In this document: in pieces, positions 1 through 40,711 of the stretch
Position numbering within the stretch: position 1 is the first letter of the stretch
Layout: each line of letters opens with the position of its first letter
Assembly: GCA_003218395.1 (NCBI GenBank)
Contig: QHNJ01000016.1
Span: 1-40,711, forward strand
Length of the DNA stretch: 40,711 nucleotides
Source of the DNA: Verrucomicrobiota bacterium
GTDB lineage: Bacteria > Verrucomicrobiota > Verrucomicrobiia > Chthoniobacterales > UBA10450
Direction: 5' to 3'
Notes under the pieces: model-generated
Told to the model about the DNA's origin: nothing
Database searches by the model: none
The model's input: the letters and a program-made list of their open reading frames with translations, nothing else
Program-made: the position numbers and the translations under genes

Positions 1-85
1 TGATGCCGGAAGTGTAGGCGCCTATTTCTATTCGTCCGGTAGGGTATACCTCAGCTCCGTGCTTGGTCGATCGTGCGCGGCGTTT

Positions 86-2899
86 TTATTTGTAGTAGGG
101 CCGCAGTGAAGGCCGCAGCTTTCCCACTTTGAGAGCGGTTCCAATTTGCGAGTCAAAAACGGAATCATCGGAAAGTCTGCGAATCTCTCCTCCCTCCAGC
201 GCAGCAACCGGCAATCCATCGCGAACTAGAACCCGATTTGCCGTGAGCGCCGCAATTCTTGATCCAGGTGTGAGAATGCCTTGCAAATTCAGCGGATCGG
301 CAGCGCTGAGCGTAATCAGTTCGTCTTTGGGTGATGCTTTACGGATGGAACGCAATAGTCCAATAGCTTCAGGCAAAGCGAATTGCTCGCCGCTTACGCC
401 ACCAACAAAATAACCTCCGCGAATCTCGCCCCGCGCCTCCCAGCGCCGATAAAGACGGCCCAGCTCGTACCACGTCACCTTGAAACTCTCGCGCTCAAGC
501 AAACGACGAAAGACAACGCCGTAGCGGCGGAGCAGCACGCGCGCAAATTTTTCGACAGCCGCATCGCGTGGAGCCGTATTTGTCAGCGCGCCATTGCCTG
601 ACGGTTGCGATTCCGAAGCGAGTTGCCTCCTCAGCAATGACCATCGTCCTGCAAATTCAATGCTCGCGAGATTCGTTTTGCGACGGCGCTTGCCGACGTT
701 TCGCCCGAACGTCGGTCGTTTGTTGGAGGGAATGAGAAGAGCGCGCAGTCCATCGAAGCTGTCGGACGTAACAAACCCGAGCGCCGCGAGCTCAGACAAA
801 GCTTCTTCGACTTGAGATGGCAGTAAACCGGTTCGTCGGACGAGCTCCGTGAAAAATAGGGCGCCGCCGCATGCAAGCGCGTCGAACACAGTTTGACCGC
901 CGGCAGGAAGCTCCGCGGCCGAAGTCGATTGAGCCAAGTGCAGCCAATCCTGGAGATTTTCCCGCTGGTAGAGCGCGATCGGACTTGTCCGCAGCGGCGC
1001 GAATGCACGCGCCCTCGAATTTTGCGGCGCGCTTAGTCTTCCCCATCCAACTCGACCAGAAAAGCAAAGGCGGTCGAGCCATTCTGGATCGTATTCAGCA
1101 ACCCGCGCACTAAGCACGGCCGATTCCCACGAGGCAAGCGGCAGCTCGCAGCCGTCAAGTTGCTCCAGAACCGCCTGCAAACCTTCCGGACCTTCAACGC
1201 GATGTTCGGCATCAGCGCGCTGCCAGGCGAAAAGAAAGCGGAAAAAATCCTGAGGCGAGACAGGTTGAATTTCCGCACGCAACCGATCAATCGTGAGCCG
1301 ATGAATTCGCGCCAGCAACCGGCGGTCACACCATTCCTGTTCCACCGCATTCGGATGAAATTTCCCGCGAAGAACAAAACCTTCCCCTTCGAGCGCCAGT
1401 AGCGCCGCGTCAATTTCTGAATGTGACAGATTCAATATGTCTGTTAGCTCGTTGGTTGTGACTGGCCCACAAACCTCCATTCGTCCTCGCAGCAATTCGC
1501 GAATCGCATCGGCTCGTTCCCATGTTTGTCGTTGAGCAGATTCAGGGGCGGACAATTCAGGTTCAAGCGCGAGCTGAGAATAAGCCGTTCGCAACATCGA
1601 CAAACGCTCCGCAGCTACCCAAAAGGTTTTTTCCGCGAGCCGCATGCGTGTGGCTCGTTTAGATGCAACAAGCTCTTTGATTAGCTGCTCGACCGATACG
1701 CCATTTTCTTCGTGACGAATCGAAACTGTTCGTCCTATCTCTGCGTCGGTCATGACGGAGAGCAGCATCAGCGCGTCGTGTAATTCATCAGCGTTTGTCG
1801 CCTCGGGCCATGCTTGTGTTTTCACTTTCTGGATGGCGGTCGCGTCGAGGACGCCGAGACCATCGCTACCGTTGCGTTCAGAAGCTCGACGGGTGTAGAC
1901 AGCTCGCGTGCGGCGTTCTTCCAAGGGCGCATTGTCGAGAAATGCGTAAGGCCGCGCGTTCAGAATCTCACCGGCGAGCGGTGATGGCTCTGGCAAGTCG
2001 TGCGCGATGCAACGAATCTCGCCACGCTCAATCTTGCGCAACACTTCCTGAAAGCCGTCAATGTCCATCGCCTCAGTGAGGCAATCGTCGATGGTCTGCT
2101 TCACCAGGGGATGATCAGGAATCTGTCGGTCGCCGACGATGTGCTCGAGACAAGCGAGCTGGTCGGGAAAAACTGCGGCCAAGAGATTTTCAGATTCCAT
2201 ACGCTGAAGCGGCGCTGCGATTTTTGAGCCGCCGCGAAAACGCGGGACGGCCAGTGAACGTGTGGCGTTCCAGCGCCAGCGAATCGTGAACATTGGCGCA
2301 TCGAGTAACGCTTGCACAAGCAAGTCGCGGACAGTTTTCGAATTCAGATAACGAAAAACTTCCTCGAGCGGAAATGAATGCTGCGTGCCGAGCGAAATAA
2401 CGATTGCGTCATCTGTGGCGGCTGCTTGCAGCTCGAAATTGAACGACCGACAAAAACGTTTTCGTAAGGCCAGTCCCCACGCGCGATTAATACGGTTACC
2501 GAACGGTGAGTGCAGGACGAGTTGCATTCCACCCGATTCGTCAAAGAAACGCTCCATCACCAAAGTTTGTTGCGACGGAATTGCGCCGAGCGCGCGATAG
2601 GTGTTAGCAAAGTAATCGGCGATTTGTTCAGCGGCGGGGGTCGGCAAGTGAATTTCCTTCACGAGCCATTCAGAAATATTTTTGCCTTCCGCCAGCAGCG
2701 TTTCGATTTCTGCGCGCAGATCTGATACAGCCTGCGATAACTCTGATGTGCGCGCAGGAGCTTCGCCAAGCCAAAACGGAATGCTCGGCGGCTGTCCTTT
2801 GGCATCCTCGACGCGGACGACACCGGAATTTACACGAAGAATTCGCCAAGCCGCATTGCCGAGCTGAAAGATGTCGCCAGCCAAACTTTCAACAGCCAC
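86..2899 (-). CDS. lhr: Lhr-family helicase, C-terminal part (split gene)
   Basis: This frame carries the C-terminal two thirds of a large helicase-related protein (Lhr). It starts at [14 protein letters not shown], a block that lies well inside Lhr proteins, and includes the conserved [12 protein letters not shown] stretch just after it. It continues through the winged-helix and Lhr-specific C-terminal domains to RPYYK. Lhr proteins are ATP-dependent 3'-5' nucleic-acid translocases linked to DNA repair. The predicted GTG start at 2899 overlaps the stop of the N-terminal part by 11 bp. The two parts sum to about 1,425 codons, near full Lhr length. About 30-36 residues expected between RLRGRRG and AVESLAGD are absent and the frame changes, so I read one gene broken by an internal deletion. 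Expression as two coupled polypeptides is possible but unproven. Confidence 0.85.
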
Positions 2900-4355
2900 G
2901 CCTGCCCCGTAGCCGATGATTTACTGCATCGTGATGAATCAATGCCGCGCGCCGGCCGCGCTTGGTGCTGAAACCTTCGGCGAGCATTTTCACGACGCTG
3001 TCGAATTCTTCGCGCGTGAGATTTCGATAAGGCCAGGCGGCGCGGACGAGTTCAAAGAATCTGGCTTCATCCCAATCCTCGCCGGACGTCGCCGCAACTG
3101 TTTGTTGGGCAAGAACGTCAAGCGGCTTCTCTGGGATTAGCAAACGGTCCAATTCGCCGCGTCGAACAGAACGCAGCAGCACAGCGCATTCGGCGAGTTC
3201 ATCGCGGCTCAATGGAAAGATGCGGCCCTTCGGCAAACCGCTGCGTTTATGTCCGGCGCGACCAACCCGTTGCAGCAGTGTGGCGATCGCGCGCGTGGTG
3301 CCAAGCTGGCAAACAAGATCAATTGAACCGATATCGATACCCAACTCGAGCGAAGCCGTGGCAACGAGCGCCCTTAGCTCGCCCTGCTTCAAGCGGTCTT
3401 CGGCATCCAGACGTAGCTTGGCGGAGAGACTTCCATGATGTGACGCAACCGCGTCTGCGCCGAGTAGTTCGCTCAAATGATGTGTCACGCGCTCCGCCAT
3501 CCGGCGCGTATTCACAAAAACCAAAGTGGTGCGGTGGGTCTGAATTAATTCTGCGAGGCGGTGATAAACTTCTTCCCAAACTTCGTTCGACATCACGGCT
3601 TCCAGCGGCGATTTCGGGATTTCAATCGCCAAGTCCAATTCGCGGCGATGGCCGATGTCGATGATCGCGCAATCAGGATTGCCACTTTCGTCCACTGCAC
3701 GGGTGCCAACGAGAAAACGCGCGACCTCCTCGATCGGTTTTTGCGTCGCAGACAAACCGATTCGCTGCAGCGGAGGTTTCGTTAGCGCGGCCAAACGTTC
3801 GATACTCAGCGCGAGGTGCGCGCCGCGTCGGTCATCCACCACAGCGTGGATCTCGTCCACGATCAGCGTTCGCACGTTGCTCAACATGCCGCGGCCGGAG
3901 TCGGAAGTGAGTAATAGATACAAGGATTCCGGGGTTGTGACGAGAATGTGTGGCGGCTTCTTGATGAGTGCCTGGCGCTGCGCGGCAGTCGTGTCGCCCG
4001 TCCGAACTTCAGCGCGCACGTCGATCTCGCGACCTTCTGTTTCGTGCAATGACGCGCGAATTCCGGCGAGCGGCTCCTGAAGGTTCTTGCGAACGTCGTT
4101 GCTCAACGCTTTGAGCGGCGACACGTAGACAATTTGCGTCTCGTCCGGCAATTTTGCCTCTATGCCTTCGCGAAACAGCACATCGAGCGAAGCAAGAAAC
4201 GCCGCCAGCGTTTTGCCTGAACCTGTTGGCGCAGAGATTAGCACGTGCCGGCCGGATTGAATCGCCGGCCAGCCGCGCGCTTGCGGTTGGGTCGGTGACC
4301 GGAACGTTTGCTCGAACCACCGCGCGACCGCAGGATGAAATTGAAGGGAGTGCAT
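2889..4355 (-). CDS. lhr: Lhr-family DEAD/DEAH helicase, N-terminal motor part (split gene)
   Basis: This is the RecA-like motor of an Lhr helicase. Visible motifs are Walker [10 protein letters not shown] (residues 41-49), the DEIH box (167-170), SAT (202-204) and motif [10 protein letters not shown] (362-369). The conserved [14 protein letters not shown] sits at the very end, after which the frame reads Cys-stop. In intact family members the chain continues through roughly 30-36 more residues into the [14 protein letters not shown] block, which here resumes in another frame at 2899. The ATPase motifs are complete, so the fragment could fold as a motor domain, but the accessory domains are uncoupled. 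The start ATG at 4355 gives [14 protein letters not shown], typical of the family. The gene is divergent from the OsmC gene at 4511. Confidence 0.88.
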
Positions 4356-4510
4356 GACTACGAAACTCGCGAAAAACCGGATCGCTAATTTAGATTAGAC
4401 CGGAAGAAAGAAAAGCAGCCGGCGGAGCTCCATTTGGTCCGCACTAAGGCGGCGCGCCTACCGCTCGTTTATTATCGCCGTCGTGTGGCGTCAGGAGGTA
4501 TGCTCCAGAC

Positions 4511-4975
4511 ATGAACACGTCAACTGAGGTTACGACTGAACAAAACAATATAAAAACGGCTGACGTTGTCGTGCGCGGCAGTGTACGCGAGTTTTTGCAG
4601 GACGTCGTCAGCGGGAAGCACCATTTACGCGCCGACGAGCCAGCGACCGCAGGCGGAAGCGATGCCGCCCCGGGGCCGTACGACTATCTGCTCATCGCGC
4701 TGGGCGTCTGCACATCGATGACGGTCGGCTTATATGCGCGACGGAAACAATGGCCGCTGGAGAATATCACTGTCTCGCTCTGGCACTCGCGCATCCACGC
4801 GAAAGATTGCGAAGAGTGCGAGACGAAAGAAGGTATGCTCGACAGAATCGACACAGAAATCGAGCTGACCGGCTCATTGACTCCGGAGCAACACGCAAAA
4901 CTGACGGAGATCGCAGCGAAATGCCCGGTTCATCGGACGCTCAAATCGGAGATCAGCATTCGGCTGCGAACTTAG
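4511..4975 (+). CDS. OsmC/Ohr-family peroxide-resistance protein
   Basis: This is a 154-residue protein of the OsmC/Ohr family, thiol peroxidases that reduce organic hydroperoxides. The two family cysteines are visible: Cys67 in LGVCTSMT and Cys138 in AAKCPVHRTL, the latter in the standard context. The GPYDYLLIALG segment before Cys67 is also typical. A strong ribosome site GGAGGT lies at about 4494-4499, 11 nt before the ATG. Between them an ATG at 4500 opens a four-codon ORF (Met-Leu-Gln-Thr) whose TGA overlaps the real start as ATGA, so reinitiation is possible. The gene stands alone, divergent from lhr. Its substrate cannot be told from sequence. Confidence 0.9.
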   Translation: MNTSTEVTTEQNNIKTADVVVRGSVREFLQDVVSGKHHLRADEPATAGGSDAAPGPYDYLLIALGVCTSMTVGLYARRKQWPLENITVSLWHSRIHAKDCEECETKEGMLDRIDTEIELTGSLTPEQHAKLTEIAAKCPVHRTLKSEISIRLRT

Positions 4976-5201
4976 ACCAATCCGGATAGAAAAATACGCG
5001 CACGGCCGCATTAGCGGGCGAAATAAATAGTAGGCAAGGTTACTCCACTAATTCCGGCAAAAAGGGAATTGGCTTCCCGAAACGGAAGAAAAATGGAGGG
5101 CCTTGCTCCTTCTTTTTGCAGAATCGGTAGTCTCGCAGAACATGCTCGTAATTCTTCAAGTAATCAGTAGATTTATAGCTAAACCGCTTACTTCCGTAGC
5201 A

Positions 5202-5657
5202 ATGGATTACGTGATTCGCCGGCTCACAGCTGCGGATGAACAAATCTTGTGGGAGATGTTGTATCAAGCGCTCCGCACATCCGAGGGCGGACCGCCGCGA
5301 GAGGTCGTGCGGCAGCCCGAGTTCGCGCGGTATGTCGAAGGCTGGGGCCGCCCCAACGATGCCGGCTTCGTCGCGCATGACACAGCGAACGGTCAGTTGC
5401 TCGGTGCTGTTTGGATCCGGCAGGTGAGCGATCAGCCGAACGCGCCACCGGACCTCGCCTTCGGTGTCAAACCCGGTCTTCGCCGACTCGGCATCGGCGC
5501 CGCACTGCTCACGCAATTGGTGAAAGCGTATCCGGAACAATCAACGATCTCCATCCGCGCCTCTGCGAAAAATCCTGCCGTACGTCTCTACGAGCGGTTC
5601 GGATTCAAGATCGTGAGCCAAGGCGAAGGCAGCGTCACCATGCGAAGACAAGTGTGA
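5202..5657 (+). CDS. GNAT-family N-acetyltransferase
   Basis: This is a 151-residue GCN5-related acetyltransferase. The acetyl-CoA pyrophosphate-binding motif A is RRLGIGAALL, and the C-terminal NPAVRLYERFGFKIV block is the usual motif B. I placed the start at the ATG at 5202 (MDYVIRRLTAADE), because the fold begins there and the 33 codons upstream in frame have no family resemblance. The acceptor substrate is unknown. It is followed after 16 nt by the DUF3175 gene, so the two may be cotranscribed. Confidence 0.85.
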   Translation: MDYVIRRLTAADEQILWEMLYQALRTSEGGPPREVVRQPEFARYVEGWGRPNDAGFVAHDTANGQLLGAVWIRQVSDQPNAPPDLAFGVKPGLRRLGIGAALLTQLVKAYPEQSTISIRASAKNPAVRLYERFGFKIVSQGEGSVTMRRQV

Positions 5658-5673
5658 GACATTGCTATTCGAC

Positions 5674-5973
5674 ATGACTCAATTGCGAAACAAATCATCG
5701 AAAAGCCGGCGGTGGTCGGCCCGAGTCACACAACGCAGCAACGCCCTCGATCTTGAGCCGGAAGTTTTTAGATCGACAAACCCGAGAAGAATTGCGCTCT
5801 CGCTGAAGCGTTCGGCCAAAGCAAGCAAACGGCGCAAAGGCACGCCGTATCAATCGGCGATGTCGATGTTAAATTTCTACATCAATCGCGCCGGCAAAAA
5901 TCTTCCACAAAAGCAAAAGCGCGTTTTGGAACGAGCCAAAGACGAACTGCGTGATGTCTTTGGCCGAGCTTAA
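5674..5973 (+). CDS. DUF3175 protein
   Basis: This is a small, very basic protein of about 99 residues matching the DUF3175 pattern: a WSARVTQRSNALDLE start block, then SLKRSAKASKRRKG, SAMSMLNFYINRAGKNL and KRVLERAKDELRDVFGR. No function is known for the family. The charge and the absence of membrane or signal segments suggest a cytoplasmic, perhaps nucleic-acid-associated, protein (inference). The ATG at 5674 (MTQLRN) is preferred, but an upstream in-frame TTG at 5662 is possible. Confidence 0.8.
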   Translation: MTQLRNKSSKSRRWSARVTQRSNALDLEPEVFRSTNPRRIALSLKRSAKASKRRKGTPYQSAMSMLNFYINRAGKNLPQKQKRVLERAKDELRDVFGRA

Positions 5974-5983
5974 TACCGTAAAT

Positions 5984-6680
5984 CTACGGAAATAATCGAT
6001 CCGTAATGAAAAACGCGGCGGTGTAGCAAGCAAAGATCAACAATCCTCCCGCGATGCCTGCAACAACGGCCGCGCGCCATGATCCGCGCCGCAACCTTCG
6101 CGCGAGCAACGCGAACGCCAGCGCGATCCCAAATTCACCGAGAATGATGTACCAGGGAGTAAATGAGACCATGCGGCAACCGATGTATTGCCACCAATGG
6201 ATCTTTCGCGCCATCTCCTCGTAGAACGGAATGTTGACCGCGCCCAGCGGCGCGATCAGCAGCAGACCCGACCGACCGAACCGTTCCCATAATCGCAGCC
6301 CGATGTATCCGAATTGCAGCGCGACCACTTCCCACGCCAGCGGCATCCAAAGCGGCGAACGCCAAATCATCGGCCCGCCGCCCACTGAATAATCGAGCGT
6401 GCCCGTGTAATCGCCCAGCCAGGCGTCAGCGGGAAGCTCGGTGATGCCGACCGCCAAGCCAAAAACGAGAAACCGCGCAAGCAATTCGTCGCGCCGGGAC
6501 CAGCGCAAACCCCACGAGCAAACAATTGTCGACAAGGTTGAGCGCGAGACCCGTGCGCCAGTTCGACCAAGGCGCAAACACCAGCAGCGAAACGGCGACG
6601 ATGTTGATAACGATCGTCGCAAGCACGACACGCAAACGACCGCGCTCGATCGAAACTTCACGCGCGCTTTCGACAATCAC
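5984..6680 (-). pseudogene. Frameshifted multi-spanning membrane protein (DUF6989-like)
   Basis: A polytopic membrane protein is spread over two frames. From a GTG at 6680 one frame reads MIVESAREVSIERGRL, then a hydrophobic helix (LATIVINIVAVSLLVFAP) and a second helix ending GFALVPARR. The sensible continuation, DELLARFLVFGLAVGITELP followed by DAWLGDYTGTLDYS and WEVVALQFGYIGLRLWERFG, is in another frame and runs to the stop at 5984. The switch lies at about 6487-6500 and needs one single-base indel. The motif set resembles DUF6989, of unknown function. It may be a real mutation or a sequencing error. The gene is minus strand, as is its upstream neighbour. Confidence 0.7.
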
Positions 6681-6812
6681 GAGGCGATCTAACCGACTCC
6701 GAGTCCGGTGGTCAATCAGCCCCTTCTGAATTCGACGCTGGAGCGTTGGGGGCCTGCCGCGCCCGTAATCCTGCGAAGGCGGGTTGCACGTTTTCTACCA
6801 TTTGGCGCAGCG

Positions 6813-7481
6813 TCAAAGAGCCCGTGTTCGCTGTTGTTTCTCGAGCAAGAACGCAACTGCGGCGAACAGCGTGTAGAAAATCAGCGCGGTAATTGCGACG
6901 ACACGGCCCGAAGAAAACGGCCGGCTTCCGAACGTGGTCTGCGTCTGAACGAGGATCAGGAACGCACCGAAAACGACGATGCCGATCTTCCGCGAGACTG
7001 AGGTGATGACGTTTCGTTTTAGATAAAGAACGATACCGATCGCGAGAATCCCGATCTCCACCGCAAATTCAACGCCTTTATGATTCCAAAGACCGAAACC
7101 GACCTTCAGCGTGTCGTCGTAAACCGCGAGATCAGGCCGATGCACAATCAAGTCGAGCACCCAGTGCGAGAACACGGCCAAGCCAACGATCAACGCCGCG
7201 CTGTTCGAAGCTCGTGAGCCTTGCATCAGTTTATAGATAAAGAAAGCAGCTCCCGACCAGACCAGTGCGCCGATGAGGCTGTGCGTGTATGGCATGTAAT
7301 ATAGATCGAGCGGACTCGTCGCGGTAATTCCCGGAACGATTCGCACCTTTTCAATCCCAAGAAGAACAAACGGCGCCCACAGAAAATCGAGCAACTGGAC
7401 GGCAACAAACAAAACCCACAACGGGATTTTGTTTCTCTCAGTCCTGGCCGCAAACGCTACACTGTAATGCCCAACAAACAT
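6813..7481 (-). CDS. YdjM-like integral membrane protein (paralogue 1)
   Basis: This is a protein of about 222 residues with at least five hydrophobic segments, starting MFVGHYSVAFAART at 7481. Sixteen in-frame codons further upstream (to 7529) lie in repeat-like DNA and were excluded. Conserved histidines occur in VGHYS, PYTHSLIGALVWSG and AVFSHWVLDLIVHRPDL. This is the pattern of membrane-bound metal-dependent hydrolase-like (YdjM/LexA-regulated) proteins, whose activity is not firmly known. A clear paralogue, similar along its whole length, lies at 14158-14847 on the same strand. The acyltransferase gene at 7663 is divergent. Confidence 0.75.
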   Translation of the reverse strand: MFVGHYSVAFAARTERNKIPLWVLFVAVQLLDFLWAPFVLLGIEKVRIVPGITATSPLDLYYMPYTHSLIGALVWSGAAFFIYKLMQGSRASNSAALIVGLAVFSHWVLDLIVHRPDLAVYDDTLKVGFGLWNHKGVEFAVEIGILAIGIVLYLKRNVITSVSRKIGIVVFGAFLILVQTQTTFGSRPFSSGRVVAITALIFYTLFAAVAFLLEKQQRTRAL

Positions 7482-7514
7482 TTCGTCCTGAGCTTTGATT
7501 TCTCGGTTCTGCCT

Positions 7515-7565
7515 GCCACGCCGTAGCATCGCCTAGGCGTAGGCGAGTCCGACGAACATCCTCTC
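7515..7565. repeat. Dispersed CACGCCGTAGC repeat, copy 1
   Basis: The core CACGCCGTAGC at 7517-7527 is followed by GAGTCCGACGAACATCCTC. The same core, followed by GAAGGCGA and TATCCTCC, recurs at 31072-31110 with a degenerate tandem partner at 31111. A shorter version, AAGCCGTAGCCTTGACGAGG, occurs at 38421. All copies are intergenic, which suggests a short dispersed element. Confidence 0.55.
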
Positions 7566-7662
7566 ATTTCCCCAGTTCCGGAAACGAAATGCGAGCTCTA
7601 AGTATGCCGGCTTAGGCATAGGCGCCTTGACCGTACCGCTTTGCCCCTGTTAAGCGGATGTG

Positions 7663-8769
7663 ATGAAACGGCTCCTTTGGCTCGATATCTCAAAGGGGCT
7701 GGCGATTCTCGTTGTCGCTTATTTTCATTTTTTCAGGACCTACTACCAGTACGGCGTTCTTCCGCCAGCCGACTGGAGCAACCTCGCAGGGAGCGTGCTG
7801 ACCATCCTGAGATTGGTGTGGTTCAAAGTATCGGGACTCGGTTTCCATGCCGTCGGTGTTTTCATCATCCTGAGCGGTTGGACGCTGATGCAATCAACCG
7901 CGCGGCGGGCCGAATCGGGCGCGATCGCCTGTGGTTCGTGGTATCGCGCGCGGTTTCTGCGGCTTTATCCAATGTACTGGGTCGCGCATTTCGTTTACCT
8001 GCTTTCACCTTTCGTCGCGCGTCTCGAACCGGTGGATAGCCGCATTATCCTGAGCCTCCTCGGTCTGCGGTTCATCGATATTCAGATGAACTTCATGTAC
8101 CTCAACGCGGCGTGGTGGTATTTCTCCATGCTGATCCAGTTTTACTTGATATTTCCCCTGCTCTTTTGGATAGCGCGCCGTCTTGGACCATGGCGCTTTT
8201 TGTTAATTGGGTGTGCCGCCGGATTTTTTGCCCGCTATCTGTTGCTCGTAGTTTGGCCGCAAAACGGACTGTGGGTGCTTGGCGGTTTCGCTGTTTGTCG
8301 CTTGCCTGAATTCGCGCTCGGCATGGCGCTGGCCATGTGGCACACTCGATCGACTGCGCGTGTGGAATGGTTTCTTCTCCGCGGTGCGGGGTTCGTTCTC
8401 GGATTAATCCTCTATCCCGCCGCACTGCAGCTCTATCATGGCGTCTACGATTACATTTTTGTCGATTTCGCCACCGGCACATGCTGCATGCTCGAGATCA
8501 TCGGCATCGCCGGGATCATTTCGCTGTTTCAAGGGCCCGCCAAAGTGTTCGGCGTCGTCGGCGTTTACTCTTATGGCCTCTACCTTATTCATCAACCCTA
8601 TGTAATCTGGCTCGGACTACGCATTCGCGAGCAACCAATCTGGATGTTTCTCTTGATCGCAGTGGCAACGCTCGCCGTGCTCAGCGCGTGGGGAATGCTT
8701 TTGGAAAAAGCGACCAACACGTTAGTGAACAAACTCGTCTCAGCCAGGAAAACAGCGAGCGGAACATAG
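7663..8769 (+). CDS. Acyltransferase 3 (OafA/YrhL-type) membrane protein
   Basis: This is a protein of about 368 residues starting MKRLLWLDISKGLAILVVAYFHFF, the family's N-terminal helix with the LDISKG and F-H-F features. About ten hydrophobic segments follow, ending with the YSYGLYLIHQPYVIWLGL block typical of acyltransferase family 3. These proteins move acyl groups (often acetyl or succinyl) across or onto surface polysaccharides, lipids or antibiotics. The ATG at 7663 is chosen over the adjacent GTG at 7660. The gene is alone in its orientation and divergent from the YdjM-like gene, so its acceptor cannot be inferred from neighbours. Confidence 0.85.
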   Translation: MKRLLWLDISKGLAILVVAYFHFFRTYYQYGVLPPADWSNLAGSVLTILRLVWFKVSGLGFHAVGVFIILSGWTLMQSTARRAESGAIACGSWYRARFLRLYPMYWVAHFVYLLSPFVARLEPVDSRIILSLLGLRFIDIQMNFMYLNAAWWYFSMLIQFYLIFPLLFWIARRLGPWRFLLIGCAAGFFARYLLLVVWPQNGLWVLGGFAVCRLPEFALGMALAMWHTRSTARVEWFLLRGAGFVLGLILYPAALQLYHGVYDYIFVDFATGTCCMLEIIGIAGIISLFQGPAKVFGVVGVYSYGLYLIHQPYVIWLGLRIREQPIWMFLLIAVATLAVLSAWGMLLEKATNTLVNKLVSARKTASGT

Positions 8770-8857
8770 AATTCCAGTCTGTGCGCCCGGCGAAGTGGCG
8801 CGCCCGAGCTTCCTACGTCAAGACCGACCGCATTGAGCGGAACGATATAGATTAGTC

Positions 8858-9421
8858 ATGGCTCGAATTTCCGGCTTGGAGAGAAAGCAGGCGCCGTGGC
8901 ATTTGCGGTGGTTCTACGGAGCGATGCGCAAGATGTCCGGGAAAGATCTTACTCCGGCGAGAGTGCAGATGCGCGTGCCGGGACTCGTTTGGGGCGGCAT
9001 CGCCATGGAAGCCGGTCTCGGCCGCAAACGGCTTCTCTCCCTGCGTTATATTCAATTGGCAAAAGTACGCACCGCGGCGCGCATCGGCTGTCCCTTCTGA
9101 ATAGATATCAATTCTGCCGTGGGCAGAAAAGCTGGCTTGAGCGATGAAAAGCTGCGCGCCGTTCGCGGCGACGACATGACGTCTTCTAATGACACCGAAC
9201 GACTGGTGATTGAACTGGCTGACGCCATGGCAGAGACCCCATCGAACGTTTCCGACGATTTGTACGCACGTTTGCGCGATCAATTCTCCGAAGAACAACT
9301 ATTGCAGTTGGGAGGGCAGATCGCCTTTGAGAATTATCGTGCCCGTTTCAATCGAATCTTCAACGTCGAGAGCGACAATCTGTACACGCTGCACACAGAT
9401 CAGTCGCGAGAATCCCGATGA
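8858..9421 (+). CDS. CMD/AhpD-like protein with in-frame TGA (candidate selenoprotein, Sec81)
   Basis: Two short ORFs (8858-9100 and 9119-9421) lie in the same frame, separated only by a TGA at 9098-9100. Read through, they give one 187-residue carboxymuconolactone-decarboxylase/AhpD-like protein. The segment around the TGA reads GCPF-(TGA)-IDINSAVGRKAGLS. Relatives have a Cys at the TGA position, forming the CxxC redox pair (Cys78 and codon 81 here). Conservation continues normally after the TGA (ELADAMAETP, FSEEQLLQLGGQIAFENYRARFN). A hairpin starting 12 nt after the TGA fits a bacterial SECIS. I infer selenocysteine in a CxxU motif, probably a peroxidase or thiol oxidoreductase. The alternative is a Cys-to-stop mutation, and other genes in this window do carry nonsense codons. 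No sel genes are in view. Confidence 0.75.
9098..9128 (+). promoter_or_regulatory. UGA codon and SECIS-like hairpin
   Basis: After the TGA (9098-9100) and 11 unpaired bases, TTCTGCC (9112-9118) pairs perfectly with GGCAGAA (9122-9128) around a GTG loop (9119-9121). The loop begins 19 nt after the TGA, its first base is G, and the stem is 7 bp. These values fit the published bacterial SECIS description: short apical loop with an early G, about 16-37 nt from the UGA, just downstream inside the coding region. The structure is also coding sequence (NSAVGRKAG), so conservation across relatives is needed to prove RNA function. Confidence 0.65.
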
Positions 9422-9442
9422 GCTTGAACGCGCAATGTCGAT

Positions 9443-9946
9443 CTAACCCTTGCTCGTCAGGCGCAGCTTTGTTTTGATTTCCTCGACAAGTTCGTGCGGA
9501 GTCCGTCCTAGCTCGATCGTTAGCACAGCCTCGGCCGGCTGCGGTTCTTCCAAATCAGCGAACTGACTTTGCAGCAACGCGGGATTCATGAAGTGTCCGC
9601 GCCTGCGCCGCGATTGCTTGGCAACGAGCGCGTAATCGCCTCGCAAAAAAACGAACTTCACGTCCGAACTCACCCGTAGGTAACCGCGATACGTTTCCTT
9701 CAACGCGGAACAAGCGAGCACTGCATTCTCTCCTGCGGCCAGATAGCGTGTGATCAACTCACGCAAGCTCTTCAGCCAGGGCCATCTGTCCTCGTCCGTC
9801 AGCGAAACGCCATGACGCATCTTCTCGATGTTGCCCGGTGAATGAAAATCGTCGGCCTCATAGAATGCCCAGTCGAGCTCTTCCGCCAGCAGTTTGTCAA
9901 TCGTAGTCTTTCCCGCTCCTGAGACGCCGAAAATAATCACGACCAC
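9443..9946 (-). CDS. gntK: Gluconokinase
   Basis: This 167-residue P-loop kinase is of full GntK length. Walker A is FGVSGAGKTT near the N-terminus, followed by DWAFYEADDFHSPGNIEKM, GVSLTDEDRWPWL and CSALKETYRGYLR, all typical of gluconokinase. It phosphorylates D-gluconate to 6-phosphogluconate in the cytoplasm. The start is a GTG at 9946 (MVVIIFG). It converges with the CMD gene and is not in an obvious gluconate cluster. Confidence 0.92.
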   Translation of the reverse strand: MVVIIFGVSGAGKTTIDKLLAEELDWAFYEADDFHSPGNIEKMRHGVSLTDEDRWPWLKSLRELITRYLAAGENAVLACSALKETYRGYLRVSSDVKFVFLRGDYALVAKQSRRRRGHFMNPALLQSQFADLEEPQPAEAVLTIELGRTPHELVEEIKTKLRLTSKG

Positions 9947-10009
9947 ATTGCACTATCGAGTGAACGGTACCGTGAGCCAATCTAAACAAGCGCCGCGGTT
10001 CAGTCCGCG

Positions 10010-10345
10010 CTAAATCACAGCAATAAGTAATGGCACAATCTTCGTAGCGGCGAGCTCCGCCGTTTCTATGGTCAGTTTTTCGGCGCGTTCTTGCGCGGCG
10101 AGTGCCTGACTGGCCACGAAGTTTTTCGCGAGAATCGTCTGCGAACTGACCAAGTTGTCAAACTCATCCTGACTCATTTTTTTGTTACTGACGTCGATGG
10201 TCCATTGTTCGAGTTGCTCCGCGCTGGATTTGATGAAGGCTTCGGAAGCGGCCTTGCCTTCGTTGATCAGTTGTTCGAACTGAGTCTTTGCGTCGGCTAC
10301 GGTCGGATCCTTGATTTGGTTTAGTGCATCTTGAAGTTTCGACAT
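10010..10345 (-). CDS. Small helical hypothetical protein (phasin-like)
   Basis: This 111-residue protein is rich in Ala, Gln, Glu and Lys, with long amphipathic helices and no Cys. It ends in a short hydrophobic run, KIVPLLIAVI. The pattern, including FEQLINEGKAASEAFI, resembles phasin-like granule or surface-associated helical proteins, but I do not recognise a specific family. It follows the lipoprotein gene by 10 nt, so the two are probably cotranscribed. Confidence 0.6.
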   Translation of the reverse strand: MSKLQDALNQIKDPTVADAKTQFEQLINEGKAASEAFIKSSAEQLEQWTIDVSNKKMSQDEFDNLVSSQTILAKNFVASQALAAQERAEKLTIETAELAATKIVPLLIAVI

Positions 10346-10355
10346 AGGTTTGAAC

Positions 10356-10784
10356 TCAGTGCGATGTTTGCTGCTGCAGGAAAAGATCGTAATTTTGCTG
10401 GAGCTGTTTCTTTTTGTTGGCGGCGAAGCTTGGGCTTAGGCAATGCTGTTTCCGGACGAGGGTAGCATCGCGCTGAAAGAGCTTGGCGGAATTCTTGATG
10501 AATTCCTTGCGCGCAGGCACCGCCTTCGATTCAGCGGCTTCCGCATCCGTGAATTGCTGTGTAATCTTCGCCACTTCACTGTCGAAGCTCGCCCGATCCC
10601 ATGTCGCAGGCGTGCCTTCAACGCACGTATGGTGGTCGATAAAGGCCAGATGGGCATCTTTGAGCTGTTGCACCCGAACCTGGCTCGAGGGTTTGGTGAC
10701 CGTGGCGCAGGAACAGAGTGAAAGAGCGATTGCACAGATCGCGACGCTGGACGGTGTCAGAAGAAGACGAGGATATTTTAACAT
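10356..10784 (-). CDS. Small secreted lipoprotein of unknown function
   Basis: This 142-residue protein has an N-terminal signal (TPSSVAICAIALSLCSCATVT) ending in a lipobox-like LCSC, so it is probably lipid-anchored. The mature part is Lys/Gln-rich, with two further cysteines (HHTCVEGTP and KQHCLSP) that could form a disulfide. No domain is recognised. It is first of a two-gene minus-strand unit with the phasin-like gene. Confidence 0.65.
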   Translation of the reverse strand: MLKYPRLLLTPSSVAICAIALSLCSCATVTKPSSQVRVQQLKDAHLAFIDHHTCVEGTPATWDRASFDSEVAKITQQFTDAEAAESKAVPARKEFIKNSAKLFQRDATLVRKQHCLSPSFAANKKKQLQQNYDLFLQQQTSH

Positions 10785-11138
10785 AACTGATTTTTAGAAC
10801 GGTTTTATCGGATCGAAGGCGAGGCGTAAAGAAAAAGTTTGGGAACCTTTGGTGGTGGGCAGTCGATGCAGCGACAGACGTTTTGCTCATCCTCTGGGTA
10901 GGGCGTCACCGGCCGCCTCTTCGGTCATCTGGTGGCGCCGGGCGAAAACGAAAGCGCGCAACATAGCTGTCTTCTCCATCTACAGGTTATCTGGCTCTGT
11001 TGAAGAGTTCGGCAGAGCAAAGTAGAAGCGGCGTCCCCGCCGCTTTCTTGTTCTAGCAAAAACGACGAGGGCTTCGCGTCCACGCGATTCGCCAGCTTTT
11101 TCAACAGTGCTAGGTTGTCTTCTGTTGGTTTCGCAGGT
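10785..11138. repeat. Intergenic region with GCGGCG-TCCC-CGCCGC hairpin
   Basis: There is no convincing gene in these 354 bp. A perfect hairpin with stem AAGCGGCG (11026-11033), loop TCCC and stem CGCCGCTT (11038-11045) resembles hairpins at 13150-13162 and 26562-26580. A segment near 10911-10955 (CCGCCTCTTCGG and CGCCGGGCGAAAACG) is similar to 12968-13010, suggesting shared repeat ancestry. Confidence 0.5.
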
Positions 11139-12059
11139 TCAGTCCAGGCGTTCTGCTAGAAAATGCGAGAATGCCGTTTGATAGGACGTAGCCGTCCGAT
11201 TGGTATTGATAATCTCCACGAGACGTCCCCTCTGGAAAAAGAATCCGATTGGCTGCAACTTTAACTCGAAGCCCTCCGGCGCCACACCGGCTTTTTGCAA
11301 CATAGGCGCAACCATCTTCTCGAGCATCTCCCAGTCCGTTGGCTTCCTCACAGCCGGATCTACGAGGAAGAGCGTTTTCATGGTGGCCGCCTCATCGATC
11401 ACCCGGCCAAATTCCCAGCGCACGCCGTCCGTATCCTTCAACACCATAACAATTCGATCGGCCGCACGAATCTTGGTCGTTACACATTCCTGCCACTCAG
11501 AATCATCGAGGTAAGTGCGATACGCTACGCCGCCGCGCATGGTCTTCTCGCCCGGTTTGCCGACTGCGATCAGGGGCCGATAACCATCAGCAACGTCAAA
11601 CAATTCCTGCTCGATCCGCACTGGAAACGGCGTAAACGAAAAGAGCCTGCTCAACAGCGGGAGCCGCGGCTTCGGCAAGATGACGTCGTCCGCATCAAAT
11701 GGCCGCAGATAAAGCACGAATTGCTGATCGGACTTCTTGATCACGTCCGAAACGCTCAGCCCGCCGAGCCGCTTCGCGGTCGACTGAAGCAAACCTGCAA
11801 CCTTGACGCCAACAAGCGCCAATAGAAGCCAAAGCGGGACTTGGCGCGCTCAGGCCGCTGATATCGCGACGCCTTCGGCCATCACACTATCGTTACAGAT
11901 TGTCGCGAGTGCCGCCAATTTGTTCGAGGTTGCGCCTACGGTGAGCAAATACATTACGGCCGCTATCAACAAGAATGCACCGATCAAAGCCAGGACGTAG
12001 CTGGCGGCTGTCCGCACCGTACGCAATGGCGTGCGCGGAAGATCGAGGAGTTTCTTCAA
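11139..12059 (-). pseudogene. Membrane-anchored TIR-like protein with in-frame TGA
   Basis: The frame from ATG 12059 reads MKKLLDLPRTPLRTVRTAAS, then a hydrophobic helix (VLALIGAFLLIAAVMYLL). It meets a TGA at 11850-11852 and continues in the same frame with ARQVPLWLLLALVGVKVAGLL, a second helix. A soluble domain of about 190 residues follows, with FVLYLRPFDADDVI, RPLIAVGKPGE, EWQECVTTKI, DRIVMVLKDTDGVRWEFG and KTLFLVDP. This alternation of strands with a late W-E pair resembles membrane-linked TIR-like/Rossmann domains, but I cannot name the family with certainty. The TGA is probably a nonsense mutation (TGG or CGA ancestor); no neighbouring Cys supports Sec. It lies 6 nt after the membrane-protein gene and is probably cotranscribed with it. 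Confidence 0.6.
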
Positions 12060-12065
12060 ATAGAC

Positions 12066-12710
12066 CTAAAAATTCGGGGCCAGCCGGGGATCCAGCGTGG
12101 CCAACAAACTCGACCGCTCGCGCAGACGCGCGACTCCCCACAAGGCAACCGCAACGCTACATGAAAAAACAACGATCGTAGTAGTCCCTAACGTCGCCAG
12201 CACGGCGAAGCCAAAGCTAAGGTTTTGAAACGCAAATTTCAATTCCGGCCACGCTGTGAAAACCATCAAAATCGCCGCGAGCGCAAGCAACATTGCTTGA
12301 ATCCTCAGCGCGAAACGCCGGACATTTGTGATCGAACGGTAAATCCATATCAGGAAACTCAGGGCAGCGGCGAAGAGGACCGCGGTGAATATCCAAAAAC
12401 CTACCGGACCAACCCCCTGGCCTTGAAGCTGATTCTGGATGACCTGCGCCCGGACCGCGCGGATCAGATCATTGGCAAGTGGATAGACATTATTGATTCC
12501 CGCGGAGAAAAACAACAATACTGCCAACAGAGCGAGAAAGACATGCAACAACATCGCCCGAAGAAATTTGAGAACGTACAGCACACGATGCAGCTGCACT
12601 TCAGAAGCGGTCTGATCGATCGTTGGTGTATTCACTCTGGCTCGCGCAATGGTCACTCGTGAAAAGCTTGTCACGACCATCCGATAGAGGCAGGTCTTAT
12701 AAGCAGTCAA
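12066..12710 (-). CDS. Four-helix membrane protein of unknown function
   Basis: This protein of up to 214 residues has four hydrophobic segments: about 52-72 (MLLHVFLALLAVLLFFSAG), 101-124 (VGFWIFTAVLFAAALSFLIWIY), 135-153 and 163-192. The N-terminal 40 residues are hydrophilic and the true start may be internal. No family is recognised. Its stop is 6 nt upstream of the ATG of the TIR-like gene, so the two probably form one transcript and may work as a membrane complex (inference). Confidence 0.6.
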   Translation of the reverse strand: MTAYKTCLYRMVVTSFSRVTIARARVNTPTIDQTASEVQLHRVLYVLKFLRAMLLHVFLALLAVLLFFSAGINNVYPLANDLIRAVRAQVIQNQLQGQGVGPVGFWIFTAVLFAAALSFLIWIYRSITNVRRFALRIQAMLLALAAILMVFTAWPELKFAFQNLSFGFAVLATLGTTTIVVFSCSVAVALWGVARLRERSSLLATLDPRLAPNF

Positions 12711-12850
12711 TCACTCAACACATACTCGGGTTGTTTTACGAGAATCTAACCTCACCACACCTGCGGCAACCGGAAATGATCCGATACTAATCGCTAAGTA
12801 AATCAGGGGCTTGCCCGCCGCACCGGAAACGCAGGAATGGAAAAATCTGA

Positions 12851-12935
12851 CCAGAAGATAACGAAAAAAACAAAGGGGACTTGGGAAACACCCAAGGATC
12901 TACCCTTTCTTACCTTCGTTTCCTTCTGTTGAAAT
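12851..12935. repeat. Dispersed intergenic repeat A, copy 1
   Basis: The left arm is A-rich (AACGAAAAAAACAAAGG) and the right arm is CTTCGTTTCCTTCTGTTGAAA (21 nt at its best, split here as CTTCGTTTCC and TTCTGTTGAAA). The same pair of arms bounds copies at 13019-13100, 26450-26580 and 33418-33490. The arms are imperfect inverted repeats. The long gap 12711-13197 holds this copy, the next one and a GC hairpin, but no supported gene. Confidence 0.65.
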
Positions 12936-13018
12936 TCTCAATCGGAACAGCCAGCATCTTCCTTATCGCCGACCGCCTCTTCGGAAATCTCCTCGCCCCG
13001 GGCGATAACGGAAAAGTA

Positions 13019-13195
13019 TAAACACAAGACAACGAAGAGAACAAAGGCCAAGGTTAACTTCTGCAACCCACCTTCCTCTTCGTTTCCTTCTGTTGAAATG
13101 CTGGTCTGAACTGTAGGGGACACTGCGTGCTCACGAAGAATTTTCGAGCCGGCGTCCCGCCGATAGAATCGGGAAGCAAACTGCTTTGCCTACAG
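13019..13195. repeat. Dispersed intergenic repeat A, copy 2 with tail
   Basis: In this copy the arms pair best: AACGAAGAG near 13032 is the exact inverse of CTCTTCGTT near 13077. The tail after TTCTGTTGAAA (GCTGGTCTGAACTGTAGGGG, then a CGGCG-TCC-CGCCG hairpin at 13150-13162, then GGGAAGCAAACTGCTTTGCC) matches the tail of the 26450-26580 copy. The element is therefore longer than the arms. The minus-strand ORF over it is a shadow. Confidence 0.6.
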
Positions 13196-13197
13196 AT

Positions 13198-13899
13198 CTA
13201 CGCTCGCGCCGCGAGCTTCACCGGCAGACGCCGCGCGCCCCAATCGCCGGCGCGTTGCTCGAATCTCCCGGCGATTTTGTAACCGCAAGATCGACACCTG
13301 CTGTTTCCAAGATTCCATTCGCCGAGTTCGTACCAATCGCGCTCGATGAGCAGCTGACCGCAACCGGGACACCACGTGCTGCCGCCTTCGCGATCATGAA
13401 CGTTTCCGGTATAAACATAGTACAACCCTTTAGAGTGCGCGATCTCTCGCGCGCGTCTCAGCGTCGCGGGTGGCGTGTGCGGTTTGTCGAGCATTTTGAA
13501 ATCGGGATGGAACGCAGTGAAATGCCACGGCACATCGGGCCCGAGATTTTCCGCGAACCACTCAGCCGCGTTATGCAGCTCCGCGTCGCTGTCGTTCTCG
13601 CCTGGAATCAGCAGTGTAGTGACTTCAAACCAGACGTTCGTTTCGCGCCGGAGATATTTCAGCGTGTCGAGCACGGGCCCAAGCTGAGCAAAACAAAGCC
13701 GGTGATAAAACGCATCGGTGAACGCTTTAAGATCGACATTCGCCGCGTCCATGTGCCGGTAAAATTCGGGGCGCGCATCATCGGTAATGTAACCGGCGGT
13801 CACCGCGAGCGCTTTAATCCCGCGTTCGTGGCACGTCGGCGAGCTTGTCCCACTCCCGGGCTTTGGAGATGTCCCAGTTCTGGCAAAACCGGCAGCCAA
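13198..13899 (-). CDS. amrS: AmmeMemoRadiSam radical SAM enzyme, C-terminal part (split)
   Basis: The genuine portion begins at about 13834 with CHERGIKALAVTAGYI. It continues HMDAANVDLKAFTDAFYHRL, NVWFEVTTLLIPGENDSD, PWHFTAFHPDFKM and KGLYYVYTGNVHD to a C-terminal Cys-rich element (CPGC and CRSCG), as in AmrS proteins. The first 22 codons of the ORF are out-of-frame translation of the upstream half. The stretch expected between ISKAREWDKLAD and CHERG, containing the conserved FTYNDP strand, is missing, and the frame shifts. The enzyme is therefore almost certainly inactive unless the sequence is wrong. Confidence 0.85.
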   Translation of the reverse strand: MAAGFARTGTSPKPGSGTSSPTCHERGIKALAVTAGYITDDARPEFYRHMDAANVDLKAFTDAFYHRLCFAQLGPVLDTLKYLRRETNVWFEVTTLLIPGENDSDAELHNAAEWFAENLGPDVPWHFTAFHPDFKMLDKPHTPPATLRRAREIAHSKGLYYVYTGNVHDREGGSTWCPGCGQLLIERDWYELGEWNLGNSRCRSCGYKIAGRFEQRAGDWGARRLPVKLAARA

Positions 13900-14173
13900 G
13901 ATTGCATCCCGCCGTGCCGAATGACAGCACGCTCGTGCCAGGGAGAAAATGATTCAGTGGTTTCTTTTCAATCGGATCGACGCAAAACCCGCTGCTCCGG
14001 CCATAAGTCGTCAGTAGCATTCGATCGCCCACACGCTGCCGCACAAAACAAAATCCGCGCTGCCCGTCATTCAATTTGCAAAATCGCGGACAAAGCCGGC
14101 ACTCGATGCGCCCGTCGGGCAGGATCATCCACCAGCGCCCGGGATGATCAGATTGTGTCAGCTCTGCGACCAT
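13814..14173 (-). CDS. amrS: AmmeMemoRadiSam radical SAM enzyme, N-terminal part (split)
   Basis: This 119-residue fragment includes the whole N-terminal Cys-rich region (CRLCPRFCKLNDGQRGFC) and the radical SAM cluster motif CNLGCRFC (Cys90, Cys94, Cys97) that holds the 4Fe-4S cluster. It ends in out-of-frame residues after ISKAREWDKLAD at about 13835. AmrS is named for genomes where it accompanies AMMECR1 and Memo-like proteins, neither of which is in this window. Its biochemical role is not established. The start at 14173 overlaps the preceding gene by 16 nt, so expression is probably coupled. Confidence 0.85.
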   Translation of the reverse strand: MVAELTQSDHPGRWWMILPDGRIECRLCPRFCKLNDGQRGFCFVRQRVGDRMLLTTYGRSSGFCVDPIEKKPLNHFLPGTSVLSFGTAGCNLGCRFCQNWDISKAREWDKLADVPRTRD

Positions 14174-14847
14174 TGTTTATGATTCAAGATTCTCGCGTGC
14201 GCTCCCATCTCAAGCAAGTAGGCCACAACGACAAAGAGCGTGTAGAAAATCCAAACGCCCATGGCAGTAGCTTTATCGGACAACGGCGCGCGCGGCACGA
14301 ACGTGTCGCCTATTTGGACTATGATTAACGCAAGCCCAAAGGCGATGACTGCCGTCTTGCGAGCTGCTGAGATCGTGTTCCGTGGCAGATAAGACACAAT
14401 TCCGCCAGCAAGTAGGGCCACCTCTAATCCAAACTCGAGGCCACGATAATTCCAAAACCCAAGGCCGACTTTCCATGTGTTATCATAGATGGCGAGATCG
14501 CGAGGATGCGCAATGAAGTCGAGAATCCAGTGAGAAAAGACGGCCAAGCCCACGAGCAAAGCGGCAGCTTTGGAAGCTTTTGCGCGCCACACGGATTTAT
14601 AGATCATAGCAGCAATGCCGCTCCAGACGATCGCCGCGATCAAACTATGCGAATACGGGTGGTAATACGAGTCGAGCATGCTGCCTGCCGTGAAACCTTT
14701 GATGACGCGCAGCTTCTCAATCCCGAGAAGGACGAGCGTCGCCCAGATATAATCGAGGAACTGGACAGCAGTGAACAAAACCCAAAGCGGGATTCTGTTT
14801 TTATCGCTCTTAATCGCAAACGCGACACTGTAATGCCCGACAAACAT
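14158..14847 (-). CDS. YdjM-like integral membrane protein (paralogue 2)
   Basis: This 229-residue protein starts MFVGHYSVAFAIKSDKNRIP. Conserved histidine blocks are VGHYS, HPYSHSLIAAIVWSG and FSHWILDFIAHPRDL, and it has several membrane helices. It is alignable end to end by eye with the protein at 6813-7481, about 7 kb away on the same strand, so the pair arose by duplication or both derive from an expanded family. It overlaps the AmrS gene downstream by 16 nt. The activity of the family is not established. Confidence 0.75.
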   Translation of the reverse strand: MFVGHYSVAFAIKSDKNRIPLWVLFTAVQFLDYIWATLVLLGIEKLRVIKGFTAGSMLDSYYHPYSHSLIAAIVWSGIAAMIYKSVWRAKASKAAALLVGLAVFSHWILDFIAHPRDLAIYDNTWKVGLGFWNYRGLEFGLEVALLAGGIVSYLPRNTISAARKTAVIAFGLALIIVQIGDTFVPRAPLSDKATAMGVWIFYTLFVVVAYLLEMGAHARILNHKQWSQS

Positions 14848-14980
14848 TTCTCGATTAGCTCAATTCAGCGCCCGTGACGCAAGTCCTACTTCAGAATCCC
14901 CAACTTTGACCGCTGATTTTTGAACTCCGAACTCTGATAATCTCCTTCGTCTTATCCGGACGATTGCCGCTATTACGGTA

Positions 14981-15895
14981 TTGCTGTCTTCAATTGCTAT
15001 GGCTTTCACACCACCAGATGAGAAGACAAGACGCGACGCGATCGGCGATCTGAGCGAATTGTCAGCTGTCCTCCAGCGCGCCTTGACACCGGACATCAAT
15101 AGCTTTGATCCGATTCCGAAACCGGGGCCTAGCGACTGGCTCGCTGTGCATGAGGAACGGGGGCAGACGTTCGGCGAATTCAAAGCGGCGCAGACGAATC
15201 GGCCCACGCAAACTCGACGTGTCATTTACCTCCAGCCGCTCGGCGATTTTGCGCCTGAACGGAGCCCGTCCATCAACAAGCTACAAAAATTTGCCGCTGC
15301 ATTCTTCGCGATGGAAGTAAAGTCGCTTCCGCCGATTAACATCGACGCCTCGAAGTTTACCAAGCGCCGCAATCCGTATACCGGCAACTCGCAAATTCTC
15401 ACCGGCGACGTGCTTAACTTTCTCAAGACCCGCCTTCCTGCGGATGCTTTCTGCATTCTTGCCATCACGATGGAAGATCTTTATCCGGAGCCGGCGTGGA
15501 ATTTCGTCTTCGGCCAGGCTTCGCTGCGTGATCGTGTTGGTGTTTACAGCTTTGCCCGGTACGACCCGGCATTTTACTGTCAATCGCGCGGGCCGGGTTA
15601 TGAGACACTTCTGCTACGTCGCAGCTGCAAAGTGCTCGCGCACGAGACCGGTCACATGTTCGGCCTCGCGCATTGCACGTTCTTCAACTGCCTGATGAAC
15701 GGATCAAATCACCTGGCCGAAAGCGATCGCCGGCCGTTGCATCTCTGTCCGGTGTGCTTGCGCAAGCTGCAATCGAGCATCGGCTTCGACGTGCTCGAAC
15801 GCTACACGGCGCTCCAGCAGATCAGCCGCACCGTCGGCTTCATCGATGAAGCCGACTGGTTTAGCCGTCGCATCAAAACAGCGCGGGGACAATGA
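14981..15895 (+). CDS. Archaemetzincin-family zinc metalloprotease (M54)
   Basis: The active site HETGHMFGLAHC is followed by NCLMN and, after a spacer, CPVC. This fits the archaemetzincin signature of a HExxHxxGxxH zinc site with four cysteines that bind a second, structural zinc. Upstream blocks such as RVIYLQPLGDF and DAFCILAITMEDLYPEPAWNFVFGQA (two blocks) are family-like. The start is uncertain. The only standard start near the N-terminus is TTG 14981, or ATG 14999, yet the frame stays open to 14924 and encodes LLRLIRTIAAITVLLSSIAMA, which looks like a signal peptide without a usual start codon. Either the start is non-canonical or it has been lost. Confidence 0.85.
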   Translation: MLSSIAMAFTPPDEKTRRDAIGDLSELSAVLQRALTPDINSFDPIPKPGPSDWLAVHEERGQTFGEFKAAQTNRPTQTRRVIYLQPLGDFAPERSPSINKLQKFAAAFFAMEVKSLPPINIDASKFTKRRNPYTGNSQILTGDVLNFLKTRLPADAFCILAITMEDLYPEPAWNFVFGQASLRDRVGVYSFARYDPAFYCQSRGPGYETLLLRRSCKVLAHETGHMFGLAHCTFFNCLMNGSNHLAESDRRPLHLCPVCLRKLQSSIGFDVLERYTALQQISRTVGFIDEADWFSRRIKTARGQ

Positions 15896-16171
15896 GTAGA
15901 TAAACTCTATATGGCAGCGCGCATCTTGCGTTGAAACGATTGTCAATGCGCGCCTGAGTAGCTCGTCGTCCGATCGATTGTCAATCTTCGGCGAAGGCAC
16001 GAGGCGTGGACGGGTCATGGTTTCTCATTACCCGAGCTTTGTTATCGAAGCCAGATTCGTCCGCATTGGACGTTGAACGTTGGGGACTCGGCTTTTGCCA
16101 ATCTGGGAAATGATCCGGCAGAATGTACTGGCCATTGGCATGTCACTTAGATAAGCAATCGCGCGCCGGCC

Positions 16172-17593
16172 ATGCTTTTCAATTCGCTCACCTTCGTCGT
16201 CTTTTTTGTAGTCGTCGTCACCGCCTATTGGAGCATGCGTTCCTGGAACGCGCGGAAAAATTTCCTCGTGGTCGCAAGCTACATTTTTTTACGGCGCGTG
16301 GAATCCGCCATTCGCGGCGCTGCTCTTTTCCACGACGGCAATGGATTTTTGGCTTGGCAGACGAATTGCCAAGGCCAAGGGACGCCATTCGCGGCGCGGG
16401 TGGTTGGTTGGCAGCGTCTGCATGAACCTGAGCATGCTCGGGTTTTTCAAATACGGGAACTTTCTGCTGCAAAATTTTCAGTGGCTGCTCGCGCGCCTCG
16501 GAATCATCTATCAACCACCGCATTTGGACATTCTTCTGCGGTTGGCATTTCCTTTTACACGTTCCATTCTCTCTCCTACACGCTCGACATTTATCGCGGC
16601 GTTTTGAAACCGACGAAGTCGCTGCGCGATTTCATCCTGGCCGTTTCCTTTTTTCCTCAGTTGGTCGCCGGGCCAATTGTGCGCGCCGGCGACTTTCTTC
16701 CGCAACTTGTTAGGCCGCCGGCCTTGCGCGCGGGCCAGTTTCTCTGGGGATTGTTGCTCATGACCCTCGGTTTGTTCGAAAAGATCGTGCTCGCCGACAC
16801 GATGCTTTCCGGTTCAGCCGACCGCATTTTTGGTTACGCCGGTCCCCTCGTCGCGCTTGATTCATGGCTCGGCGTCATGGCATTTGCCGGCCAGATATTT
16901 TTCGATTTCGCCGGCTATTCTACCTGCGCCATCGGCGCCGCGCTCTGCCTTGGCTTTCATCTCAAGGATAATTTTCGTTTTCCGTACGCGGCCATCGGTT
17001 TTTCCGATTTCTGGCGACGCTGGCACATCTCGCTTTCCACATTTTTGCGCGACTACCTTTATATTCCGCTCGGCGGCAATCAGGTCCGCCCGGTTCGCGC
17101 CGCGACGAATCTTGTCATAGTCATGTTTCTCGGTGGTCTCTGGCACGGCGCGGCCTGGACGTTCGTAGTTTGGGGCTTGCTTCATGGCTCGTATCTTGTC
17201 GTGGAACGGGTCATTCGCGTTTTGTTCGAGAACAGGGCGCGGACCAACAACCTCGCGACTCGACTCCTCGGCGGCTTCGCCACCTACGCCGCCGTCTGCA
17301 TTGCCTGGGTATTTTTTCGAGCATCCGATTTCACGATTGCCGCGCGCATGTTGGGCGGCATGTTTGGCGGACATCCGCACGGCGACGCCATTCTTACCAC
17401 GCGTGAAATGCTGCAGATAGCGCTCGTCACTGCCGGCATGATTCTCGTGCACTGGTCGCTGCGCGATAGCAATATCGAAACAGCTGTGATGCGTTTGCCG
17501 CGCTGGATTGTAACAGCGGTATGGGCCTTCATGGCCTGTGCCATCATCCTCACTCAAGGAAACAGCAATGCCTTCATCTACTTCCAATTTTAA
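16172..17593 (+). CDS. MBOAT-family O-acyltransferase with two compensating frameshifts
   Basis: This is a membrane-bound O-acyltransferase of the AlgI/DltB type. It starts MLFNSLTFVVFFVVVVTAYW and later shows SYTLDIYRGVLKP, SFFPQLVAGPIVRAGDFLPQL, FWRRWHISLSTFLRDYLYIPLGG and GGLWHGAAWTFVVWGLLHG, with the invariant catalytic His in the last block. Between about 16290 and 16540 the open frame is nonsense. The correct family sequence (MDFWLGRRIAKAKG, LGFFKYGNFLLQNF) is in another frame. An extra T in a 7-T run near 16283-16290 and a missing base near 16540 (CTGCGGTTGG for CTGCCGGTTGG) would explain it. The gene transfers acyl groups to exported polysaccharide and is coupled to the SGNH gene. Confidence 0.85.
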   Translation: MLFNSLTFVVFFVVVVTAYWSMRSWNARKNFLVVASYIFLRRVESAIRGAALFHDGNGFLAWQTNCQGQGTPFAARVVGWQRLHEPEHARVFQIRELSAAKFSVAARAPRNHLSTTAFGHSSAVGISFYTFHSLSYTLDIYRGVLKPTKSLRDFILAVSFFPQLVAGPIVRAGDFLPQLVRPPALRAGQFLWGLLLMTLGLFEKIVLADTMLSGSADRIFGYAGPLVALDSWLGVMAFAGQIFFDFAGYSTCAIGAALCLGFHLKDNFRFPYAAIGFSDFWRRWHISLSTFLRDYLYIPLGGNQVRPVRAATNLVIVMFLGGLWHGAAWTFVVWGLLHGSYLVVERVIRVLFENRARTNNLATRLLGGFATYAAVCIAWVFFRASDFTIAARMLGGMFGGHPHGDAILTTREMLQIALVTAGMILVHWSLRDSNIETAVMRLPRWIVTAVWAFMACAIILTQGNSNAFIYFQF

Positions 17594-18725
17594 ACGCAAG
17601 CTTCGCCTGCCGCGGTTGTTCTTCAGTACGCCACCGGAAATCGAGCGGGTGCATGGCGGCCCTCCTCTTGAGTACGAGCGGCCGATTCCAGAGGTGCCCT
17701 CGCGTGGCATAGCAACCGTTGTTGTGCTGATGGTTATCGCCGCCACCTGCGCATGGGAATTCTATTGTCGCTCCATCGGCTACGGACCGACGCTCAATGA
17801 TGGCGAGGATCTTTGGACATCGGCTCGCCGGCGCGTGAAACCTGACTCCATCGTCGTCATCGGTGATTCGCGCGGTTGGTTCGATCTCGATCTTGACGAA
17901 CTTCAAAAGGGATTAGGCAAACGTCCCGTTCAGCTGGCAATGGGCGGCGGTTGCGCTTATCCGGTTCTGGCCGACCTGGCTAATGACGAAAATTTTCACG
18001 GCACGATCATTTGCAGTGTCGTTCCGCGTTTGTTTGTCGCACCACCGGGGACGCCGCCCATGGAGCGCGCTGAAAAAGCGGTTCGGCGATCTCATACTCA
18101 AACACCCGCGCAGCGTGTCAGCCAATATCTCGCCATGCCATTGGAAGAACATGTCGCGTTTTTGAAACAGGAAGAATTAACTCTCGACGATCTAGTGAAA
18201 CGTCTGCCGATTCCCAATCGTCCTTATGCCTTGGTCTCGCCGCGAATTCCGCCGTACTTCGGTACTTTGGATCGCGAGCGTCGCGCGCGCATGATTGAGG
18301 GATGCGCCCAGCCGGGAAAATTGCAGACCACAATTCAGCAAATCTGGCTGCCGCTTTTCACTCCCCCTCCACCGCCGACTTACATTCCGAAAGAAGAGTT
18401 TGCGAAAAGGATGGGCCAGGCGATCGAACAACGCTTTCATGACGTTGCGGCAGCTGTGCAAAAACTCCGGAGCCGCGGCGGCAAGATTGTTTTTGTTCGC
18501 CTTCCTCACAGTGGCGGATTGAAGGCTCTTGAAGACCGTGAGACGCCGCGTGCTGCCGTCTGGGACCGAGTGATTAAGGACACGGCCGCACCCGGAATTT
18601 ACTACGAAGACTTTCCCGAACTAGCGGGTTTCAATTGCCCCGAGTGGTCACATTTATCCGCTGGCGACTCAGTCGAATTCAGCAAACGCCTGATTCCACA
18701 TCTTCGCGCCGCGCTCCAGATGTAA
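17568..18725 (+). CDS. SGNH/GDSL-like O-acylation partner protein
   Basis: This 385-residue protein has one N-terminal membrane segment (GIATVVVLMVIAATCAWEF) and a large periplasmic domain. The domain carries the GDSR motif with the candidate nucleophile Ser (VVIGDSRGWFDLDL) and a late SHLSAGDSVEFSKRL block with the His, as in SGNH/AlgX-like partners of MBOAT enzymes. The ATG at 17568, preceded by AAGGAAACAGC, is preferred to 17538 because of this ribosome site. It overlaps the MBOAT gene by 26 nt, so the pair is translationally coupled. The likely role is moving an acetyl group onto a surface or exported polymer. Confidence 0.75.
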   Translation: MPSSTSNFKRKLRLPRLFFSTPPEIERVHGGPPLEYERPIPEVPSRGIATVVVLMVIAATCAWEFYCRSIGYGPTLNDGEDLWTSARRRVKPDSIVVIGDSRGWFDLDLDELQKGLGKRPVQLAMGGGCAYPVLADLANDENFHGTIICSVVPRLFVAPPGTPPMERAEKAVRRSHTQTPAQRVSQYLAMPLEEHVAFLKQEELTLDDLVKRLPIPNRPYALVSPRIPPYFGTLDRERRARMIEGCAQPGKLQTTIQQIWLPLFTPPPPPTYIPKEEFAKRMGQAIEQRFHDVAAAVQKLRSRGGKIVFVRLPHSGGLKALEDRETPRAAVWDRVIKDTAAPGIYYEDFPELAGFNCPEWSHLSAGDSVEFSKRLIPHLRAALQM

Positions 18726-18815
18726 TGCACCTTGTGAGTGCACGCGGTTTTCTGCGTGGGTCATCATACTCCCTGCTGGAGCCTGGAGAGAATAATGTTC
18801 TGCTAATCTGTCGAG

Positions 18816-19550
18816 ATGGCGAAGCCTGGGGAAAAGACAAGCTCGACCGCGCCGCGCCCGGTCGCGCCGCCGCCGCTCTCGCAGCATCTGCGCGAGCTGG
18901 CGTCGCGGCGCGACGCATGGCTCGTGCTCGCGCGCAATCTGATTCCGGTCGTTGGCATCTACGGCTTCGGCTGGTCCGCGGCGCTCGCCGTGTTTAACTA
19001 CTGGTTCGACGGGCTGACTGCGCTGGCCGCGATCGTCGCCGCGCTGATTCCCCGCGCGCTGCGCGAGACGCAGCCGAAATCGCTCGGCGCGACGTCGGCG
19101 GAGAAACTCGTGCGCGGCGCGGTCACGTGGATTTTCCTCGTCGGCATCGTCGGTCTGCCGTACTGGATCGTACTGATTCCGCTCCACGATCTGCTACTCG
19201 GCGACGAACTGCGCCGTCAGCTCGCGCATTCTCCTGCACTCTGGTTCACCTTCGGCTCGCTCGCGGCCGGACATTTCTGGAAGGCGTTTCACTTGGGGTA
19301 TGACGCGCTGCCCGATAACGAGCTCAAGCAGCGGGTGCGCTGGGATGTGTATCTCCTGATACTGCGCGCGCTGGCGATGTTCATGATGGCCGCCCACGGC
19401 CTCGCCTTCATTCTGGTGCCGCTGATGGCGCTGCTACTGAGCTATTTCGAGATCTGGCCCGAGCGTGTGCTCGGAGCGGTCTTCGGCGATCCGTCGCGGC
19501 TGTACGAATACGATCCGGACGATCCTGCGTCGAGCCGGCACCGACGCTGA
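18816..19550 (+). CDS. DUF6498-like membrane protein
   Basis: This 244-residue protein has about five hydrophobic segments, beginning RNLIPVVGIYGFGWSAALAV followed by FNYWFDGL. That pattern resembles the DUF6498 family, whose function is unknown. The C-terminus is hydrophilic (YEYDPDDPASSRHRR). The gene and its flanks to about 19600 are clearly richer in G+C than the neighbours (one 60-bp line at 19021 is 73% G+C), with strong use of C and G at third positions. This suggests a different origin or a recent transfer. Confidence 0.7.
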   Translation: MAKPGEKTSSTAPRPVAPPPLSQHLRELASRRDAWLVLARNLIPVVGIYGFGWSAALAVFNYWFDGLTALAAIVAALIPRALRETQPKSLGATSAEKLVRGAVTWIFLVGIVGLPYWIVLIPLHDLLLGDELRRQLAHSPALWFTFGSLAAGHFWKAFHLGYDALPDNELKQRVRWDVYLLILRALAMFMMAAHGLAFILVPLMALLLSYFEIWPERVLGAVFGDPSRLYEYDPDDPASSRHRR

Positions 19551-19662
19551 CGGCGGCTGCGGCGTCGCGGCGAACGAACGCCAGGACGCGCCTTCTCCAT
19601 TTCTAAGCTTTGGTTGCGGTGCGAGCGACGACGGTGATGGTTTCGATTAATCTGTGAACGTT

Positions 19663-20238
19663 ATGCCGCGTTGTCCCTGGGCTACTGCTGAGCCAAACAT
19701 TACTTATCACGATAACGAATGGGGCGTCCCTGTGCACGACGACCGACTGCTCTTCGAGTTTCTGATCCTTGAAGGCGCGCAGGCCGGACTCAGCTGGACC
19801 ACCATTCTAAACAAACGGGAGAGCTATCGGAAGGCATTCGATGGATTCCGGGCAGAAAAGATCGCCCGCTACCGTGCGCGCGATGTGCAGCGGTTGCTCC
19901 GCGACGCCGGGATCGTGCGGAACCGACTGAAGATCGCGGCCACAATCGAGAACGCGGAGATGTTTCTCGCCGTGCGAGAAGAGCTCGGGAGTTTCGATGC
20001 TTACCTGTGGAGTTTCGTCGGTGGCAAGCCAATCCAGAATCGTTGGCGGCGCATGGCCGACGTACCCGCGCGCACAGCCGAATCCGACGCGATGAGCCGC
20101 GATCTGTTGCGGCGCGGATTCAAATTCGTCGGCTCCACGATCTGTTATGCGTTAATGCAAGCGACCGGCATGGTCAACGATCACTTGATGACATGTCCGC
20201 GACACGCGGAACTCGGTGGTGTACGTCACCGCAAGTGA
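19663..20238 (+). CDS. tag: DNA-3-methyladenine glycosylase I
   Basis: This 191-residue base-excision repair enzyme removes 3-methyladenine from alkylated DNA. It reads MPRCPWATAEPNITYHDNEWG at the start and HLMTCPRHAE at the end. Together these contain the Cys, His, His, Cys zinc ligands with family spacing; numbered from the GTG at 19654 they are Cys7, His19, His177 and Cys181. EGAQAGLSWTTIL carries the catalytic Glu. I prefer ATG 19663 to the GTG at 19654. It stands alone between DUF6498 and the TPR gene. Confidence 0.93.
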   Translation: MPRCPWATAEPNITYHDNEWGVPVHDDRLLFEFLILEGAQAGLSWTTILNKRESYRKAFDGFRAEKIARYRARDVQRLLRDAGIVRNRLKIAATIENAEMFLAVREELGSFDAYLWSFVGGKPIQNRWRRMADVPARTAESDAMSRDLLRRGFKFVGSTICYALMQATGMVNDHLMTCPRHAELGGVRHRK

Positions 20239-20324
20239 AGAAGCAGCTCGCCAAACCCGTGCACAAGCCGTATTCCAGTGACTTGAATTTTGATTGTGAT
20301 GCGCGATGCATCTAAATCCCTTTT

Positions 20325-22233
20325 ATGAGCGGCTTCTTTGCGGAGTTGCAGCGCCGAAAGGTCTATCGCGTCGCCGCCGCTTACATCATCGCAGCGGGAT
20401 TCATCATTCAGATTGGTTCGGCGGTGTTTCCGGCCTGGGAATTGCCAAACTGGACGCTGCGTCTTGTGGTCGTGCTTTTGCTGGCCGGTTTTCCGGTCGC
20501 CCTGATTCTGGCTTGGGCGTACGACGTCACGCCGCAAGGAATTCAGGTCACCGCCAAGGCTCCAGCGGGAACGCACCGGCGCCGCAACATTATTACTCTT
20601 ATTGCCGCCGGGCTTGCCGTTTCGGCGGTTGCCGGATTTTTCCTGTTCCCGCGCGCTTCCGGGCGCAACGTCGAGAAATCGATCGCCGTCCTGCCCTTTC
20701 AAAGCCTCAGTGATGAAAAGGAGAACGCCTATTTCGCCGACGGCATGCAGGACGATATCCTGACCAACCTCTCGAAGATCAGCGATCTGAAGGTCATCTC
20801 CCGCTCCTCCGTAATGCCGTATCGTGGCGATGCCGTGCGCAACGCCCGCGAAATTGGCAAGGCGTTGGGCGTAGCCACACTTCTGGAAGGCAGCGTCCGT
20901 CGGGTGGGCAATCGCGTCCGGGTTAACGTGCAGTTGATCAACGCGAACAACGACGAGCACATTTGGGCGGAGGATTATGACCGCGATTTGACCGACGTCT
21001 TTGCCATTCAAACCGATCTCGCGCAAAAAATTGCCTCTGCTTTGCAGGCGAAGCTTTCCCCAACCGAAAAAGCGCGACTTGATAACCGACCAACCCAAAA
21101 TCCGGACGCCTATCTGCTCTTCGTACAGGCGCATGATTACGCCACCCGGATGGACATATTTCGCGACACAACGCTGAAGGCCGAGCCGCTTTTCGAACAA
21201 GCGATCAAGCTCGATCCAAACTTTGCCCTGGCGTTTGCCGGTCTCTCCATGGTGGAGAGTTGGCTGTACCACAGCTCCGATCCGGTGCCGGCCCGGCGGG
21301 AAAAGGCGCGTCTCAACGCGGATGAAGCGCTGCGATTGCAACCGGATCTTCCCGAAGGCCATCTCGCACTCGGTTTTTCTTATTATTATGGTGATCGCGA
21401 TTACGAGCGCGCTCTTGCCGAATTTGAAATCGCCAAACGCGGGCTCCCGAATGACGCTCAGGCCTATCTGGCCATCGGCTCCATTCAGCGCCGGCAGGGT
21501 AAGTGGACAGAGTCAACCGCCAATCTGGAAAGGGCCGCCGCACTCGATCCGAAAAACGCAGATATCCTGCGCAATCTTGCTTTCAGTTACATGGCAGAGC
21601 GCAAATTCGAAACCGCTGACAAGATTCTTGATCGCGTCATTGTCGCAGCGCCACAGTCGTTAGAGGCGCCTCTCGTGAAAGGAGGAGTGGCGATCCTTTG
21701 GAAAGGCGATCTTAGCGTGGCCGAAAAAGTATTTTCTTCAGTCCCGCCTGGAGCCGACCCGCAAGGGCTGATGACTTGGGCGCATGTTTGGGTTCTGACG
21801 CTAGGGCGGAAGTTTCCCGAGGCCCTTCAGGTCCTGCAAAAATTCCGCGGTGAGACATTGATTACCTACAGCACCGCTTCTTCCCCGAAGGCTTTCTTGG
21901 AAGGCACGATTCACCTGCTACAGGGCGATAAGACCAAGGCGAAGGCAGAGTTGGAGCACGCGCGCGTCGTTTCGGAAAAGTTGCTGCGAGAAGCTCCTGA
22001 GGACCCTGCTAGACATGCACAGCATGGCCTTATCCTTGCGGCGTTGGGTCAAAAACAGGAAGCCATCGCTGAAGGCAAGCGCGCAGTCGAATTGTTTTCG
22101 TCTGCTCGATCATTTGCTCACTATCCGCAGCGGTCTCACCGTCCCGATCTTCAAGCTCGACCCGGCTTGGGACCCGCTCCGCAAAGACCCGCGCTTCCAG
22201 ACTTTGATCAACAAATACGCGGTCAAGAACTGA
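20325..22233 (+). pseudogene. TolB-like/TPR membrane protein, frameshifted near its 3' end
   Basis: The protein starts MSGFFAELQRRKVYRVAAAY. It has membrane helices at about 16-36, 45-65 and 87-107, a TolB/FlgO-like domain (KSIAVLPFQSLSDEKENAYF, followed by LKVISRSSVMPYRG) and then tetratricopeptide repeats. In-frame homology ends at AIAEGKRAVELF (about 22096). The usual C-terminus, RLLDHLLTIRSGLTVPIFKLD to INKYAVKN, follows in another frame to 22233, and about 30 expected residues between are missing. The original frame runs on to 22505, producing an artificial 726-codon ORF that swallows the start of the next gene. Related proteins are often called adenylate-cyclase-like or invasion TPR proteins, but there is no cyclase domain here. 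Confidence 0.8.
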
Positions 22234-22250
22234 GAGACTGTCAAGGCGAG

Positions 22251-22910
22251 ATGAAAACGGCGTTCGGACTTACTATTCCTCAAACTCTTGAAGAGGTATG
22301 CGATCCGCAATGCATCGCTTTGCTCGTTTACGACATGCAGGTTGGAATTTTAAGTCAGATTAAAAATGCTGAGCGAGTCACGCGACAGGTTCTCAAAGTC
22401 CTCACTGCTGCTCGCGACGCCGGAGTGCCTGTGTTCTTTTCTCGACATCTTTCGTTACCAAAAGAACTGATGGGTATGTCTCAGTTCCGGATGGCCATGA
22501 CTTAGCAACGAGCGGATTCACCAGACCAGGTGAATCCTTGGTTTTTGCGTGATGCTCCGGGATTTCAGATCACGCCGGAATTGTTGCCACGTCCCACTGA
22601 AGGCATCTTCGACAACCTAACGATGTCGGCCTTCGAAGGGACGTGGCTCGACTTCGCTTTGCGAGATTGCGGGATCAATGCCTTCGTCGTCGTTGGCGTG
22701 GCGACTGAAGTCGGAATCGAACCAACCGCACGCCATGGATCGGACCTCGGTTACATTCCCGTGCTTGTTACCGACCCATGTGGCGCCGGCAACGAAGAAG
22801 CCGCCAAACGGTCGATCGAAAGCTTAAAATTTGCGGGCGACACACTGGTTAGTGACACGGAAACGATTTGTACCGTCCTCCGACAGCGATCCGGCCTTAG
22901 CAGATCGTAA
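22251..22910 (+). pseudogene. Isochorismatase-like cysteine hydrolase with in-frame TAG
   Basis: From ATG 22251 the frame reads MKTAFGLTIPQTLEEVCDPQ, then ALLVYDMQVGIL (catalytic Asp region), PVFFSRHLSLPKELMGM and FRMAMT. It meets a TAG at 22503-22505 (codon 85). The same frame continues QRADSPDQVNPWFLRDAPGF, then FEGTWLDFALRDCGINAFVVV and GVATEVGIEPTARHGSDLGY, containing the family's late blocks. Relatives have Trp at the TAG position (MAMTWQR-like), so TGG to TAG is the simplest account. Without readthrough only an 84-residue fragment is made. These enzymes hydrolyse small amides or vinyl ethers; the substrate is unknown. Confidence 0.8.
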
Positions 22911-22917
22911 ACGTCAA

Positions 22918-23283
22918 TCAGACGCGCGGCAGAAATTCTTCCCGCACAATCTTGCCGTTCTTCACCGTGTAAACGCCGACTTCCGACAACTGCATTCGTT
23001 TCTCCGAATTTTTGTCGGTTACGTCGGCGTCGTACTGCACGACAAACCGATCATGCGCCACGAATGGGCCATCCGCTTTAAAACTGTGGACCTCCATGTT
23101 TTCCAACCACCAATCGACTTTGCCGCGGACGCCGTCGATGCCGCGCGTCTCCGGCGAACTGCCGTCCATGGTACGCGCTTCCACGCTCACGATGTCTTTG
23201 TCATACAGCGCGTCGAGCGCTTCGTGCCATGCTTGCTTGCGAACCAACTCCACCACTTTCTGTGCAACTTGTTCCGTATTCAT
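22918..23283 (-). CDS. SnoaL-like/NTF2-fold protein
   Basis: This 121-residue protein has the NTF2/SnoaL fold pattern: an N-terminal helix (VAQKVVELVRKQAWHEALDAL), YDKDIVSVEA, KVDWWLENMEVHSFKADGPF and VGVYTVKNGKIVREEF. It starts at ATG 23283 behind a very strong ribosome site (AAAGGAGGAAAATG). It is last in the ArsR-led minus-strand operon. The fold serves many functions; none can be assigned. Confidence 0.8.
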   Translation of the reverse strand: MNTEQVAQKVVELVRKQAWHEALDALYDKDIVSVEARTMDGSSPETRGIDGVRGKVDWWLENMEVHSFKADGPFVAHDRFVVQYDADVTDKNSEKRMQLSEVGVYTVKNGKIVREEFLPRV

Positions 23284-23309
23284 TTTCCTCCTTTGTTTAG
23301 ATCAACAAT

Positions 23310-23762
23310 TTACTTATTAAAGAATTTCTCCAATTTATCGAGCGCGCGCTCCCAGCCTCGCGTGTGACCGTCGCGCGAAGCTTCGTTTGGCAATTGTTCG
23401 TGGCTCAAGCGCAGCTCCGTGTCGCCGTCGCGATCAGAGAGTTCCACGGTCACGATGCTAATGTGGTTTTCCCAATCCTCATCGTCTTGCCATTGCCAGG
23501 TGAAGACGATTTTCCTGCCGGGCTGCAGTTCGCGGTATTCGCCGCGCATGGTCATCTTTTCGCCATCCGAATTGGTGAGATCCCAGCGGAACGCGCCGCC
23601 CGCGCGCGCGTCCGCGATCAGCTCGCGAGTCTGGACATTTTCAGGACCGAACCATTGTTTCAGTTGCGCCGGATCTGTCCAGGCGGCGTAGACACGATCG
23701 CGTGGAGCTTTGATGAGACGTTTGATTTCAAGTGAGAGCTTTTCCGATCCCTTCGTAGTCAT
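23310..23762 (-). CDS. SRPBCC (AHSA1-like) domain protein
   Basis: This 150-residue START-like protein reads IKRLIKAPRDRVYAAWTDPA near the N-terminus, then LKQWFGPENVQTRELIADAR, FTWQWQDDEDWENHISIVTV and a final helix GWERALDKLEKFF. This is the standard AHSA1/SRPBCC pattern of a hydrophobic ligand cavity. It starts at ATG 23762, overlapping the upstream SRPBCC stop by 4 nt (ATGA), so the two are translationally coupled. The ligand is unknown. Confidence 0.88.
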   Translation of the reverse strand: MTTKGSEKLSLEIKRLIKAPRDRVYAAWTDPAQLKQWFGPENVQTRELIADARAGGAFRWDLTNSDGEKMTMRGEYRELQPGRKIVFTWQWQDDEDWENHISIVTVELSDRDGDTELRLSHEQLPNEASRDGHTRGWERALDKLEKFFNK

Positions 23763-24214
23763 GTCGTTCCTTTCTGCGTTTTTTCCACGAATTGCTTTAG
23801 CGATGAACCAATGATTTGCGTCCAGCCGGTTTCGAAATTCTTGCGGGCGTAAGCGGCTGTTTTCGGGAAAGTTTCCAAGCCTTCATGCGTAAGTTTCAGC
23901 CGCGTTTTATCGCCCTTGGCGGACAATTCAAAAGTCACCAACGAATCGCCGGGTTGACCTTTGTAGCGCCAGGTGTAGGCGAGTTTCTTCTGCGGAGCCA
24001 CCTCGGTGACTTCGCAAAGATGATGATACTTCACCCCTTCGTGCTCGACGGTGAATTCAAATTGAAAGCCGACCTCAGGTTTGAACTCCTTTAGATCGAA
24101 ATACCAAGCCCGCATCTCCTCGACATCGGTGAGCGCATTCCAAACCCGCGCCACCGGCGCGTTGAACGTGCGTTCCACGACCACTGCTTCCGCTAATTGA
24201 TTCTTCGAAGTCAT
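23759..24214 (-). CDS. SRPBCC (AHSA1-like) domain protein
   Basis: This is a second START-like protein of about 151 residues, beginning MTSKNQLAEAVVVERTFNAP and ending GWTQIIGSSLKQFVEKTQKG. I chose ATG 24214 over the longer frame from 24265, because the earlier codons overlap the DUF899 gene and lack family resemblance. It is divergent in sequence from the adjacent SRPBCC protein, so this is an old pair rather than a recent duplication. Confidence 0.87.
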   Translation of the reverse strand: MTSKNQLAEAVVVERTFNAPVARVWNALTDVEEMRAWYFDLKEFKPEVGFQFEFTVEHEGVKYHHLCEVTEVAPQKKLAYTWRYKGQPGDSLVTFELSAKGDKTRLKLTHEGLETFPKTAAYARKNFETGWTQIIGSSLKQFVEKTQKGTT

Positions 24215-24231
24215 ACTGTTCAGCTTTCTGT

Positions 24232-24948
24232 TTAGGCATGGTACTGATCGTGGCGGCGAACCCAATCCATCGTTGAATCCGGGTTTTCGTCGCGTCCTTT
24301 CGGTACTAGATCGAGGAAATTGTAAGTGCCAACCAGGATGTCGAGCCCGCGCGCGTAAGTCGAATACGTGTGAAAGATGGCACCGTCTTCATCTTTATAG
24401 AACACGCTCAGCCCGGGCAGTTCATCCATCATGAATTCTCCCTCGGTGTAATTGTAGTAAATCTTGTTCTTCTTCTCGTCTTCTTTGGTGAACGAGACGT
24501 GGTAATCGAAATTGAAATCGTTGCCGTGCGATGACAACCACTTGAAGCGCCAGCCCATGCGCTTTTTGTACGCTTCGAGTTCCGACAGCGGCGCTCGCGA
24601 GATGACCACCAGGGTCACATCCCGATGCGGCAGATGCCAGTTAGCCCCGTCAAAATGATCGGCCAGATACGAGCAGCTCTTGCAACCCTCCTCCCAGCCC
24701 GGGCCGAACATGAAATGATAAACAATCAATTGACTGCGACCCTCGAACAGGTCGGCCAACGTTTCCTTACCATTCGGCCCTTCGAAGACATATTCCTTTT
24801 CGATCTTGACCATTGGCAGCTTGCGCCGCGCCGCGCTAAGCGCATCCCGCTGACGAGAAAACTCCTTTTCTCGCGTCAGTAAATCCTTCCGAGCGACCAA
24901 CCACTCAGCTTCCGATACGATTTCCGTTTGTTTCTCTGTTAGTTTCAT
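24232..24948 (-). CDS. DUF899 thioredoxin-like protein
   Basis: This 238-residue protein of the DUF899 family has a thioredoxin-like fold. Features include RKDLLTREKEFSRQRDAL, then LADLFEGRSQLIVYHFMFG, the CxxC in EEGCKSCSYLADHF, and SVFYKDEDGAIFHTYSTYAR. The two cysteines suggest a redox role, unproven for the family. The start at 24948 follows AAGGAAAACAAA. It overlaps the end of the small membrane-protein gene by 44 nt in the ArsR-led operon. Confidence 0.88.
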   Translation of the reverse strand: MKLTEKQTEIVSEAEWLVARKDLLTREKEFSRQRDALSAARRKLPMVKIEKEYVFEGPNGKETLADLFEGRSQLIVYHFMFGPGWEEGCKSCSYLADHFDGANWHLPHRDVTLVVISRAPLSELEAYKKRMGWRFKWLSSHGNDFNFDYHVSFTKEDEKKNKIYYNYTEGEFMMDELPGLSVFYKDEDGAIFHTYSTYARGLDILVGTYNFLDLVPKGRDENPDSTMDWVRRHDQYHA

Positions 24949-25075
24949 TTTGTTTTCCTTTGGTTTCGGTTTGTTTCTTCCTGCAAAACTTACTCAGTGT
25001 GAACGCAACCAGTCCTCCGCTCGAGGTCGCCCCGACGGCGAACAGGGCAATGTTGGCTAAGCACACCGGACACAT
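24905..25075 (-). CDS. Small single-span membrane protein
   Basis: This 56-residue protein begins MCPVCLANIALFAVGATSSG, a CxxC followed by one hydrophobic segment. It continues GLVAFTLSKFCRKKQ and ends in a low-complexity Lys/Thr/Asn/Glu tail. Its ATG shares one base with the ArsR stop (TAATG), a sign of translational coupling, and its tail overlaps the DUF899 start. A longer in-frame ORF to 25177 was rejected because it lies inside arsR. The function is unknown. Confidence 0.65.
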   Translation of the reverse strand: MCPVCLANIALFAVGATSSGGLVAFTLSKFCRKKQTETKGKQNETNRETNGNRIGS

Positions 25076-25443
25076 TATCCCCTTGCCTTTCTGCCAGCTT
25101 GTTGGTTCGCCTTTTCCAAGTAGTCCGCCAGGCGATCGAGCGATCCTTCCCAGAATTTGCGGTACTCCTCCACCCATTGCGCCGCTTGTTTTAGCGGCCT
25201 GGCCTCTAACTGCATTTCATGAATGCGTCCATAGCGCCGGCGCCGAAGCAGCCCGGCCTTCTCGAGCACGCGCAAATGTTTTGAAACCGCGGGCAACGAC
25301 ATCGCGTGCGACCGGGCCAGATGCGTCACGCATTTATCGCCGCGCGCCAAGTGACCCAGTATCCGGCGCCGGGTCGGATCAGCCAATGCGGCGAACGTGC
25401 GGTCCAGTGGGTTTGAAGAATATTTAACCATCTGGTTAAACAT
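25075..25443 (-). CDS. ArsR-family transcriptional regulator
   Basis: This winged-helix repressor of 118-122 residues reads LDRTFAALADPTRRRILGHL, then HAMSLPAVSKHLRVLEKAGLL, the recognition helix, and RRRRYGRIHEMQLEARPL. The usual ArsR metal-binding Cys cluster is absent, as in the group that controls SRPBCC genes. The start may be ATG 25443 or ATG 25431; an 18-bp palindrome overlaps this region and is its probable operator. It leads the operon down to 22918. Confidence 0.9.
   Translation of the reverse strand: MFNQMVKYSSNPLDRTFAALADPTRRRILGHLARGDKCVTHLARSHAMSLPAVSKHLRVLEKAGLLRRRRYGRIHEMQLEARPLKQAAQWVEEYRKFWEGSLDRLADYLEKANQQAGRKARG
25423..25440. promoter_or_regulatory. Probable ArsR autoregulatory operator
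   Basis: A perfect palindrome, TTTAACCA (25423-25430), TC, TGGTTAAA (25433-25440), sits at the 5' end of arsR and includes the second possible start codon. An 8-bp dyad at the promoter end of the regulator gene is a typical ArsR-family site. Binding by this protein would block its own operon. Confidence 0.6.
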
Positions 25444-25548
25444 CTAGCCAAATAAACCCACCATTGCAAATAAAATTTCTGGCCAAAGCTTCTCGCCAGC
25501 TGGTCCCAATGGAGCGGCAAGGAGACATCCCTGCGGATGCTCTGCCGA

Positions 25549-25807
25549 CCCCGGGCCTCAAACAGGCGTTGGAGAATACGCCGTGCGGGGGACGCCGGTG
25601 GATAGACTGCACTGGTCGCATGGGGATGCGACCGAGCGACGGGAACTCGTGAGTCAACAAAGCCAGGGATTTCATTTACATCAAGCCAGGCGTGGCACAC
25701 GAGGTCTTCAACATGAGCGACCCGAAGCCGTCGTCGCCTTTGTGGCCCGCTCATCTGCCGACGAGTGGGACAGCATTATTCCTTACGACCGCAGCCAGCC
25801 GGATTGA
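25549..25807 (+). pseudogene. 3' remnant of a cupin gene, interrupted by about 84 bp
   Basis: 25549-25576 encodes GPGLKQALEN-like sequence and 25661-25807 reads as DFIYIKPGVAHEVFNMSD, then (after a frame change) VVAFVARSSADEWDSIIPYD. Both are close matches to the C-terminal third of the intact cupin at 26647-27084. The two parts are split by 25577-25660, unrelated to the cupin. The 5' two thirds are missing. This is a decayed duplicate, not an active gene. The rest of the gap from 25444 shows no gene. Confidence 0.75.
25614..25633. repeat. GGTCGCAT-GGGG-ATGCGACC hairpin in the cupin insertion
   Basis: A perfect 8-bp stem (25614-25621 with 25626-25633) around a GGGG loop lies inside the roughly 84-bp segment that interrupts the cupin remnant. 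It looks like a REP-like palindromic unit, but no second copy is visible in the window. Confidence 0.5.
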
Positions 25808-25834
25808 AGCGCTCAATCGTTGCGCCCTTTTCCT

Positions 25835-26116
25835 CTAGAAGAGCTCGCAGCTCAGCGAGCGCTTCGTGATCTTTTGTTCGATTTGCTCCCACATCCTTTC
25901 GACGTCGAAGCGTTCAGTGTGCGGTTCAAATGTATCGATCTTCCCGCAGGCAGTAACCAGACGCTTAATGTTTTCATCCGTGAGCGAGTAAACAAGATCG
26001 ACATCATATGTCGCGCGCGCCGAGCCGTGCACGACTCCAGCGACACCGCCAATAAGAATGAAATCGACGCCACCGTTTACGAGAACCGGCAGGAGTTTCT
26101 CGAACTCCGCGCTCAC
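25835..26116 (-). pseudogene. Truncated MNT-type nucleotidyltransferase
   Basis: From a GTG at 26116 the frame reads VSAEFEKLLPVLVNGGVDFI, then LIGGVAGVVHGSARATYDVD and LVYSLTDENIKRLVTA. This is the GG..HGS..T.D.D core of a small nucleotidyltransferase. After that the family sequence is lost. A typical C-terminal helix (NRTKDHEALAELRALLEEKG) appears downstream in a different frame, so a central part, including later active-site residues, is missing. The GTG overlaps the stop of the small gene upstream as GTGA. Such pairs often act as toxin-antitoxin-like modules, but this one is probably dead. Confidence 0.65.
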
Positions 26117-26271
26117 TGCTCGCGCTGTCCCGGCTGGCCGTGATGCCGGGCCTTTTCGCCTGCGCGTCGAAGTTCGGATGTAAAGCGGACAAATTTCACG
26201 AATTTCTCGAGCCGCTGTGCCTGGGTCAGTTTCAGGTTCTCGCGCAACAACGTGCGATCGACATCGCGCAT
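26113..26271 (-). CDS. Small partner of the nucleotidyltransferase
   Basis: This 52-residue ORF reads MRDVDRTLLRENLKLTQAQR, then LEKFVKFVRFTSELRRAGEK and a polar tail. It is highly charged and helical. The frame extends ten codons upstream (KRDTAKIDIY) without a standard start, so the true start may be lost or lie at this ATG. Its stop overlaps the GTG of the nucleotidyltransferase gene by GTGA, the usual arrangement for such pairs. The family is recognised only loosely. Confidence 0.55.
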   Translation of the reverse strand: MRDVDRTLLRENLKLTQAQRLEKFVKFVRFTSELRRAGEKARHHGQPGQREQ

Positions 26272-26449
26272 GTAGATGTCGATCTTCGCCGTATCCCTTT
26301 TTCATCCCGAGAACAAAGCATACTACAGAACAAACTAATCCGCAGATTTACACAAATTTGAATCAGGAGACCAGAGCCTGCCCGCCGTGGCGGGAACGCA
26401 GGAAAAGAAAAACGGACAGCATTTACGGGATTAACAGGATTCAGAAGAC

Positions 26450-26580
26450 GGGAACAGGAGGCAACAAAGAGAACAAAGGGCCAGGTGAACTTTTGCGATC
26501 CGCTCTTTCCTAGCTTCGTTTCCTTCTGTTGAAACGCTGGTCTGGACTGAAGGGACGCTGGTGGCGTCCCGCCCAATGTC
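26450..26580. repeat. Dispersed intergenic repeat A, copy 3
   Basis: The left arm AACAAAGAGAACAAAGG lies near 26463, the right arm GCTTCGTTTCCTTCTGTTGA is near 26513-26533, and the tail GCTGGTCTGGACTGAAGGG follows. It ends in a perfect GGGACGC-TGGTG-GCGTCCC hairpin at 26562-26580. The tail matches the copy at 13019-13195. The copy lies just upstream of the intact cupin gene. The gap 26272-26646 holds this copy and nothing else recognised. Confidence 0.65.
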
Positions 26581-26646
26581 GTCGTGAAGGAAACTGCTTC
26601 CCCACAAAAGAATCGTGATCATGATGTAGATTCAGAGATCGCTGTT

Positions 26647-27084
26647 ATGAAAGACGACAAAGACAACATCCAACTCAGCGCGGTAGAAGATCACGATGGG
26701 ATATTGACCATTCGTGGCGGCGGCGCCCGCCGGCATTGGAACGGCATTCACTATAAGCAGGGCATGTCCGCCAAAAATGTGGGCACAACGAGCCTGTCGG
26801 CCAACATCGCGACGATCCCACCTGGTGGCGTCGCCTATGCCCATATTCATGTCGGGTTCGAGGTAATCCTTTACATTCTCGAAGGAAAAGTGCGCCACGA
26901 ATTTGGACCCGGCCTCAAGCAAGCGATTGAAAACAAAGCCGGCGATTTCATTTACATAAAACCGGGGGTGCCTCACGAAGTCTTCAATATGAGCGACACC
27001 GAACCCGTCGTCGCCTTTGTCGCCCGCTCATCTGCCGACGAATGGGACAGCATTGTTCCTTACGATCGCAATCAGGCTGACTGA
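26647..27084 (+). CDS. Cupin-domain protein
   Basis: This small cupin has about 145 residues from ATG 26647 (MKDDKDNIQLSAVEDHDGIL). The longer in-frame extension to 26584 runs into repeat DNA and was excluded. The metal-site histidines lie in YAHIHVGFEVILYILEGKV and in GVPHEVFNMS. The protein ends SSADEWDSIVPYDRNQAD, matched by the remnant at 25661-25807. The enzymatic or binding role is unknown. It is 10 nt upstream of the FMN reductase gene, so the pair is probably cotranscribed. Confidence 0.85.
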   Translation: MKDDKDNIQLSAVEDHDGILTIRGGGARRHWNGIHYKQGMSAKNVGTTSLSANIATIPPGGVAYAHIHVGFEVILYILEGKVRHEFGPGLKQAIENKAGDFIYIKPGVPHEVFNMSDTEPVVAFVARSSADEWDSIVPYDRNQAD

Positions 27085-27094
27085 TTCGTTGCCA

Positions 27095-27622
27095 ATGCCA
27101 AAGTATCTTGTCATCAGCACGAGCGGTAAGCCCGACAGCAACAGCCGCCGCATTGGCCGTGTCGCGCTGGCGCACCTGCGAAAGCGAAAAGTGGACTGCG
27201 AGTGGATCGACATCAGCGAAATGGACCTGCCCCTCTGTGACGCAGACCAATGTTACGGAATGCCAGGCTCGAAGAAATTAAGCGCCGCAATTAAAGCTGC
27301 GGACGGGGTCCTGGTCGCGGCGCCGATATACAATTATGATGTCGCCGCGGCGGCGAAAAACATGATCGAACTCGCCGGCAGCGCGTGGGAAAACAAGGTC
27401 GTCGGCTTTCTTTGCGCGGCTGGCGGCACTGCCAGTTACATGTCGGTTATGGCCTATGCGAACAGTCTCATGCTCGATTTTCGTTGCGTGATCATTCCCC
27501 GGTTCGTATTTGCCACCAGCGACGCCTTCGACGGCGACAACATTACCGACAAAAAAATCATCGCGCGTACCGAAATCGTGGCAGATGAACTAGTCCGATT
27601 CACCAAAGCGCTTCGCAGCTAG
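27095..27622 (+). CDS. NAD(P)H-dependent FMN reductase (flavodoxin-like)
   Basis: This 175-residue flavodoxin-fold oxidoreductase starts MPKYLVISTSGKPDSNSRRI, where the S-x-x-x-x-x-N-S phosphate loop binds FMN. It has VLVAAPIYNYDVAAAAKNMI and FLCAAGGTASYMSVM typical of the NADPH-dependent FMN reductase family. I start it at ATG 27095, since earlier in-frame codons overlap the cupin gene. It likely reduces flavin or quinone-like substrates with NAD(P)H. Confidence 0.87.
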   Translation: MPKYLVISTSGKPDSNSRRIGRVALAHLRKRKVDCEWIDISEMDLPLCDADQCYGMPGSKKLSAAIKAADGVLVAAPIYNYDVAAAAKNMIELAGSAWENKVVGFLCAAGGTASYMSVMAYANSLMLDFRCVIIPRFVFATSDAFDGDNITDKKIIARTEIVADELVRFTKALRS

Positions 27623-27680
27623 GCGTGTGCGTCTGTCCTCTCCTTGCCGCGTCTTGATTTGAAGAAGGCGGGTCCCTCCT

Positions 27681-28028
27681 TCACGACGCAGCGAGCCTTA
27701 ATATAAGCGCGGTCACGGCCAACATGAGGAACACGACCGCCAGACCGAACGAGTAGTCGCGAGCTCGCAGGTGCGTGACGATGGCACCCACAAAGAACAA
27801 GACAAGGCCGCCTGCGGCCGCGACTCCAATCAGTGGCATGGCTATTCCAACCAGCAGTCCAAGCGCCCCTGCTGCTTTGAGCGTGCCGAGCGTGGTTATC
27901 CACGATTCCGACACACTCACCCTGGCCATGTTGATGAGGATGGGCTTAAAGCGGATGAAATCGAGTGTGGCCGAGAAGATATTAGCCGCAGCGGCCAGGA
28001 GAGTGACAACGATGTAGGCGGTAAACAT
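27681..28028 (-). CDS. DoxX-like membrane protein
   Basis: This protein of about 115 residues has four helices: MFTAYIVVTLLAAAANIFSA, TTLGTLKAAGALGLLVGIA, PLIGVAAAGGLVLFFVGAIV and FGLAVVFLMLAVTALIL. The pattern fits the DoxX-like family, some members of which are tied to thiol redox systems. ATG 28028 is chosen; a start at 28040 adds four residues. It is last in the TetR-controlled run. Confidence 0.82.
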   Translation of the reverse strand: MFTAYIVVTLLAAAANIFSATLDFIRFKPILINMARVSVSESWITTLGTLKAAGALGLLVGIAMPLIGVAAAGGLVLFFVGAIVTHLRARDYSFGLAVVFLMLAVTALILRLAAS

Positions 28029-28043
28029 GGCGTCCTCCAATAA

Positions 28044-28649
28044 TCACTTCGCAATGCCTACGATTTTGTGAAAATGTTTCTTTTGCTCGATCGCGTCGAG
28101 CATGAATGCTGCAACCGCTTTGCGGGAGAGACTAAAACCCATCTTGGGTGCGGCATCCTCCCGGCTGCGATAGGTGGTATAGTCCTGCTCGGTGAGACGT
28201 GGAGGCCGTGCGATCGTCCAGTCAAGACCGCCATTTTGCACGACTTCCTCCATGGCAAGGGAATCGCGCATGTGATTTCGCAGAATAAGACTGACAATGC
28301 GATTTGGGATGCCAGGGAAATGCGCTGCAGCTGAGAGAATCACGAGCCGTTTCACTCCTGAACGTTGCATTGCGTGAGTCGTCGCAAGCGCGCTATCGTG
28401 AAGAAGTGAGCTCGGCTTGAAAACCTCTCGCGGACCTAACGCGGAAAGGACCGCGTCGTGATTTCGAATTGCCTCAGCAAGTTGGTTCTCATCCGTCGCA
28501 TTCCCCTTGACGACGGTAAGTCGCTTGTCTCTTAACGTGATGCTTTCGGGCGAACGAACAAACGCGGTAATATGATGACCTCTTGCGAGAGCTTGCTGAA
28601 CAACCTCCCGCCCGGTCCGACCAGTCGCTCCGATGACAAATAGTTTCAT
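28044..28649 (-). CDS. NAD(P)-binding Rossmann protein (NmrA/SDR-like)
   Basis: This 201-residue protein starts MKLFVIGATGRTGREVVQQA, an extended Rossmann dinucleotide site. It continues VVKGNATDENQLAEAIRNHD, VKRLVILSAAAHFPG and LDWTIARPPRL, as in atypical SDR/NmrA-like NAD(P)H-binding proteins. These act as quinone-type reductases or redox sensors. A good ribosome site (AAAAAGGAG) precedes the start. It sits between DUF5519 and DoxX in the same run. Confidence 0.87.
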   Translation of the reverse strand: MKLFVIGATGRTGREVVQQALARGHHITAFVRSPESITLRDKRLTVVKGNATDENQLAEAIRNHDAVLSALGPREVFKPSSLLHDSALATTHAMQRSGVKRLVILSAAAHFPGIPNRIVSLILRNHMRDSLAMEEVVQNGGLDWTIARPPRLTEQDYTTYRSREDAAPKMGFSLSRKAVAAFMLDAIEQKKHFHKIVGIAK

Positions 28650-28681
28650 AATCGGCTCCTTTTTATGATCCTTGTTGGTTT

Positions 28682-29032
28682 CTATTGGTGTTCCGTTCGC
28701 AGAACGCTCTGTTTGCCGGCAAAATGATGATGTGACATCCGAATCAGATCCATTGCCGGCTCCAAGTCCTCTTCATCGTCCACAATAAACGTGACGTATC
28801 CTGCTTCCGGCGCCCACCGGTGCGGGCGGGCTTTGCCTTCCGCTAGAACGCGCTCTTGATCACCTTTCGACAATCGAATGTCGCAGTGACCGTGGCCATG
28901 GATATGCATGAACATTGTCCGTCGGACGAGAAACGCGTCTTCGTGGATTCCCGCATTCGGCCGCTCCGTGACATCGGATAAGTTGAGAATTCTTTGCCTT
29001 AATTCTTGGTTCAGGGCTGTTGGAGATTTCAT
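28682..29032 (-). CDS. DUF5519 (luciferase-family domain) protein
   Basis: This 116-residue protein contains HIHGHGHCDIRLSKGDQERV, then HRWAPEAGYVTFIVDDEEDL and AMDLIRMSHHHFA. This fits the DUF5519/luciferase-like small domain, related in fold to MmcQ/YjbR. It starts at ATG 29032 behind AAAGGAAATCG. The function is unknown. It is part of the TetR-controlled minus-strand run. Confidence 0.75.
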   Translation of the reverse strand: MKSPTALNQELRQRILNLSDVTERPNAGIHEDAFLVRRTMFMHIHGHGHCDIRLSKGDQERVLAEGKARPHRWAPEAGYVTFIVDDEEDLEPAMDLIRMSHHHFAGKQSVLRTEHQ

Positions 29033-29055
29033 AATCGATTTCCTTTCTCGTGTGC

Positions 29056-29184
29056 TTATTTCTCATTCTGCCTCCGAAAGAAATTCGCCGGCGAATCGCT
29101 GCAAGTGCCGGCCAACAAAAGCAACAACAGCACGCCGGCCACACGAAATGCTTGCCGATTCCGTACAAATGAAAACCCATTCAT
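29056..29184 (-). CDS. 42-residue secreted or lipoprotein-like peptide
   Basis: The reading frame MNGFSFVRNRQAFRVAGVLL continues with a run of leucines, then AGTCSDSPANFFRRQNEK and a TAA. The N-terminus is a signal-like hydrophobic segment ending in a Cys (Cys28) with an imperfect lipobox. The ATG overlaps the TetR stop as ATGA, evidence that it is translated. It may be a genuine small lipoprotein or the truncated start of a larger exported protein, such as an efflux component. Confidence 0.55.
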   Translation of the reverse strand: MNGFSFVRNRQAFRVAGVLLLLLLAGTCSDSPANFFRRQNEK

Positions 29185-29807
29185 GTTCTTCTGCCTTTCC
29201 GGGCGATGACACCGTCGAGAACGACTTTGACTACTGATGCGAAAGCGGTCTGCGGCGTCAGTCCGAGCTCTTCGATTTTCGCCGGATTCACAACTGCCTG
29301 GACCGCGCCGAGTAAAATCTCGATCAGCAGCCTGGCTGGAAGGTCCTTGCGCACGATCCCGGTTCGTTGACCCTCGACGAAAAGCTTTCCGAAAAAGCGT
29401 TCGATTAAATCGGCACGGCGGCGCTCAACAATCTTAAACACCTGCGGCGCTTTCTGCCGCATGTCGCGAACAAAGGGCGGTTTGATTTCATCCAACTCGC
29501 GTTGCGTATTGGTCAGCAGTTCATGCAACGCCACTGGGAAATCGTGTGGATATGCGCGCGTGATTTCTTCCAGGTTTGCTTCGAGGCCGGCGAACTTATC
29601 CGCCAGCACAGCCTCAAGCAGCGCGATCTTGCTGGGAAAATGCGAATAGAGCGTTTTCTTGCTGACGCCCAGCTCCTCCGCCAGATCGTCCATGGTCACG
29701 CTGCGGAATCCGTGGCTGAAAAAGTGCGCACGCGCCGCTTCCACGATGCGTTGCCGACTGGCATCGGCTGTTCGGTTTCGCGGGACCGATTTTCTCGCGT
29801 CTTTCAT
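29181..29807 (-). CDS. TetR/AcrR-family transcriptional regulator
   Basis: This 208-residue regulator has the N-terminal helix-turn-helix (RQRIVEAARAHFFSHGFRSV, TMDDLAEELGVSKKTLYSHF) and a C-terminal ligand domain typical of TetR proteins. It starts at ATG 29807, overlapping the CMD/AhpD stop by ATGA. A perfect dyad over the promoter at 30389-30416 is its likely operator. If so, it represses its own operon, and the ligand may be a redox-active or toxic small molecule (inference from neighbours). Confidence 0.9.
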   Translation of the reverse strand: MKDARKSVPRNRTADASRQRIVEAARAHFFSHGFRSVTMDDLAEELGVSKKTLYSHFPSKIALLEAVLADKFAGLEANLEEITRAYPHDFPVALHELLTNTQRELDEIKPPFVRDMRQKAPQVFKIVERRRADLIERFFGKLFVEGQRTGIVRKDLPARLLIEILLGAVQAVVNPAKIEELGLTPQTAFASVVKVVLDGVIARKGRRT

Positions 29808-30379
29808 GTCTTGGATGATCTCAAGTTCTTCCTGCTGATGTCGCAGAGCATGTCCGAGTGGATGTTCAGACCGATATTGGTCAGGTTGTAAAGATGCTCG
29901 CTGGCGATCAGCCAGACGATCTCGCAGATTTCGCGCTCGGAATAATAACGGGATAACCGAGCAAAAGTATCAGGGTGAACCTTTTTATTCTTTGTCAGCT
30001 GCGTCACATAGTCGAGTGCGGCGCGTTCTGCATCGGTAAACAGAGAGCTTATGCTGTACTGATCTAGTGCATCGAATTTGGCTTCATTGATCGACGCTTT
30101 GATCGCGAATGATCGGCCGATATCCATGCAGAAACGGCAGACGTTGATACGCGCCACCTGTTCACGGATGAGTAGAACAGTCTCCGGCGGGAGCGTCAGC
30201 TTTTTGTCCAGCTTGCCGATCTTTGCGTAGAACAGGCCAAATGCGGACGGCAAGCGCGCGCTGTGCACTTTCAGCGGTGTAAGCACTTTTCCGAATTGCC
30301 GGCGGGTAAAGTAATACGCCAGCTTCATCATCAGCCCTTTGGGCTTTTCAATTGGAGAAAGGAGCGTATTGGTATTCAT
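29804..30379 (-). CDS. CMD/AhpD-like protein with intact CxxC
   Basis: This 191-residue carboxymuconolactone-decarboxylase-family protein has the redox pair INVCRFCMDIG, then FTDAERAALDYVTQLTKN and YYSEREICEIVWLIASEH. It is likely a thiol peroxidase or peroxide-linked oxidoreductase. The start at ATG 30379 (MNTNTLLSPIEKPKG) is preferred to 30475, because a clear promoter lies between them. The leader would then be about 10 nt with no ribosome site, almost leaderless. It is a distant relative of the TGA-containing CMD gene at 8858 and shows the Cys form of the same motif. Confidence 0.85.
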   Translation of the reverse strand: MNTNTLLSPIEKPKGLMMKLAYYFTRRQFGKVLTPLKVHSARLPSAFGLFYAKIGKLDKKLTLPPETVLLIREQVARINVCRFCMDIGRSFAIKASINEAKFDALDQYSISSLFTDAERAALDYVTQLTKNKKVHPDTFARLSRYYSEREICEIVWLIASEHLYNLTNIGLNIHSDMLCDISRKNLRSSKT

Positions 30380-30388
30380 AGCCACTAT

Positions 30389-30423
30389 GGAAACTATTAT
30401 AGTATATTTAGTTTCCTTGGCAA
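30389..30423 (-). promoter_or_regulatory. Sigma-70-like promoter with TetR operator
   Basis: On the minus strand TTGCCA (30423-30418), a 16-nt spacer and TATAAT (30401-30396) form a near-consensus promoter. Over it lies an inverted repeat, GGAAACTA (30389-30396) and TAGTTTCC (30409-30416), 12 nt apart, a 28-bp dyad of TetR-operator size. A repressor bound there would cover the -10 element. The predicted start at about 30389 leaves about 10 nt before the ATG at 30379. Confidence 0.75.
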
Positions 30424-30471
30424 ACAAAATGTTCAAACAATTTTTCGATCGACTTGTCGGCTCGGTAGTCT

Positions 30472-30999
30472 TCAACGGCGTTGGCCGTTCATCCTTTTGC
30501 CCGGCGACGGGAACGCGGTTGATAGAGCGCCATATCGGAGCTCAAAAATATCCGAAGGCGCGACAAATCCGTACTGGCAATAAAGCGATTTGCTTGCAGG
30601 ACTCGGCCACAGAATGACCGCGTCAGTGCCTCGAGCGCGGCACCATGATAGCGCCTTGTTCAACAATCTCTTGCCGAGTCCCTGCCCTCGCATTTCCGGG
30701 ATGACGTAAAAGTTGGTCACGTAAGCATGAAGCTCCGGTTCGTCGTTAACTGGGTTGGGGATTTTCTCAAACAACTGCACGCAAACATGGCCGAGCACCC
30801 GCTTGCCATCGTCGAGGACCCAGCAGCGCCACGGGCAGGAGCCGGGGCGAAAACGCTTCTTCATCCAAGATGTGCATCTGCGCACAAATCGCGATTTGAT
30901 TTCGGCCACCGATTCGGTTTCGGCACGAAATCGATAGCGCATCTCGGCCAGGGCACGGCAATCGCCTGACTTTGCCAAACGGATCCGGACCCGAACCAT
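30472..30999 (-). CDS. GNAT-family N-acetyltransferase
   Basis: This 175-residue acetyltransferase starts MVRVRIRLAKSGDCRALAEM at 30999. The acetyl-CoA motif is VIPEMRGQGLGKRLLNKALS, followed by DAVILWPSPASKSLYCQYGF. The longer in-frame ORF to 31188 was rejected, since its first 63 codons lie in repeat B DNA and overlap the S9 peptidase start region. The substrate is unknown. The gene ends close to the TetR-controlled promoter. Confidence 0.85.
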   Translation of the reverse strand: MVRVRIRLAKSGDCRALAEMRYRFRAETESVAEIKSRFVRRCTSWMKKRFRPGSCPWRCWVLDDGKRVLGHVCVQLFEKIPNPVNDEPELHAYVTNFYVIPEMRGQGLGKRLLNKALSWCRARGTDAVILWPSPASKSLYCQYGFVAPSDIFELRYGALSTAFPSPGKRMNGQRR

Positions 31000-31064
31000 T
31001 GGTCGATGGTACCTGATTGGCCGATTGGTCGCTACTCGTAAACACGTGATCTGCGCTTCTGTCT

Positions 31065-31140
31065 CCCTTGGCACGCCGTAGCCTCGTGCGAAGGCGACTA
31101 TCCTCCTTGTCACGTCGTAGTCTGGCAGTTGCCGGACAGA
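31065..31140. repeat. Dispersed repeat B, tandem copies 2 and 3
   Basis: Two degenerate units follow each other: CACGCCGTAGCCTCGTGCGA at 31072 and CACGTCGTAGTCTGGCAG at 31111, each preceded by a TCCYTGG-like run. They are related to the 7517 and 38421 copies and lie just upstream of the S9 peptidase ATG. Confidence 0.55.
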
Positions 31141-31186
31141 CAGGATGACCTTGCCGCTCCGCCGCGCCTTTGTCAGGATGCAGCAC

Positions 31187-33139
31187 ATGAAGCATTTTGT
31201 TCTGGCCTGTCTCTTTCCGATGACGCTAACAGCTCAGACCATGCAGCATCTGACCAAACAGTTGGGTAAGACCGTCCTGTACGGTGACATTGCCCTTTCG
31301 CCCGAGGGCACGCATGTCGCATGGGTGCAATCGACTGCCGCAACGACGTCAAAACAGACCTACGTCCGTGAAACATCAGAAAATGGGCCGGCAACGATTG
31401 CCAAAATTCCAATCACCGGCGAGAGGACCGATTCCGATCCCGCCTGGTCTCCCGATTCGGAAACGCTCGCAGTTTTTTCGAGCCCCGGCGAGACCGAGCA
31501 GCGGCAACTCTGGACTGTGAAGGCAGACGGTTCCGATGCTAAAAAGATTACGAACCTAAAAGGATACGCTGCGCGACCTCGTTGGTCGCACGATGGGAAA
31601 CAGGTTGCATTTCTCTACATTGAAGGCGCGCACGGCGGCGGTCCATTAATGGCTGCGCCCGCGACCACCGGCGTGATCGACACCGCCATTCATAATCAGC
31701 GGATCGCCATTCTCGATATTGCCACCAGGCAGTTGCGCCAGGTTTCGCCGGCGAATCTCCACATCTACGATTACGATTGGTCGCCCGACGACACGACGTT
31801 CGTAACAACGGCGGCCCCGGGACCGGGCGATAACAATTGGTGGATCGCGCAGGTTTACACGATCGACATCGCAAAGGGTAACGCCACATCGATCTACAAG
31901 CCTTCTCTTCAAGTAGCAGTTCCGCGCTGGTCGCCGGATGGCAAGTCGGTCGCATTCATCGAAGGGTTGATGAGCGACGAAGGATTTCATGGTGGCGACC
32001 TCTTTACTATCGCCGCGAATGGCAATGACGTGCGGAACCGCACGCGAAATCGCAAAAGCTCGGTGAGTTCGCTGTTTTGGCTAACGCCGGATCGCATCCT
32101 TTTCACCGAGATAGTCGGCGGCGGAGGCGCGATCTCTGAATTGACACTCGCCAATAATTCGGTGCGCACAATCTGGAAAGGCGCAGAGGCTCTTCATGCC
32201 TTCGGTAATTTCCCTGACTTTGCCATTTCCAGGGATGGAAAACTCGCGGCCGCAGAACGCAGCAGCTTTGAAACGCCACCAGAAATCTGGGCTGGACCGA
32301 TCGGTGAATGGCGCCAGTTGACCAGTGGCAATTCCGCTCAAACTGCCACGTGGGGCAAAGCCGAGAATCTTGAGTGGACTAACGATGGCTTCAACATTCA
32401 GGGCTGGCTTCTTCCACCGCGGCAAGTGGAGTCCGACGAGAAATATCCCATGGTCGTCCTCATCCATGGCGGACCTTCCAGCGCCACGACGCCGGACTGG
32501 CCCGCTTCATTTGGAATGTCGAGAGCCATCATCGCCGCTCTCTCGTCTCGAGGTTACTACGTGCTGATGCCGAATCCTCGTGGAAGTTACGGTCAGGGAG
32601 AAGATTTCACCCGCGCTAACGTGAAAGATTTTGGCGCCGGCGATCTGCGCGATATGCTCGCCGGGGTCAATGCCGCAATAAAAAAATATCCAATCGATCC
32701 TGCGCGTCTCGGCGTGACCGGCTGGAGTTACGGCGGCTTTATGACCATGTGGACTGTCACCCAGACTAACCGCTTCCACGGCGCCGTTGCAGGTGCCGGC
32801 ATTGCCAATTGGCAAAGTTACTATGGCCAGAACTTGATCGATCAATGGATGATTCCGTTCTTCGGCGCATCAGTTTACGACGATCCCGCCGTTTACGAGA
32901 AAAGTTCTCCCATTCACTTCATCAAGAACGTCAAGACCCCCACTCTCGTCATTGTCGGCGAGCACGACGCAGAATGCCCCGCTCCGCAGTCCTACGAATT
33001 CTGGCACGCCTTGAAGACGCTTGGTGTGACGACGCAGCTCATCGTATATACCGGCGAAGGCCATCTCTTTCTAGAGCCAAAGAACCAAGCCGATCGAATG
33101 GATCAGACGGTCGCGTGGTTCGACAAATATTTGAAGTAG
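31187..33139 (+). CDS. S9-family (prolyl oligopeptidase-like) peptidase
   Basis: This 650-residue secreted serine peptidase has the signal peptide MKHFVLACLFPMTLTAQ. The N-terminal half is a WD40-like beta-propeller with repeated WSPDG/WSHDG blades. The C-terminal alpha/beta-hydrolase domain carries the catalytic triad: Ser514 in GWSYGGF, Asp594 in GEHDAECP and His626 in GEGHLF. It resembles dipeptidyl-peptidase/acyl-aminoacyl-peptidase-type exported enzymes that cleave short peptides. ATG 31187 is chosen because the signal peptide starts there, and the earlier frame is repeat B. Confidence 0.92.
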   Translation: MKHFVLACLFPMTLTAQTMQHLTKQLGKTVLYGDIALSPEGTHVAWVQSTAATTSKQTYVRETSENGPATIAKIPITGERTDSDPAWSPDSETLAVFSSPGETEQRQLWTVKADGSDAKKITNLKGYAARPRWSHDGKQVAFLYIEGAHGGGPLMAAPATTGVIDTAIHNQRIAILDIATRQLRQVSPANLHIYDYDWSPDDTTFVTTAAPGPGDNNWWIAQVYTIDIAKGNATSIYKPSLQVAVPRWSPDGKSVAFIEGLMSDEGFHGGDLFTIAANGNDVRNRTRNRKSSVSSLFWLTPDRILFTEIVGGGGAISELTLANNSVRTIWKGAEALHAFGNFPDFAISRDGKLAAAERSSFETPPEIWAGPIGEWRQLTSGNSAQTATWGKAENLEWTNDGFNIQGWLLPPRQVESDEKYPMVVLIHGGPSSATTPDWPASFGMSRAIIAALSSRGYYVLMPNPRGSYGQGEDFTRANVKDFGAGDLRDMLAGVNAAIKKYPIDPARLGVTGWSYGGFMTMWTVTQTNRFHGAVAGAGIANWQSYYGQNLIDQWMIPFFGASVYDDPAVYEKSSPIHFIKNVKTPTLVIVGEHDAECPAPQSYEFWHALKTLGVTTQLIVYTGEGHLFLEPKNQADRMDQTVAWFDKYLK

Positions 33140-33145
33140 CTACTG

Positions 33146-33298
33146 CTATTTTCCGATGAGAATGAAGACGCCGGCGGCCAATGCCACGATGTAGAGCAGG
33201 AAGATGGCCGGCCCGATATTCAAGCCGAACCCTAAAAGGCCGTCGATGATCAAGTAAACCGCGAGCAGAAGCATGCCGATGTTTTTGGTGAATTTCAT
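33146..33298 (-). CDS. 50-residue two-helix membrane protein
   Basis: This short ORF reads MKFTKNIGMLLLAVYLIIDG, then LLGFGLNIGPAIFLLYIVAL and AAGVFILIGK. It has two hydrophobic helices with a short glycine-rich turn. Small proteins of this pattern occur widely in bacterial genomes, with no known function. It converges with the S9 peptidase gene (6 nt between stops). Confidence 0.65.
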   Translation of the reverse strand: MKFTKNIGMLLLAVYLIIDGLLGFGLNIGPAIFLLYIVALAAGVFILIGK

Positions 33299-33417
33299 GG
33301 CTGGCAGTTAACCACGTAGGACACGAAGCACACAGAGGAATTACTTGGTTCGGACTTCGTGAGCTCTGCGGCCTCTGTGGTGAACAGTCGCGCTTTGGGT
33401 CTTCGGCCTCGGAAAGG

Positions 33418-33490
33418 ATCTCAACAAAAGATAACTAAGAAAACAAAAAGGGACTTACAGGTATACTTTGTTAACTTCGTTTCCTTCTGT
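33418..33490. repeat. Dispersed intergenic repeat A, copy 4 (abuts a start codon)
   Basis: The arms are ACTAAGAAAACAAAAAGGGA near 33434 and ACTTCGTTTCCTTCTGTAAT near 33474. This copy has lost the tail of copies 2 and 3, and its right arm directly touches ATG 33492 of the epimerase gene, so the element forms that gene's 5' leader. Confidence 0.6.
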
Positions 33491-33491
33491 A

Positions 33492-34478
33492 ATGAATCGT
33501 CGTCTCTCGCTCGACGCACACGAACAAAGCTGGCCTTTAGACGAACCTTTTCGCATTGCGCGTGGCACTCGCAAGGAAGCGCGAGTCGTCGTCGTGACAA
33601 TAAGCGACGGGCAACACAGCGGACGCGGCGAGGCGGTCCCTCTTGCGCGTTACAAACAAAGCGCGGCGTCGGTTTTGGCGCAGATCGAATCGATGAAAAG
33701 CGTACCGAGTTTGGATCGACAGCAGATCCAACACCTGCTGCCGGCGGGGGCTGCACGTAATGCGTTGGACTGCGCGTTATGGGACGTTGAAGCGAAGGCT
33801 TCCGGCAAACGCGTCTGGGAACTGGCGAACATCCCGATCGTTCCTGCCGTTGAAACGTCGCTTACGATTAGTCTGGATACGGCGGCCGCAATGGCGACAG
33901 CAGCCAAAGCAAATGCGAATGCTCCCATCCTGAAACTCAAACTTGGAGGCGACAACGTGGATCTTCCGCGAGTCGAAGCTGTGCGCGAGGCGGCGCCCGC
34001 GGCGCGTCTGCTCATCGACGCTAACGAGTCATGGTCTCCTTTGCATTATCGCAACATTGTTCCGGCGTTGAGCGGATTAGGTGTTGAGCTGATCGAACAA
34101 CCTTTTCCTGCGAACGGCGATGAGGTCCTCGAAACTCTGGATCATCCTGTTCCAGTCTGCGCGGACGAAAGTTGCCATACCAGTGCCGATCTTCGCCGCC
34201 TAACGAATCGCTACGAAGTGCTTAACGTAAAACTGGACAAAACTGGAGGGCTAACGGAAGCGCTGCTCTTGAGCGAGCGAGCGCGAGAAAGCGGATTCAA
34301 ATTACTGATCGGTTGCATGGTCTGCACATCTTTGGGAATCGCTCCGGCTCGGCTTCTCGCGAGCGCCGCGGATTACGTGGACCTGGACGGGCCCTTGCTT
34401 CTTGCCGGCGATCGTCATCATCGACTATCGTATCGGGCAGGAAAAATAGTTCTTCCCTCTCGCGACCTCTGGGGCTGA
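33492..34478 (+). CDS. Dipeptide epimerase (enolase superfamily)
   Basis: This 328-residue enzyme is of the muconate-lactonizing/dipeptide-epimerase group. It starts MNRRLSLDAHEQSWPLDEPF. Visible active-site blocks are the K-x-K in ILKLKLGGD, the metal-ligand blocks LLIDANESW, VELIEQPFP and VCADESCH, and the second Lys in EVLNVKLDKTGG, with LIGCMVCTS near the end. It likely epimerises L-Ala-D/L-Glu or a related dipeptide from peptidoglycan recycling; N-acyl amino acid racemase activity is possible. No clear ribosome site is seen, because repeat A lies just upstream. Confidence 0.85.
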   Translation: MNRRLSLDAHEQSWPLDEPFRIARGTRKEARVVVVTISDGQHSGRGEAVPLARYKQSAASVLAQIESMKSVPSLDRQQIQHLLPAGAARNALDCALWDVEAKASGKRVWELANIPIVPAVETSLTISLDTAAAMATAAKANANAPILKLKLGGDNVDLPRVEAVREAAPAARLLIDANESWSPLHYRNIVPALSGLGVELIEQPFPANGDEVLETLDHPVPVCADESCHTSADLRRLTNRYEVLNVKLDKTGGLTEALLLSERARESGFKLLIGCMVCTSLGIAPARLLASAADYVDLDGPLLLAGDRHHRLSYRAGKIVLPSRDLWG

Positions 34479-34576
34479 CTGCGCCTGGATTCGTCGCGCT
34501 GAATTGACGTGAAGGCAATCTTTTCCGAGTCCTTTCCCTCACCAGAATCTTCGCGTTTTGATCGCCAGCGCGTAAA

Positions 34577-36295
34577 GTGCAGGAAGTGACGCCGGACGAA
34601 CAGAGAGACGAGCAGTTTTATCGCGACACGGAAAATATCGCGTTTCCGAAGCTGGACGATCACCAGCTTTCTCTGCTTGAGCCATTGGCAGAGAGACGCG
34701 TGCTAAAACGTGGCGACCTGATTTTCAAAGCCGGGCAGCGCGACCTTGGTCTGACCATTATCTTGCGCGGCGAGGTCGAGGCTTTCGAGTCGCGCGATGG
34801 CACGGAACAAATCCTCGCCACTGCACGCGAGCGCGATTTCATTGGCGATGTCGCGATGTTGCAGGGCACGTCGGCCTTGGCCACGGTGCGGGTAACCTCG
34901 CCGGAAGCCGAGATACTCCACGTGCCCACGGCCGAACTCCGGCGCGCGTTCGCCGAATTGCCCGGTGTGAGCGAGGTCATCGTAAAGGCATTGATCATGC
35001 GTCGCAAGCGACTGCGACGCGATCGGGAGTTTGCCGGGTTGCGCGTTCTCGCTGCAAGCGGCACACGCGAAGGCCGTCAACTCGATGATTTCCTCGACAA
35101 AAATCGTATCCCGCATCGGCTCATCGAATTTGAGAGCGAACAAGGACAGGCATTGAGCAAACGTCTGCACTTAACCAGTCGCGACTTGCCCGCGCTGATT
35201 ACTGCGGCCGGCGCTCCTTTGCGAAGACCTTCATTGCGCGAAGTCGCGCAGGTGGCCGGTTTGCTCCGTCCACTTGCATTCGAGAATGAAAACGAAATCA
35301 TGTCGGACCTGACAATCGTCGGGGCAGGTCCGGCCGGCCTTGCCGCGGCCGTTTACGCCGCCTCCGAGGGATTGTGCACCGTCGTCTTGGAAAGTTATGC
35401 TCCGGGCGGTCAGGCTGGTTCCTCCTCTCTGATCGAAAACTTTTTTGGTTTCCCGACCGGGGTTAGTGGCGGCGATTTGACCTGGCTCGCGCAGCTTCAG
35501 GCGTATCGGTTCGGCGCGAAATTTTCCACGCCAGCGCAAGCGCTCTCGCTTCAGTACGATGCCGGCGACGAATACCGTGCCTGTCTTCAAGTTGAAGGTT
35601 GCTCAGCTGTGCTCCGAACAAAAAGCGTCCTGATCGCGACCGGCGCGGATTACCGCCGGCTGGATGCGGAGGGGCGCGAGCAGTTTGAGAATATGGGTGT
35701 TTACTACGCTGCGACGGCAATGGAAGGTCAGATTTGTCGAGGGGAAACCGTCATCGTCGTTGGTAGCGGCAATTCAGCGGGCCAGGCCACGATGTTCCTT
35801 TCCGATGGCGCCGCCAAAGTGTTGCTCGTAATTCGCGGCGACAATCTCTCTAAAATGTCGAGCTATCTTTCGCGACGGGTCGAAGCACAAAAGAACATCG
35901 AAATTCTTTATCACACTCAAATTCGAAAAATGCTTGGGAACAAAATGCTCGAAGAAGCCGAGCTGGAAAATACAAGGACGGGCGAGCGGCGCGTTGTCCG
36001 AACACCCGCGATTTTTTCCATGATCGGCGCAAACCCATGCACCGAGTGGCTGCCACTCGAGATCGAGCGCGACGAAAAAGGATTCATCAAGACGGGATCG
36101 GAGGTGGCGAACGCGCCGGCTTGGAAAGAGAACAAACGCCAACCGGGCCCGCTCGAGACCAGCCTTCCCAACATTTTTGCCGCAGGCGATGTCCGATCCG
36201 GTTCGGTCAAACGTTGTGCAGCTGCTGTCGGCGAAGGCGGGATGGCTGTCGCTGGCGTGCAAATCGCCCTAGCTGCATCAGCCGATCGCGCTTAA
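34577..36295 (+). CDS. Cyclic-nucleotide-binding / thioredoxin-reductase-like flavoprotein
   Basis: This 572-residue fusion has three parts. Residues about 25-145 form a CRP-like cyclic-nucleotide-binding domain (LKRGDLIFKAGQRDLGLTII, LRGEVEAFE, GDVAMLQGTSALATVR). Residues about 155-230 are a degenerate glutaredoxin-like domain without CxxC. Residues about 243-570 are an FAD/NAD(P)H oxidoreductase with GAGPAG (249-254) and GSGNSAGQA (396-404). The thioredoxin-reductase CxxC position reads YAATA (377-381), so no disulfide chemistry is expected there. A late GDVRSGSVKR block is the FAD-contact motif. The start is a GTG. Regulation by a cyclic nucleotide is inferred. Confidence 0.85.
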   Translation: MQEVTPDEQRDEQFYRDTENIAFPKLDDHQLSLLEPLAERRVLKRGDLIFKAGQRDLGLTIILRGEVEAFESRDGTEQILATARERDFIGDVAMLQGTSALATVRVTSPEAEILHVPTAELRRAFAELPGVSEVIVKALIMRRKRLRRDREFAGLRVLAASGTREGRQLDDFLDKNRIPHRLIEFESEQGQALSKRLHLTSRDLPALITAAGAPLRRPSLREVAQVAGLLRPLAFENENEIMSDLTIVGAGPAGLAAAVYAASEGLCTVVLESYAPGGQAGSSSLIENFFGFPTGVSGGDLTWLAQLQAYRFGAKFSTPAQALSLQYDAGDEYRACLQVEGCSAVLRTKSVLIATGADYRRLDAEGREQFENMGVYYAATAMEGQICRGETVIVVGSGNSAGQATMFLSDGAAKVLLVIRGDNLSKMSSYLSRRVEAQKNIEILYHTQIRKMLGNKMLEEAELENTRTGERRVVRTPAIFSMIGANPCTEWLPLEIERDEKGFIKTGSEVANAPAWKENKRQPGPLETSLPNIFAAGDVRSGSVKRCAAAVGEGGMAVAGVQIALAASADRA

Positions 36296-36307
36296 GCCAC
36301 TCCGGAT

Positions 36308-37192
36308 TCACAGAAACTTAATCTGCGCGTCAGTCGTTTCTTTCGGTCGCTCCTCCAAGATCCAATGACCCGTGTTCGGCAGCACGACAACAGTGACGTT
36401 ATCAGCGACCAGCTTCATCTGCGCAGCGAGCTCATTCCCTAACGACTTCTCGCCGCCGATCGACAGGACCGGCATCGTAAGTTTCGTTTGCGAAAGTTGA
36501 GAAAAATCTTTGGAGAGTTGCGGCCACGACGCAAAATAGGCCCACGCAGCCCGCATCCGGCCCGGCTTTGAATAGGCTTCGGTGTAAGCTTTTCGATCTG
36601 CTTCGGGAATCGAACGGGTTTTATTGGCGGCGAAAACGTTCCAGAAATATTCGAAGTAAATGCGCTCCCGTCCTTTCACCAAAGCTTCCGGGTATTCGCC
36701 GTTGAAACGAAAATGCCAGATATTCGGAGCGTTGTAGATAGCCTGCCATCCAGGAACGCCCGGAAGAAATGCATCCATCACTGCGAGCTTCTCGGTCTCG
36801 TTAGGAAATTGCGCGGCATACGCGTACGCCACCATCAATCCGATGTCATGCCCGACCACGCGCGCCTTTTCGATCTTCAACGACCGAACGAGCTCATGGA
36901 TTTGCCTCGCAGCGCTCAGCATGTCGATCTTCTCTGGAATTGATGAATCACCAATGCCCGCCAGGTCCGGCGCTATCACGGTGAACTTTTCCGCCAGCAA
37001 CGGAATGATCGGCTGCCACATCCGCGACGTTTCCGCGAATCCGTGCAGCAAAATCACTACCGGCCCATGACCCGCCGTCAGAAAATGCAACTGCACGTTG
37101 TCGATCTTTGCGTCGCGCGGGTTGACTCCTCGTTCCGCATGGACCGAGCCGAGCGAAACGATAATCGCGATTAAAGAATAAAGTACGCGCAC
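36308..37192 (-). CDS. Exported alpha/beta hydrolase (epoxide hydrolase/dehalogenase-like)
   Basis: This 294-residue enzyme has a signal peptide (MRVLYSLIAIIVSLGSVHAE). The oxyanion block is HGFAE (50-54), the candidate nucleophile Asp116 is in VVGHDIG, and the late His is in NTGHWILEERP. An Asp nucleophile points to the epoxide hydrolase/haloalkane dehalogenase branch rather than esterases. The substrate is unknown. It is followed on the same strand by no close gene; another hydrolase starts upstream at 38312. Confidence 0.85.
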   Translation of the reverse strand: MRVLYSLIAIIVSLGSVHAERGVNPRDAKIDNVQLHFLTAGHGPVVILLHGFAETSRMWQPIIPLLAEKFTVIAPDLAGIGDSSIPEKIDMLSAARQIHELVRSLKIEKARVVGHDIGLMVAYAYAAQFPNETEKLAVMDAFLPGVPGWQAIYNAPNIWHFRFNGEYPEALVKGRERIYFEYFWNVFAANKTRSIPEADRKAYTEAYSKPGRMRAAWAYFASWPQLSKDFSQLSQTKLTMPVLSIGGEKSLGNELAAQMKLVADNVTVVVLPNTGHWILEERPKETTDAQIKFL

Positions 37193-37367
37193 GGAAACTA
37201 GTATGACACCCTGCCACTCGATTCCAATTCCCGTTACATCTGAGCGAAAACGATCTGCATCGTAAGCCGCTTATGATGGATGAAGAAAATGCGAGATAGT
37301 CTCCAGCGGTCAAAGGGCCGTCCGGCTGCATCGCTTCGTAACATTCCCGCGCAGTTTGTTTCCGGCG

Positions 37368-38312
37368 CTACTTCATGAAGCCGCGAACGAGCTGCGCAAT
37401 CTCATCTGGAGCCGTGTCCAACGCGAAGTGACCGGCATCGAGGACGTGGACTTCGGCCTTCGGCACGTCCTTCCGGTAGCGTTCAGGTTCACCGGGGTCG
37501 AATGAGAGGTCACATTTTCCCCAAATGACCAGCAGGCGCGGCTGCTTCTCGCGCATCCATGCTTGCCACTTCGGGTAGGCGTCGACGTTTGTGCGGTAGT
37601 CGTAAAACAGGTCGCTTTGAATGTCCGCCTGGCCCGGCTGACTCAGGAACGCGAACTCGTCCGTCCACAGATCAGGGTCGTAGCGATCCACGTTGGAATC
37701 GTTCCCGACGTGACGCGTCCGCGTGGTTTGCAGCGATAAGAGATTTGTCCGAAGCGCCTTTTCGTTAGCAACTCGATCGGCCCAAAATGCTCGCCGCGTT
37801 TTCCAATTCGCTCCAAGGCCTTCATTATGCGCCACCGCGTCCTGGACGATGAGAGCTTCTACGCGCTCCGGATGGGCTAACGCCATGCGAAAACCGACAG
37901 GACCACCGTAATCCTGCATGTAAAGGGTGTAACGCGAGAGCCCGAGCGCTTCAGTGAAATGGTTAATGACCTCGGCAAGGTGATCGAACGTGTATACGAA
38001 TTTCTTCGGGTCGGGCCAGTCGCTGTTCCCAAAGCCCGGATAATCCGGCGCGACGAGGTGATAATGATCGGAAAGCCGGGCGAAGAGCGGCTCGAACATT
38101 CGCGATGAAGAGGGAAGTCCGTGCAATAAGAGAATCGTCGGCGCATCTTTCGGGCCAGCCTCTCTATAAAAGATCGAGAGCCCATCTATCTGTGTCGTGC
38201 GATAAAAAGTCGGGTGTTCCACGGGACGTTCCTTTCCTTGGGCTTGGGAGAGCAATTGAAACGATGCGAGCATCACTCCGGTGGCGCCGGTAACGAACGA
38301 CACCTTACTCAT
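37368..38312 (-). CDS. Exported alpha/beta hydrolase (epoxide hydrolase/dehalogenase-like)
   Basis: This 314-residue enzyme has a signal-like N-terminus (VSFVTGATGVMLASFQLLSQ), HGLPSS (64-69), candidate nucleophile Asp134 in LYMQDYGGPVG, and late VLDAGHFALD with the His. It belongs to the same branch as its neighbour at 36308 but is not close to it in sequence, so this is an old pair. Both are on the minus strand, 175 nt apart, a gap with nothing recognised. Confidence 0.85.
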   Translation of the reverse strand: MSKVSFVTGATGVMLASFQLLSQAQGKERPVEHPTFYRTTQIDGLSIFYREAGPKDAPTILLLHGLPSSSRMFEPLFARLSDHYHLVAPDYPGFGNSDWPDPKKFVYTFDHLAEVINHFTEALGLSRYTLYMQDYGGPVGFRMALAHPERVEALIVQDAVAHNEGLGANWKTRRAFWADRVANEKALRTNLLSLQTTRTRHVGNDSNVDRYDPDLWTDEFAFLSQPGQADIQSDLFYDYRTNVDAYPKWQAWMREKQPRLLVIWGKCDLSFDPGEPERYRKDVPKAEVHVLDAGHFALDTAPDEIAQLVRGFMK

Positions 38313-38360
38313 GAGTATTTTTCCGTTGAAGCCCGCTCTGTTCCTCGCGTTCCTGGCCTC

Positions 38361-38388
38361 TCAACTCTCAACCATCAACTATCAACTT
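38361..38388. repeat. Heptameric tandem repeat (TCAACNN x4)
   Basis: Four direct 7-bp units, TCAACTC, TCAACCA, TCAACTA and TCAACTT, run without a gap. They lie between the hydrolase and the DUF4440-like gene. A second, unrelated heptamer array is at 39579. A degraded repeat B unit follows at 38421. Short ORFs across the array are shadows. Confidence 0.7.
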
Positions 38389-38517
38389 TCTTCTGGCCAG
38401 TCGCCCGCCACTGACGTGCCAAGCCGTAGCCTTGACGAGGCTGGTCACATGTCACTCGTCTGTTCAAAAAAACCCGTCACTATTGCGGTCGTCACTGGCG
38501 ACCAATATGATCGCGAG

Positions 38518-38976
38518 ATGTTAAAGGCGATCCCATTTCTTGTCGTGCTGGCAGCGACTGTTTTCGCGCAAGATTCGGCCAAGGACGAAGCGCAAATCTG
38601 GAATCTCGAGAAAGCGTACTGGGAATACGTCAAAGCGAACGACCTGGAAAAGTATCGCGCGCTGTGGCACGAGGATTTCGTTGGCTGGCCGCTTGTTAGT
38701 ACAGCGCCCGTGCGAAAAAGTCATATCACCGATTGGATCACCGCGAACACGTCCAAAGACGTGAAGTTGCAATCGTTCTCGATCGAGCAATTAGCGATTC
38801 GGGTAACCGGCGATATCGCGATCGATCATTATCGAATCAAAGCGAACTGGGCCAGTAGCGAGGGAGCCGAAGCCCGAACCGACGCATTGCGGATCACGCA
38901 TACCTGGATCCGCACTCGCGGCACATGGCAAATCATTGGCGGTATGTCCGCACCGGTGAACGCGAACGGTCAGTAG
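38518..38976 (+). CDS. Exported DUF4440/SnoaL-like protein
   Basis: This protein of about 152 residues has a signal peptide (MLKAIPFLVVLAATVFAQDS) and an NTF2-like domain: IWNLEKAYWEYVKANDLEKY, ALWHEDFVGWPL, HYRIKANWAS and THTWIRTRGTWQIIGGMSA. The start at ATG 38518 is set by the signal peptide. The longer in-frame ORF from 38281 crosses the heptamer repeat and was rejected. It is probably a periplasmic binding or hydrolase-like protein of unknown ligand. Confidence 0.8.
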   Translation: MLKAIPFLVVLAATVFAQDSAKDEAQIWNLEKAYWEYVKANDLEKYRALWHEDFVGWPLVSTAPVRKSHITDWITANTSKDVKLQSFSIEQLAIRVTGDIAIDHYRIKANWASSEGAEARTDALRITHTWIRTRGTWQIIGGMSAPVNANGQ

Positions 38977-38995
38977 CCCGTGTTGAAGTTGTCAC

Positions 38996-39553
38996 ATGGC
39001 TTCGGTCGTTTTTCTTCGTGCGGTGAACGTCGGCAAAGCGAATCGATGCCAGCCGGCATCGATCGCTAAGGATTTGGCGAAGTTCGGCGTCGTAAACATT
39101 GGCGCGGTCGGCACGTTTGTGGTGCGCGAACATGTGAGCGAATCAACACTTCGTCGCGTGCTCGCGCGAAAGCTGCCATTCAAATGCGAGATCATGATTT
39201 GTCCGGCGCGCGACATCATTAAACTTTCATCGAAGGATCCATTCTCAGAACAACCCTCGGGCCCGAACATAACTCGGTTCGTGAACGTGTTAGCCAAACC
39301 ACTTCGCGCGCTGCCTCCTCTTCCTCTTAGTCTACCCTCGGACGACGACTGGCTGCTGAAGATTATTGCGATCCAGGACAGATTCGTCTTGGGCCTGTAT
39401 CGCCGTCAGATGAAGGCAATCAGTTATCTCGGCAAGATCGAGAAGCTCCTTGGCGTCGCTGCGACGACGCGCAATTGGAACACGATCGACAAAGTCGCAA
39501 CAATTCTTAGACAGAACTCTGAGAGTTTGGTTCAACAGAAGTCAACGAAGTAA
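38996..39553 (+). CDS. DUF1697 protein
   Basis: This 185-residue protein begins MASVVFLRAVNVGKANRCQP, the family's FLRAVNVG start block. It includes IGAVGTFVVRE, LPFKCEIMICPARDI and a late RNWNTIDKVATIL, typical of DUF1697 (TRNWNTV-like end). The function is unknown. It lies 19 nt after the exported NTF2-like gene. The tail (SESLVQQKSTK) runs into repeat-like sequence at 39541. Confidence 0.85.
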   Translation: MASVVFLRAVNVGKANRCQPASIAKDLAKFGVVNIGAVGTFVVREHVSESTLRRVLARKLPFKCEIMICPARDIIKLSSKDPFSEQPSGPNITRFVNVLAKPLRALPPLPLSLPSDDDWLLKIIAIQDRFVLGLYRRQMKAISYLGKIEKLLGVAATTRNWNTIDKVATILRQNSESLVQQKSTK

Positions 39554-39578
39554 ACAAAGGTCTAACTTCTGATTTCTT

Positions 39579-39606
39579 GTCACTTGTCATCAGTCACTGG
39601 TCACTT
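39579..39606. repeat. Heptameric tandem repeat (GTCACTN x4)
   Basis: Four 7-bp units, GTCACTT, GTCATCA, GTCACTG and GTCACTT, lie between the DUF1697 stop and the SDR remnant. The unit sequence differs from the 38361 array, but unit length and copy number are the same. Confidence 0.7.
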
Positions 39607-39608
39607 CT

Positions 39609-39869
39609 TCAGCTTTTCTTCGTAAAGAGGTGGTACGCGAACGATTCGGCAGGAATCGCGATCTCCCCATAATACTGGCGGATATTGTCGGCGATGTCCG
39701 GTTCGGTCACGCTGTTCGGCAGTTCCGTCGCGACTGCGCCCGGTGAGATGATCGTCGTGCGAATGTTGTACGATTTAACCTCCTGCCGGAATCCCTCGGC
39801 AGGGACGCGCACCGCGTGTTTGGTAGCCGCATAGACTGCGAACTCGGGCCCGACCTTATGTCCTGCCAC
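39609..39869 (-). pseudogene. SDR oxidoreductase, C-terminal-half remnant
   Basis: The fragment reads SVAGHKVGPEFAVYAATKHA (catalytic Tyr-x-x-x-Lys: YAATK), then VKSYNIRTTIISPGAVATEL and YYGEIAIPAESFA, after which family sequence stops. It lacks the Rossmann start and the last 20-30 residues. The first base triplet called Met is a GTG within SVAG, not a real start. It sits directly after the cyclophilin-like stop. An SDR N-terminus of the same length class lies at 40144-40314 on the other side of that gene. Confidence 0.75.
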
Positions 39870-39874
39870 AGATG

Positions 39875-40201
39875 TTATTGCTCATCGTGAAGCTCCATCG
39901 TGACTTTCACCGAGCCGGCGACATTGAGAGCCTCCACTCCGGAATCTATCTTTCCTATGACGATTATGCCGGGCTCGGGAATTTTCTCGCCGTCCTGGCG
40001 ATAGTAAACGGCTACGTCGTGAGAGGGAGACCAGTAAGCCAGGTCTCCAATTTGGTAAGTGTGCGTTCGCTTTCCTTTGTCCGAGATGGCGCGCGACAGA
40101 TGACCGAATTTTTCGCGGCGGAACAGGTCATTCATTGTGAGCGTTAGCGGCAACAGCGAAGCGAAATCGCGGGCGGTTGCGTTGTCGGCGAGAGTGGCGG
40201 T
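39875..40201 (-). pseudogene. Cyclophilin-like fold protein missing its start
   Basis: The sequence TATLADNATARDFASLLPLT, then LTMNDLFRREKFGHL and HTYQIGDLAYWSPSHDVAVY, followed by PGIIVIGKIDSGVEAL, matches small cyclophilin-like domain proteins of unknown function. The first 10-20 residues and the start codon are replaced by SDR N-terminal sequence in another frame. A TTG at 40228 opens the frame only by chance. The C-terminus (KVTMELHDEQ) is complete. Confidence 0.7.
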
Positions 40202-40314
40202 TTTGCGCCTGCGCGCGCAAAGGCCCAAGCGGTCGCGCGACCAATACCGCCACTTCCTCCAGTGATAAACGCCACCTTGCCGGTGAAGCTTCCATTCTCA
40301 TTCGTAGTAGCCAT
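40144..40314 (-). pseudogene. SDR oxidoreductase, N-terminal remnant
   Basis: ATG 40314 opens MATTNENGSFTGKVAFITGG, then SGGIGRATAWAFARAGA, the NAD(P)-binding start of a short-chain dehydrogenase. After about codon 38 it runs out of frame into the cyclophilin-like sequence and stops at 40144. It may be the front half of the same SDR whose back half is at 39609-39869, or of a second SDR. Confidence 0.75.
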
Positions 40315-40329
40315 ATCTGATTTGCGCAG

Positions 40330-40711
40330 TTAGCCTCTCATGCCCATGTCCATGACAAAACGATACCTGGCTTGTTTCGCAATGACTTTCGACCAAGCGT
40401 CGCTGATCCCATCCATCGGTATCTTTGTGATCTGCGGTTTGATCTTTTGGAGAGCGCAAAACTCCAGCATGTCCTGAGTTTCGCGGATGCCTCCTGTATT
40501 GGATCCAGCGAGGGCGGTTCGATTTAATACCGTGGTCATTTGTCCGTACTCATTTGGGGTCGTGAGTTTTCCGACCCCGACACGGCAGAGAGTTGCATCT
40601 CGCCTGAGAAGCGGAATGAACCTGTCCAAGTCGTGCTGGTAAGGAATGGTATCCAGAATAAAGTCAAAGGCTCTCTTGTACTTTGAGAAATCAACTCCAG
40701 ATTGATTGATG
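40330..40711 (-). CDS. Zinc-type NAD(P)-dependent alcohol dehydrogenase, C-terminal part (runs off the edge)
   Basis: The frame is open to the window edge and reads AFDFILDTIPYQHDLDRFIP, then LLRRDATLCRVGVG, GGIRETQDMLEFCALQKIKP and a normal C-terminus (QARYRFVMDMGMRG). This is the coenzyme-domain tail of a medium-chain, YahK/cinnamyl-alcohol-dehydrogenase-like enzyme that reduces aldehydes with NADPH. The catalytic zinc site would lie beyond 40711. It is upstream of the SDR remnant on the same strand. Confidence 0.85.
   Translation of the reverse strand, partial: INQSGVDFSKYKRAFDFILDTIPYQHDLDRFIPLLRRDATLCRVGVGKLTTPNEYGQMTTVLNRTALAGSNTGGIRETQDMLEFCALQKIKPQITKIPMDGISDAWSKVIAKQARYRFVMDMGMRG

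Follow-up and report, generated by a model that had tools for sequence, protein, structure and literature searches.

AhpD-like (COG2128/YciW, TIGR01926) and CMD-like selenoproteins with a CxxU motif are established families in the portions available of four papers (PMC1088965; PMC2398784; PMC9312934; PMC13188914). The AhpD-like ones are known from the Sargasso Sea and GOS surveys (PMC1088965; PMC2398784) and are listed, again in the portions available, in PMC9312934 and PMC13188914. These sources agree with the original prediction, which had treated Sec-containing CMD/AhpD-like proteins as a known class. The active site of AhpD itself consists of Glu, Cys, His or Tyr, Cys and His, of which both Cys and the last His are invariant among members, according to the available part of PMC3141380. 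The gene described here lies in the window (the whole stretch of 40,711 nucleotides that was analysed) and, judged by comparison of sequences, is very probably a selenoprotein gene, with the UGA at 9098-9100 read as selenocysteine (Sec). Because the CxxU families are established and the best named family model matches the product over its full length at a score below cut-off, the predicted protein is placed within the known AhpD-like/YciW CxxU kind as a divergent subfamily, found only in the window's genus among the genomes searched. Among the papers listed on selenoproteins in Verrucomicrobia, Udaeobacter or Verrucomicrobiota (the best 15 of 110 for one listing, one paper each for the other two), none names this gene.

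The gene is a single frame on the forward strand, 8858-9421, running from an ATG at 8858 to a terminal TGA at 9419-9421. Its sole internal stop is the TGA at 9098-9100, which falls where a CxxC motif has its second cysteine, as had been predicted. Readthrough gives a product of 187 residues before the final stop, with the internal TGA as residue 81 in the context GCPF-U-IDIN. The putative redox motif is C78-P-F-U81 (TGT CCC TTC TGA, 9089-9100, forward strand), read from the sequence and found again in the copies of the genus. The list of open reading frames contains two pieces instead, 8858-9100 (80 aa) and 9119-9421 (100 aa), the split foreseen for gene callers; automatic annotation would break the gene into two fragments.

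The assignment of the gene as AhpD-like/YciW-related relies on family matches and conservation. Pfam CMD (PF02627) matches the product at 30.4 bits, over its gathering cut-off of 23, with the match limited to residues 50-104. The best named model is NCBIfam NF053654 (GroundWater_YciW, 'YciW-related (seleno)protein'), of which the product covers 1-177 of 179 positions and which is matched by all ten members of our alignment (A1); the Sec protein scores 109.7 bits against a curated cut-off of 310, and so is outside the family proper. It is likewise outside TIGR01926 (peroxidase-related enzyme), scoring 24.2 bits against a curated cut-off of 81.8. By these family matches the predicted product is an AhpD/CMD-type protein. 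The label given originally, CMD/AhpD-like, holds in that Pfam CMD is over cut-off, but needs refining in that the nearest models, NF053654 and TIGR01926, are both below theirs and the relay Glu and His of AhpD are not conserved.

The window has a distant Cys-containing paralogue (CRFC) at 29804-30475 on the reverse strand, which lies outside the Sec group in the tree. It had been described as a second CMD gene carrying the Cys form; the Cys form is there, but the gene has no Pfam match at E 0.001 and matches NF053654 at 67 bits. Its ends overlap those of two flanking genes on its own strand, one for a TetR-type regulator (29181-29807) and the other for a GNAT acetyltransferase (30472-31188).

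A protein search of 83 genomes of the family gave matches in 27 at E 0.001, many of them solely to distant Cys relatives. Copies that keep the TGA were found in nine genomes, all of the window's genus (G000, which is the window's own, G050, G053, G063, G065, G076, G077, G078, and G080; GenBank records include QHMR01000001.1 for G050, QHPC01000238.1 for G063, QHQO01000187.1 for G076, QHRI01000337.1 for G077, and VBQC01000038.1 for G078). No relatives were found in viral_contigs. At codon 81, TGA is present in 9/9 genus copies that hold the codon and Cys in 0/9. Apart from the TGA, seven of the nine copies are open, and all seven retain the CxxU pair. Averaged over those pairs of open copies that have a finite dS, dN/dS is 0.077 before the TGA and 0.072 after it, indicating like purifying selection on both halves and bearing out the claim of normal conservation on either side. 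Silent sites behave differently around the codon: their difference, pS, is 0.549 before the TGA, 0.079 over codons 82-91, and 0.631 after. A block of 25 nt (9108-9132, forward strand), which spans the hairpin discussed below, is identical in all nine TGA-bearing copies, silent sites included; in a comparison of these copies, no other invariant run in the gene is as long. When codon order was shuffled, 25-nt invariance was reached in 1 of 20,000 trials (shuffle mean 9.5 with nine copies, 10.0 with seven). The conserved TGA and the silent-site conservation exceed chance. They also bear on whether the TGA is a nonsense mutation or a sequencing error, the downstream half being dead. Broken copies in five genomes of the genus and none in others would suit a pseudogene, but the TGA is identical in nine separate genomes, dN/dS is about 0.07 on both sides of it, and no invariant run elsewhere in the gene equals the hairpin block in length, which together make this explanation very improbable.

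Outside the genus, 25 of 387 genomes sampled across the phylum have a match at E 1e-12, and among the matches listed an internal stop is confined to the window copy. The phylum sample holds few members of the window's own family, for which the search of 83 genomes is the test. The column of codon 81 could be located in 25 distant relatives (L025-L027, L092-L098, and 15 more remote ones; L099 was left out, as the column is not covered), and it is Cys in all 25, encoded by TGC in 18 and TGT in seven, and never Trp. The column is thus TGA or Cys in every copy located, as expected at the outset. The first three, L025-L027, are from Proteobacteria, Candidatus Sacchlamyda (Chlamydiota), and Gammaproteobacteria. 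The tree unites the seven Sec copies (100/99) at the end of a long stem but does not resolve their place among the Cys relatives, where long branches meet.

Constraints on the bacterial SECIS (bSECIS) in the available part of PMC13188914 are a loop of 3-9 nt, a stem of 4-16 bp, a G in the first two loop positions, a distance of 16-37 nt from the UGA, and an MFE of -7.5 or lower. The candidate bSECIS of the present gene (9112-9128, forward strand) has a perfect 7-bp stem, TTCTGCC (9112-9118) with GGCAGAA (9122-9128), and an apical loop GUG (9119-9121), with 11 nt between TGA and stem and 18 nt between TGA and loop. The hairpin and its bacterial SECIS geometry, both proposed originally, are thus confirmed: a loop of 3 nt with G first and then U, a stem of 7 bp, a distance of 18 nt, and an MFE of -9.1 all lie within those limits as given in that part of the paper. 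The candidacy of the element draws on its geometry under these constraints and on silent-site conservation.

The energy of the hairpin, -9.1 kcal/mol within 43 nt and -8.4 kcal/mol for the 17 nt alone, was rejected as evidence. In the 43-nt context the fold is not significant (z -0.49, with 54 of 200 shuffles folding equally well), and the z of -2.80 for the bare 17 nt (4 of 200 shuffles as good) is post hoc, since the stretch was chosen for being a hairpin. In one genus copy (G080), the best fold of the 43 nt is another hairpin. The hairpin fold alone is weak evidence for Sec. Similar hairpins follow many TGAs: among the 77 in the window that have at least 50 open codons before and at least 40 after, 14 are followed by a bSECIS-like hairpin with an energy of -5 kcal/mol or lower and nine by one of -7.5 or lower, the TGA at 9098 being counted in both, and on the contig with the sel genes the count is 7/48. 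Being so frequent (14/77 and 7/48), such hairpins were rejected as a scan for further Sec genes. By eye on the sequence contexts, 9098 is alone among the hairpin-bearing TGAs in having a CxxU context. A TGA at 5675 (forward strand) has a UxxC context, and its readthrough product is without a Pfam family at E 0.1.

The stem is invariant in the nine genus copies, without compensatory change, and hence offers no covariation; silent-site conservation is therefore the strongest evidence for a SECIS. The expectation that the hairpin would be conserved in relatives was borne out by the identity of the block in 9/9 TGA copies. These copies score 68.6 to 83.4 bits with a covariance model of the element. 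Within the genus the model has an extra match in G069 (C364:776-857, L130; 25.3 bits, E 0.0013), where the only protein match is distant (E 5.8e-5) and the match may represent another element or chance; there are weaker matches also in G080 and G077. The hairpin sequence of the genus was found in none of the 25 Cys relatives, and one of them (L054) has a hairpin that combines the loop G with an energy of -7.5 kcal/mol or lower. Total lack of hairpins in the Cys relatives, an expectation we considered, is not borne out: hairpins of other sequence are found at the corresponding place in L027 (7 bp, loop CCA, -7.3), L100 (7 bp, -6.4), and L054 (6 bp, -9.4), so that the presence of a hairpin alone is not diagnostic. 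With the covariance model (27 sources), the Cys relatives score up to 26.9 bits (L027, E 2.3e-5), followed by L025 at 18.3, L096 at 13.1, and L026 at 12.9; the score of L027 is partly due to shared coding sequence. The L027 hairpin (3235-3286, in a gammaproteobacterial Cys relative with CPFC, codon TGT) is a perfect 7-bp one with loop CCA at the place of the SECIS, and may be either a fossil SECIS or a product of chance.

The hairpin bears as well on whether the locus encodes two proteins, the first ending at the UGA and the second starting at a GTG at 9119, perhaps by translational coupling, as the two pieces in the list of open reading frames might imply. This has a very slim chance of being right: relatives have a single, undivided Cys protein to which both halves align, the GTG that would serve as the restart forms the loop of the hairpin, and UGA is used likewise in two other genes of the genus, selD and one for a molybdopterin oxidoreductase, described next.

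The Sec machinery, whose presence in the source genome was a natural check on the original prediction, is there in full. The window's genome (G000) is 87.79% complete in 335 contigs, and one of these (C166) carries tRNA-Sec, selD, selA, and selB together, all over cut-off. The tRNA-Sec (selC) scores 61.7 bits against a cut-off of 47 and is called tRNA-SeC with anticodon TCA by ARAGORN; selA scores 451.2 bits, selD 355.6 bits with an in-frame TGA, and selB 292.8 bits counted with a neighbouring piece. While selB and selC were searched in the window's own genome, selA and selD were searched across 35 genomes of the genus. selA is over cut-off in 30 of the 35, and being genus-wide its presence does not discriminate. 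selD is over cut-off in 30/35 also, with one TGA in the matched stretch in 28 of the 30, the other two being without the N-terminal part. In the window's genome (G000:C166:1360-2283, L017), the TGA is near the N-terminus, in the context SSCAG-U-ASKLS. The selenophosphate synthetase (selD) is thus probably also a selenoprotein in the genus.

The machinery speaks against reassignment of the UGA, that is, its decoding by a standard tRNA, as Trp for instance, with no selenium involved. No support for this was found, and it is the least probable of the explanations weighed: tRNA-Sec and SelB are present in the genome, the column is Cys and never Trp in the 25 relatives located, and TGA is an ordinary stop too, ending five of the ten open reading frames checked in the window, the selenoprotein gene included.

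Matches to a formate-dehydrogenase-like molybdopterin oxidoreductase that contain an in-frame TGA number 20, in 19 of the 35 genus genomes, all below the Fdh-alpha cut-off; the window's genome, which is incomplete, yielded none with a TGA. Two copies, L159 (G065:C116) and L160 (G052:C195), have the context RI-U-H and a 7-bp hairpin just downstream with loop GGUCU, and the domain of L159 is that of a molybdopterin oxidoreductase. This enzyme is a likely second client of the Sec pathway.

The neighbors of the gene are conserved, as judged by profile matches and by the loci of the genus, and are given as context with no functional link implied. Directly upstream is an Acyltransferase_3 gene (7660-8769, forward strand), found in this position in eight of the nine TGA-bearing genomes; in the ninth (G080), the Sec gene is at a contig end. 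Downstream and convergent is a gluconokinase gene of the GntK type (9443-9946, reverse strand). A search for the gluconokinase in the 35 genus genomes gave 23 loci: five are beside a TGA copy, two have remnants in place (G070 and G071), seven have both neighbors in convergent orientation and nothing matching the gene in between, three have the neighbors diverging, and six are uninformative, the neighbor or the gene being out of range.

Damaged copies are found in five genomes of the genus. In G065 there is a one-base deletion, in G050 a 74-base gap and a one-base deletion, and in G070 (C70, L037), G071 (C61, L040), and G074 (C422, L038) only pieces remain, with codon 81 uncovered. Since the remnants in G070 and G071 adjoin the gluconokinase as intact copies do, the decay there occurred in place. 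Decay as a consequence of loss of the Sec pathway is unsupported: all five genomes have selA over cut-off, which means that the Sec gene was lost singly. The oxidoreductase with the in-frame TGA is present in three of the five (G050, G065, and G070, and not G071 or G074), and it is plausible that the pathway is retained for it. With the gene intact in some genomes, decayed in others, and missing from the rest, and selA mostly kept, the genus offers a small natural system for the loss of single selenoproteins from a pathway that persists.

In the proposed mechanism, SelB carrying Sec-tRNA-Sec would bind the mRNA hairpin at 9112-9128, and ribosomes would read the UGA at 9098-9100 as selenocysteine. 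We infer this SelB-dependent insertion of Sec at residue 81 from the machinery, the geometry of the hairpin, and the silent-site conservation. The C78-x-x-U81 pair would then cycle between the selenol/thiol and the selenenylsulfide forms, a step less certain than Sec insertion. A CxxU pair is typical of redox use. In line with this, CxxU entries are found among the selenoproteins of PMC1088965, in the part available. The role of the protein is the least certain step; tentatively, it would act as a reductase, on peroxides or on disulfides (thiols), or else as an AhpD-like redox adaptor, these being the leading candidates.

An AhpD-like peroxidase would be expected to have CxxC, the invariant His, and the relay Glu (PMC3141380, in the part available). 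The present protein has Cys-x-x-Sec, and the relay residues are replaced: the site of His is Asn in all ten rows of alignment A1, and that of Glu is Gln in the seven Sec copies and, among the three Cys rows, Ser in two and Thr in one. AhpD's ordinary relay is therefore absent, also in the Cys relatives of A1, and the replacement of Glu and His by Gln and Asn in the Sec protein counts against an ordinary AhpD mechanism. The missing relay, together with a weak match to the debrominase Bmp8 (PDB 6ohi, E 0.014), raises the somewhat unlikely possibility that the chemistry is other than peroxide or thiol reduction, as in Bmp8; this alternative bears on function alone and leaves the reading as a selenoprotein intact. 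The CxxU pair in all seven open copies points the other way, as do better matches to AhpD-like proteins of solved structure, 2gmy (E 2e-7) and PA0269 (2o4d, E 1.5e-4), and 2ijc (1.2e-4) and 7xw1 (1.3e-4) are also matched by sequence. A more far-reaching proposal, which we consider unlikely, is that a Sec-only YciW/AhpD-like branch exists in one Verrucomicrobia genus, in which Sec would offset the missing Glu/His relay, and that the gene is discarded whole and never converted from Sec to Cys, as might befit a niche function needing selenium chemistry. Against Sec replacing the relay is the fact that the Cys relatives in A1 are without the relay too.

For the specialist, the gene is a solid extension of known selenoproteins rather than a surprise. 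Through it, a Verrucomicrobia genus represented here solely by metagenome-assembled genomes gains a well-supported subfamily of selenoproteins and a use for selenium. The depth labels of 20 to 40 cm on five relatives suggest that the habitat is soil.

The AhpD-like selenoproteins of the Sargasso Sea and GOS surveys, likened here by description in the portions available of those papers, share with the Verrucomicrobia protein the CxxU motif, an AhpD/YciW-type domain, and a UGA followed by a bSECIS. They differ in that the surveys are marine or mainly marine, and the Verrucomicrobia protein reaches only 24.2 bits against the cut-off of 81.8 for TIGR01926. NF053654 has the full-length match in common with the Sec protein, but at 109.7 bits, below 310, the latter is no member as NCBI defines the family. 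The CMD-like selenoprotein (PF02627, CxxU; PMC13188914, and 'AhpD-like 2' in PMC2398784, in the portions available) shares Pfam CMD over cut-off and CxxU; in the Verrucomicrobia protein, by contrast, the Pfam model matches residues 50-104 only. With the solved AhpD-like peroxidase-related proteins PA0269 (2O4D) and Atu0492 (2gmy), sequence similarity is detectable around CxxC, whereas the Verrucomicrobia protein has Asn for the relay His, Gln for the relay Glu, and, as predicted, Sec for the second Cys.
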